Positions 1 to 64,000 of a DNA stretch of 64,000 nucleotides are shown here, piece by piece; the stretch's first letter is position 1, and every line of letters starts with the position of its first letter. This DNA comes from Pseudoduganella albidiflava. GTDB taxonomy: Bacteria; Pseudomonadota; Gammaproteobacteria; Burkholderiales; Burkholderiaceae_D. Location: positions 6,448,001 to 6,512,000 of the forward strand of contig NZ_CP036401.1 of the NCBI RefSeq assembly GCF_004322755.1, in the 5' to 3' direction. Made by a program: the position numbers and the translations under genes. A model generated the notes under the pieces. That model had not been told where the DNA came from and did no database searches. It saw only the letters and a list, made by a program, of their open reading frames with translations.

Positions 1-291
1 GGAATCGAATTCCAGGGTCAGCGAGGTGTTGCCCTGCGTGCTGGTGGACGTGATCAGCGTGAGGCCGGGAATCGTGGAGAACTGCTTTTCCAGCGGCAGC
101 GCGACGGACGACGCCATGGTGTCCGGGCTGGCGCCGGCCAGGTCGGCCGACACGTTGATGATCGGCGTGTTATAGCTGGGCAGCGCCGCGACGGGGATGT
201 ACAGGTAGGCCAGCACGCCCGCCAGGATCAGCGACAGCGACAGCAGCACTACCATCACGGGACGCCGGATCGAGAGCTCGGAAAGGTTCAT
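1..291 (-). CDS. RND efflux transporter permease, N-terminal fragment (runs off the window)
   Basis: Only the first 97 residues are inside the window; the gene continues past base 1. They begin MNLSELSIRRPVMVVLLSLS and continue into a first membrane helix and the periplasmic stretch with PSYNTPIINVSADLAGASPD. This is the typical start of an MdtB/MdtC-like HAE-1 RND pump, a proton-driven inner-membrane exporter. The ATG overlaps the stop of the upstream adaptor gene by 4 bases (ATGA), so the two are translationally coupled. The exact substrate class cannot be read from this fragment. Confidence 0.9.
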   Translation of the reverse strand, partial: MNLSELSIRRPVMVVLLSLSLILAGVLAYLYIPVAALPSYNTPIINVSADLAGASPDTMASSVALPLEKQFSTIPGLTLITSTSTQGNTSLTLEFDS

Positions 292-1505
292 TCGACGCCA
301 CCCTTGTCGTGACCACTGCGTTTGCCCTGCTCGGCCAGGCGCGCTTCGGGCACCCGCGCTTCGGCCACCCGCACCTTGCCGCCCGGGCGCAGGTTCTGCT
401 TGCCTTCGACGATGACTTTTTCATTGCCGGCCAGGCCGCGCACGGCGGCATCGGTGCCGAACGCGTGCACGCGCTCGACATTCGCCACCCTGGCCGTGCT
501 GTCCGGCCCCACGGTGTAGACGAAGGTGCCGCGGGTGTTCGTGATGATCGCGTTCTGCGGCACCACCAGCGCATCGCGCAGCGTCTGCACGGTGACTTCG
601 GTGTTCACGTACTGGCCCGGCCACAGCCGGGTGTCGCGGTTGGCGAACTGCGCCTTCACGCGGATCACGCCCGCCTGCGGGTCGACGGTATTGTCGATGA
701 ACGACAGGCGGCCCTCGATCGGGGTCTTGGAATCGCGGTGGAACACCTGCACCGGCACCGTGCCGGCCCGCTGCGCGTCGAGCAGCGCGGCCAGGCTGGT
801 TTCCGGCACCGTGAAGGCGACGTTGATCGGGTCGAGCTGGGTAATCGTCGTCAGCGAGGTGGACAGCTGGACCAGGCTGCCCGGATAGACGTTGATGCCG
901 CCCACCCGGCCCGACATCGGCGCGCGGATCGCCGTGTAGCTCTGGCCCACCTGGATCGCGCGGGCCGCGGCGATATTGGCTTCCATCTCGGCGCGGGCGG
1001 CATCGACCTGGCTCTTCAGCGTATCCACGGCGCCCTGGGCGATGAACTTCTGCCGCAGCAGTTCCATGCTGCGCTGGTATTGCCGCTCCAGGTCGGCCAG
1101 GTTGGCGCGGTCGCGCGCCACTTCGGCCTGGGCCTTCTGCAGGTTGGCCGATTCGCTGCGGCTGTCCAGCGAGAACATCAGCTGGCCTTCCTTGACGAAA
1201 TCGCCTTCCTTCACATGCACCTTGACGATCGTGCTGGTGGTCTGGGGATGCAGGTCCACCGTGCTGATGGGGCTCACGGTGCCGTTCGCCTGCAGCACGA
1301 CCGGCACGTCCTGCCGCTTCGGCGCGACGATGTTGACGGTGGTCGGGCCCTGGCCCCGCTCCTGGCCTCCCCCCTGCCCCTTCTCCTGGCCGCGGCCGCC
1401 GGCGGCGGCATGCTGCCCTTCCTGCGGCGCCCGCGCGACGTGCCAGGCGCCGGCGCCAGCGACGATGGCGGCAGCAACCAGTACTCCCAAGGTGGTCTTT
1501 TTCAT
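288..1505 (-). CDS. RND efflux periplasmic adaptor (membrane fusion protein, MdtA-like)
   Basis: 405 residues. An N-terminal signal or anchor (residues 1-26) is followed by an unusual Gly/Gln/Glu/Lys-rich linker (about 30-52). Next come a biotinyl-lipoyl half (VKVHVKEGDFVKEGQLMFSL), an alpha-helical hairpin (about 115-185), the second lipoyl half (YTAIRAPMSGRVGGI) and a C-terminal beta-barrel. The protein should join the RND pump encoded next to an outer-membrane channel; no TolC-like gene is visible here. It lies downstream of a response regulator and kinase on the same strand, which suggests control by them. The Shine-Dalgarno before the ATG is weak. Confidence 0.93.
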   Translation of the reverse strand: MKKTTLGVLVAAAIVAGAGAWHVARAPQEGQHAAAGGRGQEKGQGGGQERGQGPTTVNIVAPKRQDVPVVLQANGTVSPISTVDLHPQTTSTIVKVHVKEGDFVKEGQLMFSLDSRSESANLQKAQAEVARDRANLADLERQYQRSMELLRQKFIAQGAVDTLKSQVDAARAEMEANIAAARAIQVGQSYTAIRAPMSGRVGGINVYPGSLVQLSTSLTTITQLDPINVAFTVPETSLAALLDAQRAGTVPVQVFHRDSKTPIEGRLSFIDNTVDPQAGVIRVKAQFANRDTRLWPGQYVNTEVTVQTLRDALVVPQNAIITNTRGTFVYTVGPDSTARVANVERVHAFGTDAAVRGLAGNEKVIVEGKQNLRPGGKVRVAEARVPEARLAEQGKRSGHDKGGVE

Positions 1506-1607
1506 TTTTTATACTTGCTGGATGATGATGATTGGATTATTTCCCTGCGGAACTAATCGGACATTGTCGCATCGAACTGCTACCGCGTCGTTACGTGCAG
1601 GCCATTG

Positions 1608-1633
1608 CCTGCCGCGTTGACCTGCCGCGTTGA
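1608..1633. repeat. Tandem 13-bp direct repeat, two copies, beside a 7-bp hairpin
   Basis: CCTGCCGCGTTGA occurs at 1608-1620 and again at 1621-1633. It is followed by a hairpin CCGGCCG-GTT-CGGCCGG at 1634-1650, directly against the stop codon of the kinase gene. There is no T-tract on the minus strand, so this is not a typical intrinsic terminator. The 145-base gap 1506-1650 between kinase and adaptor holds nothing else I recognise. Confidence 0.6.
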
Positions 1634-1650
1634 CCGGCCGGTTCGGCCGG

Positions 1651-3015
1651 CTATTTCCCGGCATAGAACTCGGGCAAGGTCAGCACCGCTTCCAGGCCGC
1701 CGGCATCGCCGTTGGCCAGGCTCAGCGTGGCGCCGTGCTGTTCGGCGATATTGCGGGCGATCGTCAGGCCCAGGCCCGTGCCGCCGGATTCGCGCGAGCG
1801 TGACGTTTCTACCCGGTAGAACGGTTCGAACACGCGCGCCAGCTGGTCTTGCGGAATGCCCGGTCCTTCGTCGCGGATGCGGATGCGGGCCGCGCCGGCC
1901 AGCCGCTCGACCGTCACGTGGGCTTTCTGGCCATACTTGACGGCGTTGTCGATCAGGTTGACGAGGCAGCGCTGCACGTCCAGCGGCCGGCCCAGCAGCG
2001 CCATGCCTGCCCTGCCTTTCAGTTCGACCGGCTGGCCGGCGTCGATGGCATCGGCGCACACGCTGTCCAGCAGCGAGTCGAGATCCAGCTTCTGCATCGT
2101 GCCGGTGGTATCCATGCTGCGCGCCAGGTCGAGGCCCTCGCGGATCATCTGCTGCATCGCCGACAGGTCGCCGATCAGCTTGTTCTGCAAGTCGGCATCG
2201 CTGACCTTTTCCAGGCGCAGGCGCATCCGCGTCAGCGGCGTCTGCAGGTCGTGCGTGATCGCCGCCAGCATTTCGGTGCGCTGGATGATGTGCTGGCGGA
2301 TGCGGCCCTGCATCGCGTTGAACGCGGCGCTCGCCTGGCGGATTTCCGCCGCGCCGACCAGTTCCAGCGGCGGCTTGTTGATATCGTTGCCCAGGTCCTT
2401 GGCCGCCTGGGCCAGCTGCTTGACGGGCCGCACCGCCATCCGCGTGACGAAGTAAGCAAGGATCGCGATGCACAGCAGGAACGGCACGAAGACGGCGTAT
2501 TCGTTGTGGCCGGTGGGGATCGAGCCGCGCGGCGGCAGTACCGAGAGCTTCAAGACTTGCCCATCCGTCATCACCACCTTGACGGACTCGCAGGTGCCGC
2601 GCCACGGGCCGGGGCCGAACAGCGTCATCGTGCTGGTGCGCTGGTCGCACTGCGGCGGTTTTTCGGCCATCGCGATCACCTGGAAATCGCGCGGCAGGCG
2701 CTGCGCCAGCGCCGCGGAGAACTCGGTGGCGGGATGCAGCGTGAGGTCGTTGTCGTTGGCGATTTCCAGCCGCATGCTGCTCTTGCTGGACACGGCCAGG
2801 TATTGCGCGCGCGATTCCGGGCGCACCACATCGGTGGTTTCGATGATCTGCTCGGCGCGTTCCAGCGAATGGTAATTCCGGTAACGTTCCAGCGTGCGCT
2901 GGCGTTCGTTGATGGCCAGCCACTGCGTGAGCGCGGCCGAGGCCACGATGCCGACCATCAGCGCGAGGAAGACGCGCCCGGTCATCGAATTGACGAAATT
3001 CTTCAGTGTGCCCAC
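1651..3015 (-). CDS. Sensor histidine kinase (HAMP, HisKA, HATPase; OmpR-partner type)
   Basis: 454 residues. A first membrane helix (about 12-33) is followed by a periplasmic sensor region to about 165 and a second helix (FVPFLLCIAILAYFV). A HAMP segment comes next, then the H-box ITHDLQTPLTRMR with His near residue 254. The ATP-binding domain shows the N-box (NLIDNAVKYG), G1 (RDEGPGIP) and G2 (GTGLGLTIA). It starts 15 bases after the response regulator stop, so the pair is co-transcribed. The start codon read here is GTG without a clear ribosome site; an ATG 11 codons downstream is an alternative. Its downstream neighbours are RND efflux genes, its likely targets. Confidence 0.92.
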   Translation of the reverse strand: MGTLKNFVNSMTGRVFLALMVGIVASAALTQWLAINERQRTLERYRNYHSLERAEQIIETTDVVRPESRAQYLAVSSKSSMRLEIANDNDLTLHPATEFSAALAQRLPRDFQVIAMAEKPPQCDQRTSTMTLFGPGPWRGTCESVKVVMTDGQVLKLSVLPPRGSIPTGHNEYAVFVPFLLCIAILAYFVTRMAVRPVKQLAQAAKDLGNDINKPPLELVGAAEIRQASAAFNAMQGRIRQHIIQRTEMLAAITHDLQTPLTRMRLRLEKVSDADLQNKLIGDLSAMQQMIREGLDLARSMDTTGTMQKLDLDSLLDSVCADAIDAGQPVELKGRAGMALLGRPLDVQRCLVNLIDNAVKYGQKAHVTVERLAGAARIRIRDEGPGIPQDQLARVFEPFYRVETSRSRESGGTGLGLTIARNIAEQHGATLSLANGDAGGLEAVLTLPEFYAGK

Positions 3016-3030
3016 GTCAATGCGGCCCGC

Positions 3031-3756
3031 TCACGCGCGCGGCTCGACCGACACGGTGCCGGCCAGCACATAGCCACCGTTGCGGACGGTCTTGATGATC
3101 TGCGGCACGCGCGCATCTTCGCCCAGCTTTTGCCGCAAGCGGCTGATCTGGATGTCGATCGAACGGTCGAACGGGTCGGCATCGCGGCCCTGGGTCAGGT
3201 TCAGCAGCTGGTCGCGGTTCAGCACGCGGTTCGGGTGTTCCAGGAACACCTTCAGCAGCCGGAACTCGGCGCCGGACAGCATGATCACCACGCCATCGGG
3301 ATTGAGCAGGTGGCGCGCGGTGAGGTCGAGCGTCCAGTTCGAGAAGCGGATCTGCGACGTCTTGTCCATGCCGCCGGACGGCATCGCGTTACTGCGCCGC
3401 AGCACGCTGCGGATGCGCGCCAGCAGTTCGCGCGGCTCGAAAGGCTTCGGCAGGTAATCGTCGGCGCCCATCTCGAGGCCGAGGATGCGGTCCAGCGGTT
3501 CGCTGCGCGCGGTCAGCATGATCACGGGCAGGTTCGAATGCGCGCGCAGCTTGCGGCACAGCGTGAGGCCATCCTCGCCCGGCATGTTCAGGTCCAGCAC
3601 GATCAGGTCGGGCTTGGTCTCGTCGAGCAGCTTCCACATGGCGGTGCCGTCCGCCGCGCCATGAGTACTGTAGCCGTTGGTCTCCAGGTAATCCGCCAGC
3701 AGCGTGCGGATATCGCGATCGTCGTCGACGATCAAAATGCTAGGTGTGGGTTCCAT
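3031..3756 (-). CDS. OmpR/PhoB-family response regulator
   Basis: 241 residues from the ATG giving MEPTPSILIVDDDRDIR. The receiver domain (1-120) has the acidic cluster D11-D13, phospho-acceptor D55 (LIVLDLNMPGEDG) and a conserved KPFEPRELLARI lysine. A C-terminal winged helix (about 145-235) ends in RSIDIQISRLRQKLGED and the beta-hairpin TVRNGGYVLAG. The frame stays open upstream to 4053, but nothing there resembles this family. GGAGG touches the ATG with no spacer, which is unusual; the start is chosen on homology. It should control its own operon and the divergent Spy-like gene. Confidence 0.93.
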   Translation of the reverse strand: MEPTPSILIVDDDRDIRTLLADYLETNGYSTHGAADGTAMWKLLDETKPDLIVLDLNMPGEDGLTLCRKLRAHSNLPVIMLTARSEPLDRILGLEMGADDYLPKPFEPRELLARIRSVLRRSNAMPSGGMDKTSQIRFSNWTLDLTARHLLNPDGVVIMLSGAEFRLLKVFLEHPNRVLNRDQLLNLTQGRDADPFDRSIDIQISRLRQKLGEDARVPQIIKTVRNGGYVLAGTVSVEPRA

Positions 3757-3799
3757 CCTCCAATTATCGCCACTTCGGCAGGCGAAGACCAACGGCGGT

Positions 3800-3852
3800 T
3801 TGTATCGTCTTGTATATGGCTGGCCGGTTTGCAAGGAAACAATCGGATACAA
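3800..3852. promoter_or_regulatory. Candidate response-regulator operator between regulator and spy-like gene
   Basis: The 196-base divergent gap (3757-3952) contains TTGTATC at 3800-3806 and TTGTATA at 3810-3816. These are direct repeats with a 10-bp period, the arrangement used by OmpR-family dimers. An inverted copy, GATACAA, sits at 3846-3852. Seeing the repeats is direct; assigning them to the adjacent regulator is inference. Confidence 0.5.
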
Positions 3853-3952
3853 AAAGCGGCGGCCGGGACACTTCATGGAAACACTGCGTTGAGAAACTGT
3901 TTTCCGTGCAGTGCTGTGAGCACATCCGAATTCACCCCCTGAAGGATTTAAA

Positions 3953-4414
3953 ATGAATATCCTGCGTAAAAGTATTATCGTCGGCCTGACGATGCTCAGT
4001 ATCGGTTCCGCTGCAATGGCTGCCCCGGCCCAGGAAACGCCGCAACAGCGCACTTATGCGGAAACCCGGTTCGATCCGGTAAAACGCGCCGAACGGATTG
4101 AAAAGCGCCAGCAGAAATTGCACGAGGCGTTGAAATTGACGAGGAACCAGGAAGCGGCCTGGGCTACCTATCTTGCCGCCATTGCGCCGCGCCAGGATAT
4201 TGCCCGGGCAGACCGCGCATCGTTCAAGGAATTGAATGCGACGCAGCGGGCGGAGAAACGCCTGGAATTCTCGAAGGCACGCGTGGCGCACCAGGAAACC
4301 CGGCTGGCGGCATTGAAGACTTTCTATGCGGCGCTGACGCCGGTCCAGCAGAAGGTGTTCGACGAGCATTCGCTGCGTGGCAAGCGCAAGGGACACCAGC
4401 ACCGTCACGGTTGA
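3953..4414 (+). CDS. Spy/CpxP-family periplasmic protein (LTxxQ motif)
   Basis: 153 residues. A cleavable signal peptide (about 1-23, ending SAAMAA) precedes a highly charged helical protein with one clear LTxxQ motif (LTPVQQKVFDE, near residue 130) and a His/Lys-rich tail. The family covers Spy, CpxP and ZraP: periplasmic chaperones or stress-sensor modulators induced by envelope damage. The ribosome site GAAGGA lies 6 bases before the ATG. It is divergent from an OmpR-type regulator with shared operator-like repeats, which suggests regulation by that two-component system. Which member of the family it matches functionally cannot be told. Confidence 0.8.
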   Translation: MNILRKSIIVGLTMLSIGSAAMAAPAQETPQQRTYAETRFDPVKRAERIEKRQQKLHEALKLTRNQEAAWATYLAAIAPRQDIARADRASFKELNATQRAEKRLEFSKARVAHQETRLAALKTFYAALTPVQQKVFDEHSLRGKRKGHQHRHG

Positions 4415-4561
4415 GCCTCCGGTCGTAAGTTGTGACAAGGGCGGCGCTGCCGCCCATTTTTGGGGCCGCTTCATGCCAGAATCCTGCGTGAACGTGCCAG
4501 ATATTGGCGCGCAAAGACACGAAGCGGTCCGATTGGGCTCGTTCTCGACGGCTGCGGGGCG

Positions 4562-4587
4562 AAAAAAAAGCGCCACGCGGGCGCTTT
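4562..4587 (-). terminator. Intrinsic terminator of dsbD
   Basis: Stem AAAGCGCC (4567-4574), loop ACGCG, stem GGCGCTTT (4580-4587). On the minus strand it is followed by eight T residues (bases 4569-4562). It lies 18 bases beyond the dsbD stop. Confidence 0.85.
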
Positions 4588-4605
4588 CGGGGTTGGCTCG
4601 TTACG

Positions 4606-6429
4606 TCAGTTCAGCCGGCTCAACGATACCTCGAAGGTCGCGGCATCCTGGAAACCGATGACACGGCTGCCGGCGATTTCGCGGCCATTGCGGTCGAAAA
4701 AGATAATCCCCGGCGGGCCGAATAAATTGAAGCGTTTCAGCAGCGCCTTGTCGTCGTCGTTATTCGCGGTGACATCGACCTGCAGCCAGATCGTATTGCC
4801 GAGTTTCTGCTGCACCGCGGGTTTGCTGAACGTCAGTTTCTCCATTTCCTTGCAAGCCACGCACCAGTCGGCGTAAAAATCCAGCATCACCGTCTTGCCG
4901 CCGGTATCGGCCAGAATACGATCCAGCTCGGCCACGTTTTTGATCCGCTTGAATGGCAATTCATCGGCGGCGCCTTCGCGCAAATGCGCCAGCGGTGCCA
5001 AGGGATCGCGCCCGCCAGTGCCCACGCCGATCATCTGGACAATACCAAAGCCGATGAACAACGCGGCGATGGCTTGCGCCGGCCAGCCTTTATGATGCCG
5101 CAGTAAATAAATGCCATAGGCAATACCCAGCACTGTCCACCCGGCCATCTGTACTGTTGCCGGTAATACGGGCGATACCAGCCACCATGCCATAGCCAGC
5201 AGCAACACGCCAAAGAAGCGCTTGACCGCATCCATCCACGCGCCCGCTTTCGGCAACAGGGCGCCGGCCGAAACACCGGCCAATATCAGCGGAACGCTCA
5301 TGCCGGCCGCCATCGAAAACAGCGCGGTGCCGCCCATCACCACGTCGCGTGTCTGGCTGATATACACGAGCGCGCCGGCCAGCGGCGCCGCCACGCAGGG
5401 GCCGACGATCAGGGCCGAGATGGCGCCCATGACAAACACGCCCGCGAGCTTGCCGCGCGACTGGCGGCCCGACGCGGCGGCAAGCCGGGTCTGGAGCGCA
5501 GCGGGAACCTGCAGTTCGTACACGCCGAACATCGACAGCGCGAACAGGACCAGCAGCATGCCGAAGCCGCCCAGCACCCAGGGATTCTGCAGCGCGGCGG
5601 CCAGGCCTTCGCCCGCCAGCCCGGCGGCGACACCCAGCGCGGTGTAGACGATCGCCATGCCCAGCGAATAACTCAGCGACAACGCCAGCCCGCGTGCACG
5701 GCCGGCCCCTTTGCCTTCGCCGATGACGATCGACGACAGGATCGGCACCATCGGCAGCACGCAGGGCGTGAACGCCAGGCCCAGCCCGAGCAGCAGGAAC
5801 AGCGGCACGATGACGGTCATGCGGCCGCCCTGCAACGCGCGTTCGATGCGGCCCAGCTCGCTTTGAGGGGGCGGCGCACCCGCTGGAACGCCGCCTGGTT
5901 CGCCCTGCGCGGTGGCTGCCGGCGGTGTGTCGCCAGGTGCATCCATCATCGCGTCGCCCGGGCGGCTCATTGCGGGCAGGCCGAAAGCCCCGGCTGCGGA
6001 CGCCGGACCGCCTGCCGGCGACAACTGCGCCGTGGCATCCTGCGGCGAATAGCACAGGCCCTTGTCGGAACAGCCCTGGCCGGTGGCGGTCAGCGTGAAC
6101 GGGCCGGCCGCCTCGACCGGCACGCGGATCGTCACGCGCTGGCGGTAGGTTTCCACGTCCTTGTTGAAGGTTTCATCGAACTTGACCTTGCCGGGCGGGA
6201 TCCGCGGCGTGCCGAGCTGCGCGCCAGCCGCCCTGAACTTGAACTGCTCGCGGTACATGTAGTACCCCTCGGCGATGCGCCAGGTGGCTTCGATGGTCTG
6301 CGCATCGGCCATGCGGGCGGAAAACTGGAAGGCGACGTGCGGCGGCAGGAACTCTTCCTCGGCGCGGGCGGGTGCCAGCAGCGACAGGAAGGCGGCGAAC
6401 AGGATCAGGAGGCGGGGAAGGAAAGACAT
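4606..6429 (-). CDS. dsbD: Thiol:disulfide interchange protein DsbD (protein-disulfide reductase)
   Basis: 607 residues from MSFLPRLLILF, chosen because it opens a clean signal peptide ending in APARA; an in-frame ATG at 6453 and the open frame to 6510 are alternatives. The N-terminal alpha domain carries the cysteine pair in GCSDKGLCYSP (near 118). A central eight-helix membrane domain has a redox cysteine in FTPCVLPM (near 218) and its partner in GPCVAAPL. A C-terminal thioredoxin domain holds the CxxC in DWCVACKEM (near 520). DsbD passes electrons from cytoplasmic thioredoxin to periplasmic reductants for disulfide isomerisation and cytochrome c maturation. All six catalytic cysteines are present. 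Confidence 0.97.
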   Translation of the reverse strand: MSFLPRLLILFAAFLSLLAPARAEEEFLPPHVAFQFSARMADAQTIEATWRIAEGYYMYREQFKFRAAGAQLGTPRIPPGKVKFDETFNKDVETYRQRVTIRVPVEAAGPFTLTATGQGCSDKGLCYSPQDATAQLSPAGGPASAAGAFGLPAMSRPGDAMMDAPGDTPPAATAQGEPGGVPAGAPPPQSELGRIERALQGGRMTVIVPLFLLLGLGLAFTPCVLPMVPILSSIVIGEGKGAGRARGLALSLSYSLGMAIVYTALGVAAGLAGEGLAAALQNPWVLGGFGMLLVLFALSMFGVYELQVPAALQTRLAAASGRQSRGKLAGVFVMGAISALIVGPCVAAPLAGALVYISQTRDVVMGGTALFSMAAGMSVPLILAGVSAGALLPKAGAWMDAVKRFFGVLLLAMAWWLVSPVLPATVQMAGWTVLGIAYGIYLLRHHKGWPAQAIAALFIGFGIVQMIGVGTGGRDPLAPLAHLREGAADELPFKRIKNVAELDRILADTGGKTVMLDFYADWCVACKEMEKLTFSKPAVQQKLGNTIWLQVDVTANNDDDKALLKRFNLFGPPGIIFFDRNGREIAGSRVIGFQDAATFEVSLSRLN

Positions 6430-6496
6430 ACGGCGACTCGGCGGGGGAACCATGCGATGGTATATCGAAACGCGCGAATGAGGCGTTGCGGAAAAG

Positions 6497-6522
6497 AAAA
6501 AGCCGGGCAAGCCCGGCTTTTT
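6497..6522 (-). terminator. Intrinsic terminator of the alpha operon (after rplQ)
   Basis: Near-perfect hairpin AAAAAGCCGGG (6497-6507) / CCCGGCTTTTT (6512-6522) with a 4-base loop. T-runs on both sides make it functional in either direction. It lies 16 bases past the rplQ stop and closes the ribosomal block before dsbD. Confidence 0.9.
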
Positions 6523-6538
6523 CAGGTAACGGCTGAGA

Positions 6539-6937
6539 TTACTCTTCAGCGGTCGGTGCTGCTTCGATGTCGCTTGGTTCCGGACGGTCCAGCAGTTCGA
6601 CGTAAGCCATCGGTGCGTTGTCGCCGACGCGGAAGCCCATCTTCAGGATGCGCAGGTAGCCGCCGTTGCGGGTAGCGTAGCGCGGGCCCAGTTCAGCGAA
6701 CAGCTTCTGGACGATTTCGCGGTCGCGCAGGCGGGCGAATGCCAGGCGCTTGTTGGCCAGCGTGTCGGTCTTGCCCAGGGTCAGGATCGGCTCGACGACG
6801 CGACGCAGTTCCTTGGCTTTCGGCACAGTGGTCTTGATCGCTTCGTGACGCAGCAGCGAAACAGTCATGTTGCGCAGCATTGCCAGACGGTGGGACGAGG
6901 TACGGTTCAGTTTACGGAGGCCGTGACGGTGACGCAT
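6539..6937 (-). CDS. rplQ: 50S ribosomal protein L17
   Basis: 132 residues starting [17 protein letters not shown], the invariant L17 start; the frame extends upstream to 7051 but the ribosome site AAGGAAG 6 bases before this ATG decides the start. The C-terminal tail after the conserved [16 protein letters not shown] is short and acidic. L17 sits near the peptide exit tunnel of the large subunit. It is the last gene of the alpha operon, but a 245-base gap separates it from rpoA, longer than in Escherichia coli. Confidence 0.97.
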
Positions 6938-7182
6938 GGTACTTCCTTTCGAGGTGTTTAATTCCGGACTCTTCGATCGCCAATGGCGCGGGTCGGTTAA
7001 TAAGGTTAAAAGCGCCCGGGCAATATGCTCGGACGGGTAAAACAATTGCAACTGAAGGGTGGCGAGAAACCGTAGCGAGCAGGGCTCAGTTCCGGCTAAG
7101 AAACGCAGCCGTACTCACGTACGGCGAGTATCGCAGGCCGGAAATGTGCCCGCGCAGTAGGTTTATCGCCGCCCCACCAGAA
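6938..7182. other. rpoA-rplQ spacer with a 7-bp hairpin
   Basis: This 245-base spacer has no reading frame of merit. It contains a perfect hairpin GCCGTAC-TCAC-GTACGGC at 7108-7125 without a T-tract. It may be an RNA-processing or mRNA-stabilising element; I do not recognise it as a known family. Confidence 0.4.
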
Positions 7183-8160
7183 TTACTTCTCCAGGCCTGC
7201 TGGCGGCCAGTTTTCCAGCTTCATGCCGAGGGTCAGGCCGCGCGATGCCAGCACTTCCTTGATCTCGTTCAGCGACTTGCGGCCCAGGTTCGGCGTCTTC
7301 AGCAGTTCGTTTTCCGAACGCTGGATCAGGTCGCCGATGTAGTAGATGTTCTCGGCCTTCAGGCAGTTCGCCGAACGGACGGTCAGTTCCAGGTCGTCGA
7401 CCGGACGCAGCAGGATCGGATCGACCAGCGGAGCACGCGACGGTGCTTCGGCGGTGGCTTCCGTGCCTTCCAGCGCGGCGAACACGTTCAGCTGGTCGAC
7501 CAGCACGCGTGCCGACTGGCGGATCGCTTCTTCCGGCGTGATCACGCCGTTGGTTTCGATGTTGATGATCAGCTTGTCCAGGTCGGTACGCTGCTCGACA
7601 CGGGCCGATTCCACGGCATACGACACGCGGCGCACCGGCGAGAACGAAGCGTCCAGGATGATGCGGCCGATCGTCTTGTTGGTGTCTTCCGACAGGCGGC
7701 GCACGTTACCCGGCACATAGCCACGGCCTTTTTCGACCTTGATCTGCATGTCCAGCTTGCCACCGGCGGTCAGGTGAGCGATCACGTGATCCGGGTTGAT
7801 CAGTTCCACGTCGTGCGGCAGGTCGATATCCGAGGCCAGCACGGCGCCTTCGCCTTCCTTCTTCAGGGTCAGCGTGACGGAATCGCGGTTGTGGACCTTG
7901 AAGACCACGCCCTTCAGGTTCAGCAGCAGGTCGACCACGTCTTCCTGCACGCCATCCAGCGACGAGTACTCGTGCACGACGCCGGCGATGGTGACTTCGG
8001 TCGGCGCGTAGCCGATCATCGACGACAGCAGCACGCGACGCAGGGCGTTGCCCAGCGTGTGGCCGTAGCCGCGCTCGAATGGCTCCATCACGACTTTTGC
8101 GTGACCGGCGCCCAGCGCTTCGACGTCGATGATACGTGGCTTCAACAAACTGTTTTGCAT
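7183..8160 (-). CDS. rpoA: DNA-directed RNA polymerase alpha subunit
   Basis: 325 residues. The N-terminal assembly domain (about 1-235) opens [17 protein letters not shown] and has the dimerisation signature [18 protein letters not shown] linker leads to the C-terminal domain (about 250-320) with [20 protein letters not shown] and [20 protein letters not shown]. These contain the arginine and lysine surfaces that bind UP elements and activators. It ends in the usual ENWPPA. Alpha forms the scaffold on which beta and beta-prime assemble. An intrinsic terminator-like hairpin lies between rpsD and this gene. Confidence 0.98.
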
Positions 8161-8218
8161 TGAAATGTCCTTTTCATTACCCTCGGCTCGTTACACCGAT
8201 AAGGCTGATGGCATTAGT

Positions 8219-8243
8219 GAAAAAGCCCACTCGGTGAGTGGGC
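8219..8243 (-). terminator. Terminator or attenuator between rpsD and rpoA
   Basis: Stem GCCCACTC (8225-8232), loop GGT, stem GAGTGGGC (8236-8243), followed on the minus strand by five T residues. Its position inside the alpha operon means it must be partial, or rpoA must have its own promoter. Confidence 0.65.
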
Positions 8244-8273
8244 AGGTGATTCTGTGCTTGCTACGAACCGCGA

Positions 8274-8897
8274 TTAACGCGAATACAGTTCGACGATCAG
8301 CGATTCGTTGACGTCGGCAGCGATTTCGCTACGTTCCGGGAACGACTTGAAGGTGCCTTCCATTTTCTTGGAATCGACCGACACCCATGCCGGCATGCCG
8401 ACTTGTTCTGCCAGCGACAGCGCTTCCAGGATACGGGTCTGCTTCTTGGCCTTTTCGCGCACGGCGATCACGTCGCCCACTTTCACGTTGTACGAAGCGA
8501 TGTTCACGACATTGCCGTTCACGGTGAAAGCCTTGTGCGAGACCAGCTGGCGTGCTTCAGCGCGGGTCGAGCCGAAGCCCATGCGGTAAGCAACGTTGTC
8601 CAGGCGGGTTTCCAGCAGGGACAGCAGCGTTTCGCCGGTGTTGCCCTTGCGGCGGTCGGCTTCGGCGAAGTAGCGGCGGAACTGGCGTTCCAGCACGCCG
8701 TACATACGCTTGACCTTCTGCTTTTCGCGCAGCTGGTTGCCGTAGTCGGAGGTGCGGGCACCCGACTTGACGCCGTGCTGGCCTGGCTTGATGTCCAGCT
8801 TGCACTTGGAATCCAGCGAGCGGCGGGCGCTCTTCAGGAACAGGTCAGTGCCTTCACGGCGGGAGAGTTTTGCTTTTGGTCCGATATAACGTGCCAC
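8274..8897 (-). CDS. rpsD: 30S ribosomal protein S4
   Basis: 207 residues, the usual length. It opens [20 protein letters not shown] and carries the S4 RNA-binding domain at about 97-160 ([34 protein letters not shown]). S4 nucleates assembly of the 16S 5' domain and, in enterobacteria, represses the alpha operon. The start is confirmed by AAGGAAA upstream. A 236-base leader with inverted repeats separates it from rpsK. Confidence 0.98.
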
Positions 8898-9134
8898 GGT
8901 ATTTTCCTTAAATATAAATGACGCCCCGGATCACATCGGTGGATGCGAACAGGCGCTAGTCTGACCCTCTAATCCGTCAGACGGTGGCTCAACAAGCCCG
9001 CCGACGAAAAATCGACAGGCAAAAATAGCCGGACAGTGTAACCGTTTCCGATCAACTGTTCCAGCGATTTTTACATCAGGGTGACGGTGGCCGGTTCGCG
9101 GGGAACCGGCCATGGTCAATGCATCCGATGGTGC
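8898..9134. other. rpsK-rpsD spacer with two inverted repeats
   Basis: The spacer holds a strong hairpin GGCCGGTTC (9089-9097) / GAACCGGCC (9103-9111) just after rpsK. A second inverted repeat, GTCTGAC (8959-8965) / GTCAGAC (8976-8982), lies closer to rpsD. Neither has a T-tract on the minus strand. They could be an S4 target or processing sites; this is inference. Confidence 0.45.
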
Positions 9135-9539
9135 TTAGATGCGGCGACGCTTCGGCGGACGGCAGCCGTTGTGCGGCACTGGCGTCACGTCCTGGATCTC
9201 GGTGATCTTGATGCCCAGGTTGTTCAGCGCGCGAACAGCGGATTCGCGACCAGGACCTGGGCCCTTGATACGCACTTCCAGGTTCTTGACGCCGCATTCC
9301 TGCGCAACTTTACCAGCCGCTTCGGCAGCAACCTGCGCTGCGAACGGGGTCGACTTACGGGAGCCCTTGAAGCCGGCGCCGCCCGAAGTTGCCCACGACA
9401 GGGCGTTGCCCTGGCGGTCGGTGATCGTGATGATCGTGTTGTTGAACGAAGCGTGAACGTGAGCGATGCCTTCAGCGACGTTCTTTTTGACTTTCTTGCG
9501 AACGCGCGCTGCTGCTGCGCTACTTTGTTGCTTGGCCAT
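9135..9539 (-). CDS. rpsK: 30S ribosomal protein S11
   Basis: 134 residues. It has the conserved core [22 protein letters not shown], the segment [14 protein letters not shown] and the C-terminal [19 protein letters not shown]11 lies in the platform of the small subunit and helps hold the mRNA path in the E site. It follows rpsM by 14 bases in the alpha operon. Confidence 0.98.
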
Positions 9540-9553
9540 AGTGGTTTCCTAGA

Positions 9554-9919
9554 TTATTTCTTCAGCGATTGAGCGGCTTTGCGCGGACCTTTGCGGGTAC
9601 GAGCATTGGTGCGGGTACGCTGGCCGCGGACCGGCAGGCCCTTGCGGTGACGCATGCCGCGGTAGCAACCCAGGTCCATCAGACGCTTGATGTTCATGGA
9701 CAGTTCGCGGCGCAGGTCGCCTTCAACAACGAACTTGCCGATCTCATCACGCAGCTTTTCCAGCTCGCTGTCGTCCAGGTCCTTGATCTTCTTGTTGGTA
9801 GCAACACCCGTCTGTGCGCAGATGAACTGCGCGCGCGGACGGCCGATACCGTAAATTGCCGTCAGGCCGATCACGGTGTGCTGGTGATTTGGGATGTTAA
9901 CCCCTGCAATACGTGCCAT
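9554..9919 (-). CDS. rpsM: 30S ribosomal protein S13
   Basis: 121 residues opening [20 protein letters not shown], with the helix-two-turn-helix RNA-binding region and the motif [19 protein letters not shown]. It ends in a basic tail ending [13 protein letters not shown]. S13 sits in the head and forms the bridge to L5 of the large subunit. It is the first gene of the classical alpha operon; rpmJ ends 14 bases upstream of it. Confidence 0.97.
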
Positions 9920-9933
9920 TCGTTATTCCTCGA

Positions 9934-10047
9934 TTAACCTTGACGCTGCTTGTGACGCGGTTCGACGCAGATAACACGAACGACGCCTTTGCGCTTGATG
10001 ATCTTGCAGTTGCGGCAGATCCGCTTGACTGAAGCGTTAACTTTCAT
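9934..10047 (-). CDS. rpmJ: 50S ribosomal protein L36 (zinc-binding form)
   Basis: 37 residues encoded by a short frame that is easy to miss: it opens [20 protein letters not shown] and ends with [11 protein letters not shown]. The Cys-x2-Cys, the later Cys and the following His form the zinc ribbon of the C+ type of L36. Its place between infA and rpsM is the standard one. Confidence 0.95.
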
Positions 10048-10080
10048 TTTGCACTCTCTTCTTGGATTCGATACTTAAAA

Positions 10081-10299
10081 TTACTTGGTCCGGAACACAA
10101 TACGGGCCCGGGAGAGGTCGTACGGCGTCAACTCCACCGTTACCTTGTCACCGGGGAGAATGCGGATGTAGTTCATCCGCATTTTACCCGAAATGTGGCC
10201 GAGCACCACGTGGCCGTTTTCCAGCTTTACTCGAAACGTTGCATTCGGGAGATTCTCCAGAATCTCGCCCTGCATCTGTATGACGTCGTCTTTTGCCAT
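10081..10299 (-). CDS. infA: Translation initiation factor IF-1
   Basis: 72 residues from [19 protein letters not shown]; the frame is open upstream but IF-1 always starts here. A single S1-type OB fold fills the protein, with [20 protein letters not shown] in the middle and a basic end (RARIVFRTK). IF-1 occupies the A site during initiation. It lies 25 bases after secY, as in other betaproteobacterial spc operons. Confidence 0.97.
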
Positions 10300-10324
10300 G
10301 GTGACCTTATCGTGCCATTGCCAA

Positions 10325-11659
10325 TTAGCGGGTCGGAATGCCGCCCTTGAAGTTCGCCTTGCGCAGCAGTGAATCATATTGCTGCGACATCACGTAGTTC
10401 TGGACCTGGGCCATGAAGTCCATGGTCACGACCACGATGATCAACAGGGAGGTGCCGCCGAATACAAAGGACACTTTCCACTGGGCTTGCATAAACTCCG
10501 GCAACAGGCACACCAGGGTAATGTAGACGGCGCCTGCCAGGGTCAATCGGGTCAGGATCTTGTCGATGTAACGGGCAGTCTGCTCACCGGGACGAATCCC
10601 TGGCACAAAGGCCCCGCTCTTCTTCAAGTTGTCCGCTGTTTCCTTGCTGTTGAACACCAGTGCGGTGTAGAAGAAGCAGAAAAACACGATTGCCACAGCA
10701 TACAGCAGTGCATGGATGGGCTCGCCTGGGCTCAACGAAGCAGCCAGATCTTTCAGGAAGCGCACAACAGGGTTGCTGTTGTCCGCGCCACGTGCGAACC
10801 AGTCCACGATAGTGGCCGGGAACAAGATGATCGACGATGCGAAGATCGGCGGAATCACGCCTGCCATGTTCAGCTTCAGCGGCAGGTGGCTGGTTTGCCC
10901 ACCGTAGATCTTGTTGCCGACCTGACGTTTGGCATAGTTCACCAGGATCTTGCGCTGGCCACGTTCCACGAACACCACGACATAGGTCACGGCTGCGACC
11001 AGGATCACGATGATGATGGCGGAGATCGCACTGATCGCACCGGTCGACACCTGGGTGAACAAGCTACCCATTGCGCTCGGCAGACCGGCGGCGATACCGG
11101 CAAAGATGATGATGGAGATGCCGTTACCGAGACCACGCTCGGTAATCTGCTCCCCCAGCCACATCAGGAACATGGTGCCGGTCAGCAGCGTCACGACGGT
11201 GGTGAAGCGGAACGCCATGCCAGGATCGATCACCAGGCCAGGCTGGGCTTCCAGCGCGACGGAGATGCCGAATGCCTGGAACAATGCCAGGCCCACGGTG
11301 GCGTAACGGGTGTACTGGGTGATCTTGCGACGGCCAGCTTCCCCTTCCTTCTTCAGCGCTTCCATTTGCGGCGACACGATCGACAGCAACTGCATGATGA
11401 TCGAGGCCGAGATGTAGGGCATGATGCCCAGCGCAAACACCGTGAAGCGCGACAGGGCGCCGCCGGAGAACATGTTGAACATGCCCAGCAGGCCACCCTC
11501 TTGCGACTTGAACAGTGCGGCCAGCTGTACCGGGTCGATCCCCGGCACCGGGACGTGTGCCCCGATGCGGTAGACTACCAGAGCGCCCAGCAAAAACCAC
11601 AGACGGTTCCAGGGGAAACCGGCTGCGGCACTTTTAGCAAGCTGCGGATTAGTCGCCAA
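10325..11659 (-). CDS. secY: Protein translocase subunit SecY
   Basis: 444 residues with ten predicted membrane helices. The start is [21 protein letters not shown]. The plug and pore region has [15 protein letters not shown]; the cytoplasmic loop before helix 5 carries EEG-like and [10 protein letters not shown] segments. The later part shows [16 protein letters not shown] and the C-terminal ribosome-contacting loop [20 protein letters not shown]. SecY forms the protein-conducting channel with SecE and SecG. It is embedded in the spc operon between rplO and infA. Confidence 0.98.
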
Positions 11660-11686
11660 TTTTCGCTCCGTTCAAGCTCAAGCGTC

Positions 11687-12118
11687 TCAGGCTACCGAGC
11701 CGCCAGCCGCTTCGATGGCTGCTTTCGCGCCGGCGGTCACTTTCAGGCCCTTGATGGACACTGCTTTAGTGATTTCACCAGATGCGATCACGCGCACGTC
11801 GCGGGCCAGCACGGACAGCACGCCAGCCTGCTTCAACACCAGCAGGTCGACTTCGCCGACTGCCAGGTTGTTCAGGTCGGACAGGCGAACTTCAGCCTTG
11901 AAGGTTGCGTTCAGCGATTTGAAGCCACGCTTCGGCAGGCGGCGCTGCAGAGGCATCTGACCGCCTTCGAAGCCGACCTTGTGGAAGCCGCCCGAACGCG
12001 ATTTCTGACCTTTGTGACCACGGCCGGCAGTCTTGCCCAGGCCGGAGCCGATACCGCGGCCAACACGGCGCTTGGCGTGTTTCGCGCCTTCGGCTGGTTG
12101 AATGGTATTCAATTCCAT
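11687..12118 (-). CDS. rplO: 50S ribosomal protein L15
   Basis: 143 residues: [20 protein letters not shown], then the Gly-rich extended arm ([20 protein letters not shown]) and the globular C-terminal domain. L15 is a late-assembly protein of the 50S subunit that threads along 23S rRNA. It is followed by secY 27 bases later. Confidence 0.98.
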
Positions 12119-12145
12119 TGTGTTCTCCAGATCGTAAGCCGGGGC

Positions 12146-12322
12146 TTACGATACAACCTTAACGAGGTAAGCGACCTTGTTGATCATGCCGCGTACCGAT
12201 GGCGTGTCCTGCAGCTCGGAAACCGAGTTGACACGGCGCAGGCCCAGACCACGCACGGTAGCGCGGTGGTCTTGGCGGGTGCCGATCAGGCCCTTCACCA
12301 GTTTGACTTTGATAGTGCTCAT
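12146..12322 (-). CDS. rpmD: 50S ribosomal protein L30
   Basis: 58 residues from [17 protein letters not shown] second ATG lies two codons upstream, but AAGGGG stands 6 bases before the inner ATG and directly against the outer one, so the inner start is preferred. It carries the conserved [15 protein letters not shown] and the end segment [16 protein letters not shown]. Confidence 0.95.
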
Positions 12323-12332
12323 GGTCATCCCC

Positions 12333-12851
12333 TTAAGCCAGAATGTCTTCTACCGACTTGCCGCGTTTCGCAGCGATCTCGGCAGGAGTGCTCATTTTCG
12401 ACAGGCCGTCCAGGGTGGCGCGCACCAGGTTGTACGGGTTGTTCGAACCGGTGGATTTCGCCACCACGTCCGTCACGCCCATCACGTCGAAGATAGCGCG
12501 CATTGCGCCACCAGCGATGACGCCAGTACCAGGCTTGGCCGGGCTCATCATGACGCGCGAGGCGCCATGGCGGCCGGTCACCGTGTGCTGCAGCGTACCG
12601 TTCTTCAGAGGCACCTTGATCAGGTTGCGACGGGCTTCTTCCATTGCCTTCTGCACACCGACCGGAACTTCCTTCGACTTGCCCTTGCCCATGCCGATGC
12701 GGCCATCGCCGTCACCAACCACGGTCAGCGCCGCGAAGCCCATGATACGACCACCCTTGACCACTTTGGTCACGCGGTTGATCGCGATCATTTTTTCGCG
12801 CATGCCGTCATCCGGCTTGTCGCTTTGCATTTTTGCTTGCATTTTTGCCAT
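12333..12851 (-). CDS. rpsE: 30S ribosomal protein S5
   Basis: 172 residues. It has the double-stranded RNA-binding N domain ([20 protein letters not shown], then [19 protein letters not shown]) and the C domain ([20 protein letters not shown]). The N-terminal loop is the region where spectinomycin-resistance changes occur in other bacteria; nothing abnormal is seen. S5 contributes to decoding accuracy. Confidence 0.98.
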
Positions 12852-12861
12852 GATCGTACCC

Positions 12862-13224
12862 TTAGAACTTCAGACCGGCTTCACGCGCGGCATCAGCCAG
12901 CGCCTTCACACGGCCGTGGTAACGGAAACCGGAGCGGTCGAACGCTACTTCGGTGATACCTGCCTTGATTGCCTTTTCGGCGACGCGCTTGCCCACCAGT
13001 GCGGCAGCGGCGGCGTTACCACCCTTGCCCGACTTGCCGGCCAGTTCGGCGCGAACTTCTGCTTCCACGGTAGACGCCGAAACCAGAACTTTAGCGTCCG
13101 GGCTGATCAGGTTCGCGTAAATGTGCAGGTTAGTGCGGTGGACCGACAGGCGGTTCACTTTCAGTTGCGCGATCTTGATGCGGGTTTGACGTCCGCGGCG
13201 CAGACGAGATTGCTTTTTATCCAT
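12862..13224 (-). CDS. rplR: 50S ribosomal protein L18
   Basis: 120 residues, opening [20 protein letters not shown] and ending [20 protein letters not shown] with the final EAGLKF. It binds 5S rRNA together with L5 and forms part of the central protuberance. It lies 10 bases from rpsE and 13 from rplF. Confidence 0.98.
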
Positions 13225-13237
13225 CGTCAGCCCCTAA

Positions 13238-13771
13238 TTACTTCTTCTTGGTTTCTTTGATCTTAACCACTTCGTCCACATAGCGGACGCCCTTGCCTTT
13301 ATAAGGCTCAGGGGAGCGGTAAGCACGAACTTCTGCGGCAACCTGGCCGACCTGTTGACGGTCGATACCCTTGATCACGACTTCGGTCGGGGTCGGGGTG
13401 GCCACGGTCACGCCAGCCGGCATTGCATGCACGACCGGGTGGGAGAAGCCCAGCGACAGGTTCAGCTTGTCGCCTTGTGCCTGTGCCTTGTAACCCACGC
13501 CGACCAGCGACAGCTTCTTCTCGAAGCCCTTGGTGACGCCGGTGACCATGTTGTTGACCAGTGCGCGCAGCGTGCCGGACATGGCGTTCGCTTCACGGGA
13601 TTCGTTGGCCACATCGAACGACAGCGTGCCGTTGTTGTTTTCAACTTTAACCAGGCCGTTCAGGCTCTGGGTCAGGGTGCCCAGCGGGCCCTTGACGGTG
13701 ATCGCTTGTGCGGAGATGGCGACTTCGGCGCCAGCCGGCACGGCGATCGGCATTTTAGCTACTCGAGACAT
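13238..13771 (-). CDS. rplF: 50S ribosomal protein L6
   Basis: 177 residues, the normal length. Two repeated alpha/beta domains are present, with the conserved [20 protein letters not shown] and the C-terminal [20 protein letters not shown] followed by [13 protein letters not shown]6 sits near the factor-binding site, beside the sarcin-ricin loop. Confidence 0.98.
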
Positions 13772-13781
13772 GTGTTACTCC

Positions 13782-14177
13782 TTAAGCCACGAAGCAGATG
13801 ACTTCGCCACCGACGCCGGTAGCGCGCGCTTTGCGATCGGTCATGACGCCTTGCGGGGTCGACACGATTGCCACGCCCAGGCCGTTCATCACGGTCGGGA
13901 TTTCATCCTTGCCTTTGTAGACGCGCAGACCCGGACGGGACACGCGCTCCAGGCGCTCGATGACAGGACGGCCGGTGTAGTACTTCAGGCCGATTTGCAG
14001 TTCCGCTTTGCCTTCGTTGGAGGACACTGCGAAATCTTCGATGTAGCCTTCGTCCTTCAGGACGGAGGCGATCGCCACTTTGACTTTCGACGACGGCATT
14101 GCAACGGTGGTCTTCTTCACACCCTGTGCATTGCGGATACGGGTCAGCATATCGGCGATAGGATCGCTCATACTCAT
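13782..14177 (-). CDS. rpsH: 30S ribosomal protein S8
   Basis: 131 residues: [20 protein letters not shown], then the central [15 protein letters not shown] region ([20 protein letters not shown]) and the end [21 protein letters not shown]8 organises the central domain of 16S rRNA and in Escherichia coli represses the spc operon at rplE. An inner Met two codons in is an alternative start. Confidence 0.97.
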
Positions 14178-14191
14178 TGCTTATTCTCCTA

Positions 14192-14497
14192 TTACCAGCT
14201 GGCTTTGGTCATACCCGGGATTTCACCACGCATGGCGAATTCACGGAGCTTGGTGCGGGCCAGACCGAATTTACGGAAGGTGCCACGTGGACGGCCGGTG
14301 ATGGCGCAGCGGTTACGCTGGCGGGTCGGAGCGGAGTTACGCGGCAGGGCCTGCAGTTTCAGGCGGGCTTCGTAACGCTCTTCTTCCGACTTCGACTGGT
14401 CGTCGATGATGGCTTTCAGGGCGGCGCGCTTGGCGGCGAATTTCTCCACCAGGTCGGCACGCTTCTGTTCACGGTTAATCAGTGCGAGTTTTGCCAT
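14192..14497 (-). CDS. rpsN: 30S ribosomal protein S14 (long, zinc-free form)
   Basis: 101 residues with the basic C-terminal block [20 protein letters not shown] and [20 protein letters not shown]. The length and the lack of a CxxC pair place it with the C-minus, zinc-independent S14 group, unlike L36 of the same operon, which keeps its zinc ligands. S14 lies in the 30S head. Confidence 0.97.
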
Positions 14498-14503
14498 GAT
14501 CGG

Positions 14504-15043
14504 TTAGTTCCTGAACGGGAATTTGAATGCGGCGAGCAGAGCTTTCGCTTCGTCGTCGGTCTTGGCGGTCGTGGTGATCGAGATGTTCATGCCACGCAGC
14601 GCGTCGATCTTGTCGTACTCGATTTCCGGGAAGATGATCTGCTCTTTCACGCCGATGTTGTAGTTACCGCGGCCATCGAACGAGCGGCCGGACACACCAC
14701 GGAAGTCACGCACGCGCGGCAGTGCCACGGTGATGAAGCGATCCAGGAATTCATACATGCGGGCGCCACGCAGGGTCACCATGGTACCGATCGGGTAGCC
14801 TTCGCGGATCTTGAAACCAGCGATAGCTTTACGCGACTTGGTCGTCACAGGCTTCTGGCCGGCGATCTTGGTCAGGTCGCCAACAGCGTGCTCCAGGACC
14901 TTCTTGTCAGCGATTGCTTCGCCCACACCCATGTTCAGGGTGATTTTGGTCAGGCGCGGCACTTCCATTACCGACTTGTAGCCGAATTTCTCGGTCAACT
15001 CGGCAACGACCTTCTCTTTGTATACTTGTTGCAGACGGGCCAT
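14504..15043 (-). CDS. rplE: 50S ribosomal protein L5
   Basis: 179 residues from [24 protein letters not shown] two codons upstream is open, but AAGGGG sits 9 bases before this ATG and only 3 before the TTG. Landmarks are [40 protein letters not shown] and the end [21 protein letters not shown]5 carries 5S rRNA into the central protuberance. The ribosome site overlaps the end of rplX. Confidence 0.97.
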
Positions 15044-15049
15044 TTTCAA

Positions 15050-15364
15050 TTACCCCTTCACTACTTCGCCGGAGGACTTGAAGACGCGGACTTTTTTACC
15101 GTCCACTTCCTTGAAGCCCACGCGATCGGCCTTGCCGGTCGCAGCGTTGAACAGAGCAACGTTGGACACGTGAATCGGCATGGTCTTGTCGACGATGCCA
15201 CCAGTTACGCCCGTCATCGGGTTCGGCTTGACGGCCTTCTTGGCCACGTTCACGCCTTCCACCACGACGTGCTCAGCGTCTACACGCTGGGTCACTACGC
15301 CGCGCTTGCCCTTGTCCTTGCCGGTCAGGACGACGACTTCGTCGTTTTTGCGAATCTTATCCAT
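15050..15364 (-). CDS. rplX: 50S ribosomal protein L24
   Basis: 104 residues starting [20 protein letters not shown], the KOW motif that gives L24 its RNA-binding SH3-like fold. The rest contains [20 protein letters not shown] and [21 protein letters not shown]24 starts 50S assembly by binding the 5' end of 23S rRNA. Confidence 0.97.
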
Positions 15365-15373
15365 TGTGACTCC

Positions 15374-15742
15374 TTACAGGACTTCCGGTGCCAGGGACAC
15401 GATCTTCATGAACTTCTCGGTGCGCAGCTCGCGCGTCACCGGGCCAAAGATACGGGTACCGATCGGTTCCAGCTTGGAGTTCAGCAGGACGGCAGCGTTG
15501 CCATCGAACTTGACCAGGGAACCGTCCTGGCGACGCACACCCTTAGCGGTGCGCACAACCACGGCGTTATAAATTTCACCTTTTTTGACACGGCCGCGTG
15601 GCTGTGCCTGTTTAACCGTGACCTTGATCACGTCGCCGATGCCAGCGTAACGGCGCTTGGAACCGCCCAACACCTTGATGCACATAACTTCTTTCGCACC
15701 GGTGTTGTCGGCTACCTCGAGCCGGCTTTCAGTTTGAATCAT
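15374..15742 (-). CDS. rplN: 50S ribosomal protein L14
   Basis: 122 residues opening [20 protein letters not shown], a hallmark of L14, and ending [20 protein letters not shown] then PEVL. L14 forms intersubunit bridges with 16S rRNA. It is the first gene of the spc operon here: a 259-base gap with a terminator separates it from rpsQ. Confidence 0.98.
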
Positions 15743-15960
15743 AGTATTCTCTTTCCCAACTTAAGCCGAAGAATCCACACAATGCGGACCTCTCGGTCAG
15801 TCTTGGTCCCGCCAACGACGCTGCTGCATCATTGTTTGGGTGCTTGACCTTCATACAGTACTGACCGCGAAACCGCGTCTGTGGATAGACACTTAGCGGC
15901 GATACATGAACGAAGCCCGCAAGTATTACATACAACCTGCGGGCCTGCAAGAACTAATTG
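15743..15960. promoter_or_regulatory. Upstream region of the spc operon
   Basis: The gap between rpsQ and rplN, after the S10 terminator, should contain the spc promoter on the minus strand. I see a hairpin-forming pair CCCGCA (near 15918) / TGCGGG (near 15938) but no convincing -35/-10 pair. A small open frame on the minus strand (to 15950) has no recognisable content. Confidence 0.4.
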
Positions 15961-15993
15961 GAAAACGGACGGGAACGCAACGTTCCCGTCCGG
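15961..15993 (-). terminator. Terminator at the end of the S10 operon (after rpsQ)
   Basis: Perfect 12-bp stem CGGACGGGAACG (15966-15977) / CGTTCCCGTCCG (15981-15992) around a CAA loop. On the minus strand it is followed by TTTT. It lies 9 bases past the rpsQ stop. Confidence 0.75.
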
Positions 15994-16001
15994 CTTTCTT
16001 T

Positions 16002-16274
16002 TTAGACGATTTGTGCAGCTTGCACTACACGGGTCACCGTCCACGCCTTCGTCTTGGAGATCGGACGACCTTCCGAGATTTCCACCGTATCACCGGCTTT
16101 GACCTGGTTGGTTTCGTCATGTGCGTGGTATTTAGCCGAACGCACGATGATCTTGCCGTACAGAGGGTGCTTGACGTGACGCTCGATCAGCACGGTGACG
16201 GTCTTGTCCATCTTGTCGGACACCACTTTACCGATCAGCGTGCGCTTGAGCGACTGTTTCACTGGTTCGTTCAT
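16002..16274 (-). CDS. rpsQ: 30S ribosomal protein S17
   Basis: 90 residues with an OB fold: [20 protein letters not shown], then [20 protein letters not shown] and [20 protein letters not shown]. Its start overlaps the rpmC stop by 4 bases, so the two are translationally coupled. S17 is an early 30S assembly protein and the last gene of the S10 operon. Confidence 0.98.
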
Positions 16275-16462
16275 TTGGCTTCCTTCGTGTTCATTACCGT
16301 TTTGACGCGTGCGATGTCGCGGCGGACCTTCTTCAGCTGCGAGTTGTTGCTCAGCTGTTGCGTGGCGCTTTGCATACGCAGGCCGAACTGTGCCTTCAGC
16401 AGGTCGTTCAGTTCTTTCTGCAGAGCAGCCTGGTCTTTGCCGCGGAGTTCAGATGCTTTCAT
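16271..16462 (-). CDS. rpmC: 50S ribosomal protein L29
   Basis: 63 residues of helical hairpin: [20 protein letters not shown] and the end [21 protein letters not shown]29 lies at the peptide exit and, with L23, contacts trigger factor and SRP. The start matches the family. Confidence 0.98.
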
Positions 16463-16474
16463 ATTTCACTCCAA

Positions 16475-16894
16475 TTATTGGCCAACCTGGCGCACCACGA
16501 AGGTGGTTGCCAGCGGCAGTTTGGCAGCAGCCAGGCGGAACGCTTCGCGTGCCAGCTCTTCGCCAACGCCGTCCATTTCGTACAGCACTTTACCTGGCTG
16601 GATTTCAGCCACGTAGTACTCCGGGTTACCCTTACCGTTACCCATACGGACTTCAGCCGGCTTGTTCGAAATCGGCTTGTCCGGGAAGATACGGATCCAG
16701 ATACGGCCGCCACGCTTGATGTGACGGGTCATGGCACGACGGGCAGCTTCGATCTGGCGAGCCGTGATACGGCCACGCGCGACGGCTTTCAGACCGAATT
16801 CGCCGAACGACACGGCGGTGCCGCGCGTATGCGAAATACCGGTGTTACGGCCTTTCTGCTCTTTACGATACTTCCTGCGAGATGGTTGCAGCAT
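16475..16894 (-). CDS. rplP: 50S ribosomal protein L16
   Basis: 139 residues. It opens [20 protein letters not shown] and has the conserved [40 protein letters not shown] and [21 protein letters not shown]16 is needed for the A-site side of the peptidyl transferase centre. Confidence 0.98.
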
Positions 16895-16908
16895 GCTTTT
16901 TCTCCTGC

Positions 16909-17697
16909 TTATTCAGCTGCAGCCGGCTTCGCAGCGCGGCGAGCGGCTGGGGCGCCTGGTTTGGCGCCCGGACCTGGACGTGGGCCACGGCCCGGCTTAC
17001 CGTCGTCGCGACGCGGACCGCGTGGCTTCTTCTCGTCGGCCGGGGTGTCGATGACTGGTGCTTCGCCGGTGGCGGAACGGTCACCCTTGTACACCCACAC
17101 CTTGACGCCGATGATGCCGTAGGTGGTCGATGCTTCGGACGTGCCGTAGTCGATGTCCGCCTTCAGGGTATGCAGAGGCACGCGGCCTTCGCGATACCAT
17201 TCGGTACGGGCGATCTCGATGCCGTTCAGACGGCCGGAAGACATGATCTTGATGCCGACGGCGCCCAGGCGCATTGCATTCTGCATTGCGCGCTTCATGG
17301 CGCGGCGGAACATGATCCGCTTTTCCAGCTGCTGGGCGATCGAATCGGCGATCAGCTGCGAATCGATTTCCGGCTTGCGGATTTCCTCGATATTGACGTG
17401 CACCGGCACGCCCATGATCTTGGTCAGTTCCGACTTCAGCACTTCGATGTCTTCGCCCTTCTTGCCGATCACAACGCCCGGACGGGAGCTGTACACGGTG
17501 AAGCGGGCGTTCTTCGCAGGACGCTCGATGACGATGCGGCCGACGGAGGCGTTCTTCAGCTTCTTCTTCAGGTAGGCGCGTGCCTTCAGGTCTTCGTTCA
17601 GCATCGAAGCGAAGTTACCGTTGGTCGCGTACCAGCGGGAAGCCCAGTTACGGGTAACGGCCAGACGGAAGCCGGTTGGATGAATTTTCTGTCCCAT
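16909..17697 (-). CDS. rpsC: 30S ribosomal protein S3 with an extended C-terminal tail
   Basis: 262 residues, against about 233 in Escherichia coli. The first 210 residues are canonical: [22 protein letters not shown] domain with [20 protein letters not shown], and the C domain with [10 protein letters not shown]. The extra roughly 45 residues form a Pro/Ala/Gly/Arg/Lys-rich disordered tail (for example [19 protein letters not shown]). S3 lines the mRNA entry site and has unwinding activity with S4 and S5. Confidence 0.98.
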
Positions 17698-17706
17698 CTT
17701 GGCTCC

Positions 17707-18036
17707 TTAGTTTCCGACCGTCAGGTAGACGTGGCAGGACTGCTTCGAGATACGGTCGCCACGGCCCTTTGCGCGCGCGGTGAAGCGCTTCAGGATCGGG
17801 CCCTTTTCGACGTAGATCGTTTTCACGTACAGCTCGTCGATATCGGCACCATCGTTGTGCTCGGCGTTCGCAATGGCGGACTCCAGCACCTTCTTGATGA
17901 TGGTGGCGCCTTTTTTCGGGCTGAACTGCAGGATATTCAGCGCGGCGTCAACCTTCTTGCCGCGGATCAGGTCAGCCACCAGGCGACCCTTTTGATCCGA
18001 CAGGCGCACGCCTTTGAGGATTGCTTTGGTTTCCAT
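17707..18036 (-). CDS. rplV: 50S ribosomal protein L22
   Basis: 109 residues: [20 protein letters not shown], then [20 protein letters not shown] and the beta-hairpin [20 protein letters not shown] that lines the exit tunnel. No macrolide-resistance-type insertion or deletion is apparent in the hairpin. It shares one base with the rpsS stop. Confidence 0.98.
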
Positions 18037-18311
18037 TATTTCTTCGCCTTTTTGTCAGCAGCGTGGCCCTTGAACGTACGGGTCAGCGCGAACTCGCCGA
18101 GCTTGTGACCAACCATGTTCTCGGACACGTACACAGGCACGTGCACCTTGCCGTTGTGCACGGCAATCGTCAGGCCGATGAAGTCAGGCATGATCGTCGA
18201 ACGGCGGGACCAGGTTTTGATTGGCTTCTTGTCTTTGGTCGCTTGCGCGGCTTCGACTTTCTTCACCAGGTGGGCGTCGCAGAACGGCCCTTTTTTCAAT
18301 GAACGGGTCAT
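18036..18311 (-). CDS. rpsS: 30S ribosomal protein S19
   Basis: 91 residues starting [20 protein letters not shown] and including [20 protein letters not shown] and [21 protein letters not shown]19 is in the 30S head with S13 and contacts the A-site tRNA. The stop overlaps the rplV start. Confidence 0.98.
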
Positions 18312-18320
18312 GATTTATCC

Positions 18321-19148
18321 TTATTTCTTGCCGCGGCGCGAGACGATCATCGAAGAAGTGCGCTTGTTCGAACGCGTCTTCTTGCCCTTGGTCTGCTGGC
18401 CCCATGGCGACACTGGGTGACGACCAGCGGCGGTACGGCCTTCACCACCACCGTGCGGGTGGTCGATCGGGTTCATCACGACACCACGGACGGTCGGGCG
18501 GACACCGCGCCAACGCATCGCACCGGCTTTACCGATCTTGCGCAGGCTGTGTTCGGCATTGCCGACTTCGCCCACGGTTGCGCGGCACTCGATATGCACG
18601 CGGCGCACTTCGCCGGAGCGCAGACGCACCTGGGCGTAAGTACCTTCGCGGGCCATCAGCACGACTGCGGCACCGGCGGTACGTGCCATCTGGGCACCTT
18701 TACCTGGCAGCATTTCGACGCAGTGGATCACGGTACCAACCGGGATGTTGCGGATCGGCAGGGTGTTGCCGGCCTTGATCGGCGCTTCCGAGCCGTTCAT
18801 CAGCGTATCGCCGACGGACAGGCCTTTCGACGCGATGACATACTTGCGCTCGCCGTCGGCGTAGCACAGCAGGGCGATGTGCGCCGTGCGGTTCGGATCG
18901 TATTCGATACGTTCCACTTTCGCCGGGATACCATCCTTGTTGCGCTTGAAGTCGACGATACGGTAGTGCTGCTTGTGACCACCACCGATATGACGGGTGG
19001 TGATGTGGCCGTTGTTGTTACGGCCGGCGGTCTTCGATTTTTTCTCAACCAGCGCTGCCAGCGGACGACCCTTGTACAGGTCGGCGTTGACAACTTTCAC
19101 CATGCCGCGACGGCCTGGGGAGGTTGGCTTCATCTTAACGAGTGCCAT
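18321..19148 (-). CDS. rplB: 50S ribosomal protein L2
   Basis: 275 residues. It opens [20 protein letters not shown] and carries the SH3-like RNA-binding centre and the C-terminal [20 protein letters not shown]. That segment contains the conserved histidine region linked to peptidyl transfer. It ends with the basic [20 protein letters not shown]. The start overlaps the rplW stop by one base (TAATG). Confidence 0.98.
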
Positions 19149-19462
19149 TATTTAGCCTCCTCGGAGAAATTGATTTCCTGGCCAGGCTTCAGGCACACGA
19201 AAGCACGCTTGGTAGCATTGCGACGGCCGATGAAACGACCCGAACGCTTGACTTTACCTTCGCGGTTGACGGTCTGCACCGATTCCACTTCGACCTTGAA
19301 CAGCAGTTCAACGGCGGCCTTGATTTCTGGCTTGGTCGCGTCCGGAGCAACACGGAACACGATCTGCTCGTTCTTTTCCGCGACCATGGTGGCCTTTTCG
19401 GAAATGACCGGCGCCACCAGCACCTTCAACAGGCGCTCTTCGCTAAATTTGACGGCGCTCAT
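19148..19462 (-). CDS. rplW: 50S ribosomal protein L23
   Basis: 104 residues: [40 protein letters not shown], and the end [21 protein letters not shown]23 is the docking site for trigger factor and the signal recognition particle at the tunnel exit. It overlaps rplD by 4 bases (ATGA). Confidence 0.98.
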
Positions 19463-20079
19463 GCCAGCAACTCCTCAATCTTGGCCAGTGCCGCTTTGGT
19501 AACCAGGATCTTCTTGTAGAAGACCAGCGACATTGGATCTGCATGACGCGGTTCCACGACCAGCACGTTCGGCAGGTTGCGGGAAGCCAGCAGCAGGTTT
19601 TCTTCGATGTTGTCGGTGATGATCAGGACCGAATCCAGACCCAGGCCGGTCAGCTTTTGCGACAGCAGCTTGGTCTTCGGGGCTTCGATCGACAGTTCTT
19701 CGATCACTACCAGGCGCTCTTCGCGAGCCAGCTGGGAGAGGATCGAGCACAGACCTGCGCGGTACATCTTCTTGTTCACTTTGTGGGTGAAGTTCTCGTC
19801 AGGCGAGTTCGGGAAGATGCGACCACCGCCACGCCACAGTGGCGACGACGACATACCAGCACGGGCGCGGCCGGTGCCTTTCTGGCGCCAAGGCTTCTTG
19901 GTCGTGTGGTGAACCTGTTCACGGTCCTTCTGCGCGCGGTTGCCGCTACGGGCGTTCGCTGCATAAGCAACCACGATCTGGTGGATCAGGGCTTCGTTGT
20001 AATCGCGGCCGAAGACGGTGTCTGCAGCAGCAACGTTGGACGCGGCTTGACCTTCAGCGTTCAAGAGCTTGAGTTCCAT
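19459..20079 (-). CDS. rplD: 50S ribosomal protein L4
   Basis: 206 residues. It has the tunnel loop region [20 protein letters not shown] and [20 protein letters not shown]. The globular domain ends [21 protein letters not shown]4 lines the exit tunnel; in enterobacteria it also represses the S10 operon by attenuating transcription upstream of rpsJ. Here rpsJ is no longer in the same transcription unit. Confidence 0.98.
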
Positions 20080-20082
20080 GAA

Positions 20083-20739
20083 TTAAGCTCCCTTCTTAGC
20101 TTTGACTTTAACGGCTGGCGAGACGACCACCTGACCGTTTTTCGCGCCTGGCACCGCGCCTTTGACCAGCAGCAGCTGGCGTTCAGCGTCGATACGAGCG
20201 ATTTCCAGGTTCTGGGTGGTGACGGTGACGTCGCCCATGTGACCGGTCATGCGCTTGCCAGGGAACACGCGGCCCGGGTCCTGCGCCATACCGATGGAGC
20301 CTGGTACGTTGTGCGAACGCGAGTTACCGTGAGTCTGACGACCCGAAGCGAAGTTGTGACGCTTGATGGTACCGGCGTAGCCTTTACCGATCGAGGTGCC
20401 CTGCACGTCGATCTTCTGACCGACTTCGAACAGCGAAACGGCGACGACTTCGCCAGCTTTCAGTTCGGCAGCTTTGGCTGCATCGACACGGAACTCTTTC
20501 AGCAGAGTACCGGCTTCGACACCAGCTTTGGCGTAGTGACCCGCAGCGGCTTTGGTCACGCGGGAAGCGCGACGTTGACCGAATACGACCTGAACAGCGG
20601 AGTAACCATCCGTTTCAGGAGTTTTGATTTGCGCAATGCGGTTGTTCGACACGTCCAGCACGGTCACAGGGATCGAATCCCCGTCGTCCGTGAAGATGCG
20701 CATCATGCCAACCTTGCGACCGAGGAGGCCAAGGCTCAT
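20083..20739 (-). CDS. rplC: 50S ribosomal protein L3
   Basis: 218 residues: [20 protein letters not shown], then the long extension containing [20 protein letters not shown] and [20 protein letters not shown] that reaches the peptidyl transferase centre. The Gln in the HGNSRSHN neighbourhood is the region methylated by PrmB in related bacteria. It now begins its own transcription unit, since rpsJ is 5.1 kb away. Confidence 0.98.
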
Positions 20740-21075
20740 TTTTTCTCCATTCCCACCTACGATTGGGCGGGGCTAAGTTTAACTACATTGAACTACTAAA
20801 AATGGTAAGGACGAAAAAGTACATTCCCATACCGAAGCCGGCTAGTGTACTTTGATTTGCCTCTTGACGCAACAAGTTAGTACGAGGTATGTCGATGTCT
20901 GTTGCACAAAGTTTGCACAGCGCGCAACGCGGGCACGGAATGGCTTTTTCAGGGACGTGGAAAGCGGATGGCGAAGCAGCACCGGCGCGGTGGCGCGCGG
21001 TGCCGGCATGCCCTGCCGCCGGGCTTGCCGGTGACAGGGCAAGGGACGCCGCGGGAGCGGCATCCCTGCGGACGG
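20740..21075. other. Gap between the TonB receptor and rplC
   Basis: 336 bases. The half next to rplC carries a promoter candidate; the half next to the receptor stop (about 20900-21075) is GC-rich with no clear terminator or reading frame. No conserved S10-leader-like hairpin array was recognised. Confidence 0.5.
20844..20872 (-). promoter_or_regulatory. Candidate sigma-70 promoter for rplC and the downstream S10 genes
   Basis: On the minus strand TTGCGT (20867-20872) and TACACT (20844-20849) are separated by exactly 17 bases; each matches consensus at four of six positions. Transcription would start about 95 bases before the rplC ATG. A promoter is needed here because rplC no longer follows rpsJ. 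Confidence 0.45.
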
Positions 21076-23964
21076 TCAGAACGCGTACTTCGCGCTGACG
21101 GTGAAGTAGCGACCGTAGTTGTTGTGCAAGGCCTGGTTGTAGCCGGCTTCCGGCAGGAAGGTGCTCGAAATGCCCTCGGCCGGATCGTATGGCGCGCGCT
21201 TGTCGAACAGGTTCTGCACGTTCACGTTCAGCGTCAGGTTCTTGAAGCCGGTGTACGTATAGCCCAGGCCGAAGGTGACCCAGCGGCCGATCTTGCAGTC
21301 CGGGTAGTACTCTTCGTACAGCGGCACCGTGGCGTCGCGGTTCGGTTCGGCATCGCCCGGCTTCGCCGTGCCGTAGTGGCAGAACGGCTGGTCGTAGACC
21401 GTGTCGGCGTTGACGTAACGCTTCAGCGAAACGGTCCCCACATAGTTGACCGAAGCGTTCACGGCATGGTCGCCCCGGGTCCACGTGCTGGCCAGGTTGA
21501 ACTTCAGCCGCGGCAGTTCCATTCCGCTGGACAGGTTCCAGTCGTAGATGCCGGCGTTGCCGCCCACCAGGTTGTGCTCGATGTCGCCGGCGTGCTGCGA
21601 CAGCGAATAGTGCGTCATGTAAGTACCGTTCAGCTTGGTGCTGAGGCCACCCCAGTCGCCCAGCCGCGCGCGGTGGCGCACTTCGAAGTCGATGCCGCGC
21701 ACTTCGGTCGCGCCCTGGTTTTCCCATGGCAGCTTGACCATCAGCAGCGGCCCCGTGTTCTCGATCGGTTTGCCGCTGGCGTCGGTCACGAAGTTGGCGG
21801 GGTTCGGGTCGCGCACCACGTTCTGCGGGAAGCGGTCTTCGTTCTTGATCGCCTCGAACGCGGAGCCCTGCACCACTTCGCCTTCCTTGCGGATGCGGAA
21901 GTACTCGACCAGGAAGTCCAGGCTGCTGGTCGGCGAATAGATCAGCCCCAGCGAGTAGCTGCGCGATTTTTCCGGCACCAGGTCCGGGTTGGCGCCACCG
22001 GTACCGGCGGCGGTCTTCGCGCAATCGACCTCGGTCGCACCCGGCTTCGGCGTGCGCTCGTCGGCTTCGCAGCGGCGGCGGTCGAACAGGTCGCGCAGGA
22101 AGACTTGCGAGCCGCCCGGCGTCACCTGCACCAGTGCCGGTGCGCGGAAGCCCTTCGCGTACGTGCCGCGGAAGGCGAGGCCGTCGAAGGCCGTCCACTT
22201 CGCGCCCACTTTCGGCACGTAGTTGGTCTTGATGCCCGGGTACTTGTCAGCGCGGCCGGCAAAGTCCATCTCCAGGTTCTTCAGCAGCGGCGTGCGCAGC
22301 TCGACGAATGCCGACTTGACGTCGCGCTCGCCATCGATGATCGAGTTGACCAGGCCGAAGATCTGGCCGGTGGCCAGCACCGGCGTCGGGTCGAGCTGGA
22401 TCTTCTCGCGGCGCACTTCGACGCCCAATGCCAGGCCCATCGCGCCGCCCGGCAACTGGCCGAACTGCGTGCTGGCCTTGGCATCCCACTGCAGGATGGA
22501 GGCGCGGCCGAGATTGGAGACGTCCTGCGCGAGGGTGGGATCGGCGGCCAGCTGGGCCAGCGTGGTACCCGTGTTCAGCTTGCGCAGCGTCGGCAGGTAG
22601 AGCCGGTCGTTGTAGGTTTCTTCACGCTCCGAACGGTTCCACAGCAGGCCGGTATCCCACGTCCAGCCGCGCAATTCCCCTTCGGCGCCCACCAGCAGGC
22701 GGGTGCTTTCGTTGAGGTTTTGCGTGCCGCCCTGCAGGTTGGCGAAACGGTAGCCGACCGAGGCGCGCGCGTTCGGGAACGGGTTGTCCGGATGGCCGAT
22801 CTCGAGGATGGCCTGGAACGGTTCGGCAACGCCGGTCGCCGTGAAGTTGTTGGTCGACGACTGGCCCAGCGTGATCGGCGTGCCGGTGTACGTGCGCTCG
22901 GAACGGGCGTAGGCCACCTCGGCGAATGCGCGCGCATTGGCGCCCAGCTTCAGCACCCCGCGGCTCATCACGACGGCATCCTTGCCTTCGCTTTGCGCTT
23001 CGAGGAAGCGGGTCGCGTCGTAGTTGCAGAAGGTGCGGCCGACCCACACGCTGGTGGCCGGGAAGCCCATCTGCGTGGTGCCCACCAGCTGCTCCGACGG
23101 GTCGCAGCCCAGCGTGGTGCGCAGGCGGTCCGCGGCATTGGTGCGGTTCACGCCGAAGTTGCGCGAACCCGGCGCGCTCTCCCGGTAGAACGTTGGATGT
23201 TGCGAGATCTGGCTGCCGTATGGCGTGGCGAAGCGGCCGTTCAGTTGCTGGTACTGGCTGAACGCGATATCCGTCGCGTCGCGCAGCGCGGTACGGTCGC
23301 GCTTGGAGACATCGGCGGTGAAGAACACGTTGTAGCCGTCGGTATCGAGGTCGCCCTTGCCCCAAGCCGCGCTGACGCCGCGGCGGGCGAATTCGCCATC
23401 GTCGTTGGCACTGGCGCGTGCGCCGAATTCAAAGCCCTGGTAATTGCTCTTCGTAATGAAGTTGATCACGCCGCCGATGGCATCGGAACCATACACGGCG
23501 GAGGCGCCGTCCTTCAGGATCTCGACGCGGTCGAGCGCGCTGACCGGAATGCTGTTCAGGTCATACAGCGTGGAATTGCCGTCGTTCGGATCGGCATACG
23601 CGGAGGGCGACATGCGCCGGCCGTTCAGCAGGATCAGGGTCGAGGTGGACGACAGGCCGCGCAGCGACGCCGTCGACACGCCGCGCGAGAAGCCGCCATC
23701 GGTGCTGTCGTAATTGCTGTCCGAGCCGATCGCCGGCACGAAGCGCATCAGTTCCTGCACCGTCTGGGCGCCGGTATCCTTGATGTCCTGGGCCGTCACG
23801 ACCTGGACGGGCGAGGTGCCTTCCTTGTCGGCGCGCTTCAGGTTGGAACCGGTGATGTACACGGTCTGGCTGGGCTGGGGCGCCGGCGCCTGCTGGGCCA
23901 GTACGGCAGGTACGGCGAGCGTGGCCGCGACCGCAATTACGCTGCGTTTCAATGTCAGCTGCAT
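21076..23964 (-). CDS. TonB-dependent outer-membrane receptor inserted in the S10 region
   Basis: 962 residues. The signal peptide (about 1-23) ends AVLA. The plug domain has a TonB-box-like start (QTVYITGSNLKRADKEGTSP) and GLSSTSTLILLNGRRMSPSA, VEILKDGASAVYGSDAIGGV. A beta-barrel follows and ends in the aromatic Phe of FTVSAKYAF, needed for outer-membrane assembly. Receptors of this SusC-like, no-siderophore-signature type take up oligosaccharides, peptides or chelates; the ligand cannot be read. It is on the ribosomal-operon strand but should be expressed separately, since a terminator follows rpsJ. Confidence 0.93.
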   Translation of the reverse strand: MQLTLKRSVIAVAATLAVPAVLAQQAPAPQPSQTVYITGSNLKRADKEGTSPVQVVTAQDIKDTGAQTVQELMRFVPAIGSDSNYDSTDGGFSRGVSTASLRGLSSTSTLILLNGRRMSPSAYADPNDGNSTLYDLNSIPVSALDRVEILKDGASAVYGSDAIGGVINFITKSNYQGFEFGARASANDDGEFARRGVSAAWGKGDLDTDGYNVFFTADVSKRDRTALRDATDIAFSQYQQLNGRFATPYGSQISQHPTFYRESAPGSRNFGVNRTNAADRLRTTLGCDPSEQLVGTTQMGFPATSVWVGRTFCNYDATRFLEAQSEGKDAVVMSRGVLKLGANARAFAEVAYARSERTYTGTPITLGQSSTNNFTATGVAEPFQAILEIGHPDNPFPNARASVGYRFANLQGGTQNLNESTRLLVGAEGELRGWTWDTGLLWNRSEREETYNDRLYLPTLRKLNTGTTLAQLAADPTLAQDVSNLGRASILQWDAKASTQFGQLPGGAMGLALGVEVRREKIQLDPTPVLATGQIFGLVNSIIDGERDVKSAFVELRTPLLKNLEMDFAGRADKYPGIKTNYVPKVGAKWTAFDGLAFRGTYAKGFRAPALVQVTPGGSQVFLRDLFDRRRCEADERTPKPGATEVDCAKTAAGTGGANPDLVPEKSRSYSLGLIYSPTSSLDFLVEYFRIRKEGEVVQGSAFEAIKNEDRFPQNVVRDPNPANFVTDASGKPIENTGPLLMVKLPWENQGATEVRGIDFEVRHRARLGDWGGLSTKLNGTYMTHYSLSQHAGDIEHNLVGGNAGIYDWNLSSGMELPRLKFNLASTWTRGDHAVNASVNYVGTVSLKRYVNADTVYDQPFCHYGTAKPGDAEPNRDATVPLYEEYYPDCKIGRWVTFGLGYTYTGFKNLTLNVNVQNLFDKRAPYDPAEGISSTFLPEAGYNQALHNNYGRYFTVSAKYAF

Positions 23965-24343
23965 TGTTATTTCTCCCGAATATTATGTGTGAATTCGCCG
24001 TTACATCCCGTAACGATTCTTAGCAATTTCTCACAACTGTCGAGAACATACAAAAATATTTGGGGTTTTACAGGATGCTGGTCGCCATTGTGTTGTATCT
24101 GCGCTAACGGACCATGGGAGATATCGTATTCTTGGAACAAGATCGAATTTTATTTGCTTTTGTGTAGCCGCTCGGCGGAGCCACCGTATGCGCGGCGCTA
24201 CGAGCGTTTGCGGTGCAATGCCGCGGCTGATAACGATCTGCTAGACTGGACTGTGTTGCAATTAGGACACTTTCATGTTGATAGCAATGCACTCCGGAGG
24301 GCGGACCCATCCGCTCCATCACCCTCGCTGAAAAGGAATGCTC
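23965..24343. other. Divergent gap between the TonB receptor and a PEP-CTERM gene
   Basis: 379 bases with locally lower GC (about 23990-24170), as expected for two divergent promoters. I found no convincing -35/-10 pair, no riboswitch motif and no reading frame of merit. Confidence 0.5.
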
Positions 24344-25126
24344 ATGAATCGTTATCTCAGCACCGCGGCGGCCCTTGCCTGTACCTCTCTGCTCTGCTCG
24401 CATGCTGCCGCCGCCGTGCACACCACCGCATCGTCCGCATTTGCCAACGTCCAGTTCGGTGTGATCGATCTCACGCCGGACGATGGCGTCGCCGCGGGGT
24501 ACCAATTCGGTCCGCGCAGCACGGAATTCGAAGCCAGCTTCACCAACGGCGATCACCACGATTTCGACAGGTTCGATCCAGCCCTCCCCGTCCCGGTCAA
24601 CGCGCAGGCAAGTTATTACGGTTACTGGGCGTCAGCCACGACGAACGGGCAGCTGGGTAACCTGCAGACCGCGGTCGATACCGGATCGCTGCAGCGCCAC
24701 GGTGACGGCGCGTACGGATCGGCGTGGCAGAACGTGTCGATCCTCCTCAAGGCACACAGCGCTTTTACCGTGGCCGGCCGGGCGGACGCTTCGGTGCAGA
24801 CCAGCGACCCTGCCTTGCCCATCCTGCCGGGCCGGGCATCCTTCGGCGTCTTTTTGAACTACGTATCGCTGGATCAACCTCACCAGAGCTTCTTCCATCA
24901 CCTGGAGCTGGGCAACGGAGCATCGTCCTTGAGTTACGGCGACACCTTCTCGCTGATCGCTCGCAACGATCTCGACCACGATATCGCGCTCAACCTGTCC
25001 TTCAGCAGCTATGCCGCCGCCTGGGCCAACGTCCTGGCGGTACCGGAACCGACGACCTACCTGATGCTGGGCGCCGGCCTCCTCGTGCTGGGAGCACGGC
25101 GCCGCCTTGCGCAACGCGCCGGTTGA
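24344..25126 (+). CDS. PEP-CTERM sorting domain-containing protein
   Basis: 260 residues from MNRYLSTAAALAC; AAAAGGA lies 6 bases before this ATG, while another ATG two codons upstream sits too close. A signal peptide (about 1-25, ending HAAAA) is followed by a mature domain with no family I recognise. The C-terminal sorting signal VPEPTTYLMLGAGLLVLGAR ends in an Arg-rich tail. Such proteins are cut and transferred by an exosortase (EpsH/XrtA type) to the cell surface or matrix; no exosortase is in this window. It lies in the 5.1-kb stretch that splits the S10 operon. Confidence 0.9.
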   Translation: MNRYLSTAAALACTSLLCSHAAAAVHTTASSAFANVQFGVIDLTPDDGVAAGYQFGPRSTEFEASFTNGDHHDFDRFDPALPVPVNAQASYYGYWASATTNGQLGNLQTAVDTGSLQRHGDGAYGSAWQNVSILLKAHSAFTVAGRADASVQTSDPALPILPGRASFGVFLNYVSLDQPHQSFFHHLELGNGASSLSYGDTFSLIARNDLDHDIALNLSFSSYAAAWANVLAVPEPTTYLMLGAGLLVLGARRRLAQRAG

Positions 25127-25295
25127 GGGAATCCGGAGCCTGAGCGCACCATTGGCAATGGCGCGGCCACCGCAGGCCTGGCGCCGCGCCACGCCGACAC
25201 GAAGGTAGCCACTCGCGGCCGGGTGCCGGGAAGCGCCCGGCATTGCCACTCGTGCCGGGCTCGGCCCCGACCCCGGCCGATGCGATAGTCGCCCC

Positions 25296-25763
25296 ATGGA
25301 CCACTACATGCTACTCAAACTGCTGCACGTGCTCAGCTCGACGGTGCTGTTCGGCACCGGCATGGGCATTGCGTTCTTCAAGTGGATTACCGACCGCAGC
25401 GGCGACGTGCGGGCGATCCGCGTGGTCACCGAACGCGCCGTGCTGGCGGACTGGCTGTTCACCACCCCCGCCGTCATCGTGCAGCCCGTCACCGGCTTCG
25501 CCATGGTCTGGCTGGCCGGTTATCCATGGCTCAGCACCTGGATCGTGTCGTCGGTCGCGCTGTACCTGCTGGCCGGCGCCTGCTGGCTGCCGGTCGTATG
25601 GCTGCAGATCCGCATGCGTGACCTGGCGCGGGTCGCCGACGCCACCGGCAGCGCCCTGCCCCCGCTGTACTGGCGCTACCAGCGGCTGTGGTTCCTGCTC
25701 GGCATCCCGGCCTTCACTGCCCTGGTCGTGATTTTCTGGCTGATGCTGAACAAGCCTGCTTGA
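25296..25763 (+). CDS. DUF2269 family integral membrane protein
   Basis: 155 residues with four predicted membrane helices (about 8-27, 48-68, 82-103 and 131-150). The start [20 protein letters not shown] and the motif [10 protein letters not shown] are typical of DUF2269 proteins, whose function is unknown. A conserved His in helix 1 (LLHVLSS) could bind a cofactor, but this is speculation. It is convergent with rpsJ, sharing the terminator between them. Confidence 0.8.
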
Positions 25764-25811
25764 CACCGCCGGTTTGCGGCTCCGCGTGAAGCCGGGCTGC
25801 GAAGCACCGGC

Positions 25812-25842
25812 AAAAAAAAACCGGAGCTCGAGGCTCCGGTTT
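25812..25842 (-). terminator. Strong intrinsic terminator after rpsJ
   Basis: Stem AAACCGGAGC (25818-25827) / GCTCCGGTTT (25833-25842), loop TCGAG. On the minus strand it runs into nine T residues (25820-25812). It ends the rpsJ transcript before the inserted genes. Confidence 0.9.
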
Positions 25843-25880
25843 CCTTATGCCTGGATGGCAGTGCCATCCACGCGAATCGA

Positions 25881-26198
25881 TTACTGCAGCTTGATCTCGA
25901 CGTCCACGCCAGCCGGCAGGTCCAGCTTCATCAGTGCGTCAACGGTCTTGTCGGTCGGATCCACGATGTCCATCAGGCGCTGGTGGGTACGGATTTCGAA
26001 CTGGTCGCGCGAGGTCTTGTTCACGTGCGGGGAACGCAGCACGTCGTAACGCTGGATGCGGGTCGGCAGGGGAACCGGACCTTTGACCACGGCGCCGGTG
26101 CGCTTGGCGGTGTCAACGATTTCCAGTGCGGACTGGTCGATCAGTTTGTAGTCGAAAGCCTTCAGGCGGATGCGGATCTTTTGATTCGGGGTGGACAT
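25881..26198 (-). CDS. rpsJ: 30S ribosomal protein S10 / NusJ, detached from its operon
   Basis: 105 residues: [20 protein letters not shown], the loop [20 protein letters not shown] and the end [21 protein letters not shown]10 acts in the 30S head and, with NusB, in antitermination at rrn operons. AAGGA precedes the ATG. Normally it is followed within about 50-100 bases by rplC; here a terminator follows it and rplC lies 5.1 kb further on. A second terminator after tuf stands in front, so rpsJ looks monocistronic. Confidence 0.98.
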
Positions 26199-26290
26199 GC
26201 TGATTCCTTAAAAAGAACGAACCGGGCGGCGAAACACCTGCTCCGGCAATGTAGAAATATGCAACGCTTTACAACACTACTGCTTCAACA

Positions 26291-26334
26291 TAAAAGCAGC
26301 GGGACCGGCATGATATCACGCCCTGTCCCGCCGC
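26291..26334 (-). terminator. Terminator after tuf
   Basis: Stem GCAGCGGGAC (26296-26305) / GTCCCGCCGC (26325-26334), with one G-T pair and an inner GGC/GCC pairing. On the minus strand it is followed by TTTTA. It separates tuf from rpsJ; the rpsJ promoter should lie between 26199 and 26290, where I see no clear -35/-10 pair. Confidence 0.7.
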
Positions 26335-26348
26335 ATCAACGCTAAAGC

Positions 26349-27539
<1,191 letters not shown>

Positions 27540-27575
27540 TTTATTTCTTCCTTAGAACTATGATTTAAGGTTGTC

Positions 27576-27598
27576 CGGCCGGGGTTTTGCCCCGGCCG
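27576..27598 (-). repeat. GC-rich hairpin between fusA and tuf
   Basis: Perfect stem CGGCCGGGG (27576-27584) / CCCCGGCCG (27590-27598) with loop TTTTG. No T-tract follows on the minus strand, so this is more likely a processing or stability element that lets tuf mRNA differ in amount from fusA. Confidence 0.55.
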
Positions 27599-27615
27599 AT
27601 AAACGCTATTCTGAT

Positions 27616-29721
27616 TTATTTCGCTTTCGCGGTCACGATCGCGTCGATAACGTGCTTCGGCGCTTCGGAGTAGTGCTTGAATTCCATCGTGTAGGTTGCA
27701 CGGCCTTGCGTTGCGGAACGCAGCGAGGTCGAGTAACCGAACATTTCGGACAGCGGAACTTCGGCCTTGATGATCTTGCCGCCGCCGCCCGGGATTTCGT
27801 CCATGCCCTGCACCATGCCGCGACGGGACGACAGGTCGCCCATCACGTTACCGGCGTAGTCTTCCGGCGTTTCCACTTCCACGGCCATCATCGGCTCGAG
27901 GATGACTGGGGATGCCTTGCGGCAGCCGTCCTTGAATGCCATCGAACCGGCCATGCGGAACGCGTTTTCGTTCGAGTCCACGTCGTGGTAGGAACCGAAG
28001 GTCACGGTCACTTTCACGTCGACCACCGGGTAGCCGGCCAGGACACCGGTGTTCAGCGTTTCGCGCACACCTTTTTCCACTGCAGGGATGTATTCGCGAG
28101 GAATCACACCGCCCTTGATGGCGTCGACGAACTCGAAGCCCTTGCCCGGCTCTTGCGGTTCGATCGTCAGCACGGCGTGGCCGTACTGGCCGCGACCACC
28201 GGACTGCTTGACGAACTTGCCTTCCACGTCGGTGACGGTCTTGCGGATCGTCTCGCGGTAGGCAACCTGCGGCTTGCCGACGGTGGCTTCCACGCCGAAT
28301 TCGCGCTTCATGCGGTCGACGATAATTTCCAGGTGCAGCTCGCCCATGCCGCCGATGATGGTCTGGCCGGATTCTTCGTCGGTCTTCACGCGGAACGACG
28401 GGTCTTCCTGTGCCAGGCGGTTCAGCGCCAGGCCCATTTTTTCCTGGTCGGACTTGGTCTTCGGCTCGACGGCCTGCTGGATCACCGGCTCAGGGAAGAC
28501 CATGCGTTCCAGGATGATCACCGCGGTCGGATCGCACAGCGTTTCGCCGGTCGTCACGTCTTTCAGGCCCACGGCAGCGGCGATGTCGCCAGCGCGCACT
28601 TCCTTGATTTCTTCACGCTGGTTGGCGTGCATCTGCAGGATGCGGCCCAGGCGTTCCTTGCGGTTCTTCACCGAGTTCAGCACGGTGTCGCCCGAGTTCA
28701 CGGAACCCGAGTACACGCGGAAGAACGCCAGCTGGCCAACGAACGGGTCGGTCATGATCTTGAATGCCAGCGCGGAGAACTTCTCGTCGTCCGAAGCGGT
28801 ACGGGTGACAGGCTGCTCGTCGTCGTCGGTGCCGCCGACCGGTGGGATGTCCACTGGCGAAGGCAGGTATTCGATGACGGCGTCCAGCATGGCCTGCACG
28901 CCCTTGTTCTTGAACGCGGTGCCGCACATCATCGGCACGATTTCCGAAGCGATCGTACGGGCGCGCAGCGCCTGCTTGATCTCGGCTTCCGACAGGTCGC
29001 CTTCTTCCAGGTACTTGTTCATCAGCTCTTCGCTGGATTCGGCGGCCGCTTCGACCATCTTCTCGCGCCACTCGGCGGCTTGCGCCTGCAGGTGTGCCGG
29101 GATGTCTTCGTAGTCGAACTTCATGCCCTGGGATGCGTCATCCCAGATGATCGCCTTCATCTTGACCAGGTCGACCACGCCGGCGAACGAATCTTCAGCG
29201 CCGATAGGGATCTGGATCGGCACCGGGTTGGCCTTCAGGCGAGCGCGCATCTGCTCGTAGACCTTGAAGAAGTTGGCACCGGTACGGTCCATCTTGTTGA
29301 CGAAGGCCAGACGCGGCACTTTGTACTTGTTAGCCTGGCGCCACACGGTTTCCGACTGTGGCTGCACACCGCCCACTGCGCAGTAGACCATGCAGGCACC
29401 GTCCAGCACGCGCATCGAACGTTCCACTTCGATCGTGAAGTCGACGTGGCCCGGGGTATCGATGATGTTGATGTGGTGCGGCTGGAAGTTGTTGGCCATG
29501 CCTTTCCAGAAGCAGGTCGTGGCCGCGGACGTGATCGTGATGCCGCGCTCTTGTTCCTGCTCCATCCAGTCCATGGTGGCGGCGCCGTCGTGCACTTCAC
29601 CAATCTTGTGGTTCACGCCGGTGTAGAACAGCACGCGCTCGGTGGTGGTCGTCTTACCAGCGTCGATGTGAGCGGAAATACCGATGTTGCGGTAGCGCTC
29701 GATGGGGGTCTTGCGGGCCAT
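27616..29721 (-). CDS. fusA: Translation elongation factor G
   Basis: 701 residues. G domain with [20 protein letters not shown] (P-loop), the DTPGHVDF switch II and NKMDRTGA. Domains II-V follow, with [20 protein letters not shown] in domain III and the domain V sequence [23 protein letters not shown] catalyses translocation and, with RRF, ribosome recycling. The start has AGGATCT upstream. It lies between rpsG and tuf as usual in the str operon. Confidence 0.99.
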
Positions 29722-29796
29722 AATGAGATCCTAAATCTTTGAATGGACAAAACCGAGCGACACTTTTGAATCAAAAATGCGCCCGGCTTGAACAAA

Positions 29797-29813
29797 GGCC
29801 GGTCTTGCCGGCC
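29797..29813 (-). repeat. Small hairpin between rpsG and fusA
   Basis: GGCCGG (29797-29802) / CCGGCC (29808-29813) with loop TCTTG, only 8 bases past the rpsG stop. On the minus strand TTTGTT follows, so weak termination is possible. Confidence 0.4.
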
Positions 29814-29820
29814 GGAGTGT

Positions 29821-30291
29821 TTAGAAGCGGAAGTGCGAGAACGCCTTGTTCGCTTCTGCCATGCGGTGCACTTCGTCACGGCGCTTCATTGCGCCGCCGC
29901 GGCCTTCCGCAGCTTCCAGCAGCTCACCACCCAGGCGTTGCGGCATCGACTTTTCGCTGCGCTTGTTCGCAGCTTCGCGCAGCCAACGCATGGACAGGGC
30001 CAGGCGGCGCACTGGGCGCACTTCAACCGGCACCTGGTAGTTCGCGCCGCCGACACGGCGGGACTTCACTTCAACCATTGGCTTGGCGTTGTTGATCGCT
30101 GCGGTGAACACTTCCAGCGGATCCTTGCCGGATTTTTGCTGGATATGGTCGAATGCACCGTAGATGATGTTTTCTGCGACCGACTTCTTGCCGGACAGCA
30201 TCAGAACATTGACGAATTTGGCGACTTCGGTGTTGCCGAACTTTGGATCCGGCAGAATTTCGCGCTTGGGTACTTCACGACGACGTGGCAT
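29821..30291 (-). CDS. rpsG: 30S ribosomal protein S7
   Basis: 156 residues. It opens [20 protein letters not shown] and has [20 protein letters not shown] in the middle. S7 nucleates folding of the 16S 3' domain and binds near the E site; in enterobacteria it represses the str operon by binding between rpsL and rpsG. The rpsL-rpsG gap here is long and rich in inverted repeats. Confidence 0.98.
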
Positions 30292-30315
30292 GTCTATTCC
30301 TTCCTGTCTTCAGTT

Positions 30316-30416
30316 GAGTGCCTCGTTCGGCACTCGCGTGGGCCATCATGGCCTCACACTTACTCGGTCTCGCGACCGCCTCAACTCATTGTGTATGCGA
30401 CTAAGTACGACTTAGT
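30316..30416 (-). promoter_or_regulatory. Inverted repeats in the rpsL-rpsG spacer
   Basis: The 133-base spacer contains GAGTGCC/GGCACTC (30316-30335), the self-complementary GGTCTCGCGACC (about 30366-30377) and ACTAAGT-ACG-ACTTAGT (30400-30416). In Escherichia coli the same spacer is the S7 repression target; whether this one works in that way is inference. Confidence 0.4.
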
Positions 30417-30424
30417 GCAGAAAA

Positions 30425-30808
30425 TTACTTCTTGGCTGCCTTGGCGCGCTTGGCACCGTACTTCGAGCGAGCCTGCTTACGGTCCTTGACGCCCTGGGTA
30501 TCCAGCGAGCCGCGAACCATGTGGTAACGCACACCCGGCAAGTCTTTCACACGGCCGCCGCGCAGCAGCACGACACTGTGTTCCTGCAGGTTGTGGCCTT
30601 CGCCGCCGATGTACGAAATGACTTCGAAACCGTTGGTCAGGCGCACCTTGGCAACTTTACGCAGTGCCGAGTTAGGCTTCTTCGGAGTGGTGGTGTACAC
30701 GCGGGTGCACACGCCACGCTTTTGCGGGCAGTTTTCAAGTGCCGGCGATTTGCTCTTCACGACCAGGGCGGTACGTGGGTTGCGAATCAATTGATTGATG
30801 GTTGGCAT
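30425..30808 (-). CDS. rpsL: 30S ribosomal protein S12
   Basis: 127 residues: [20 protein letters not shown] and [20 protein letters not shown]. Lys43 (TPKKPNS) and Lys88 (RVKDLPGV) are the wild-type residues whose change gives streptomycin resistance elsewhere, so the protein looks streptomycin-sensitive. S12 controls decoding accuracy. It is the first gene of the str operon, behind a strong promoter about 195 bases upstream. Confidence 0.98.
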
Positions 30809-31076
30809 CGTTCTAAATCCAACAAAATTACTGCTATTGACAACCCGGGCAGCCGAATCACAGCTGAATCACAGCTGAGTCGTGCTCCCGGGGGCTAAAA
30901 CCAGTCTCCAGAGCCGCGCTCGCGAAAGACGCAAACAGCCACCCCTTCTGAAGGTGGCGCTGAAAAAGCGTATACGAGGTGCAGACTAAATTGAGAACTC
31001 GCGAGTATAGACGGAGCGCAAAGCCCAGTCAACTGATTTGCAAAGCAATTAAGCGCGGCAACGGCTGCCCGGCGGC
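30809..31076. other. str operon leader region
   Basis: This region holds the minus-strand promoter at 31004-31032 and a leader of about 190 bases. In the leader, an 11-bp unit GAATCACAGCT is tandemly duplicated at 30855-30865 and 30866-30876. An imperfect hairpin lies at 30938-30958 (GCCACC/GGTGGC). No reading frame of merit was seen. Confidence 0.55.
31004..31032 (-). promoter_or_regulatory. Sigma-70 promoter of the str operon
   Basis: On the minus strand, TTGACT (31027-31032) and TATACT (31004-31009) are separated by exactly 17 bases; both match consensus at five of six positions. This is the best vegetative promoter in the window and fits the ribosomal genes that follow. Confidence 0.8.
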
Positions 31077-31235
31077 ATGAAAAGCACCGATAATAGCGCC
31101 CCATGCCCGTGTGCGCGTCCGTCGCGCGCCGTGGCTGGCGCGCCGGCCCCTGCGCGCCCATCTGTGCGCATGCCGCTTGTGCGCTCATCCGTCATGCCAT
31201 TGCTCATCCGGGGCCTGCCCGTCCGATATCGCCGT

Positions 31236-33062
31236 ATGCCACCGTTGCTCCAGAATTTGCGCTGGCCGCGCCCGGCCCACCTGTTCATCCTGCTCAGTTA
31301 CCTGGCGCTGTCGCTGGTGCCGTGGATCCGCATCCTGCTCGACAATCCCGTGCGCGATGGCTGGCAGATCCTCGGCATCGAGATCGCCGCCTGGACCGCC
31401 GTCTGGGCGGTGTTCAAGCGCCCGGCCTATTTTCACTGGCTGCTGATCCCCGCGTTCATGGCGCTGCCCACGGAAATCTACCTGCTGGCGTTCTATGGCC
31501 AGGGCATCTCCACGCACCACCTGGGCATCCTGGCAGAAACCAGCCCCGTCGAGGCACTCGAATTCCTCGGCGGCACCGTATGGACGATGCTGGCCGTGAT
31601 GGCCGGCGTGGCCGCCTGGTGGGTGATGACGTTCCGCGCCGCGCGCCAGACCCGCGGCCTGGACTGGCAGGGTGCGTCGCGCTGGGTGGCCCTCGCGCTG
31701 CTGGGCGGCTTCGCGCTGCTGGCGGCCTATGCGTGGGAATTCGGTGCCGGCAAAATCCCCTCCGCCTCCGCTTCGGCCTCCGCCCCGGCGCAGGCCGGCG
31801 ACGGCAGCCGCGGCGCCCACGCCACCGGCTGGCCGTTGCCGCCGCTGCCGCAATGGGCCCGCCCGCCCGTGCACTTCAAGTCCTTCATCGATTCCTGGCC
31901 GTTCGGCCTGGCCGCGCGCGGCATCGATTTCTACCGCGAGCGGCGCTACCTCGCCCAGCTGAACGAAACCAGCCGCCATTTCAGGTTCGGCGCCGACCAG
32001 CCCGGGGCCGACGACGTACCGGAAACGATCGTGCTCGTGATCGGCGAATCGTCGCGCCAGGACCGCTGGAGCCTGTTCGGCTACGGGCGCGAGACCAACC
32101 CGCTGCTGGCCCGGGAAGCCAACCTGGTACCGCTGCCGGACGTGATCACGGCGGTCTCGGCCACGCGGCTGTCGGTCCCCGTGATCATTTCCCGCAAGCC
32201 GGCGCGGCAGAGCCTGAAAGATGGCTTCAGCGAAAAATCCTTCATCACCGCCTACAAGGAAGCGGGCTTCCGTACCTGGTGGCTGTCGAACCAGATCTCG
32301 TTCGGCAAGTTCGACACGCCGGTGTCCGTGTTCGCCCGCGAGGCGGACGTGGTGCAGTTCACCAACCTGGGCGGCTTCTCGGACAAGTCCACGCTCGACG
32401 AGGTCTTGTTCGAACCGCTGCGCGTGGCGATGGCCGACCGCACGCCGAAAAAGCTGATCGTGCTGCACACGCTGGGCAGCCACTGGAACTACAGCCAGCG
32501 CCACCCGCAGGCGTTCGACCGCTGGCAGCCATCGCTGTTCGGCATCGACAAGCCGGTCTATACCGACATCGCCATCAAGCCGCGGCTGAACAACAGCTAC
32601 GACAACACCATCCTGTACACCGACTGGTTCCTGGCGCAGGTGCTCGATCGCCTGAAATCGGCCAGGCAGCCGGCCGCCCTGCTGTACGTGGCCGACCATG
32701 GCCAGACGCTGTACGACGGCGCCTGCCGCATCGCCTTCCATGGCCACAACACGCAATATGAATTCCGCGTGCCGGCATTCATGTGGTACTCGGAACAATA
32801 TGGCGACCGCTACCCGGACAAGGTGCGCCAGCTGCACCGGCACCGCAAGGCGAAACTGGCCACCGAAAACATGTTCCACACGCTGCTGGACATGGCCGAC
32901 ATCCGCTACCCCGCCGACCGCCTGGAATGGAGCTTCCTGTCCCCTACCTTCAAGCGCCACACCCGCTGGGTGGACAGCTATGGCTGGACGGACTACGACA
33001 ACGCCACGCTGAAGGGCGATTGCCGCGAAGTCATCGCCAAGAAACCGAAAAAACGGCGATAG
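31236..33062 (+). CDS. EptA-like phosphoethanolamine transferase (sulfatase-fold membrane enzyme)
   Basis: 608 residues from MPPLLQNLRWPRPAHLFILL. In-frame ATGs at 31077, 31170 and 31194 are possible, but the added residues resemble nothing and no start has a good ribosome site. Four to five N-terminal membrane helices (to about 165) are followed by a periplasmic alkaline-phosphatase-fold domain. It has VLVIGESSRQDRWSLFGYGR (metal-binding Glu), a Thr nucleophile candidate in TAVSATRLSVPV, and YVADHGQTLYD plus FHGHNTQYEFRVP (metal-binding Asp and His). The family adds phosphoethanolamine to lipid A, heptose or glycans, and EptA gives resistance to cationic peptides. The acceptor here is inferred, not shown. 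Confidence 0.85.
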   Translation: MPPLLQNLRWPRPAHLFILLSYLALSLVPWIRILLDNPVRDGWQILGIEIAAWTAVWAVFKRPAYFHWLLIPAFMALPTEIYLLAFYGQGISTHHLGILAETSPVEALEFLGGTVWTMLAVMAGVAAWWVMTFRAARQTRGLDWQGASRWVALALLGGFALLAAYAWEFGAGKIPSASASASAPAQAGDGSRGAHATGWPLPPLPQWARPPVHFKSFIDSWPFGLAARGIDFYRERRYLAQLNETSRHFRFGADQPGADDVPETIVLVIGESSRQDRWSLFGYGRETNPLLAREANLVPLPDVITAVSATRLSVPVIISRKPARQSLKDGFSEKSFITAYKEAGFRTWWLSNQISFGKFDTPVSVFAREADVVQFTNLGGFSDKSTLDEVLFEPLRVAMADRTPKKLIVLHTLGSHWNYSQRHPQAFDRWQPSLFGIDKPVYTDIAIKPRLNNSYDNTILYTDWFLAQVLDRLKSARQPAALLYVADHGQTLYDGACRIAFHGHNTQYEFRVPAFMWYSEQYGDRYPDKVRQLHRHRKAKLATENMFHTLLDMADIRYPADRLEWSFLSPTFKRHTRWVDSYGWTDYDNATLKGDCREVIAKKPKKRR

Positions 33063-33078
33063 CAACTGGACAGCTGCG

Positions 33079-33114
33079 CCGGACGCTACCGGACAGTACC
33101 GGACAAGACCGGAC
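33079..33114 (+). promoter_or_regulatory. Four CCGGAC boxes at exact 10-bp spacing (candidate enhancer for the sigma-54 regulator)
   Basis: CCGGAC begins at 33079, 33089, 33099 and 33109, in the 150-base gap between the transferase and the exporter operon. The boxes are on the same face of the helix. The centre lies about 65 bp upstream of the -24 element, the usual zone for bacterial enhancer-binding proteins. Assigning them to the NtrC-type regulator of the operon is inference. Confidence 0.55.
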
Positions 33115-33161
33115 GGCGGACACGCCACACTGAAACGCTGTAAAAACAATTACTTAGCATC

Positions 33162-33177
33162 TGGCACGGTTTCTGCA
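33162..33177 (+). promoter_or_regulatory. Sigma-54 (RpoN) promoter of the exporter operon
   Basis: TGGCACGGTTTCTGCA matches the -24/-12 consensus TGGCACG-N4-TTGCA except for one T to C change. The invariant GG (33163-33164) and GC (33175-33176) are separated by exactly 10 bases. It lies 35 bases before the adaptor ATG. The operon ends with a sigma-54 activator gene, which makes a chance match unlikely. Confidence 0.7.
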
Positions 33178-33212
33178 ATGTAAAAGGCAACATTGACCTT
33201 GCAGGCCCCACC

Positions 33213-34484
33213 ATGATCCGCGACACCTCCCACCAGGACACCGTCCTCGCCACGCCCCCCGGCCGGCAATGGCAGCGCCGCGCGCTGCTGGCCGGCGGCG
33301 TGGCCCTGCTCGCCGCCGCCGCCTTCCTGGCAGTGCGCAACTGGTCCGCCAGCGAGCATTCGGTCAGCGCGGCGCGCCTGCGCGTCGCCGAAGTCACGCG
33401 CGGCACGCTGGTCCGCGATGCCGCCGTCAACGGCCGCATCGTGGCCGCCGTCAGCCCCACGCTGTACTCGACGGCGCCCTCCTCCACCGTCACGCTGAAG
33501 GTGCGCGCCGGCGATACCGTGAAACAGGGCGATGTGCTGGCCGTGCTGGAATCGCCCGACCTGACCGACGAGCTGAAGAAAGAGCAGTCGAGCTACCAGG
33601 AACTGGCCGCCGAAGTGGCGCGGCAGCAGATCCTGGCACGCAAGCAGAAGCTGCTGGCGCAGCGCGATGCCGACACGGCCGAGATCGAACGCCTGTCCGC
33701 GCAGCGCACACTGGAGCGCTACGACGGCGTGGCCAACGAAGGCGTGGTCGCCAAGATCGATTACCAGAAAGCCAGGGATGCGCTGCGCGCCGCCGAGATC
33801 CGGGCACGCCATGCCATCCAGGCATCCACGCTGGAGAAGGACGATGTCGACCTGGCGCTGCGCACGAAAACGGCGCAGCTGGAACGGCAGAAGCTGGTGC
33901 TGGCCAATGCCCGGCGCCGCGTCGACGAGCTGACCGTGCGCGCCCCCGTGGACGGCTTCATCGGGACCTTGAGCGTGGCCAACCGCAGCGTGGTGCAGGC
34001 CAACACGCCGCTGATGACGCTGGTCGACCTGTCCGCGCTGGAAGTCGAACTCGAAGTGCCGGAAACCTATGTCAACGACCTGGGCCTGGGCATGCGCGCC
34101 GAGATCACGGTGAACGGCGCCACCACGCCCGGCAAGCTGTCGGCCCTGTCGCCGGAAGTGGTGAAGAACCAGGTGCTGGCGCGCGTGCGCTTCGAAGGCC
34201 GGCAGCCTGACGGCCTGCGCCAGAGCCAGCGCGTGCAGGCACGCCTGCTGATCGACGAGAAAGCCAATGTGCTGCTGCTGCCGCGCGGGCCCTTCGTGGA
34301 ATCCGAAGGCGGCCGCTACGCCTACCTCGTGCAGGATGGCGTGGCCGTGCGCACGCCGATCCGCATGGGCGCCACCAGCATCAACGCCGTGGAAATCCTG
34401 TCCGGCCTGAAACAGGGCGACAGGGTCGTCGTCGCCGGCACCGAAACATTCGAGAACGCCAAGCGCGTCGCCATCAACAAGTAA
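33213..34484 (+). CDS. Periplasmic adaptor of a MacAB-like ABC exporter (HlyD/MacA family)
   Basis: 423 residues. A short cytoplasmic head (1-27) precedes one membrane helix (about 28-46), a lipoyl half (LKVRAGDTVKQGDVLAVLES), a long coiled-coil hairpin (about 115-230; ELKKEQSSYQELAAEVARQQ) and the second lipoyl half (LTVRAPVDGFIGTLSVANRS). The end is beta-rich. It is anchored in the inner membrane and should link the ATPase/permease complex to an outer-membrane channel not encoded here. It is the first gene of a six-gene unit behind a sigma-54 promoter. Confidence 0.92.
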   Translation: MIRDTSHQDTVLATPPGRQWQRRALLAGGVALLAAAAFLAVRNWSASEHSVSAARLRVAEVTRGTLVRDAAVNGRIVAAVSPTLYSTAPSSTVTLKVRAGDTVKQGDVLAVLESPDLTDELKKEQSSYQELAAEVARQQILARKQKLLAQRDADTAEIERLSAQRTLERYDGVANEGVVAKIDYQKARDALRAAEIRARHAIQASTLEKDDVDLALRTKTAQLERQKLVLANARRRVDELTVRAPVDGFIGTLSVANRSVVQANTPLMTLVDLSALEVELEVPETYVNDLGLGMRAEITVNGATTPGKLSALSPEVVKNQVLARVRFEGRQPDGLRQSQRVQARLLIDEKANVLLLPRGPFVESEGGRYAYLVQDGVAVRTPIRMGATSINAVEILSGLKQGDRVVVAGTETFENAKRVAINK

Positions 34485-34529
34485 GCAGTCAAGTAAGCAG
34501 TCATCACTCACTTCCGACAAGAGGCCACC

Positions 34530-35222
<693 letters not shown>

Positions 35223-35231
35223 GGAGACGGC

Positions 35232-36557
35232 ATGTTCTCGTCCCATATGTTCGGTTATTACTTCAAACTGGGCCTGCGCAACCTGCGCCGCAACCCGGCG
35301 CTGACGGCGCTGATGGTGCTCACGCTGGCCATCGGCGTGGCCGCCAGCGTGTCGACGCTGACGATCCTGCATGTCATGTCCGGCAACCCGATGCCGCACA
35401 AGAGCGAGCGGATGATCTCGGTCGTGTTCAACAACGGCCCGCTGGAAGGCTATTCGCCGGGCGACAAACCCAACGACGACCAGGTCAGCTACACCGATGC
35501 GATGAATCTCCAGGCCAGCGGCCAGGGTGCGCGGCGCACGGCGATGATGGGGCTGGGCGGCACGATCCAGCCGGATCGCAAGGATATCGCGCCGTTCGTC
35601 GTCACCGGCGGCGGCCCCTATCGCGATTTCTTCGCCATGTTCGAGATTCCCTTCCTGCATGGCCAGGCGTGGAGCGAGGCGGACGACAAGGCGGGTGCCG
35701 ACGTGATGGTCCTGACCCGCGCGCTGTCGGAAAAGCTGTATGGCAACGACAACCCGGTGGGCCGGCGGCTGCGCTACAACGGTTTCGATTTCCTGATCAC
35801 GGGCGTTATCGACAATTGGGATCCGATCCCGCGCTTCCACCGCATCGTGGGCATGGGCGCATTCGACGAGGAGGATGAATTCTTCCTGCCCATGGCAACG
35901 GCCGTGCGGCACGAATGGAACAACAGCGGCAGCACCAATTGCACCAGCAGCGCCGGTGCCGGCTACCAGGCCTTCATCCGCTCCGAGTGCACCTGGATCC
36001 AGTTCTGGTTCGAGCTGCACTCCGCGGCCGACCGCGCCGCGTTGCAGGACTGGATCGACGGCTATGCGGCCGAGCAGCGCAAGCTGGGCCGCATGCCGCG
36101 CAATGCACCGAACCACCTGTACAACCTCACCGAATGGCTGGAACACCTGAAGGTGGTTGGCAACGACAACAAGCTGTCGGCCTGGCTCGCATTCGGCTTC
36201 CTGCTGCTGTGCCTGGTGAACACCGTGGGCCTGTTGCTGGCGAAGTTTTCCGTACGGGCGCCGGAAGTTGGCGTGCGCCGCGCCCTGGGCGCCTCGCGCA
36301 AGGAGATCTTTCATCAATTCCTGGTCGAGACGGCCGTCATCGGCCTGGCCGGTGGCGTACTGGGCCTGCTGCTGGCACTGGGCGCACTGGGCCTGATCTC
36401 GCTGCAGTCGAAAGAGCTGGCGCTCGTGGCGCGGATGGACTGGGCCATGCTGTGCGTGACGTTCGCAATGGCCGTGGCCGCGGCGATCCTGGCCGGCCTG
36501 CTGCCCACCTGGCGGGCCTGCCAGGTGACCCCTGCCCTGCAACTGAAATCCCAATAG
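35232..36557 (+). CDS. ABC transporter permease 1 (MacB/FtsX fold)
   Basis: 441 residues. The first helix is at about 22-45; a periplasmic core of roughly 270 residues follows, and three more helices sit at about 318-340, 367-395 and 404-425. The coupling segment is VRRALGASRKEIFHQFLVET. Within the core, GSTNCTSSAGAGYQAFIRSE has a Cys pair with a later Cys that could form a disulfide. This four-helix topology moves substrates from the periplasm outward. It lacks an ATPase domain, unlike true MacB, and probably pairs with the second permease as a heterodimer. GGAG precedes the ATG. Confidence 0.93.
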   Translation: MFSSHMFGYYFKLGLRNLRRNPALTALMVLTLAIGVAASVSTLTILHVMSGNPMPHKSERMISVVFNNGPLEGYSPGDKPNDDQVSYTDAMNLQASGQGARRTAMMGLGGTIQPDRKDIAPFVVTGGGPYRDFFAMFEIPFLHGQAWSEADDKAGADVMVLTRALSEKLYGNDNPVGRRLRYNGFDFLITGVIDNWDPIPRFHRIVGMGAFDEEDEFFLPMATAVRHEWNNSGSTNCTSSAGAGYQAFIRSECTWIQFWFELHSAADRAALQDWIDGYAAEQRKLGRMPRNAPNHLYNLTEWLEHLKVVGNDNKLSAWLAFGFLLLCLVNTVGLLLAKFSVRAPEVGVRRALGASRKEIFHQFLVETAVIGLAGGVLGLLLALGALGLISLQSKELALVARMDWAMLCVTFAMAVAAAILAGLLPTWRACQVTPALQLKSQ

Positions 36558-36566
36558 GAGACCGAG

Positions 36567-37820
36567 ATGGCATTCAACCCGGAATTTCGTCCCATCCTGG
36601 CCGCGCTGATGCGCAACAAGACCGGCCCCGTCCTCGTGGCCGTGCAGGTTGCACTGAGCCTCGCGATCCTGGCCAACGCGCTGCATATCGTCAACGTGCG
36701 CCAGGCCGTCATGGACCGGCCGTCGGGCGTGGAGCGCGAGGCCGACATCTTCCACTTGCAGGTCAGCGAACTCAATTCCGCAAGCACCTTCAACGACATG
36801 GTGGCGCAACAGGTCCGCCAGGCCGCGCTCCTGCGCGCCGTGCCGGGCGTGGAATCGGTGGCGCAGACCAACCAGGTTCCGCTGTCCAATTCGGGCAACA
36901 ATACGGGCATGGCCGCGAGCCGCGACCAGGTGAAGGTGTCGACGGGAACCGCGTACTACGTGTCACCCGATTCGCTGGTCAAGACATGGGGCCTGAAACT
37001 CGTGGAAGGCCGCGACTTCCAGCCCACGGAGGTGGTGAACCTGGACATGACGAAGGACGCCTATGAAACCAGCGTGATCATCATCACCCGGGCGCTGGCG
37101 AAAAAAGTGTGGCCCGACTCGGCCAGTTATGTCGGCAAGCAGGTGTACTTCGGCACCGGCAGCGATGCCACGGCGGCCCGCGTGGTCGGCGTGGTCGAGC
37201 GTCTGCAATCGACCGGCGCCGAGGTGGGCGAACGGGGCGAGATGTCGATCATCCAGCCGATTCGCCGCATCACGTCGCCGCGCGCCATGTACACGGTGCG
37301 CGCCGAACCGGGCCAGCGCGACCGCGTGATGAAGGAAACGGAAGCGGTCCTGCGCAAGGATGCCAACAACCAGATCGTGGTACGTGCGAAAACGTTCGAT
37401 GAGGATCGCAGGAACCGCTATCGCGCAGACCGCGGCCTGGCCTGGATGCTGGTCGCCGTCAGCGTGCTGCTGATGCTGGTCACCGCCAGCGGCATCGTCG
37501 GCATGGCCAGCCTGTGGGTCACGCAGCGGCGCAAGCAGATCGGCGTGCGCCGTGCACTGGGGGCGCGCCGGGTGGACATCCTGCGCTACTTCATCACCGA
37601 GAACGTGATGATCACCAGCGCCGGTGTGGCCGCCGGGCTGCTAGGCGCGCTGGGCCTGAACCACCTGCTGGTGACGAACCTGGAACTGGCACGGCTGCCG
37701 GCCAGCTACCTGCTGGCCGGCGCCGCGGCCTTCCTGGCCCTGGGCATCGCCGCCGTGTATGGCCCGGCCTGGCGCGCGGCCAGCATTTCGCCGGCCACCG
37801 CCACCCGCGGGGTGGTTTGA
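36567..37820 (+). CDS. ABC transporter permease 2 (MacB/FtsX fold)
   Basis: 417 residues with the same plan as its neighbour: helix 1 (about 18-36), a MacB-like periplasmic core, and helices at about 292-315, 345-365 and 380-400. The coupling segment is VRRALGARRVDILRYFITEN. The two permeases share topology and these motifs but diverge in the core, which suggests an old duplication and an asymmetric substrate path. It lies 9 bases after permease 1, with GGAG before the ATG. Confidence 0.93.
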   Translation: MAFNPEFRPILAALMRNKTGPVLVAVQVALSLAILANALHIVNVRQAVMDRPSGVEREADIFHLQVSELNSASTFNDMVAQQVRQAALLRAVPGVESVAQTNQVPLSNSGNNTGMAASRDQVKVSTGTAYYVSPDSLVKTWGLKLVEGRDFQPTEVVNLDMTKDAYETSVIIITRALAKKVWPDSASYVGKQVYFGTGSDATAARVVGVVERLQSTGAEVGERGEMSIIQPIRRITSPRAMYTVRAEPGQRDRVMKETEAVLRKDANNQIVVRAKTFDEDRRNRYRADRGLAWMLVAVSVLLMLVTASGIVGMASLWVTQRRKQIGVRRALGARRVDILRYFITENVMITSAGVAAGLLGALGLNHLLVTNLELARLPASYLLAGAAAFLALGIAAVYGPAWRAASISPATATRGVV

Positions 37821-37864
37821 GGAAGTGCCGCAATGAAGTACAGCAATGTTATGCTGACGCCACC

Positions 37865-39205
37865 ATGCCGACCGTACTGATCATCGACGACAATGCCGCC
37901 ATCACAATGGCGCTGGAAGTGCTGTTTTCACTGCACGATATCGCCGCCCTGCGCGCGGCTTCACCCGACGAGGGCCTGGCCCTGCTCGAGCGCAACGCCG
38001 CCACGGTCGACCTGGTCATCCAGGACATGAACTTCAGTGCCGACACCACGTCCGGCGAGGAAGGTGTGGCGCTGTTCCGGGCGATCCGCAAGCGCCACCC
38101 CGACCTGCCGGTCATCCTGCTCACGGCATGGACGCACCTGGATGCGGCGGTGGACCTGATCAAGGCCGGCGCCGCCGATTACCTGGCCAAGCCCTGGAAC
38201 GACGGGCGGCTGGTGGCCACCGTCAAGAACCTGCTGGAGCTGGGCCAGGCCAACCGCGCGCTGCGCCAGCGGCTGCAGGGCGAGCTGCGCCAGCGGCGCG
38301 AACTGGAGCAATACGACCTGCGCGGCATCGTCTGGCAAGATCCGGCCACCGAACGCGTGCTGCACCTGGCCTGCCAGGTGGCGCGGGCCGACGTGCCGGT
38401 GCTGGTCAGCGGTCCGAACGGCACCGGCAAGGAACGCATCGCCGAGATCATCCAGGCCAACTCGCCGGTGGCGGACGGCCCGTTCGTGGTGCTCAATTGC
38501 GGCGCGCTGCCGGCGGAACTGATCGAGGCGGAACTGTTCGGCGCCGATGCCGGTGCCTACACCGGCGCGTCGAAAGCCCGCGAAGGCAAGTTCGAGGCGG
38601 CCGATGGCGGCACCCTGTTCCTCGACGAAATCGGCAACCTGCCGCTGGCCGGCCAGATGAAACTGCTGCGGGTGCTGGAGACGGGCCGCTTCGAGCGCCT
38701 GGGCTCGAACCGCGAGCGGAAGGTGGCGGTGCGCGTGGTCAGCGCCACGAATGCCGACCTGCCGGCCATGATCCGCGCCGGCACCTTTCGCGAAGACCTG
38801 TATTACCGCCTGAATGTGATCGAACTGAAATTGCCGGCGCTGGCCGCACGGCCGGGCGACATCCTGCCGCTGGCGCGCCACTTCCTCGGCACCGGCAAGT
38901 CGCTGCGCCCGGATGCCGAAGCGGCGCTGCTGGCGCATGCCTGGCCCGGCAATGTGCGCGAGCTGAAGAACGTGATGGCGCGTGCCCGGCTGCTGTCCGC
39001 CGGGCCGGAGGTGGGCGCCGCCGACCTGGGGCTGCCCGCGGCGACCGCTCCCGCCGGCGCGCCGGACGTTGAACCGGACCGCGACGCGATCAGTTCCGCG
39101 CTGGCGCGCGCCAACGGCATCGTGGCGCAGGCGGCCGCGGAACTGGGCCTGTCGCGCCAGGCGCTGTACCGCCGCATGGAGCGGCTCGGCATCGCGCGGC
39201 CCTGA
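37865..39205 (+). CDS. Sigma-54-dependent response regulator (NtrC family)
   Basis: 446 residues from MPTVLIIDDNAAITMALEVL; the frame is open upstream into the permease gene but the receiver domain starts here. Receiver: D8, D9 and phospho-acceptor D54, with the AKPW lysine. AAA+ domain (about 150-380): Walker A GPNGTGKE, the sigma-54-contacting loop GAYTGA (GAFTGA family), and Walker B TLFLDEIG. A Fis-type helix-turn-helix ends the protein (AQAAAELGLSRQALYRRMER). It should activate its own operon from the CCGGAC boxes. The kinase ATG overlaps its stop (TGATG). Confidence 0.96.
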   Translation: MPTVLIIDDNAAITMALEVLFSLHDIAALRAASPDEGLALLERNAATVDLVIQDMNFSADTTSGEEGVALFRAIRKRHPDLPVILLTAWTHLDAAVDLIKAGAADYLAKPWNDGRLVATVKNLLELGQANRALRQRLQGELRQRRELEQYDLRGIVWQDPATERVLHLACQVARADVPVLVSGPNGTGKERIAEIIQANSPVADGPFVVLNCGALPAELIEAELFGADAGAYTGASKAREGKFEAADGGTLFLDEIGNLPLAGQMKLLRVLETGRFERLGSNRERKVAVRVVSATNADLPAMIRAGTFREDLYYRLNVIELKLPALAARPGDILPLARHFLGTGKSLRPDAEAALLAHAWPGNVRELKNVMARARLLSAGPEVGAADLGLPAATAPAGAPDVEPDRDAISSALARANGIVAQAAAELGLSRQALYRRMERLGIARP

Positions 39206-40605
39206 TGGCGCATCCGCCGGGCGGCAACCCTGCCGGCAAGGATGGCCGCGCAGCCATCGATACCGGAACACGCCCGAAAGCCATCCGGCTTTCGCTTCTT
39301 ACGCGCTGGTCGGCGCTGGTCGGCACCCTGCTCACCGTCGGCATCCTGATCGCGCTGGCGCTCGACCATTATTTTCCCGACCGGCCCTGGCTCGTCCTGT
39401 CGGTGTGCCTGCTGTGCGTGGTGCCGCTGTCGGTGATCACGATCCGCTCGCAGCTCAAGCCGATCATCTCGCTGTACCGGGCACTGGCCGGCACCGTCAC
39501 GAGCTACCGCGACGGCGACTTCTCCTTCAGCCTGCACTGGCCCCAGGGCGACGAGCTGCGCGAACTGGTGGACGCCCATAACGCGCTGGGCGAAGTGTTG
39601 CGCGAACAGCGCCTCAACCTCGTGCAGCGCGAACTGCTGCTGGACACCATGGTGCAGAACACGCCGGTGGCGATGCTGCTGGTGGCCGATGCGGGCGCGA
39701 TCGTGTACGCCAACGTGGCGGCGCGGCACATGCTGCACGGCGGGCGCAAGCTCGAAGGACACCGGCTGGACGCGCTGCTGGAACGTTCCGCCGTGCCGCT
39801 GCGCGAAGCGGTCGCCCGTGGCGGCGATGGCCTGTTCACGACCGGCGAGGGCGACAGCGAGGAAGTGTTCCACCTGGCGCGCCGCCGCTTCAACCTGAAC
39901 GGCCGGCGCCACGAATTGCTGCTGCTGCGCCAGCTCACGCTGGAGTTGCGGCGCCAGGAAGTGCAGACATGGAAGAAAGTGATCCGCGTGATCAGCCATG
40001 AACTGAACAATTCGCTGGCCCCGCTGGCGTCGCTCGCCCATTCCGGCGCGGAACTGGTGCGCCGTGGGCAGACCGAACGCCTGCCGCAGATCCTTGCCAC
40101 GATCGAGGAACGCACCCGCCACCTGGAAGGCTTCATCCTCGGCTATGCGCGCTTCGCCAAGCTGCCGGCGCCGCGCCGCCAGCCGCACCCATGGCCCGGC
40201 TTCGTGGCCCGCCTGGCCGAACAGGTTCCGTTCCGGGTGGTGGGCACGCTGCCGGCCGAAGCGGCGGCCTTCGATGCCGCCCAGCTGGAGCAGGCGCTGC
40301 TGAACCTGCTGAAGAACGCCCATGAATCGGGTTCGCCGCCGGAGGCCGTCGCGCTGGACATCCGCCACGTGCAGGACACCGTGCGCATCGAAGTGCGGGA
40401 TCGGGGGCCGGGCATGAGCGATACGGTGCTGGCGAACGCACTGGTGCCCTTCTATTCCACCAAGCGCAGCGGCACCGGCCTGGGTCTGGCGCTGGCGCGC
40501 GAGATCGCCGAGGCACATGGCGGCCGGATCACGCTGGCGAACCGCGACGGTGGCGGCCTGGCCGTGACACTGCTGTTGCCGGCCAGCCTGCCGGACGCCG
40601 CCTGA
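39205..40605 (+). CDS. Sensor histidine kinase (NtrB-like, PAS domain)
   Basis: 466 residues. Two membrane helices (about 38-58 and 65-82) enclose only a very short periplasmic turn, so the signal is probably sensed in the membrane or cytoplasm. HAMP-like and PAS regions (about 150-225) are followed by the H-box VISHELNNSLAPLASLAHSG with His near 267. The ATPase domain has LLNLLKNAHESG, DRGPGM and GTGLGLALAREIAEAHGGRI. It overlaps the regulator gene by one base. The arrangement exporter-regulator-kinase suggests sensing of the exported compound or the membrane damage it causes. Confidence 0.94.
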   Translation: MAHPPGGNPAGKDGRAAIDTGTRPKAIRLSLLTRWSALVGTLLTVGILIALALDHYFPDRPWLVLSVCLLCVVPLSVITIRSQLKPIISLYRALAGTVTSYRDGDFSFSLHWPQGDELRELVDAHNALGEVLREQRLNLVQRELLLDTMVQNTPVAMLLVADAGAIVYANVAARHMLHGGRKLEGHRLDALLERSAVPLREAVARGGDGLFTTGEGDSEEVFHLARRRFNLNGRRHELLLLRQLTLELRRQEVQTWKKVIRVISHELNNSLAPLASLAHSGAELVRRGQTERLPQILATIEERTRHLEGFILGYARFAKLPAPRRQPHPWPGFVARLAEQVPFRVVGTLPAEAAAFDAAQLEQALLNLLKNAHESGSPPEAVALDIRHVQDTVRIEVRDRGPGMSDTVLANALVPFYSTKRSGTGLGLALAREIAEAHGGRITLANRDGGGLAVTLLLPASLPDAA

Positions 40606-40621
40606 GGCAGGCGGTAGCTGA

Positions 40622-40657
40622 GGGTCACGGAGCGAGTCACTGAGGGAGTCACTGAGG
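40622..40657. repeat. Short 12-bp tandem repeat
   Basis: GAGTCACTGAGG occurs at 40634-40645 and 40646-40657, preceded by a decayed copy (GGGTCACGGAGC, 40622-40633). It lies just after the kinase stop, in the 223-base gap before the PEP-CTERM gene. The rest of the gap holds no clear promoter. Confidence 0.55.
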
Positions 40658-40828
40658 GGACAACCGAAGGTGCCACCCGGGAATCGTGTCCGGCAGGCAT
40701 GATGTCGCGCAATTTGACGCATTGAACTTGCGCAAAAGTCAACAAGAAAGGCCTCGCAACTGAACCCGGCAGTTCTAATGTGTCCCTACGCGGCCCGCGT
40801 CGGGCCGCACTTCAACCGGGGAATCATC

Positions 40829-41374
40829 ATGAAATGTCACTCGTTTTTACCGGGCGCGGCACTGGCAGCCGCGCTGGCCTTCGCGGGGGCGGCGCAGGCC
40901 GACAACTCCGTCACCAATGTCAACCTGGGCGGCGCCGCCGATGGCACGCTGTCGGCGCACTTCGGCGTCACGCACATCGAGACGGGCGCCTTCATCGACA
41001 CGTTCAACTTCTCGCCCTCGGACGGCAGCTGGTTCGTCGACTCGAGCGTGGTCACGATCGGCTTCCAGCCGTTCTCAAACATCAACTTCGACAGGGCGGA
41101 GATTAACGGCAATGACATGACGCTGACGGACGACGGCGTCTTCGAATACGGCTGGCTGATCAATACGCCGATCATGGGCCCGCTGGTGCTGACGGTGTAT
41201 GGCACCGTGGAAGGCGCGATGGGGGGCGCTTCGGCCAGCTATGCGGGGACGATCAATATCAGTCCGGTTCCGGAGCCGGATACCTATGCAATGCTTTTTG
41301 GTGGCTTGGGGATGCTGGCCTGGCTGAGCCGAAGAAAACCATCAGTCGACATTAAAATGTCCAACAAGAATTAA
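40829..41374 (+). CDS. FxDxF family PEP-CTERM protein 1
   Basis: 181 residues from MKCHSFLPGAALAAALAFAG (GGGGAAT upstream). The signal peptide ends AGAAQA at about residue 27. The motif GAFIDTFNFSPSDG is the FxDxF signature of a PEP-CTERM subfamily. The C-terminal sorting signal is VPEPDTYAMLFGGLGMLAWL followed by SRRKP. The extra tail after the Arg cluster (SVDIKMSNKN) is longer than normal. The protein should be processed by an exosortase encoded elsewhere. A second member follows 300 bases downstream. Confidence 0.9.
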   Translation: MKCHSFLPGAALAAALAFAGAAQADNSVTNVNLGGAADGTLSAHFGVTHIETGAFIDTFNFSPSDGSWFVDSSVVTIGFQPFSNINFDRAEINGNDMTLTDDGVFEYGWLINTPIMGPLVLTVYGTVEGAMGGASASYAGTINISPVPEPDTYAMLFGGLGMLAWLSRRKPSVDIKMSNKN

Positions 41375-41428
41375 AAGTTTCTCGTTAATAATGTCCTTGT
41401 CGAAATATTATTTCCTTGTGATATTTAA

Positions 41429-41452
41429 ACTTGATGATCATCAAGTATTTTT
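41429..41452 (+). terminator. Terminator-like palindrome after FxDxF gene 1
   Basis: A perfect 18-bp palindrome ACTTGATGATCATCAAGT (41429-41446) followed by ATTTTT. It lies 55 bases after the stop. Confidence 0.6.
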
Positions 41453-41548
41453 CCAGGAATTAATATTAAACTCCGGAATTATATATTTCCAAATGAAATC
41501 TTTTTAATCTAAAACCTGTTATAAATCAGCAACTTACGTTAATTTACC

Positions 41549-41574
41549 AAAAGACGCCGCGGCGTCTTTTTTTT
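41549..41574 (+). terminator. Second terminator after FxDxF gene 1
   Basis: A self-complementary stem AAAAGACGCC (41549-41558) / GGCGTCTTTT (41561-41570), the inner GC becoming part of the loop, followed by four more T residues. It is also a strong signal on the other strand. Confidence 0.75.
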
Positions 41575-41604
41575 GTACCTATTTGTAACGGCTTCAATAA
41601 ATTA

Positions 41605-41633
41605 TTGACAACACCTTAAAGCTGGCTTAACTT
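41605..41633 (+). promoter_or_regulatory. Candidate promoter of FxDxF gene 2
   Basis: A perfect TTGACA (41605-41610) stands 17 bases before TAACTT (41628-41633), a weak -10 matching three of six. An A/T-rich stretch upstream could act as an UP element. Confidence 0.5.
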
Positions 41634-41674
41634 GTCGACTCCTTATAGTTAATAACTCTTCGACGAGGTAAAGC

Positions 41675-42160
41675 ATGAAATTGAAATCTCTCGTACTGGC
41701 AGCCGCACTGCTGCCCGCCTTCGGCTCCGCATTCGCCGATGACATCACCGTCGACCTGATCGGCGGCCCGAACGTCTACTCGGCACTCGTGGGCAACACC
41801 CACACCGAGGGCGCCTTCAGCGACACGTTCACCTTCACCGGCTTCGACGGTGTGGGCACGGTCTTCGCTGGCCTGATCAACAACGCCAGCGCCTGGAGCG
41901 ATGTAACGTTCACCGACGTAACGCTGAACGGCGTGGACGTTGCAACGGCCGACCTGGGTTCCCTGTCGATCGCTGCCATCCTGGGTCAGGATGTGTCCGG
42001 CCCGCTGACGCTGGTCGTGAACGGCACCGTCACCGGCGACGTGGCCAGCTACGGCGGCAACTTCACCGTGACGGCAGTTCCGGAACCTGCAACCTACGGC
42101 ATGCTGGCCGGCGGCCTGGGCGTGCTGGCCTTCGCAGCACGTCGTCGCAAACAGCAGTAA
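41675..42160 (+). CDS. FxDxF family PEP-CTERM protein 2
   Basis: 161 residues: signal peptide to FGSAFA (about 22), the signature GAFSDTFTFTGFDGVGTVFA, and the sorting signal VPEPATYGMLAGGLGVLAFA ending ARRRKQQ. It is a homologue of the preceding gene (same signature and layout), so a tandem duplication. CGACGAGG precedes the ATG. A strong terminator follows. Confidence 0.92.
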   Translation: MKLKSLVLAAALLPAFGSAFADDITVDLIGGPNVYSALVGNTHTEGAFSDTFTFTGFDGVGTVFAGLINNASAWSDVTFTDVTLNGVDVATADLGSLSIAAILGQDVSGPLTLVVNGTVTGDVASYGGNFTVTAVPEPATYGMLAGGLGVLAFAARRRKQQ

Positions 42161-42182
42161 TCAACTCGAGCAGTACGCTCCC

Positions 42183-42209
42183 AAAAAAGGCGCTTCGGCG
42201 CCTTTTTTT
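42183..42209 (+). terminator. Intrinsic terminator after FxDxF gene 2
   Basis: AAAAAAGGCGC (42183-42193), TTCG tetraloop, GCGCCTTTTTT (42198-42208), with one further T at 42209. It lies 22 bases after the stop and works in both directions. Confidence 0.95.
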
Positions 42210-42230
42210 CATGGCTGGTAAACTTCCGGG

Positions 42231-42989
42231 ATGCAAAAGACCCGTTTCGACCAGCCCGGCCACCCTCCCGCCACCATCACCGAATTCGAAGGCGTACGCT
42301 CGCTCCACCTCGGCACGTCGTGGGTGCAGGGCGCAATGCGGCTGTCGAAGCCCGACGCCATCGAGCTCGAGTACGTGCAGATGATGATGATGTGGATGCT
42401 GTTCCTGCAGCAGCCCCGCCACATTGCCCAGCTCGGCCTGGGCAGCGCCGCGCTGACGAAGTTCTGCCACGGGCGCTTCCCCGGCGCCCGCGTATCGGTC
42501 GCCGAACTCAATCCCAACGTGATCGCGGTGTGCGAGGCGATGTTCGGCCTGCCGCCCAACGATGAACGGTTGAACGTACGCCAGATGGATGCCCTCGATT
42601 TCGTCCACGACCCGGCCAACCGCGGCGCCATCGACGTGCTGCAGGTCGACCTGTACGACGAGGAAGCGCGCGGCCCGGTGCTGGACTCGCCCGAGTTCTA
42701 CCAGGCGTGCAGCGACTGCCTGACGGAACACGGCATCATGACGGCCAACGTGTTCGGCGAATTCGACAACTACGAGCGCAACCTGCAGCACATGGAACTG
42801 GCCTTCGATGCCGTGGTGTGGCTGCCCGAAGTGCACGATGCGAACATCGTCGCGATCGCGTTCAAGACCGCCCCGGTGCTGGACTTTTCCGTACTGTACG
42901 AACGTGCGGCAGCCATCCGGAAGACCTACAACCTGCCCGCCAGGAAGTGGGTCGATGGCCTGAAGGAATGGATGCTGGACCAGGGCTAG
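42231..42989 (+). CDS. Spermidine synthase-like protein (polyamine aminopropyltransferase family)
   Basis: 252 residues with the Rossmann core of the SpeE family: AQLGLGSAALTKFCHGRFPG (dcSAM/MTA-binding glycine loop), ARVSVAELNPNVIAVCEAMF (acidic ribose-binding Glu) and DVLQVDLYDEEARGPVLDSP (catalytic-site Asp region). A short N-terminal beta part (ITEFEGVRSLHLGTSWVQGA) precedes it. True spermidine synthases use putrescine and decarboxylated SAM; short, isolated homologues like this one may act on other amines. It is monocistronic, starting 22 bases after a terminator. Confidence 0.8.
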   Translation: MQKTRFDQPGHPPATITEFEGVRSLHLGTSWVQGAMRLSKPDAIELEYVQMMMMWMLFLQQPRHIAQLGLGSAALTKFCHGRFPGARVSVAELNPNVIAVCEAMFGLPPNDERLNVRQMDALDFVHDPANRGAIDVLQVDLYDEEARGPVLDSPEFYQACSDCLTEHGIMTANVFGEFDNYERNLQHMELAFDAVVWLPEVHDANIVAIAFKTAPVLDFSVLYERAAAIRKTYNLPARKWVDGLKEWMLDQG

Positions 42990-43433
42990 CCCTCCGGTCA
43001 GGCATCGCCCCGCTTTCCTGGCGGTAGCGCGGAAACCGATCGATCCGGCGCTGGCGCCGGCAGCCAGGTGCGGCTTCCAGCCGGGGCCGGACAGCGTGAT
43101 CGCCCGCGCGGCGGCCCGCATGTACTTCCCACTCCACAGTGGCGTGGCGGTGCCCTGCACGGCCACCGGCAGCGGCCACTTCACCGCTTCACGCTTGAAC
43201 CCCCTCACGCTTGACTGTCGTAAAAATGTCGCGCCCGGCCGAGAAATTGCCGGGTCCGGCAGATGGAGGGGCAACAGGGTAAGCGACTTCGTCATATAAA
43301 TCACGCAATATTTTCAGCACGTTCATTCGGCGCAACAGGGCGTTACTACTTTATTACCGGGCCGGGTAGACTCAGCGCGGGACACCCCCATGCATGCTTC
43401 GCCCCCATCCAACCAAGAGACGATAAAAGACAC
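42990..43433. other. Gap between the SpeE-like gene and the second TonB receptor
   Basis: 444 bases. Bases 43010-43210 keep an open minus-strand frame whose translation (for example KWPLPVAVQGTATPLWSGKY) looks protein-like but has no start and no family I recognise; it may be a gene remnant. The last 130 bases are lower in GC and contain TATAAA at about 43296-43301, a possible -10 element. No riboswitch motif was recognised. Confidence 0.4.
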
Positions 43434-45902
43434 ATGAAGCAGAACACTTTCCGCCGTACCGTGCTCGCCAGCGCCGCCCTGTTGCTGGCCGCGCACGCTT
43501 CCGCGCAGACCGCCGCCGATGCCCAGCCATCCGGCACCGCAGCGGTGCAACAAGCCGAACAGCCGACCGAACAGGCAACCGTGGTCGTGCTGGGTTCGCG
43601 TTCCGCCGCCCGCACCGCGCTCGACACCGCCGCGCCGGTGGGCCTGATCAACGTGAAGGACATGCAGACCGCCGGCCCGCTGGAACTGGGCAAGCTGCTG
43701 CAATCGCTCGACCCGTCGTTCAACTTCTCGTCCACCTTCATCAGCGACGGCACCGACATCATCCGCCCCGCCACGCTCCGCTCGCTGGGCCCGGACCAGC
43801 TGCTGGTGCTGGTGAACGGCAAGCGCCGCCACCAGCAGGCGCTGGTCAACGTGCAACAGACCGTGGGCCGCGGCTCGGCCGGTACCGACATCAATGCGAT
43901 CCCGCTGTCGGCCATCCACCACATCGAAGTGCTGCGCGACGGCGCCGCCGCGCAATACGGTTCCGACGCGATCGCCGGCGTGATCAACATCGTGCTGAAG
44001 TCGAACGTGAACGAAACCCAGGTGTCCGGCCAGGTGGGCACCACGTCCGAAGGCGACGGCGACATGATTTCCGGCAGCGTGAACCGCGGCTGGGCGCTGG
44101 GCAGCGATGGCGGCTACATCAACGTTTCCGTGGAAGGCCGCCGCCGCAACGAAACCAACCGCGCCGGCCTCGATACCGCGCGCACCGATCCGCCCCGCGT
44201 CACGCAGCGCATCGGCGACAGCGACGCGAAGGACGCTTACCTGTGGGCCAACGCGGCCCTGCCGGCCGGCCGCGGCGGCGAGTTCTATGCATTCGGCGGC
44301 GCCTCGAAACGCAAGGGCGATTCGTCCGGCTTCTTCCGCTCGGCGGGCGACGACCGCACTGTCACGGCCGTGTACCCGGAAGGCTACCTGCCGAACATCC
44401 GCACCACCGTCAAGGATGCCTCGCTGGCCGTCGGCTACCGGCTCGACCTGCCCAATGAATGGAAGGCCGACGTCTCCGTCAACCATGGCCGCAGCGAACT
44501 GGCGTTCCATGAAAAGAACACGATCAATGTCAGCTACTGGTACGAGCCGCGCCCCAACGGCGGCGGCATCTATGGCGAATCGCCGCTGGAAGCCGATACC
44601 GGCAAGCTGAAGTTCAACCAGACCACGTTCAACGCCGACCTGAAAGGCCCGGTCGCCAAGGGCGTGTTCTTCGCCACCGGCTTCGAATGGCGGCGCGACG
44701 GCTACGAGATCGTGGCCGGCGATCCGGTGTCGTACCAGTATGGCCGCACCAACAACCCGGCGATCCAGATCCTCACGCCGGCCGGCACGGTGGCCGCATC
44801 GGGCACCCAGGGCTTCCCGGGCTACACGCCGTCGACCGAGGTGGACGAAGGCCGCCACAACATCGCGCTGTATGGCGACGTGGAATGGCGCGCGCTCGAC
44901 ACGCTGATGCTGACGGGCGCGGTGCGCTACGAGAAATACTCGGACTTCGGCAGCACTACCACCGGCAAGGTCACCGCGCGCTGGGATCCGTCGAAACAGG
45001 TGGGCGTGCGCGGCAGCTTCTCGTCCGGCTTCCGCGCCCCGGGCGTGCAGCAAGCGTTCTACAGCTCCGTGTCGACCAACCTGAACGCCGCCGGCGTGCT
45101 GACCGAGACGCTGACCGCGCGCCAGGACAGCCCAGTCACGCGGGCACTGGGGATCGCGCCGCTGAAGGAGGAAACCTCGCGCAACGCCAGCATGGGCATC
45201 GTGCTGCGTCCGCTGCCGAACTTCTCGCTGACGACCGACGTGTACCAGATCAAGATCAAGGACCGCATCGTGTTCTCCAGCACGATCTCGCCGGAAGCGG
45301 GCGGCGGCCCGATCGCCAACGTGCTGGTGCCGCTGAAGGTGGGCCAGGCGCAGTTCTTCACCAATGCCGTCGACACCAAGACGCGCGGCATCGACATCGT
45401 GGCCGAACATACGTCGCGCTGGCCGGGCTCCACGCTGGTGCTGTCCGGCCAGCTGGGCTTCAACAAGACCGAAGTCACCGGCCGCCACTCCACCTCGTCG
45501 ATCCTGACCGGCGAACAGCTGTTCGACGCATCGCAGGTCACGCTGATCGAGCATGGCCAGCCGCGCAAGCACCACGTGCTGTCGGCCGACTACACGATGG
45601 GCAAGTGGAACGGCAACGTGCGCGCCAACTACTACGGCGAGGTGCAGGGCCAGGGCTTCACGCCGGGCTTCATCCAGACCTGGGAAGGCAAGTGGATCGC
45701 CGACATGACGCTGCGCTACAACTTCACGAAGAAGCTCGGCCTGCAACTGGGCGTGAACAACGTGTTCGACACCTACCCGACCGAGTGGGACAAGACGCGC
45801 GCTGCACCGTTCCCGCAACTGGGCTTCACGCACTGCTGGGAAACCTGCCCGTTCGGCATCAACGGCCGCAGCATGTACGTGCGCGCCGACTACGCGTTCT
45901 GA
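43434..45902 (+). CDS. TonB-dependent outer-membrane receptor
   Basis: 822 residues from MKQNTFRRTVLASAALLLAA; the signal peptide ends AHASA at about 25. A Gln/Glu/Ala-rich linker is followed by the plug: TVVVLGSRSAARTALDTAAP, TLRSLGPDQLLVLVNGKRRH and IEVLRDGAAAQYGSDAIAGV. The barrel ends in SMYVRADYAF with the terminal Phe. A cysteine pair in CWETCPFG near the end could be a disulfide in an outer loop. The ligand is unknown. The last 13 bases overlap the convergent MocR-type gene. Confidence 0.93.
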   Translation: MKQNTFRRTVLASAALLLAAHASAQTAADAQPSGTAAVQQAEQPTEQATVVVLGSRSAARTALDTAAPVGLINVKDMQTAGPLELGKLLQSLDPSFNFSSTFISDGTDIIRPATLRSLGPDQLLVLVNGKRRHQQALVNVQQTVGRGSAGTDINAIPLSAIHHIEVLRDGAAAQYGSDAIAGVINIVLKSNVNETQVSGQVGTTSEGDGDMISGSVNRGWALGSDGGYINVSVEGRRRNETNRAGLDTARTDPPRVTQRIGDSDAKDAYLWANAALPAGRGGEFYAFGGASKRKGDSSGFFRSAGDDRTVTAVYPEGYLPNIRTTVKDASLAVGYRLDLPNEWKADVSVNHGRSELAFHEKNTINVSYWYEPRPNGGGIYGESPLEADTGKLKFNQTTFNADLKGPVAKGVFFATGFEWRRDGYEIVAGDPVSYQYGRTNNPAIQILTPAGTVAASGTQGFPGYTPSTEVDEGRHNIALYGDVEWRALDTLMLTGAVRYEKYSDFGSTTTGKVTARWDPSKQVGVRGSFSSGFRAPGVQQAFYSSVSTNLNAAGVLTETLTARQDSPVTRALGIAPLKEETSRNASMGIVLRPLPNFSLTTDVYQIKIKDRIVFSSTISPEAGGGPIANVLVPLKVGQAQFFTNAVDTKTRGIDIVAEHTSRWPGSTLVLSGQLGFNKTEVTGRHSTSSILTGEQLFDASQVTLIEHGQPRKHHVLSADYTMGKWNGNVRANYYGEVQGQGFTPGFIQTWEGKWIADMTLRYNFTKKLGLQLGVNNVFDTYPTEWDKTRAAPFPQLGFTHCWETCPFGINGRSMYVRADYAF

Positions 45903-47452
45903 CGCGCGTCCCGGTGTAATTTCGGGCGCACTTCCGGCCGGCCCTGCGCCGGCCGGAAGCGCTCCGCCTCATAGGCGGCCAGGTGGATCACGGCCGCCAG
46001 CCGCTTCACCAATCCTTCCATCGCTTCCGCGGGTACCTGGGCATAGCCCAGCATCAGTCCATTCCAGGGGACCTGGCCAGCCGCGGCTTCCTGCACCGCG
46101 TGGGCCGACAGCGCATTCACGACGATGCCCTCCTCGCGAGCCCTGGCGCGGATCGCTTCATCCGGCAGCCAGTCCGGCAAGCGCAGCGACAGGTGCATGC
46201 CGGCCGAGGCGCCATGCACGGTGGCGATGCGGCCCAGGTGTTTTTCCAGGGCGGCGACCAGCGCATCGCGCCGTTCGCGGTACAGCCGCCGCATGCGCCG
46301 CAAATGCAGCAGGAACTGCCCGCTGGTGACGAATTCCGCCAGCGCCAGCTGCTCGGCCACCCGCCCCGCCGCCGATGACTGGGCGCGCAGCAGCGCCAGT
46401 TGCGGCGCCAGGCCGGGCGGCACCACCAGGTAGCCGATGCGCAGGCCGGGGAACATGGTCTTGCTGAACGTGCCGCAGTACAGCACCGGCGCATCCGGCG
46501 CCAGCCCCTGCATTGCCGCCAGCGGCGGGCCGTCGTGGCGGAACTCGCTGTCGTAGTCGTCCTCGATGATCAGCGCGCCGCTCCGGCGGGCGCCGTCGAT
46601 CAGCGCCAGCCGCCGGGCCAGCGACAGCACGGTGCCTACCGGGTACTGGTGCGACGGCGTGGTGTAGACCAGCCTTGGCCGGCGCGCCTGCCAGTCCTGC
46701 GCCGAAGGCGCCATGCCCTCCTCGTCCACCGCGATGCCTTCCACCGCCAGGCCGGCGTGGCGGAATGCCGCCAGCGCGCCGCCGTAGCCGGGGTTTTCAT
46801 GCCATACCGTGTCGCCTTCGTCGGCGCAGGCACGGGCGCACAGGTCCAGCGTGCTCTGGCTGCCATCGGTGATGAATACCTGCCCGGCTTCGCACACCAC
46901 GCCCCGCGACGCCCGCAGGTAATCCGCGATCGCGGTCCGCAACGGCCAGGCGCCGGCCGGGTCGCCGTAGTTCAGCTGCGCCGGATCGAGTCCGCGCCAG
47001 GCCCGGTCGAGCAGCCGGCGCCACAGCGCCAGCGGAAACGCCTGCAGGTCCGGCACGCCCGGCACGAAGGCCTGGGCGTCGCTGGCGCCATTCGACAGCG
47101 GGCGCAGGTTCAGGGCGCGGCGCGACAGGCCGGCCTGCGCCGCCGGCAGCCGGCCACGCCGCTGCGTTGCCGCATCGGCTGCCGGTTCGGGCACGAAGCG
47201 GGCCACCACGGTGCCGCGGCGGTCCGGCACCACGAAACCTTCGCTGGCCAGCTGTTCATAGGCGTACAGCACAGTGTTGCGGGCCACGCCCAGCTCGGCC
47301 GCCAGGGCACGCGTGGCCACCAGCCGCGTGCCGGCCGCCAGCGTGCCGGCACGGATCGCATGGCGCAGGCATTCATGCAGCAGCCGCTGGCGCGGCCAGC
47401 TGCGGTGCCCATGGTCGCGCGCGAAGTTCGACAACAGCAGTGCGTAATCCAT
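45890..47452 (-). CDS. MocR/PdxR-type transcription regulator (GntR helix-turn-helix plus aminotransferase domain)
   Basis: 520 residues from MDYALLLSNFARDHGHRSWP; an ATG a few codons upstream is an alternative. The winged helix (about 15-80) has RALAAELGVARNTVLYAYEQ and the wing GFVVPDRRGTVVA. A linker leads to a fold-type I aminotransferase domain with DPAGAWPLRTAIADYLRASR and the PLP lysine in GTFSKTMFPGLRIGYLVVP (near 330). Such regulators sense pyridoxal phosphate or an amino compound and usually activate the divergent gene. Here that gene encodes an FMN-binding PNPOx-like protein, which supports a vitamin B6 or related role. Confidence 0.92.
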   Translation of the reverse strand: MDYALLLSNFARDHGHRSWPRQRLLHECLRHAIRAGTLAAGTRLVATRALAAELGVARNTVLYAYEQLASEGFVVPDRRGTVVARFVPEPAADAATQRRGRLPAAQAGLSRRALNLRPLSNGASDAQAFVPGVPDLQAFPLALWRRLLDRAWRGLDPAQLNYGDPAGAWPLRTAIADYLRASRGVVCEAGQVFITDGSQSTLDLCARACADEGDTVWHENPGYGGALAAFRHAGLAVEGIAVDEEGMAPSAQDWQARRPRLVYTTPSHQYPVGTVLSLARRLALIDGARRSGALIIEDDYDSEFRHDGPPLAAMQGLAPDAPVLYCGTFSKTMFPGLRIGYLVVPPGLAPQLALLRAQSSAAGRVAEQLALAEFVTSGQFLLHLRRMRRLYRERRDALVAALEKHLGRIATVHGASAGMHLSLRLPDWLPDEAIRARAREEGIVVNALSAHAVQEAAAGQVPWNGLMLGYAQVPAEAMEGLVKRLAAVIHLAAYEAERFRPAQGRPEVRPKLHRDARQNA

Positions 47453-47454
47453 CG

Positions 47455-47542
47455 TGGTTCCATTCGGTTGGCCGCCCCTGGACCTGTTCCGGGAGCCAGC
47501 AGCGCCATTATAGTGCGCCCTCAACCCACCGAATGGAGACCA
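47455..47542. promoter_or_regulatory. Divergent control region with an inverted repeat and TATAGT
   Basis: CCATTCGGT beside the regulator ATG (47460-47468) is mirrored by ACCGAATGG beside the other gene (47528-47536); the extended arms also share TGGT-type ends. Between them, TATAGT at 47509-47514 could be a -10 for the rightward gene, with no good -35, as expected of an activated promoter. MocR proteins bind paired sites in such gaps; this assignment is inference. Confidence 0.5.
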
Positions 47543-48243
47543 TGAATACTTCCCCTTCCGCCGCCGAATCTGCAGCAGAACCTGCAGCCCAACCCACTGC
47601 CCCGTCGGCCCCGTCGGCCCGCACGCAGGTCAAGCGTTCCGCCAACCGCGCCAGCCACGATCCGGCGGTGCTGCATGCGATCATCGACGCCGCCTGGATC
47701 TGCCACGTGGCGTTCCGCGACGACCATGGCGTTCACTGCATCCCCACGGCATGCTGGCGCATCGGCGAGCACCTGTACATCCACGGCTCGAATGGCAGCC
47801 GCATGGTGAAACGCCTGCTGGACGACGAATGCTGCGTGACGATCACGCATGTCGATGGCCTCGTGATGGCGCGCTCCGCGTTCAACCACTCGATGAACTA
47901 CCGCAGCGCCGTGATCTACGGCCGCTTCGAGAAGGTCGAGGAAAGCGGCGAAGTGGACAAGCGCGATGCGCTGGAGGCATTCATGGAACACCTGGCGCCT
48001 GGCCGGCAGGCCGAGATCCGGCCCGGCAACGACAACGAATACGCCGCCACCACGGTGCTGCGCATCGCGCTGGCCGAGGCGGCATGCAAGGTTCGCAGCG
48101 GACCGCCGGAAGACGACCCGGAAGACATGGACGTGCGCGCCTGGGCCGGCGTGCTGCCGCTGCGCGAGGTACGCGGCGCACCGGTGCCCGATGCCGCCTG
48201 CACCATCGCGGCGCCCTATTACGTGCGGCACTGGCAGGAGTAG
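47542..48243 (+). CDS. Pyridoxamine 5'-phosphate oxidase-related FMN-binding protein
   Basis: 233 residues from MNTSPSAAESAAEPAAQPTA; an ATG three codons earlier is possible. A disordered Ala/Pro/Ser head (to about 35) is followed by a split-barrel domain with AIIDAAWICHVAFRDDHGVH, LYIHGSNGSRMVKRLLDDEC and VMARSAFNHSMNYRSAVIYG. The layout fits the Pyridox_ox_2 family (FMN- or heme-binding, often called NimA-like). Known members reduce or sense small compounds; the substrate is not shown. Divergent from a MocR regulator. Confidence 0.85.
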   Translation: MNTSPSAAESAAEPAAQPTAPSAPSARTQVKRSANRASHDPAVLHAIIDAAWICHVAFRDDHGVHCIPTACWRIGEHLYIHGSNGSRMVKRLLDDECCVTITHVDGLVMARSAFNHSMNYRSAVIYGRFEKVEESGEVDKRDALEAFMEHLAPGRQAEIRPGNDNEYAATTVLRIALAEAACKVRSGPPEDDPEDMDVRAWAGVLPLREVRGAPVPDAACTIAAPYYVRHWQE

Positions 48244-48368
48244 GCGGCACCTCTCGGCGATCTCCCGTCGCGCCTCGCCTCATTTGGCTTGACCGGCTTG
48301 TCTTTATTGCACATCATCGCCCGGTCGCGGCCAATTTCGCGCCGCGCATATGTTCATAAGGAGATCGC

Positions 48369-49175
48369 ATGAAACGAATCCTCGCCGCCGCCATCCTGGC
48401 AGCGACCTGCAGCACGCCGGCGCTGGCCGACGATGCGCTGAAGGCTGCCATCAACGGCAGCCAGCGCAGCCCGGACAACGTGAAACGGGATACCTACCGC
48501 CACCCCTACGAGACGCTGACGTTCTTCGGCATCCGGCCGGACATGACGGTGGTGGAACTGTCGCCCGGTGGCGGCTGGTACACGGAAATCCTGGCGCCCT
48601 ACCTGCGCGAGCGGGGCAAGCTGGTCGCTGCCGGCGCGACGCCGGATTCGAAGGCGCCCAACGTGGCGCGCGCCGGCGAGCGCTTCAAGCAAAAGCTCGA
48701 CGCCAATCCGGCCGCCTTCGGCAAGGTGCAGCTGGGCGCGTTCGAACCGGGCAACGGCGTATTCAGCTACGCGCCGAAAGGCAGCGCCGACATGGTGCTC
48801 ACCTTCCGCAATGTGCATAACTGGACGAACGAAGGCGACGCGCGGCTGAAGGAAGTGTTCAAGAGCGTTCACGACGCACTGAAGCCGGGCGGCGTGTTCG
48901 GTGTCGTCGACCACCGCCTGCCGGCATCGAAGCCGCAGGATGCGACGGCGTCGAGCGGCTACGTGCACGAAGCGTACGTTATCCGGCTCGCCGAGGCGGC
49001 CGGCTTCAAGCTGATGGCGAAATCCGATGTGAACGCGAACCCGAAGGATACGGCCGACCACAAGGGCGGCGTGTGGGCATTGCCGCCCACGTACGGGAAC
49101 AAGGATGCGGAACGCGAGAAATATGCGGCGATCGGCGAAAGCGACCGGATGACACTGAAGTTCGTGAAGCAATGA
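48369..49175 (+). CDS. Exported methyltransferase-fold protein (COG4798-like)
   Basis: 268 residues. AAGGAGAT precedes the ATG. A clear signal peptide (MKRILAAAILAATCSTPALA) is followed by a class I methyltransferase-like fold: MTVVELSPGGGWYTEILAPY (glycine loop), MVLTFRNVHNWTNEGDARLK and LKPGGVFGVVDHRLPASKPQ. SAM is not known in the periplasm, so an exported member is puzzling; the signal peptide may be a membrane anchor or the fold may have another ligand. The family is annotated as predicted methyltransferase without proven function. Confidence 0.8.
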   Translation: MKRILAAAILAATCSTPALADDALKAAINGSQRSPDNVKRDTYRHPYETLTFFGIRPDMTVVELSPGGGWYTEILAPYLRERGKLVAAGATPDSKAPNVARAGERFKQKLDANPAAFGKVQLGAFEPGNGVFSYAPKGSADMVLTFRNVHNWTNEGDARLKEVFKSVHDALKPGGVFGVVDHRLPASKPQDATASSGYVHEAYVIRLAEAAGFKLMAKSDVNANPKDTADHKGGVWALPPTYGNKDAEREKYAAIGESDRMTLKFVKQ

Positions 49176-49659
49176 TGCTGGCGGGTCGGCAGATCGCTGC
49201 CTGACACCCACAGCCGCCGGGCGACGCAGGCCGGCGGCTGCCGCATTTCACCTGCGCTGGAGGCGGCTCATGAAGCTGCAAAACACCACGAAGCCTACCA
49301 CCATGGAACCGCACACGGCGGCAACCGACAACATCAGCTCATTCATGCGAAGAAACTTTCACTTTATGACAACCGCGTGATTATGCTGCATTTGCACATG
49401 AAACAGTCTCACTGAAACTCACTGTTACAACAACAATGTTTGAACGTATGGCAATTACCTTTTATGGCAATTCCGGAATGATTACCCGGCAGTGTGCTAG
49501 CTTACTCTTGCGGCAGGGGGCGCGACAATGGCAACTGTTGTAAATTTTTATATAGTTTAAAATAATTTTTCCCGCTCATCCATTCCCAACGGTGCTAGCG
49601 CTATCATCAGTTACCGCTATCGCGGTACCGATGATCCTCTCTCTTACCAGGAGTTCCAC
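49176..49659. other. 484-base gap before the fourth PEP-CTERM gene
   Basis: It holds a perfect hairpin CAGCCGCCGG (49211-49220) / CCGGCGGCTG (49231-49240), a likely terminator without T-tract, and a possible small minus-strand gene (49248-49346). A direct repeat TATGGCAATT occurs at 49447-49456 and 49463-49472. A low-GC stretch (49535-49575) carries TTGTAA, 17 bases, AATAAT. The inverted repeat TACCGC/GCGGTA lies at 49612-49627. Confidence 0.55.
49248..49346 (-). CDS. Possible 32-residue single-span membrane protein
   Basis: A short frame reading MNELMLSVAAVCGSMVVGFV and then a Phe/Cys/Ser stretch, ending in MSRLQRR. One hydrophobic segment followed by a positive tail is the layout of small membrane proteins with the C-terminus inside. 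No strong ribosome site is present (GAAAG, distant). It could be chance; conservation would decide. Confidence 0.3.
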   Translation of the reverse strand: MNELMLSVAAVCGSMVVGFVVFCSFMSRLQRR

Positions 49660-50328
49660 ATGCGCAAAGCACTAGCCGGGCTGATGCTCGCGGCGACCGC
49701 ACTCACCTCGCACGCCAGCGGTTACTTTACCGAAGATGCCATTCCGTTCGATACGCTCATCGGCAGCAATGCCCAGCACCAGGACTTTTCCGGGCCCTAT
49801 GTGCGCGACGGTTATTCCTGGAGCTGGGGCGACGTGACCTTCACGTGCAACGCGGTCCAGTGGTGCAATAACGAAAGCTTCGAATTCGGCGGCTACAGCG
49901 ACCGCTTCAATTTTGTTGAAGGCAACTTCGTTTACTATGCGCCACCAGATAGCGCTACCTTCACTTTCGCCGATCCCATCATCGCCTTCGGCGTCGATGT
50001 GTACGGCATCGGCGGCGGGCTGTATTCGCCCGGCGGTTCATTGCAGCCGACGCCGATGATCGTGACCTTCGACGACGGTTCGCATGTCTTCTTTGAAAAC
50101 CACGTCCACAACTACAACATCTCCGTGCCCGTCTTCGCGGGCATCCTGTTCGACAAGCCGGTGACGTCGATCACGGTATCGGGCGAGTGGGAAAACAATG
50201 GCATGTTCTTCACGAACGTGCGCTACGTGGCCGCGCCGGTACCGGAGCCGTCGACGTACGCGATGCTGTTCGGTGGACTAGTCGTGGTGAGCGCGTTTGC
50301 GCGGCGGCGCAGCAAAGCGGCGGGCTGA
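49660..50328 (+). CDS. PEP-CTERM sorting domain-containing protein
   Basis: 222 residues with CCAGGAG before the ATG. The signal peptide ends TSHAS at about 20. The mature part is rich in aromatic residues and Gly, with one cysteine pair (FTCNAVQWCNNESFEFGGYS). The sorting signal is VPEPSTYAMLFGGLVVVSAF followed by ARRRSKAAG. The DPIIAFGVDVYGIGGGLYSP and VTFDDGS segments suggest a beta-sandwich of the kind seen in surface carbohydrate-binding domains, but no named family is recognised. Confidence 0.9.
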   Translation: MRKALAGLMLAATALTSHASGYFTEDAIPFDTLIGSNAQHQDFSGPYVRDGYSWSWGDVTFTCNAVQWCNNESFEFGGYSDRFNFVEGNFVYYAPPDSATFTFADPIIAFGVDVYGIGGGLYSPGGSLQPTPMIVTFDDGSHVFFENHVHNYNISVPVFAGILFDKPVTSITVSGEWENNGMFFTNVRYVAAPVPEPSTYAMLFGGLVVVSAFARRRSKAAG

Positions 50329-50387
50329 CCGGGGACGTGTTGCCAGCACATTGAAAGCGCCTGCATTCACCCCAACAGCGAAGGGCT

Positions 50388-50414
50388 GGGGTCAGACCCG
50401 CCGGGTCTGACCCC
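50388..50414. repeat. Palindromic intergenic element (GGGGTCAGACCC type)
   Basis: Perfect 13-bp inverted repeat: GGGGTCAGACCCG (50388-50400) and CGGGTCTGACCCC (50402-50414) around one base. A related palindrome occurs at 54958-54974. It lies in the convergent gap between the PEP-CTERM and serine hydrolase genes. Confidence 0.8.
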
Positions 50415-50502
50415 GGAATTTGCACTTGGGGTAGGCTTATCAAAGCGCCATGAGGCTCAGCCCCGGTGTTGGGCAACTTTGCTGGGTGAAATTGCCAGAC
50501 CG

Positions 50503-52119
50503 TTACTTCGGCTTGCTCCCCTTCACCGGCGTCAGCGCCAGGTCGTGGAAGTCGTAGCTGAAGTCGGTTTCGTCGGAGATGGCCGACATCTTCGCGCGTT
50601 CGATCGAGCCATCCGGGTTCAGCGCGAAGGTGATGTAGGCATCGGCGTTGAAGTTGCGTTCCTTCCAGCGCACGATGAACGTGTCGTGCTGGAAGTGCTC
50701 CATCTCGCCGACCAGATCCGGCGTGCGCGTGAACTGCATCAGCTGCTTCTTCCCTTCGTGGCGGATGACGACCTTGCCGTACCACGGATCGCTGTACTCG
50801 CCATCGTACGAGGCGCGCGGCAGCGAAGGCTTCGAGCCGGCGGCGCGAGCGGCCGTGGCCTTGCCGATCTTTTCCTGGTCCTTGCGCAGGCGCTCCTGTT
50901 CCTCGGCGGCGATGACCCCGATCCAGTCGGTCGGTGCGGCGCCCAGGTAATGGTCGAGGATGCGCCATTGCAGCGACGTCATCGAACCGCTATTTTCCGC
51001 ATTAGTGAAGATCGCGATGCCCAGCCTCTCTTCCGGCACCATCAGCACGCGCGAATAAAAGCCCTGCAGCGCGCCGCCGTGCAGCACCAGCTTCTTGCCG
51101 CGGTAGTCGCGGATGTTGAAGCCAAGGCCATAGGCATTGAAGTTGGCGCGCGTGGCGGCCAGCGCTCCCTGCGGTTCGGCGATCTTCATCGGCGTCACCG
51201 GTGTCCAGATTTCCTTCGATTGCGTGGCGGAGAACAGCCGCTGGCCGCCCGGCATTTCGCCGCCGGCCAGCAGCGCGTTCATCCATTTCGCGATGTCCTC
51301 GGCGCTGGTGTTGATGCCCACCGCGCCCACCGCGTTATCGACCGGCATCGGCTTGACGACCGACTGCCGGCCATTGATCTTGCTGTGCGGCGCCGAGTAG
51401 TCGGCCGCCTTCAGCATCGCCGCCACGCTGGTGGTGGTATCGGCCATGCCCAGCGGATCGAGGATCTGCGCCTTCACCGTATCGCCCCAGCTCTTGCCGG
51501 ATTTCTGCGCGATGATGCGGCCGGCCACGATGTACAGCAGGTTGTCGTACGCGTAGTTGGCGCGGAAGCTGGTGGCCGGCTTCACGTGGCGCAGGTTGTG
51601 GATGATCTCGTCGGTGGAGAACGTCGTCGTCGGCCACCACAGCAGGTCGCCGGCGCCCAGGCCCAGGCCGCTGCGATGCGTCAGCAGGTCGCGCACCGTC
51701 ATTTCCTGCGTCACATAGGCGTCGTGCATGCGGAAGTCCGGCAGGTGCCGGATGACCGGATCGTCCCAATCGAGCTTGCCCTCGTCGACCAGCCGGGCCA
51801 GCGCCACCGCGGTGAACGCCTTCGAATTCGAGGCGATCTCGAACAGCGTCTTCGAGGTGACCGGCGCCGGGTCGCCCAGCCTGCGCACGCCGAAGCCCTG
51901 GGTGGCGATGACCTTGCCGTCCTTGACGATGGCGATCGCGATGCCCGGCACGTCGAAGGTCTTCAATGCGCGGTTGACGTCGCGCGCCAGGTCGAAGGCC
52001 GGTGCCGCGGCAGCGGAAGGCGCGGCGGCGGTATCGAAAGCCAGCGCCGGCGCGCTGACGGTGGCAAACGACGCGCAGGCGCACAGCACCAGCGCGGCAG
52101 TGGTTTTCTTCAACAGCAT
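50503..52119 (-). CDS. Serine hydrolase, class C beta-lactamase/penicillin-binding protein fold (DUF3471 tail)
   Basis: 538 residues. Signal peptide to about 27 (APALA). The catalytic SxxK is SNSK (Ser97, Lys100); the second motif is YAYDN near 186; the third is LHGGALQG in place of KTG. A C-terminal beta domain (from about 420, ending in the ALNPDGSIERAKMSAISDET region) matches DUF3471. Related enzymes are D-aminopeptidases, esterases or peptidoglycan-editing proteins; true antibiotic hydrolysis is less likely with the extra domain. It is followed upstream on the same strand by an M1 peptidase, 22 bases from its stop to this ATG. Confidence 0.9.
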   Translation of the reverse strand: MLLKKTTAALVLCACASFATVSAPALAFDTAAAPSAAAAPAFDLARDVNRALKTFDVPGIAIAIVKDGKVIATQGFGVRRLGDPAPVTSKTLFEIASNSKAFTAVALARLVDEGKLDWDDPVIRHLPDFRMHDAYVTQEMTVRDLLTHRSGLGLGAGDLLWWPTTTFSTDEIIHNLRHVKPATSFRANYAYDNLLYIVAGRIIAQKSGKSWGDTVKAQILDPLGMADTTTSVAAMLKAADYSAPHSKINGRQSVVKPMPVDNAVGAVGINTSAEDIAKWMNALLAGGEMPGGQRLFSATQSKEIWTPVTPMKIAEPQGALAATRANFNAYGLGFNIRDYRGKKLVLHGGALQGFYSRVLMVPEERLGIAIFTNAENSGSMTSLQWRILDHYLGAAPTDWIGVIAAEEQERLRKDQEKIGKATAARAAGSKPSLPRASYDGEYSDPWYGKVVIRHEGKKQLMQFTRTPDLVGEMEHFQHDTFIVRWKERNFNADAYITFALNPDGSIERAKMSAISDETDFSYDFHDLALTPVKGSKPK

Positions 52120-52141
52120 CCTTGCTCCTTGCTTTGCTCGG

Positions 52142-53989
52142 TTACTTCTTCAGCAGCCGGTCGACCGACTTCTGCGTTTCCGGGTGATACCGGGGGCGCG
52201 CCTTGGCAAACACGCTCTTCGCCCAGGCCGCATCCCTGGGGTTCTTCAGCAGCGCGGTGTACAGGGGTACCACGAATTTCTGGCGCCCCACGCTCATCAG
52301 GAATGCGTCGAGCTGCTCGCGCACGTCATAGCCGGCATGCACCGACGCCAGGTAGAAGCGGTAGGCGATCTCGTTGTTCTTGCTGGTCTTCAGCGCGAAG
52401 GTCTGGTCCAGCTCGCGCAATTGCTGCGCGCTGGCCTTGTTGTCGATGTCGTTCAGGAAGTGCATCCACTCGGGCGCGCTCCAGCTGCGCGCGGTCAGGT
52501 CGGCGGTCGCCTGTTCGCCCTTCAGCCATGCGTCGCGCTGGGCATCGACGGCCTTGAAGCGCTGCGAGACCACGCGCTGCGCGGTGGCCGGGATGCCCGC
52601 GCCGTACAGCCACTCGTCGAGCTCCGCCTGGCTCATCACGTTGGGATGCTTGTCCAGCAGGTTGGCGCGCAGGTAGGCGAGGAACTGTTCGGTGGTGGCC
52701 GACTGGAACGCGTGCTGGTCGAACCAGCCGCGCAGGAACGGGTCGAACACTTCGCGGCCGGCGCGCTGCTCGAGCGTGCGCAGGAACCAGGCGCCCTTCG
52801 GATAGGCCAGGCCTTCATCCGTGTAGGTCTCCGGGTTGACGTCCGGGTCGCGCGTCAGCAAGGCCTGCTTCGCCGCCGGAATGTCCTTCAGCGACGCCAG
52901 CGCTTCTTCCTGTTCGACTTGCAGGTTCATGTCGGCCACTTCCAGGCCGTACAGGATCTCGATGATGCGGGTCGTCACATAGGTGGTGAAGCCTTCGTTC
53001 AGCCACCAGTGCTTCCACGAGGCGTTGGTGACCAGGTTGCCGGACCACGAATGCGCCAGCTCGTGCGCGATCAGGTCGTTCAGGCTGCGGTCGCCGGCGA
53101 TCATGGTCGGCGTCAGGAACGTCATGCGCGGGTTTTCCATGCCGCCGATCGGGAACGACGGCGGCAGCACGATCATGTCGTAGCGCCCCCACCGGTACGG
53201 GCCGTACAGCGATTCGGCGGCGGCGATCATCTTTTCCGTATCGGCCAGCTCGAACGCGGCGGCCTCGATGCGCCCCGGTTCCGCGTAAACGGCCGAGCGC
53301 GGGCCGACAGTGCGCACGTCGATCTCGCCGATCGCGATCGCCAGCAGGTACGACGGCACCGGCTGCGGCATGCGGAATTTCCAGCCGCCCGCGCCGGTGG
53401 CCTGCGGGTCGTTCTCGGCGCTCATCACCACGCGCATGCCGGCCGGCGCCTCGATGCGGGCGCCATAGGTGAAGCGCACGGCCGGCGTGTCCTGCACCGG
53501 GGCCCACGAGCGGGCCTCGATCGCCTGCGACTGGCTGAACATGAACGGGCGCTTGCCGGACAGTGTCTGCATCGGCGTCAGCCACTGCAGGGCGCCGGCG
53601 GTGGGCGCGGTGTTGTAGTACACGCGTACCTTCTTCGGCTGGCTGCGCAGCGAGATGCGCAGCGCCTGGCCCTTCTTCGGATCGGGGCGGTCCAGCAGGT
53701 ACGAGACGGGCACCCAGCGGCCGTCGTCGTTCTGCACCTGCACGCGGGCGATCTTCAGCTGGCGCGTATCAAGCACCAGCGTGCGCACGTTCTTGTCCAG
53801 CCAGTTCAGGGTCAGCTCGGCGTACCCGGCCAGCGTCTTGCGGGAAAAATCGGCCTTGAGGTCGAGGTACAGGTCGGTGGTGCGGACCTCGTTGTAGCGG
53901 GCGTAGCTGAGTGGATCCTGGGCATGGGCCGCCGTTGCGAGCAGTGCCAGCGCGGCGGATATCGCCAGGCGCAGAGAGGGTTTTCGCAT
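52142..53989 (-). CDS. M1 family metallopeptidase (leukotriene A4 hydrolase-like aminopeptidase)
   Basis: 615 residues from MRKPSLRLAISAALALLATA, with AAGGAAG upstream; the frame stays open far beyond, but that part is unrelated. A signal peptide ends AHAQ. The N-terminal beta domain leads to the exopeptidase motif GGMENPRMTFLTP (near 280). The zinc site is HELAH (308-312) with the distal Glu in WWLNEGFTTY (near 331). A C-terminal helical domain of the leukotriene hydrolase type follows (WMHFLNDIDNKASAQQLREL). It should release N-terminal residues from peptides in the periplasm. Likely an operon with the serine hydrolase downstream. Confidence 0.96.
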   Translation of the reverse strand: MRKPSLRLAISAALALLATAAHAQDPLSYARYNEVRTTDLYLDLKADFSRKTLAGYAELTLNWLDKNVRTLVLDTRQLKIARVQVQNDDGRWVPVSYLLDRPDPKKGQALRISLRSQPKKVRVYYNTAPTAGALQWLTPMQTLSGKRPFMFSQSQAIEARSWAPVQDTPAVRFTYGARIEAPAGMRVVMSAENDPQATGAGGWKFRMPQPVPSYLLAIAIGEIDVRTVGPRSAVYAEPGRIEAAAFELADTEKMIAAAESLYGPYRWGRYDMIVLPPSFPIGGMENPRMTFLTPTMIAGDRSLNDLIAHELAHSWSGNLVTNASWKHWWLNEGFTTYVTTRIIEILYGLEVADMNLQVEQEEALASLKDIPAAKQALLTRDPDVNPETYTDEGLAYPKGAWFLRTLEQRAGREVFDPFLRGWFDQHAFQSATTEQFLAYLRANLLDKHPNVMSQAELDEWLYGAGIPATAQRVVSQRFKAVDAQRDAWLKGEQATADLTARSWSAPEWMHFLNDIDNKASAQQLRELDQTFALKTSKNNEIAYRFYLASVHAGYDVREQLDAFLMSVGRQKFVVPLYTALLKNPRDAAWAKSVFAKARPRYHPETQKSVDRLLKK

Positions 53990-54352
53990 GTGCTTCCTTT
54001 GAAAGAGTCGGGCTGGCACCGGGATCGCCGGTGCGGGCGCGGTGCAGAATAGCATATGGGCTTTTTTAACTGCATTGCATTTTATCTGCACGGCATTTCC
54101 ACCGCCTGCCCGGCCGGTTCTGCTATCATGGCGCCCGTTCTTTGGGGAGTAGCCTCCTGCCGGCCTTGCCGGCAGAACCTGCGTCAACACGATCGGCCCG
54201 CAGGCCGTGGCGCAGGTGGCCGGCGTGGATGTTGACACGATGTCGGCAGCGCGCGGGCCTGGCGAGACCAATGATCCACGGGCGGCCGCATTGACCACGG
54301 GGCCGGGACCGCCCATGGATCCTTGGTTAACATCCGGCCCCCAGCCACCTAT
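53990..54352. other. Divergent gap between the M1 peptidase and the GDT1-family gene
   Basis: 363 bases. The left 110 bases are the promoter side of the peptidase gene (a low-GC patch at 54058-54100). The right part is the manganese riboswitch leader. TATCAT at 54124-54129 is a possible -10 for the leader, without a good -35. Confidence 0.6.
54132..54284 (+). ncRNA. yybP-ykoY (manganese) riboswitch
   Basis: The two conserved loops of this riboswitch are present: TTTGGGGAGTAGCC (54141-54154) and GGCGAGACCAATG (54261-54273). The closing helix pairs CGCCCGT (54132-54138) with ACGGGCG (54278-54284) and TTGG with CCAA (54268-54271). Between them GTCAAC and GTTGAC (54183-54188 and 54231-54236) pair as the distal stem. 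The downstream gene is a GDT1-family Mn exporter, the classical target. A further hairpin GGGGCCGG (54299-54306) / CCGGCCCC (54334-54341) may be the expression platform; no U-run is seen, so control may be translational. Confidence 0.85.
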
Positions 54353-54928
54353 ATGGAAGCCTTCCTCGTCTCCACGGGCATCGTCGCCCTCGCCGAAATC
54401 GGCGACAAGACCCAGCTGCTCGCCTTCGTGCTCGCCACCCAGTTCCGCCGCCCGCTGCCGATCGTCGGCGGCATCTTCGTCGCCACCATCGTCAACCATT
54501 TCTGCGCCGCGGCCGTCGGCACCTGGCTGACCGAGCTGCTGGGGCCCGGTGCGCTGCGCTGGATCCTCGGCCTGGGCTTCATCGCCATGGCCGCGTGGAT
54601 CATGGTGCCGGACGAGATCGACGAGGACGACGCACCGGCCAGCCGCTACGGCGTGTTCACCGCCACGCTGGTCGCCTTCTTCCTGGCCGAGATGGGCGAC
54701 AAGACGCAGATCGCCACCGTGGCGCTGGCCGCCCGCTTCGACGCGCTGATTCCCGTCGTCATCGGCACCACGCTGGGCATGATGCTGGCGAACGTACCCG
54801 CCGTGTACCTGGGCAAGCGCGCCGCCACCGCCGTCAACCTGAAGGTGGTGCACGGCATCGCCGCCGTGATCTTCGTGGTGCTGGGCGTGGCCACGCTGAT
54901 GGGCGCCGGTACCGCGGTGGGCCTTTGA
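54353..54928 (+). CDS. GDT1/TMEM165 (UPF0016) family manganese exporter
   Basis: 191 residues with six predicted membrane helices in two repeats. Each repeat carries the family motif E-x-G-D-K-T: EIGDKTQLLAF near residue 15 and EMGDKTQIATV near 114. A short acidic loop (PDEIDEDDAPA) joins them. Bacterial relatives (MneA) export Mn2+, and the riboswitch upstream senses Mn2+, so the two fit together. No Shine-Dalgarno is visible before the ATG (CCACCTAT), which is odd; translation may depend on the folding of the leader. Confidence 0.92.
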   Translation: MEAFLVSTGIVALAEIGDKTQLLAFVLATQFRRPLPIVGGIFVATIVNHFCAAAVGTWLTELLGPGALRWILGLGFIAMAAWIMVPDEIDEDDAPASRYGVFTATLVAFFLAEMGDKTQIATVALAARFDALIPVVIGTTLGMMLANVPAVYLGKRAATAVNLKVVHGIAAVIFVVLGVATLMGAGTAVGL

Positions 54929-54957
54929 TGTCCGCATGCTTGCCCCGGAGGCAGGTG

Positions 54958-55046
54958 CGGGGGTCAGACCCCCGTAAAATGGGGACGTACCCCATTTTTC
55001 AAGCAATATTGCCAAGAAAATGGGGTACGTCCCCATTTTCCTAGCA
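54958..55046. repeat. Composite palindromic repeat between the convergent mn-exporter and glucan synthase genes
   Basis: CGGGGGTC-A-GACCCCCG (54958-54974) is followed by two copies in opposite orientation of a unit with arms AAAATGGGG and CCCCATTTT (about 54976-54998 and 55018-55040). The linker between copies holds GCAATATTGC. Together they can fold as a nested cruciform. It lies in a 122-base convergent gap and may also end both transcripts. Confidence 0.8.
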
Positions 55047-55050
55047 ACTT

Positions 55051-58000
55051 TCAGGGTACGCGCAGTTCGACGGCGTGCTCGCGCCGGTCGTCGGCCAGCG
55101 CGATCTCGTTGCCCGCCACCGCCACGCCATCGACCGTGAGGCCGGGCGCGCCGCGCGAAATGCGGATCGCATAGGTCGACGAACCGTAGCGATACGACAG
55201 CTCGAAGCCATCCCACTCGTCCGGCATCTTCGGCGCCAGCGACAGCCGGTCGCCGTTGCGCGTGACGCCCAGCAGCGACTCCAGGATCAGCCGGTACATC
55301 CAGCCGGACGAGCCGGTGTACCAGCTCCAGCCGCCGCGCCCCACATGCGGTTCGACCGCGTAGATGTCGGCCGTGACCACGTACGGTTCGACCTTGTAGA
55401 TGGCGACGTTTTCCGCGCTGGATGCGTGCTGCACCGGGTTGATCAGCCGCATCAGCTCCCAGGCCTTCGCGGTATCGCCCAGCGCGGCGAACGCCATCAC
55501 GGTCCAGACCGCGGCATGCGTGTACTGGCCGCCGTTTTCCCGTACACCCGGCACATAGCCCTGGATATAGCCGGGGTTCGGGTCGGCCTTGTCGAACGGC
55601 GGGTCGAGCAGCTGGATGAAGCCGGCGTCGCGGCGCACCAGCCGCGCGTCGACCTGCGCCATCGCGCCGCGCGCGCGCTCGGGATCGGCCGCGCCGGACA
55701 GCACGCCCCAGCTTTGCGAGATCGAATCGATCTGGCACTCTTCGCTTTCGTGCGAGCCGAGCGGCGTACCGTCGTCGAAATAGGCACGGCGATACCACTG
55801 GCCATCCCACGCGTTCTTCTCGACATTTTCCGCCAGCCTGACCGCCTCGGACCGGCATTCCGCGGCGAATCCGCCATCGCCGCGCCGCTCCGCCACCTCG
55901 GCGAACTGCCGCAGCACGTCGACCAGGAACCACGCCAGCCACACGCTTTCGCCCTTGCCTTCCGCGCCCACCTTGTCCATGCCGTCGTTCCAGTCGCAGG
56001 AGCCGATCAGCGGCAGGCCGCGCTCGCCGAAGCGCAAGCCGTGGCGGATCGCGCGCACGCAGTGCTGGTACAGGTTTTCCGCCAGCGGCGAGCGGCCGGG
56101 CATGTCGTAGTAGGAATCCTCGTCGGCCTTCACCGGCCGGCCTTCCAGGTACTGCGCTTCCTCGTCGAGCACCGACAGGTCGCCGGTCACCTTGACATAG
56201 CGGGCGGTGGCCAGCGGCAGCCACAGGTAGTCGTCCGAACAATGGGTGCGCACGCCGCGGTCGGACGGCGGATGCCACCAGTGCTGCACGTCGCCCTCGG
56301 CGAACTGGTGCGCCGCGCACAGCACCAGGTGCTCGCGCAGCAGCTGCGGTTCGGTATGCACCATCGCCATCGCATCCTGCAGCTGGTCGCGGTAGCCGAA
56401 CGCGCCGCCGGACTGGTAATAGCCGCTGCGCGCCCACAGCCGGCAGGCGATGGTCTGGTACATCAGCCAGCCGTTGGCGATCACGTCCAGCGCCGGTTCG
56501 GGCGTGGCGATGCGTACCGCGCCCAGCGTGGCCTGCCAGTGCGCATGCACGGCGGCCAGCGCATCGCGCGCGGCGGCGGCACCGCCATGCTTCTGCGCCA
56601 TCGTGCTGGCGTCGGCATTGCGGCGCCCGCCCATGCCCAGCACGAAGACCAGTTCGCGCTCCTCGCCCGGCAGCAGTTCGAACGGCACCTGCAGCGCGGC
56701 GCAGGCATCGAGGCCGGTGCCGACCTTGCCGGACAGCCGCTGGCGGCGCAGCGCGGCCGGACTGGCCAGCGTGCCGTTACGGCCCAGGAATTCGGTACGG
56801 TCCGAGGTCACGGTGCGCGTCGCCGCGTCGACGCTGAAGAACGCCACGCGGCCCGAGAATTCCATGTTGTACGGATTGCGGGCGAACAGCGCGCCGCTCA
56901 CCGCATCGAGCTCGGTCACGACGTGCATGGCGGACTTCGAGCGCATCTCGCCCAGCACCCATTCGACATAGCCGGTGACCGACAGCTTGCGCGCCACCGG
57001 TGAACCGTTGCGCACCTTCAGCACGGTGTAGCGCACCGGCGCGTCGTTCGATACATACGTGGTCATGACCGATCCGATGCCCGCCTCGGTATGCTCGAAG
57101 GTGCTGTAGCCGAAGCCATGGCGCGTAACGTAATCGCCGCTGCCGCGCGCCGGCAGCGGCGTGGGCGACCAGAAGTGGCCGCTGGCTTCGTCGCGCAGGT
57201 AGAACGCTTCGCCGCCGGCATCGGTGACCGGGTCGTTGTGCCAGGGCGTGAGCCGGAATTCATGGGCGTTCTCATGCCAGGTGTAGGCTTGCCCGCTTTC
57301 CGAGATCACGCTGCCGAACTGCGCGTTGGCCAGCACGTTCGACCACGGCGCCGGCGTGACGCGCCCATGGCCGGTGACGATCACGTATTCGCGCCCGTCC
57401 GGCGTGAAGCCGCCGAAGCCGTTCCACAGGATCAGGTCGTGCGGCACGTGCGTGGCCGGGCCGGCGTCGTCATACTCGCCGCGCGAATCGGCCAGCAGCG
57501 GCGGCACGCGCAGCACCGGCGGGGCCGAGCGCTTGACCTGCTCGGCCAGCGGGCCGCGGGCATCGTTGACGATCATCCGCGCCACGGTCTGCAGCAGGAT
57601 CCGGTCTTCGCTCGAGATCTGCTCGAGCGGCCGCACGAAGATGCCGCCCGGCCGGTCGATCGCCTGCGCATCGATGCCGGAAGCGATCATGCCGATGATC
57701 TGGTCGTACAGCGCCTGGCGGTAGCCGGAAGTGTCCTCGAACCAGATCACCAGGTCCACCGTCAGGCCCTTGAGGCGCCAGTAGGCGTGCGCCTGCACCA
57801 TCTGCCGCGCCACCTCGATGTTGGCGGAATCCTTCACCTGCAGCAGCACGATCGGCAGGTCGCCGGAGATCGCATACGGCCACAGGTTCGACTGGCCGCG
57901 GTGGTTCTTGATCAGCACCGACGGATCGGCGCGCAGCGCGGCGTTCGGATAGATCACGTGGTTCGCCAGGCGGCTGTACAGCTGGCCGTCGGCTTCGCTG

Positions 58001-61000
58001 GCGTTCAGCTGGCGCAGCACCACCTGGCTGTGCGTCCAGGCCAGCTCGAAGACCCGGTCGGCCATGTGGCGGTCCTGGTACTTGTCGATCAGGTGCCGCG
58101 CCGCCTCGCGGGTCTCGGTCATGCCGGTGGCGATATCGATCGTCGCCGTGCTGTCCGGCGGCAGCGTGATGCGGTAGCGGATCGCCACCGCCGGGTCCAG
58201 CACCGACCCGTGGCCGCCGGCCAGCGGGCCCGGCTCGACCAGTGCGCGCGGCGCCCGCGCGCTGTTGCCGCGCCCGATGAAGTGGGCCCGGTCGGTTTCA
58301 AACGAGACTTCCAGCACCTCGGCATCGTGCACCGTCATCACGTGCAGCATGCACGGCGATTGCTCGCCCTTGCCGCGCGGGCGCCGCGTGCAGAGGATGG
58401 CGCTCTCGTCGCCCAGGATCTCGGTCTGCACGAACAGCTTCGAGAACGCCGGGTGCGCCATGTCGGCCGCGGCCGGCGCCATCACGACTTCGGCAAAGCT
58501 GGTCAGTTCGAGCGTGCGCGGGCGGTTCGAATTGTTCGTCACGCGCAGCCGGCGCATCTCGATATCGTCCTCCGGGGAGACCACGATGTCGGTATGCAGG
58601 TCGATGCCACGGTCGGTGCGCCGGTATTCGGCGCGGCCCTCGGAGAAGATCACCTCGTAGTGTTCCGGCTCGGCCAGCGTGGGCTGGTAGGTGTTCGACC
58701 AGAAGTGGCCGTCCTCGTCGCGCACGTAGCAGAACTGGCCCCAGTTGTCGCGCGTCGTATCCTCGCGCCAGCGCGTCACGGCCAGGTCGTGCCAGCGGCT
58801 GCTGCTGCCGCCCGCCGCCGTCACCATCACGTGGTAGCGGCCATTCGACAGCAACTGCACTTCGGGTACCGGCGTGTTCGGCTGCGCCAGCACGCGCACC
58901 GGCGCGGCCTGGTCATGCGAGGTGGAGCGCACGGCGGCGGCCTGCTCGGAACTGGTGGAGAAGAACGCGCCGATGCGCGGGCTGCGCTCCTGCAGCATCA
59001 GCAGCGCCGATTGCAGCATCGGGTCGGATTCGAAGCGGCGCTGCATCGGCCTGTCGTGCAGCAGGTACGACAGCGCCAGGAAACCCATGCCCTGGTGGTG
59101 CACCATGAACGATTTCACCACCGCGAACGGCTGGCCGCGCGGCAGCCGCGCCGGCGTGTAGTCGATCGCCTCGTAGAAGCCGTAGCGGCCGATGAAGCCG
59201 AGGCCGGCCATCTTTTCCAGGTTCTGGCAGGCCGCTTCCGGATCCACCATCAGCGCCATCATCGACGCATAGGGCGCGATCACCAGGTCGTCCGCCAGGC
59301 CGCGCTTCATGCCCAAGCCGGGCACGCCGAACGCGCGGTACTGGTAGTTCATCGCCGCGTCCACGGTGGTATAGCCGGATTCGGAAATACCCCATGGGAC
59401 GTTGCGCTGGCGCGCGTATTCGATCTGTGCCGCCACCACCGAGCGGTAGGTCTGGTCCAGCAGGGTGCTCGGATAGGTCGGCATCACCAGCAGCGGCATC
59501 AGGTACTCGAACATCGAGCCGCTCCACGACATCAGCACCGGCTGGCCATGGACGATGGCGAGCTGCCGGCCCAGGGCGAACCAGTGCTCCTGCGGCAGCT
59601 GGCCCTGGGCCACGGCCACGTAGCTGGCCAGCCGCACCTCGGAGGCGAGCAGGTCGTAATAGCTGGCGTCGAGGCGGCGCTCGGTGACGTTGTAGCCGAT
59701 CGCCAGCAGCCTGGTGGTGCGGTTGTACAGGAAACCATAGTCCAGCTGGGCGAAGCTGCACGCTTGCCCGGCCAGTTCGCGCAGGTGCGCCATGCGCTCG
59801 CGCGCCACGGCGGCGCCCTGCTCCACCAGCACGCCCAGCTGTTCGCGGCGCTCCCGCTCGCCCGGCGCCAGTTCCGACAGCGGCGCCCCGGCTGGCGGAT
59901 ACGACGCCAGTTCGCGCAGGGTCGGGATCTTCAGCAGCACGGTGTCGACGACGCCCGCGCCGGCCGCTTCCGGACCGGTGCCTGCGCCGATCCACGGCGC
60001 CAGCAGGACCAGGTCGTCGAAGGCGGCGCGGCATTGCGCGGCCAGCGCGCCGGCCCACGTGCGCGCGGTGGCGTTATCGGCCAGCGCCGGCTGGGCCGCG
60101 AACGCGTCGGCGGCGGCGCTGGCGCGTTCCAGGTACGCCCGCAATTCAGGCAGGCTGGAAGGATGCTGCTGCGGTACCAGCGCCTCACGCAGTGCCGTGA
60201 TCGCCCCCGGATCGGCAGTGGCGGTGCCTTCCGCGCCGGCGAGCGCTTCCTGCAGCACGGCCAGCGTGGTTTCCAGTCCGGTGACGACCCGCGGCCCGAC
60301 GACCGGTTCGTCCGCCGCGTTGAGCAGCGCCGCCTGCAGCACCAGCAGGTGGCCGGCCAGGTTGCCGCTGTCCACGGTCGACACGTAGACCGGGTGCAGC
60401 GGCTTTTTCGACTGGGTGTCGTACCAGTTGTAGAAATGCCCCTGGTAGCGTTCCAGTTCGCCCATCGTGTCCAGCGTGTTGCGGGTGCGTTGCAGCAGCT
60501 GCGCCAGGGTCAGGTAGCCGAAATCGTAGGCGCTGACGTTGGCCAGCAGCGCCATGCCGATATTGGTGGGCGACGTGCGGTGCGCGATCACCATGCCCGG
60601 GTGTTCCTGCACGTTATCGGGCGGCAGCCAGTTGTCGTCCGGCCCGACGAAGGTGTCGAACCATGCCCACGTCTTGCGCGCCACCGTATGCAGGAACTGG
60701 CGCTGGCCGTTGCCCAGCTGCGCCTGCAGGCGCTCGACCGGGCGGCTGATCCACCACGCCACCACCGGCGCCACCAGCCAGGCGACCAGGAAGATGGCGG
60801 CCGCCTCGAACGCCTTCATGCGCCACAGCGCCAGTGCGGTGCCCACGGCCAGCGCCAGCACCGGCGACATCCACATGGCGCGCCAGCTGGCCACCAGGCC
60901 GCCGTTCGCGCGCGACAGCGCCGAGGGGCGCCACTGCAGCAGGTGCCGCTTCGACACCAGCAGGCGCCAGGCCGTGCGGGCGATCGCGTCGAGGCTGATG

Positions 61001-63759
61001 TAGGCCTCGTAGGGCAGGAACACCAGCGACAGCCCGCCATGGGCGAACTGCAGGCCGCTGCGGCGCAGGGAGTTCGGCAGGTGCTGCCGCCACAGCGTGT
61101 CCGGCGACTTGTGCGACAGGTCGTACAGCGCGGCGGCGATGGCGGGCACGAAGATGATGGCCAGCACCATGCTGGTATAGAACCAGGGATGCGGCAACAC
61201 GGCGAAGGCGAACAGCAGCGACAGCGTGAGTGCCGGCGCCACCAGGCTGCGGCGCAGGTTGTCGAACAGCTTCCAGCGCGACAGCGCCGACAGCGGGTTC
61301 TTTCCGCGCGTGCCGCTCGCCGTGGGCACCCGGCCGGCAAGCCAGCCGGCCAGTTGCCAGTCGCCGCGGATCCACCGGTGGCGGCGGCTCACGTCGTCGA
61401 GGTAACGCTGCGGATACTGCTCGTACAGCTGGGCGTCGGACAGCAGGCCGGCGCGCAGGTAGCAGCCTTCCAGCAGGTCGTGCGACAGGATGCGATTATC
61501 CGGGAAGCGTTCGCCCAGCACCTGCTCGAACACGTCCACGTCGTAGATGCCCTTGCCGATGAACGACCCTTCCGCGAACACGTCCTGGTACACGTCGGAC
61601 ACGGTGCGCGTGTACGGGTCGATGCCCGGTTCGCCGCCGCACAGCCGCTCGTACAGCGAGGCGTCCGGGCTGGGCAGGCTGACAGCCACGCGCGGCTGCA
61701 GGATGCCATAGCCGGACACCACGCGGTTGCAGCGCTGCCCGCCCGCCCCCCTGCCCATCTCCTTCACCACAGGCTGGTTCAGCGGATGGCGCATGGTGGC
61801 GATGAACTGGCGCGCGGAGTCCCGCGCCAGCTGCGTGTCGGCATCCAGGGTGATCACATATTTCACGGTCGGCAGCTGGCCGCTGTCGCCGACCACCAGC
61901 GTGAAGCGGTCGCGCGCGCCGCCGCGCAGGAAGCGGTTCAGGTCGGCCAGCTTGCCGCGCTTGCGTTCCTGCCCCATCCACGCTCCTTCGGCGGGATTCC
62001 ACAGGCGCGGCCGGTGCAGCAGCACGAACGGGCAGGCGTTGTCTTCCTGCCCGTACTTGCGGTTCAGGTCTTCGATATGGGCACGCGCCCGCTCCAGCAG
62101 GCCGGCATCGGTGGGCAGCGTTTCAGCCGGTGCATCGGCAAAGTCGGACAGCAGGCAGAAATGCAGGTTCGGGTCGCGGTTGGCAAGGAAGCGTACCTCG
62201 AGCTGCTCGCACAGTTCGTCGACATTTTCCAGGCTGTAGAACAGCGACGGCACGACGACGATGGCGCGCGCATCGGAAGGAATGCCGGCCTTGAAATCCA
62301 TCCGCGGCAGCGGGCTCGGATGCGTCACCAGCGTGGCCACCCAGTTCACCAGCGCCAGTGCCAGCTGGCTGCTGCCCATCAGGCCCAGCACGGCCAGCAC
62401 CACGGTTTCCCAGCCGGCCACGCCGTCGCGCATCGCGCGCTCGACCATCAGCGCGGTGGCGATCACGGACAGGGCGGCGATCGCGCCCAGGTACGAGGCA
62501 AGCGGCGCGGCGCGCACGGTGGCGCGCAGCGATTCGCGCGGCGAACGGCGCCGCGCCACCTTCTTCTCCAGCAGCAGCACGCCCTTGTCGACCAGGTAGA
62601 AGCCCACGTGGCCGTGGCGCGGATCGTCGCTGCCGGCATGCGCGCGCGCCAGCTCGACCGCCTCCTGCGCCACCTGCGCCTCGGTAAGCCGGCAACCGCG
62701 GGCAACCTTTTCCACCACATGGCGGTAATGGTCGCGGGTGGCGAAGTCCATCGCGCCATAGATGCCGGACGGGTCTTCGCGCAGCGCCCGCTCCACGGTG
62801 CTCATCGTCTCGACGAATTCCTGCCAGTCCATCGTGCCGAGGAAGCGCAGGCTGCCGATCGTGTTGGCGATCGACACCTGGTCGGCCGCCTGCTGGCCGA
62901 TCTCGGCCTGGATCTGCTGCTCGATCGTCTGCCCCGCTTCGGCCAGCCGGTAGGTGACCCAGGTGAGCGCCAGCGTGAGCGCCGGGCTCTGGCCCTGCAG
63001 GCGCCGCGCCAGCTCGGCCACGAAGCCGCTCGTGATGGGCGGATTGGAGCGCGCCATGTCGGCCACCAGCAGGATCAGGCCGGAAGGATTCTTGTCGGCG
63101 ATTTCCACCATTCCGTCGGCCCAGCTGTTGGCCAGGTCGCGCTGGTAGCGGTTTTCGGCCACGCGCGCGGCCACCCGGCGCAGGTTTTCCAGCAGCGCCA
63201 GGCGCAGCATGATGGGAATCGCCCACAGCTCGCCCAGGGTCAGCGGGGCCAGTTCCTGGTAGGCCTCCACGAAGCGGCACAGGCTTTCCGGATCGACCCG
63301 CCCATCGCCATGGGCAATCACTTCCAGCGCCAGCCGGTAGACCCGCGGCGTGCCGTCGACCGCGCCTTTTTCAAGGCGCGGCAGCTCCTTGCTGTAATCC
63401 TTCGGCAAATGGCGCCGGGCGATGCGGATGTGTTCTTCGATCAGGTAGTAGTTATCCAGCAGCCATTCGGATGCGGGCGTGATCTGCCGCCCTTCCTTGA
63501 CGGCGGACGTCAATTCCTCGGCGGTGCCACGCAGCACGCGGGCATTGTCGGCAAGGCGCGACAGCAGCTGGTCGGGGCCGCGGCGCTTGCTCAGCACATG
63601 CGTTTCCGCCAGCGTGCGGCCGTGGTGCGCCATCTGCTGGGCACTGTAGAGCTCTGCGCGGAACGGCAGGTCTGCTTCGGTATCGGGTGCGGCGGAACCG
63701 GGCGCGGCTTCCTGGAATCCGGCGATGAAGCCGGGCCACGATTTGAAGTGTTCTTTCAA
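55051..63759 (-). CDS. ndvB: Cyclic beta-1,2-glucan synthase (GT84 plus GH94; NdvB/Cgs family)
   Basis: 2902 residues if the TTG at 63759 is the start; GAGG lies 5 bases before it, while an upstream ATG at 63867 has nothing in its favour. Order: cytoplasmic N-terminal part (to about 410), membrane helices (415-473), glycosyltransferase domain with LDADTQLARD (near 641) and RHRWIRGDWQ (near 796), more helices (841-878, 963-1003). A glycoamylase-like domain follows (about 1290-1530), then two GH94 beta-sandwiches and the GH94 barrel with YRDQLQDAM, HWWHPPSDRGVRTHCSDDY and the catalytic-acid region CDWNDGMDKVG (near 2588). The enzyme makes, cyclises and trims periplasmic glucan for osmoadaptation and host interaction. 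No ndvA-type exporter is in the window. Confidence 0.95.
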   Translation of the reverse strand: MKEHFKSWPGFIAGFQEAAPGSAAPDTEADLPFRAELYSAQQMAHHGRTLAETHVLSKRRGPDQLLSRLADNARVLRGTAEELTSAVKEGRQITPASEWLLDNYYLIEEHIRIARRHLPKDYSKELPRLEKGAVDGTPRVYRLALEVIAHGDGRVDPESLCRFVEAYQELAPLTLGELWAIPIMLRLALLENLRRVAARVAENRYQRDLANSWADGMVEIADKNPSGLILLVADMARSNPPITSGFVAELARRLQGQSPALTLALTWVTYRLAEAGQTIEQQIQAEIGQQAADQVSIANTIGSLRFLGTMDWQEFVETMSTVERALREDPSGIYGAMDFATRDHYRHVVEKVARGCRLTEAQVAQEAVELARAHAGSDDPRHGHVGFYLVDKGVLLLEKKVARRRSPRESLRATVRAAPLASYLGAIAALSVIATALMVERAMRDGVAGWETVVLAVLGLMGSSQLALALVNWVATLVTHPSPLPRMDFKAGIPSDARAIVVVPSLFYSLENVDELCEQLEVRFLANRDPNLHFCLLSDFADAPAETLPTDAGLLERARAHIEDLNRKYGQEDNACPFVLLHRPRLWNPAEGAWMGQERKRGKLADLNRFLRGGARDRFTLVVGDSGQLPTVKYVITLDADTQLARDSARQFIATMRHPLNQPVVKEMGRGAGGQRCNRVVSGYGILQPRVAVSLPSPDASLYERLCGGEPGIDPYTRTVSDVYQDVFAEGSFIGKGIYDVDVFEQVLGERFPDNRILSHDLLEGCYLRAGLLSDAQLYEQYPQRYLDDVSRRHRWIRGDWQLAGWLAGRVPTASGTRGKNPLSALSRWKLFDNLRRSLVAPALTLSLLFAFAVLPHPWFYTSMVLAIIFVPAIAAALYDLSHKSPDTLWRQHLPNSLRRSGLQFAHGGLSLVFLPYEAYISLDAIARTAWRLLVSKRHLLQWRPSALSRANGGLVASWRAMWMSPVLALAVGTALALWRMKAFEAAAIFLVAWLVAPVVAWWISRPVERLQAQLGNGQRQFLHTVARKTWAWFDTFVGPDDNWLPPDNVQEHPGMVIAHRTSPTNIGMALLANVSAYDFGYLTLAQLLQRTRNTLDTMGELERYQGHFYNWYDTQSKKPLHPVYVSTVDSGNLAGHLLVLQAALLNAADEPVVGPRVVTGLETTLAVLQEALAGAEGTATADPGAITALREALVPQQHPSSLPELRAYLERASAAADAFAAQPALADNATARTWAGALAAQCRAAFDDLVLLAPWIGAGTGPEAAGAGVVDTVLLKIPTLRELASYPPAGAPLSELAPGERERREQLGVLVEQGAAVARERMAHLRELAGQACSFAQLDYGFLYNRTTRLLAIGYNVTERRLDASYYDLLASEVRLASYVAVAQGQLPQEHWFALGRQLAIVHGQPVLMSWSGSMFEYLMPLLVMPTYPSTLLDQTYRSVVAAQIEYARQRNVPWGISESGYTTVDAAMNYQYRAFGVPGLGMKRGLADDLVIAPYASMMALMVDPEAACQNLEKMAGLGFIGRYGFYEAIDYTPARLPRGQPFAVVKSFMVHHQGMGFLALSYLLHDRPMQRRFESDPMLQSALLMLQERSPRIGAFFSTSSEQAAAVRSTSHDQAAPVRVLAQPNTPVPEVQLLSNGRYHVMVTAAGGSSSRWHDLAVTRWREDTTRDNWGQFCYVRDEDGHFWSNTYQPTLAEPEHYEVIFSEGRAEYRRTDRGIDLHTDIVVSPEDDIEMRRLRVTNNSNRPRTLELTSFAEVVMAPAAADMAHPAFSKLFVQTEILGDESAILCTRRPRGKGEQSPCMLHVMTVHDAEVLEVSFETDRAHFIGRGNSARAPRALVEPGPLAGGHGSVLDPAVAIRYRITLPPDSTATIDIATGMTETREAARHLIDKYQDRHMADRVFELAWTHSQVVLRQLNASEADGQLYSRLANHVIYPNAALRADPSVLIKNHRGQSNLWPYAISGDLPIVLLQVKDSANIEVARQMVQAHAYWRLKGLTVDLVIWFEDTSGYRQALYDQIIGMIASGIDAQAIDRPGGIFVRPLEQISSEDRILLQTVARMIVNDARGPLAEQVKRSAPPVLRVPPLLADSRGEYDDAGPATHVPHDLILWNGFGGFTPDGREYVIVTGHGRVTPAPWSNVLANAQFGSVISESGQAYTWHENAHEFRLTPWHNDPVTDAGGEAFYLRDEASGHFWSPTPLPARGSGDYVTRHGFGYSTFEHTEAGIGSVMTTYVSNDAPVRYTVLKVRNGSPVARKLSVTGYVEWVLGEMRSKSAMHVVTELDAVSGALFARNPYNMEFSGRVAFFSVDAATRTVTSDRTEFLGRNGTLASPAALRRQRLSGKVGTGLDACAALQVPFELLPGEERELVFVLGMGGRRNADASTMAQKHGGAAAARDALAAVHAHWQATLGAVRIATPEPALDVIANGWLMYQTIACRLWARSGYYQSGGAFGYRDQLQDAMAMVHTEPQLLREHLVLCAAHQFAEGDVQHWWHPPSDRGVRTHCSDDYLWLPLATARYVKVTGDLSVLDEEAQYLEGRPVKADEDSYYDMPGRSPLAENLYQHCVRAIRHGLRFGERGLPLIGSCDWNDGMDKVGAEGKGESVWLAWFLVDVLRQFAEVAERRGDGGFAAECRSEAVRLAENVEKNAWDGQWYRRAYFDDGTPLGSHESEECQIDSISQSWGVLSGAADPERARGAMAQVDARLVRRDAGFIQLLDPPFDKADPNPGYIQGYVPGVRENGGQYTHAAVWTVMAFAALGDTAKAWELMRLINPVQHASSAENVAIYKVEPYVVTADIYAVEPHVGRGGWSWYTGSSGWMYRLILESLLGVTRNGDRLSLAPKMPDEWDGFELSYRYGSSTYAIRISRGAPGLTVDGVAVAGNEIALADDRREHAVELRVP

Positions 63760-64000
63760 GGGAGCCTCGCTTCGGGGTGGCTGGCAAGGAGGCCTGCCAC
63801 GGCTGGAGTATGTTGCAGGAAATATTATGCCGTCGCACGTCACGCCACTGTTCGCTAGCGGACACAACGATGGTGCAGTGCAAAAAACCCGCCCTCGGCG
63901 CCATGAGCGTGGCTCAGGTAAACGTCAAAGGTGGCCCGTGGGCCGCCTCATGCAGAACCGGTTTGCCCCCAGGCTGCTCAGGACAGGGCGATACCGCCTT
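63760..64000. other. Upstream region of the glucan synthase and window end
   Basis: 241 bases. It should contain the synthase promoter on the minus strand, but no clear -35/-10 pair was found. The last 100 bases could belong to a further gene beyond the window; no family is recognisable. Confidence 0.4.

Follow-up and report, generated by a model that had tools for sequence, protein, structure and literature searches.

How is an exporter that carries its own regulator switched on, and against what would it be directed? The question is raised by a six-gene operon, A-B-C1-C2-R-K (33213-40605, + strand), in a 64,000-nucleotide stretch of Pseudoduganella albidiflava DNA (contig NZ_CP036401.1), which we call the window and whose numbering is used throughout. 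A preliminary description had read these genes as one unit, and they do form one: all six are present on the + strand, with gaps of 45, 9, 9 and 44 bp in order along the operon and a 1-bp overlap between R and K. Profile matches assign A (33213-34484) as a periplasmic adaptor of the HlyD/RND_mfp type, MacA/DarC-like, B (34530-35222) as an ABC ATPase (ABC_tran) of the LolD/DarD/MacB type, and C1 (35232-36557; MacB_PCD and FtsX, also by fold search) and C2 (36567-37820; FtsX) as permeases. R (37865-39205, starting with ATG) is a response regulator that combines Response_reg, Sigma54_activat and HTH_8 domains, and K (39205-40605) is a sensor histidine kinase by its HATPase_c domain and hydropathy, so that the built-in sigma-54 activator and kinase proposed earlier are borne out by domain matches. 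No RNA families were found at 32500-41000, and a PADLOC scan of A, C1, C2 and K gave weak FtsX-domain matches to C1 only. One rpoN gene was found in the window's own genome.

The control region upstream of A is compact. A near-consensus -24/-12 sigma-54 promoter, TGGCACGGTTTCTGC (33162-33176, + strand), ends 36 bp before the ATG of A, and just upstream of its -24 element is an IHF-like site, AAACAATTACTTA (33144-33156, + strand), with one mismatch to WATCARNNNNTTR, which we take to be the IHF consensus. Further upstream lies an array of six GGAC(A) half-sites (33068-33122, + strand; starting at 33068, 33081, 33091, 33101, 33111 and 33118), a probable upstream activating sequence for R. Neither the array nor the IHF-like site appears in the preliminary description. 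In the 64-kb window the promoter pattern TGGCAY-N6-YGC occurs three times on both strands together, once before the operon. Among 79 upstream regions (those of 78 named loci and of the window), all 79 have a GG-N10-GC site starting TGGCA 46-62 bp before the ATG, and 77 have TGGCAY-N6-TGC, for which 0.00025 occurrences would be expected per window from the same loci; conservation of this degree argues that the operon promoter is not a chance match. GGACA/TGTCC occurs in these regions at a mean of 3.29 per 70 bp against a background of 0.12, and the IHF-like site is perfect in 67, has one mismatch in ten and two in the remaining two (0.003 expected). A second promoter before R was considered and rejected: there are isolated -24/-12-like matches in four loci and three half-sites in one locus, but such a match and an array never coincide.

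Several observations point to the GGACA/TGTCC array as probably the enhancer of R. R has the receiver aspartate (QDMNF), an AAA+ domain with a GAFTGA-type loop (here GAYTGA) and a Fis-type HTH, the features of the NtrC class of enhancer-binding proteins. The receiver aspartate, the loop and the HTH core, LGLSRQALYRRM, are conserved in at least 90% of 109 sequences, the last in step with the constant half-site. The array also keeps company with R. Among 36 further readable loci, the promoter with at least two half-sites is present in 23 of the 28 with R and in none of the eight without it (Fisher p 4e-5, kinship ignored). In the other five R-bearing loci promoter or array is absent within 300 bp, with candidates further upstream picked out post hoc, whilst four of the 23 counted loci (L160, L161, L189 and L197) have a -12 element without GC. 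The auto-activation proposed earlier is thus backed, as far as sequence can do so, by a conserved promoter and enhancer-like array in front of an operon that includes R itself.

The label of an NtrC/NtrB pair, by contrast, does not hold, since R scores 334 bits against the NtrC model TIGR01818 (cut-off 558.6) and K scores 56 against the NtrB model NF008293 (cut-off 240). K had also been described as a PAS kinase; it is a kinase, but Pfam finds no PAS domain in the window's K, whereas close relatives have PF13188 or PF00989. Besides its H-box, ISHELNNSLAPL, K has two hydrophobic segments, at about residues 33-53 and 62-84, joined by a short loop. Hydropathy profiles of this K and of 34 further sequences show two transmembrane segments with a minimal outside loop, the arrangement of an intramembrane-sensing kinase.

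The operon has been kept together over a considerable range of genomes. The six-gene order, for which a genome search had been proposed, is retained in 78 of 80 named loci, the remaining two running into contig ends, and the adaptor gene comes first in all 78 that are uncut. The kinase gene of locus L165 is an unbroken reading frame. The combined pattern TGTCCNNGGACA-N40-70-TGGCAY-N6-TGC was found in 54 of 247 genomes of a Xanthomonas/Stenotrophomonas-type family, with one site each and none for a reversed-pattern control, and in 29 of 30 of these loci that were checked the site lies 34-65 bp before the adaptor gene. An order-level search with K, which scored five candidates per genome and so gives a lower bound, found at least four of 300 genomes at E 1e-50, all from the window's own family. 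Mirror-tree correlations of 0.94-0.98 over 104 loci carry little weight, as they were obtained without a species-tree control.

The circuit is not always confined to the operon. In Oxalobacteraceae the array also occurs at a second promoter, before genes for Tat-signal-like TldD/TldE (12 genomes and one variant) or for an M61 peptidase (one genome). Operon-bearing members of this family have 32 sigma-54/IHF sites outside the operon; 13 of them show at least three half-sites, 12 before TldD and one before M61, and the other 19 have none or one; several of the 19 precede, by reading, exported PEP-CTERM-like or rtcB-like genes. Genomes that lack the operon gave 14 such sites, and none of the 13 that were read has two or more half-sites. 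TldD sites were found in at least 12 of 64 operon-bearing genomes by a pattern that misses variants, and a further one lies in G106. The loci are not independent, because they share a common neighbourhood. The TldD proteins start with a twin-arginine-like signal and would therefore act outside the cytoplasm. The genes that follow the extra sites are different ones in other families. Extra TGTCCGCGGACA sites occur in 12 genomes, and three of four examined have a clean -24/-12 site, the exception being L202. No TldD gene lies in the window or within 60 kb on either side, so the peptidase link is drawn from relatives and would be conjectural for the window's strain. In the window's own genome a GGACA-N30-60-promoter pattern gave 14 matches against four in controls, and the operon site was the only intergenic array found. 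The term 'self-contained' in the preliminary description is too narrow for those relatives in which enhancer and promoter also stand before peptidase genes; in this genome the searches brought up no second target. Two other leads were set aside: a two-GGAC pattern for the own-genome regulon, which gave eight matches, the operon site accounting for two, as against 11 in controls, and a region of the window's own genome (G000, 1144602-1144681), where three GGACA and a -24/-12-like match lie inside a long ORF.

We consider that the operon is probably (about 0.6) a sigma-54-switched, self-activating envelope module directed against membrane-active or misplaced peptides. Its regulatory anatomy is well supported; signal and substrate are inferred. 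K, with almost no outside domain between its two membrane segments, would respond to the condition of either the membrane or the transporter and phosphorylate R. R would then bind the GGACA/TGTCC array and, with the DNA bent by IHF, activate sigma-54 polymerase for opening at the -24/-12 element. Pump, regulator and kinase would thus increase together in a positive feedback. The pump, made of the adaptor, the ATPase and a C1-C2 heterodimer, and probably joined by a TolC-type outer channel encoded elsewhere, would clear molecules that are peptide-like, membrane-active or misplaced. R may also turn on the exported peptidases in some relatives, adding destruction of the peptides. If the peptidases are co-regulated in this way, peptides are indicated as signal or substrate, and the control regions before exported peptide-cutting enzymes suggest an undescribed defence against harmful envelope peptides.

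The transporter parts could also be accommodated in other schemes. Pump and TldD/TldE might process and secrete a modified peptide of the cell's own making, as TldD/E does for microcin B17 and DarBCD for darobactin, with sigma-54 timing its release. B and A match the DarD and DarC models (DarD is the best-scoring model for B), C2 matches the C-terminal half of DarB, and TldD/E is described as cutting the microcin leader in the part of PMC5810440 available. However, every Dar match falls below its equivalog cut-off, the TldD signal points to action outside the cytoplasm, TldD sites were found in no more than a part of the operon-bearing genomes (at least 12 of 64), and a casual reading of the neighbourhood noticed no precursor, modifying enzyme or darobactin genes beside the operon; this scheme appears unlikely. 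Slightly better placed, yet still improbable, is a Lol- or FtsEX-like mechanotransmission machine, which would extract lipoproteins or control cell-wall enzymes instead of exporting, and which sigma-54 would tie to surface remodelling. The separate ATPase and two permeases resemble LolCDE, LolD is among the best matches of B, and sigma-54 has been tied to the bacterial exterior (Francke et al., PMC3162934, in the part available). Against this, the adaptor gene leads the operon as in tripartite exporters, and the predicted model of C1 (pLDDT 84.6) has MacB (5gko) as its best PDB match, ahead of LolC/LolE.

Other alternatives concern the signal and the regulon. K may be switched by the working transporter, in a Gram-negative counterpart of the Bce systems that senses flux and not peptides directly. 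The two membrane segments of K, its minimal loop and its co-encoding with FtsX-type permeases favour this, as does the requirement of BceAB for the BceS response (PMC5985334, a review available in part); but K is closest to AtoS-like kinases, R belongs to the NtrC class, C1 resembles BceB weakly in the fold search (rank 46), and a short loop is by itself no proof of transporter coupling. We regard flux sensing as a possibility of some substance, though a doubtful one. It is very improbable that the -24/-12 element is part of a different sigma-54 regulon, for instance that of PEP-CTERM (PrsK/PrsR). Two FxDxF PEP-CTERM genes do lie just downstream of the operon, and a PEP-CTERM response regulator is the second-best NCBIfam match of R. 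However, R scores 329 where PrsR requires 502.6 and K scores 61.5 where PrsK requires 300, both far too low (TIGR02915/TIGR02916), the circuit also occurs in Xanthomonas/Stenotrophomonas-type genomes, and the 19 other sigma-54/IHF sites of operon-bearing genomes, including those before PEP-CTERM-like genes, are the ones with one half-site at most.

A 2025 survey of predicted sigma-54 regulons (PMC12316311) reported, as first evidence, that predicted sigma-54 promoters are enriched before FtsX-like permeases (COG0577) in gamma-Proteobacteria, Opitutia and Bacteroidia; in the portions available the enrichment is given at the level of COGs and the text describes no operon, no cognate activator or enhancer motif and no co-regulated peptidases. 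Titles and abstract openings in the open-licence literature yielded no paper on the six-gene operon or its GGACA motif, and no experimental paper on the exporter family was found in that literature. On the peptide-defence reading, a widespread exporter family would gain a defined switch, candidate co-regulated genes and a binding motif that can be tested and used to list targets wherever R is encoded, and the envelope stress responses, few in number so far, would be joined by one run through sigma-54. More tentatively, and with the odds somewhat against so specific a combination, the whole may be an undescribed Gram-negative envelope peptide-stress response, in which a Bce-like intramembrane kinase coupled to the transporter drives a sigma-54 activator that has an enhancer code of its own, GGACA, and turns on both a split MacB-type pump and, acting in trans, the Tat-exported peptidases TldD/TldE.

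Amongst known systems, MacAB-TolC shares with the operon an adaptor and a MacB-fold permease, and the FtsX domain and MacB-type fold of C1 place the transporter in the MacB-like superfamily. It is nevertheless not MacB, since it scores at most 208 bits against NF007826 (cut-off 966) and has its ATPase in a separate gene. Adaptors that dock to TolC have a tip motif R-L-S; in 117 sequences of the operon's adaptor R is invariant, the L position is L in three and V in 78, and the S position is S in 24 and A in 84. MacAB of E. coli and Salmonella is controlled by PhoPQ (PMC5985334, in part), whereas the operon has an unfused ATPase, two different permeases and its own sigma-54 two-component pair. 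The preliminary description was right that the split permeases differ from MacB, but the arrangement is already known in the superfamily, which by the same review, in the part available, includes LolCE heterodimers and separately encoded NBDs. LolCDE itself differs in that the operon has an adaptor and stays below the LolC, LolE and LolD equivalog cut-offs. DarBCD likewise has an adaptor, a separate ATPase and permease halves, but besides the low scores DarB is one 777-position model and the operon has two genes. C1 and C2 (the latter with a predicted model of pLDDT 87.9) match, below cut-off, the N-terminal (6-401) and C-terminal (411-801) halves of the duplicated ADOP permease (TIGR03434), but are split into two genes with a partner ATPase gene. 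BceAB-BceRS likewise pairs an FtsX-type transporter with a response regulator and a short-loop kinase encoded alongside it, but the Bce systems are Gram-positive, with one large permease, no adaptor and a response regulator of the OmpR type.

The operon occupies 33213-40605 on the + strand of the window, its six genes separated by gaps of 9-45 bp with a single overlap of 1 bp. Pfam and NCBIfam assign them to an adaptor (A), an ATPase (B), two FtsX-type permeases (C1 and C2), a sigma-54-activating response regulator (R) and a histidine kinase (K). C1 matches one half of the ADOP permease model and C2 the other, and a fold search with the predicted structure of C1 (mean pLDDT 84.6) places MacB first among solved structures, ahead of other MacB-type chains and of chains of LolCDE, heme exporters and YbbAP. 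The host genome, of Oxalobacteraceae type, is one contig of 7.4 Mb in which one copy of rpoN was detected; the named kinase locus closest to the window's K is that of Pseudoduganella umbonata (91%). Close relatives of C1 at E 1e-30 are present in 64 of 195 genomes of this family; searches at class and phylum level, whose samples overlap, gave relatives in 10 of 369 and 27 of 398 genomes, the host genome being counted each time.

The promoter region is strongly conserved. A -24/-12 element, at 33162-33176 in the window, is kept 46-62 bp 5' of the start codon in all 79 upstream regions compared (the window and those 78 of 80 named loci in which all six genes are present, L047 and L113 breaking off at contig ends), and TGGCAY-N6-TGC is found in 77 of them, against 0.00025 per window expected from the same loci. 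When the regions are aligned on the promoter, an array of GGACA/TGTCC half-sites, a predicted enhancer for R, lies some 30-100 bp upstream (33068-33122 in the window), with a mean of 3.29 half-sites per 70 bp and a minimum of 1, against a background of 0.12 in the same loci; GGAC/GTCC occurs at least twice in every region. Half-sites on the same strand are most often 9-10 bp apart, close to a turn of the helix, and a smaller peak falls at 7 bp. The array is separated from the promoter by an IHF-like site (33144-33156 in the window), identified with the IHF consensus; it is perfect in 67 of the 79 regions, with one mismatch in 10 and two in 2, where 0.003 would be expected. Promoters under NtrC-class activators are usually laid out in this way, with array, IHF site and -24/-12 element.

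The distribution of the array among relatives suggests that it goes with R. Of 109 R sequences, 90% or more conserve the receiver motif, the GAYTGA loop and the HTH core. A further 40 stretches were fetched, 31 from outside the family and nine from inside, and the adaptor start was readable in 36, leaving out L162 and L166 (no A) and L167 and L172 (A cut). Within the 300 bp read, a -24/-12-like site with at least two half-sites is present in 23 of 28 loci with R and in none of eight without it (Fisher p 4e-5, kinship ignored); outside the family the figures are 21 of 23 and none of seven. Four of the 23 have a -12 element without GC (L160, L161, L189, L197). In the five exceptions with R (L165, L168, L169, L191, L198), a post hoc look at 700 bp gave promoter candidates or half-sites beyond that range, which in four cases lie ahead of a small extra ORF. 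In L191 an ORF for a membrane-peptide-like 30-aa product lies between promoter region and A; L198 shows, by eye, a similar start. Eight transporters of the same kind with no R or K nearby (L155, L158, L163, L164, L183-L186) lack both array and -24/-12 element; in L164 the gene order differs, with the permeases ahead of adaptor and ATPase. In a second family, with R relatives named Stenotrophomonas and Xanthomonas, the pattern TGTCCNNGGACA-N40-70-TGGCAY-N6-TGC gives a single site per genome in 54 of 247 genomes, and none in the reversed control; at 29 of the 30 loci given, the site is followed after 34-65 bp by the adaptor gene, and no adaptor is visible at L240.

The same arrangement is found before other genes. 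The IHF core plus -24/-12 pattern matched 61 of the 195 Oxalobacteraceae genomes, with one match in the reversed control; the window's genome is unmatched because its own IHF-like site is imperfect, and no second intergenic array was found there. By count from the list, operon-bearing genomes have 32 such sites away from the operon, all of which were read. At least three half-sites are present at 13. At 12 of these the genes downstream are TldD and then PmbA/TldE; the remaining one, in G089 only (L205, reverse strand near 6118), has array, IHF-like site and -24/-12 element before an exported M61 peptidase gene with an alpha/beta hydrolase gene behind it. Identities are by Pfam for L204, L205, L266 and L276 and by tblastn for the remaining TldD loci. 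In G106 there is a 13th TldD locus, which shows the array but not the IHF core. All 13 TldD proteins start MERRxFL, a twin-arginine-like signal, and their loci share a contig with the operon at a distance of roughly 22-33 kb (measured in some cases from C1), a common neighbourhood that makes them non-independent. The other 19 sites have 0-1 half-sites and precede rtcB-, PEP-CTERM-type-, subtilisin-like and other genes, named by reading translations; in operon-less genomes none of the 13 sites read, of 14, has at least two. Sigma-54 promoters in these genomes thus do not carry the array as a rule. In other families, array and clean -24/-12 element stand before a DUF885 lipoprotein-like gene (G848), a lipoprotein-like DGSG-repeat protein with no Pfam match (G1169) and a 68-aa protein (G1038); the fourth extra site followed there, L202, has no clean promoter.

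The operon itself varies. Four tandem C1-C2 pairs (L156, 4540-15469) or six (L181, 560-16912) can be placed between a single ATPase gene and R; several permease heterodimers may thus share an ATPase and an adaptor. Genes for small DUF4440 or PDZ proteins that look exported stand between C2 and R (L153, 10403-11038; L157, 11309-11800) or between two permease pairs (L156, 6997-7611). Inserts between C2 and R comprise a short-chain-dehydrogenase-like gene on the other strand with a TetR-like gene (L067, 5562-7048) and a carbonic-anhydrase-like gene (L093, 6346-7092), all named by reading, and a large ORF (L168, 7885-11232); with such unrelated genes in between, R and K may depend on a separate transcript. 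Upstream of the operon, on the same strand, the window has a phosphoethanolamine-transferase-like protein of sulfatase fold (31077-33062), seen also in several relatives, with NCBIfam scores listed far under the cut-off. Downstream of the operon are genes for two FxDxF PEP-CTERM proteins (40778-41374 and 41675-42160), and some relatives have homologues of the first after their operon.

In the best-supported chain, K would read the state of membrane or transporter and pass the signal to R, which would act with IHF at the GGACA array on sigma-54 polymerase; the output would be the pump together with R and K, to which some relatives would add exported peptidases. TldD/E is described in PMC5810440 as trimming unfolded peptides irrespective of sequence. 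Membrane-active or misplaced peptides, the substrate and signal we infer, would account for a joint switch of pump and peptidase better than a single specific drug would. A search of open-licence papers found none on the dedicated circuit, the enhancer code, the association with R or the peptidase targets, and the passages available from the Xylella sigma-54 regulon paper (PMC3224663) and from Francke et al. (PMC3162934) do not mention the operon. The bare link of sigma-54 to such permeases is already in print, since a 2025 survey (PMC12316311) presents predicted sigma-54 control of COG0577 permeases as first evidence. In K, two hydrophobic segments flank a loop of some 8 residues, short in all of the 34 rows listed, and the H-box, ISHELNNSLAP, is identical in 92 of 94 rows (L075 and L083 are gapped there). 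By its predicted topology, K has the layout of intramembrane-sensing kinases, of which the Bce-type, according to the passages available from PMC5985334, need their FtsX-type transporter.
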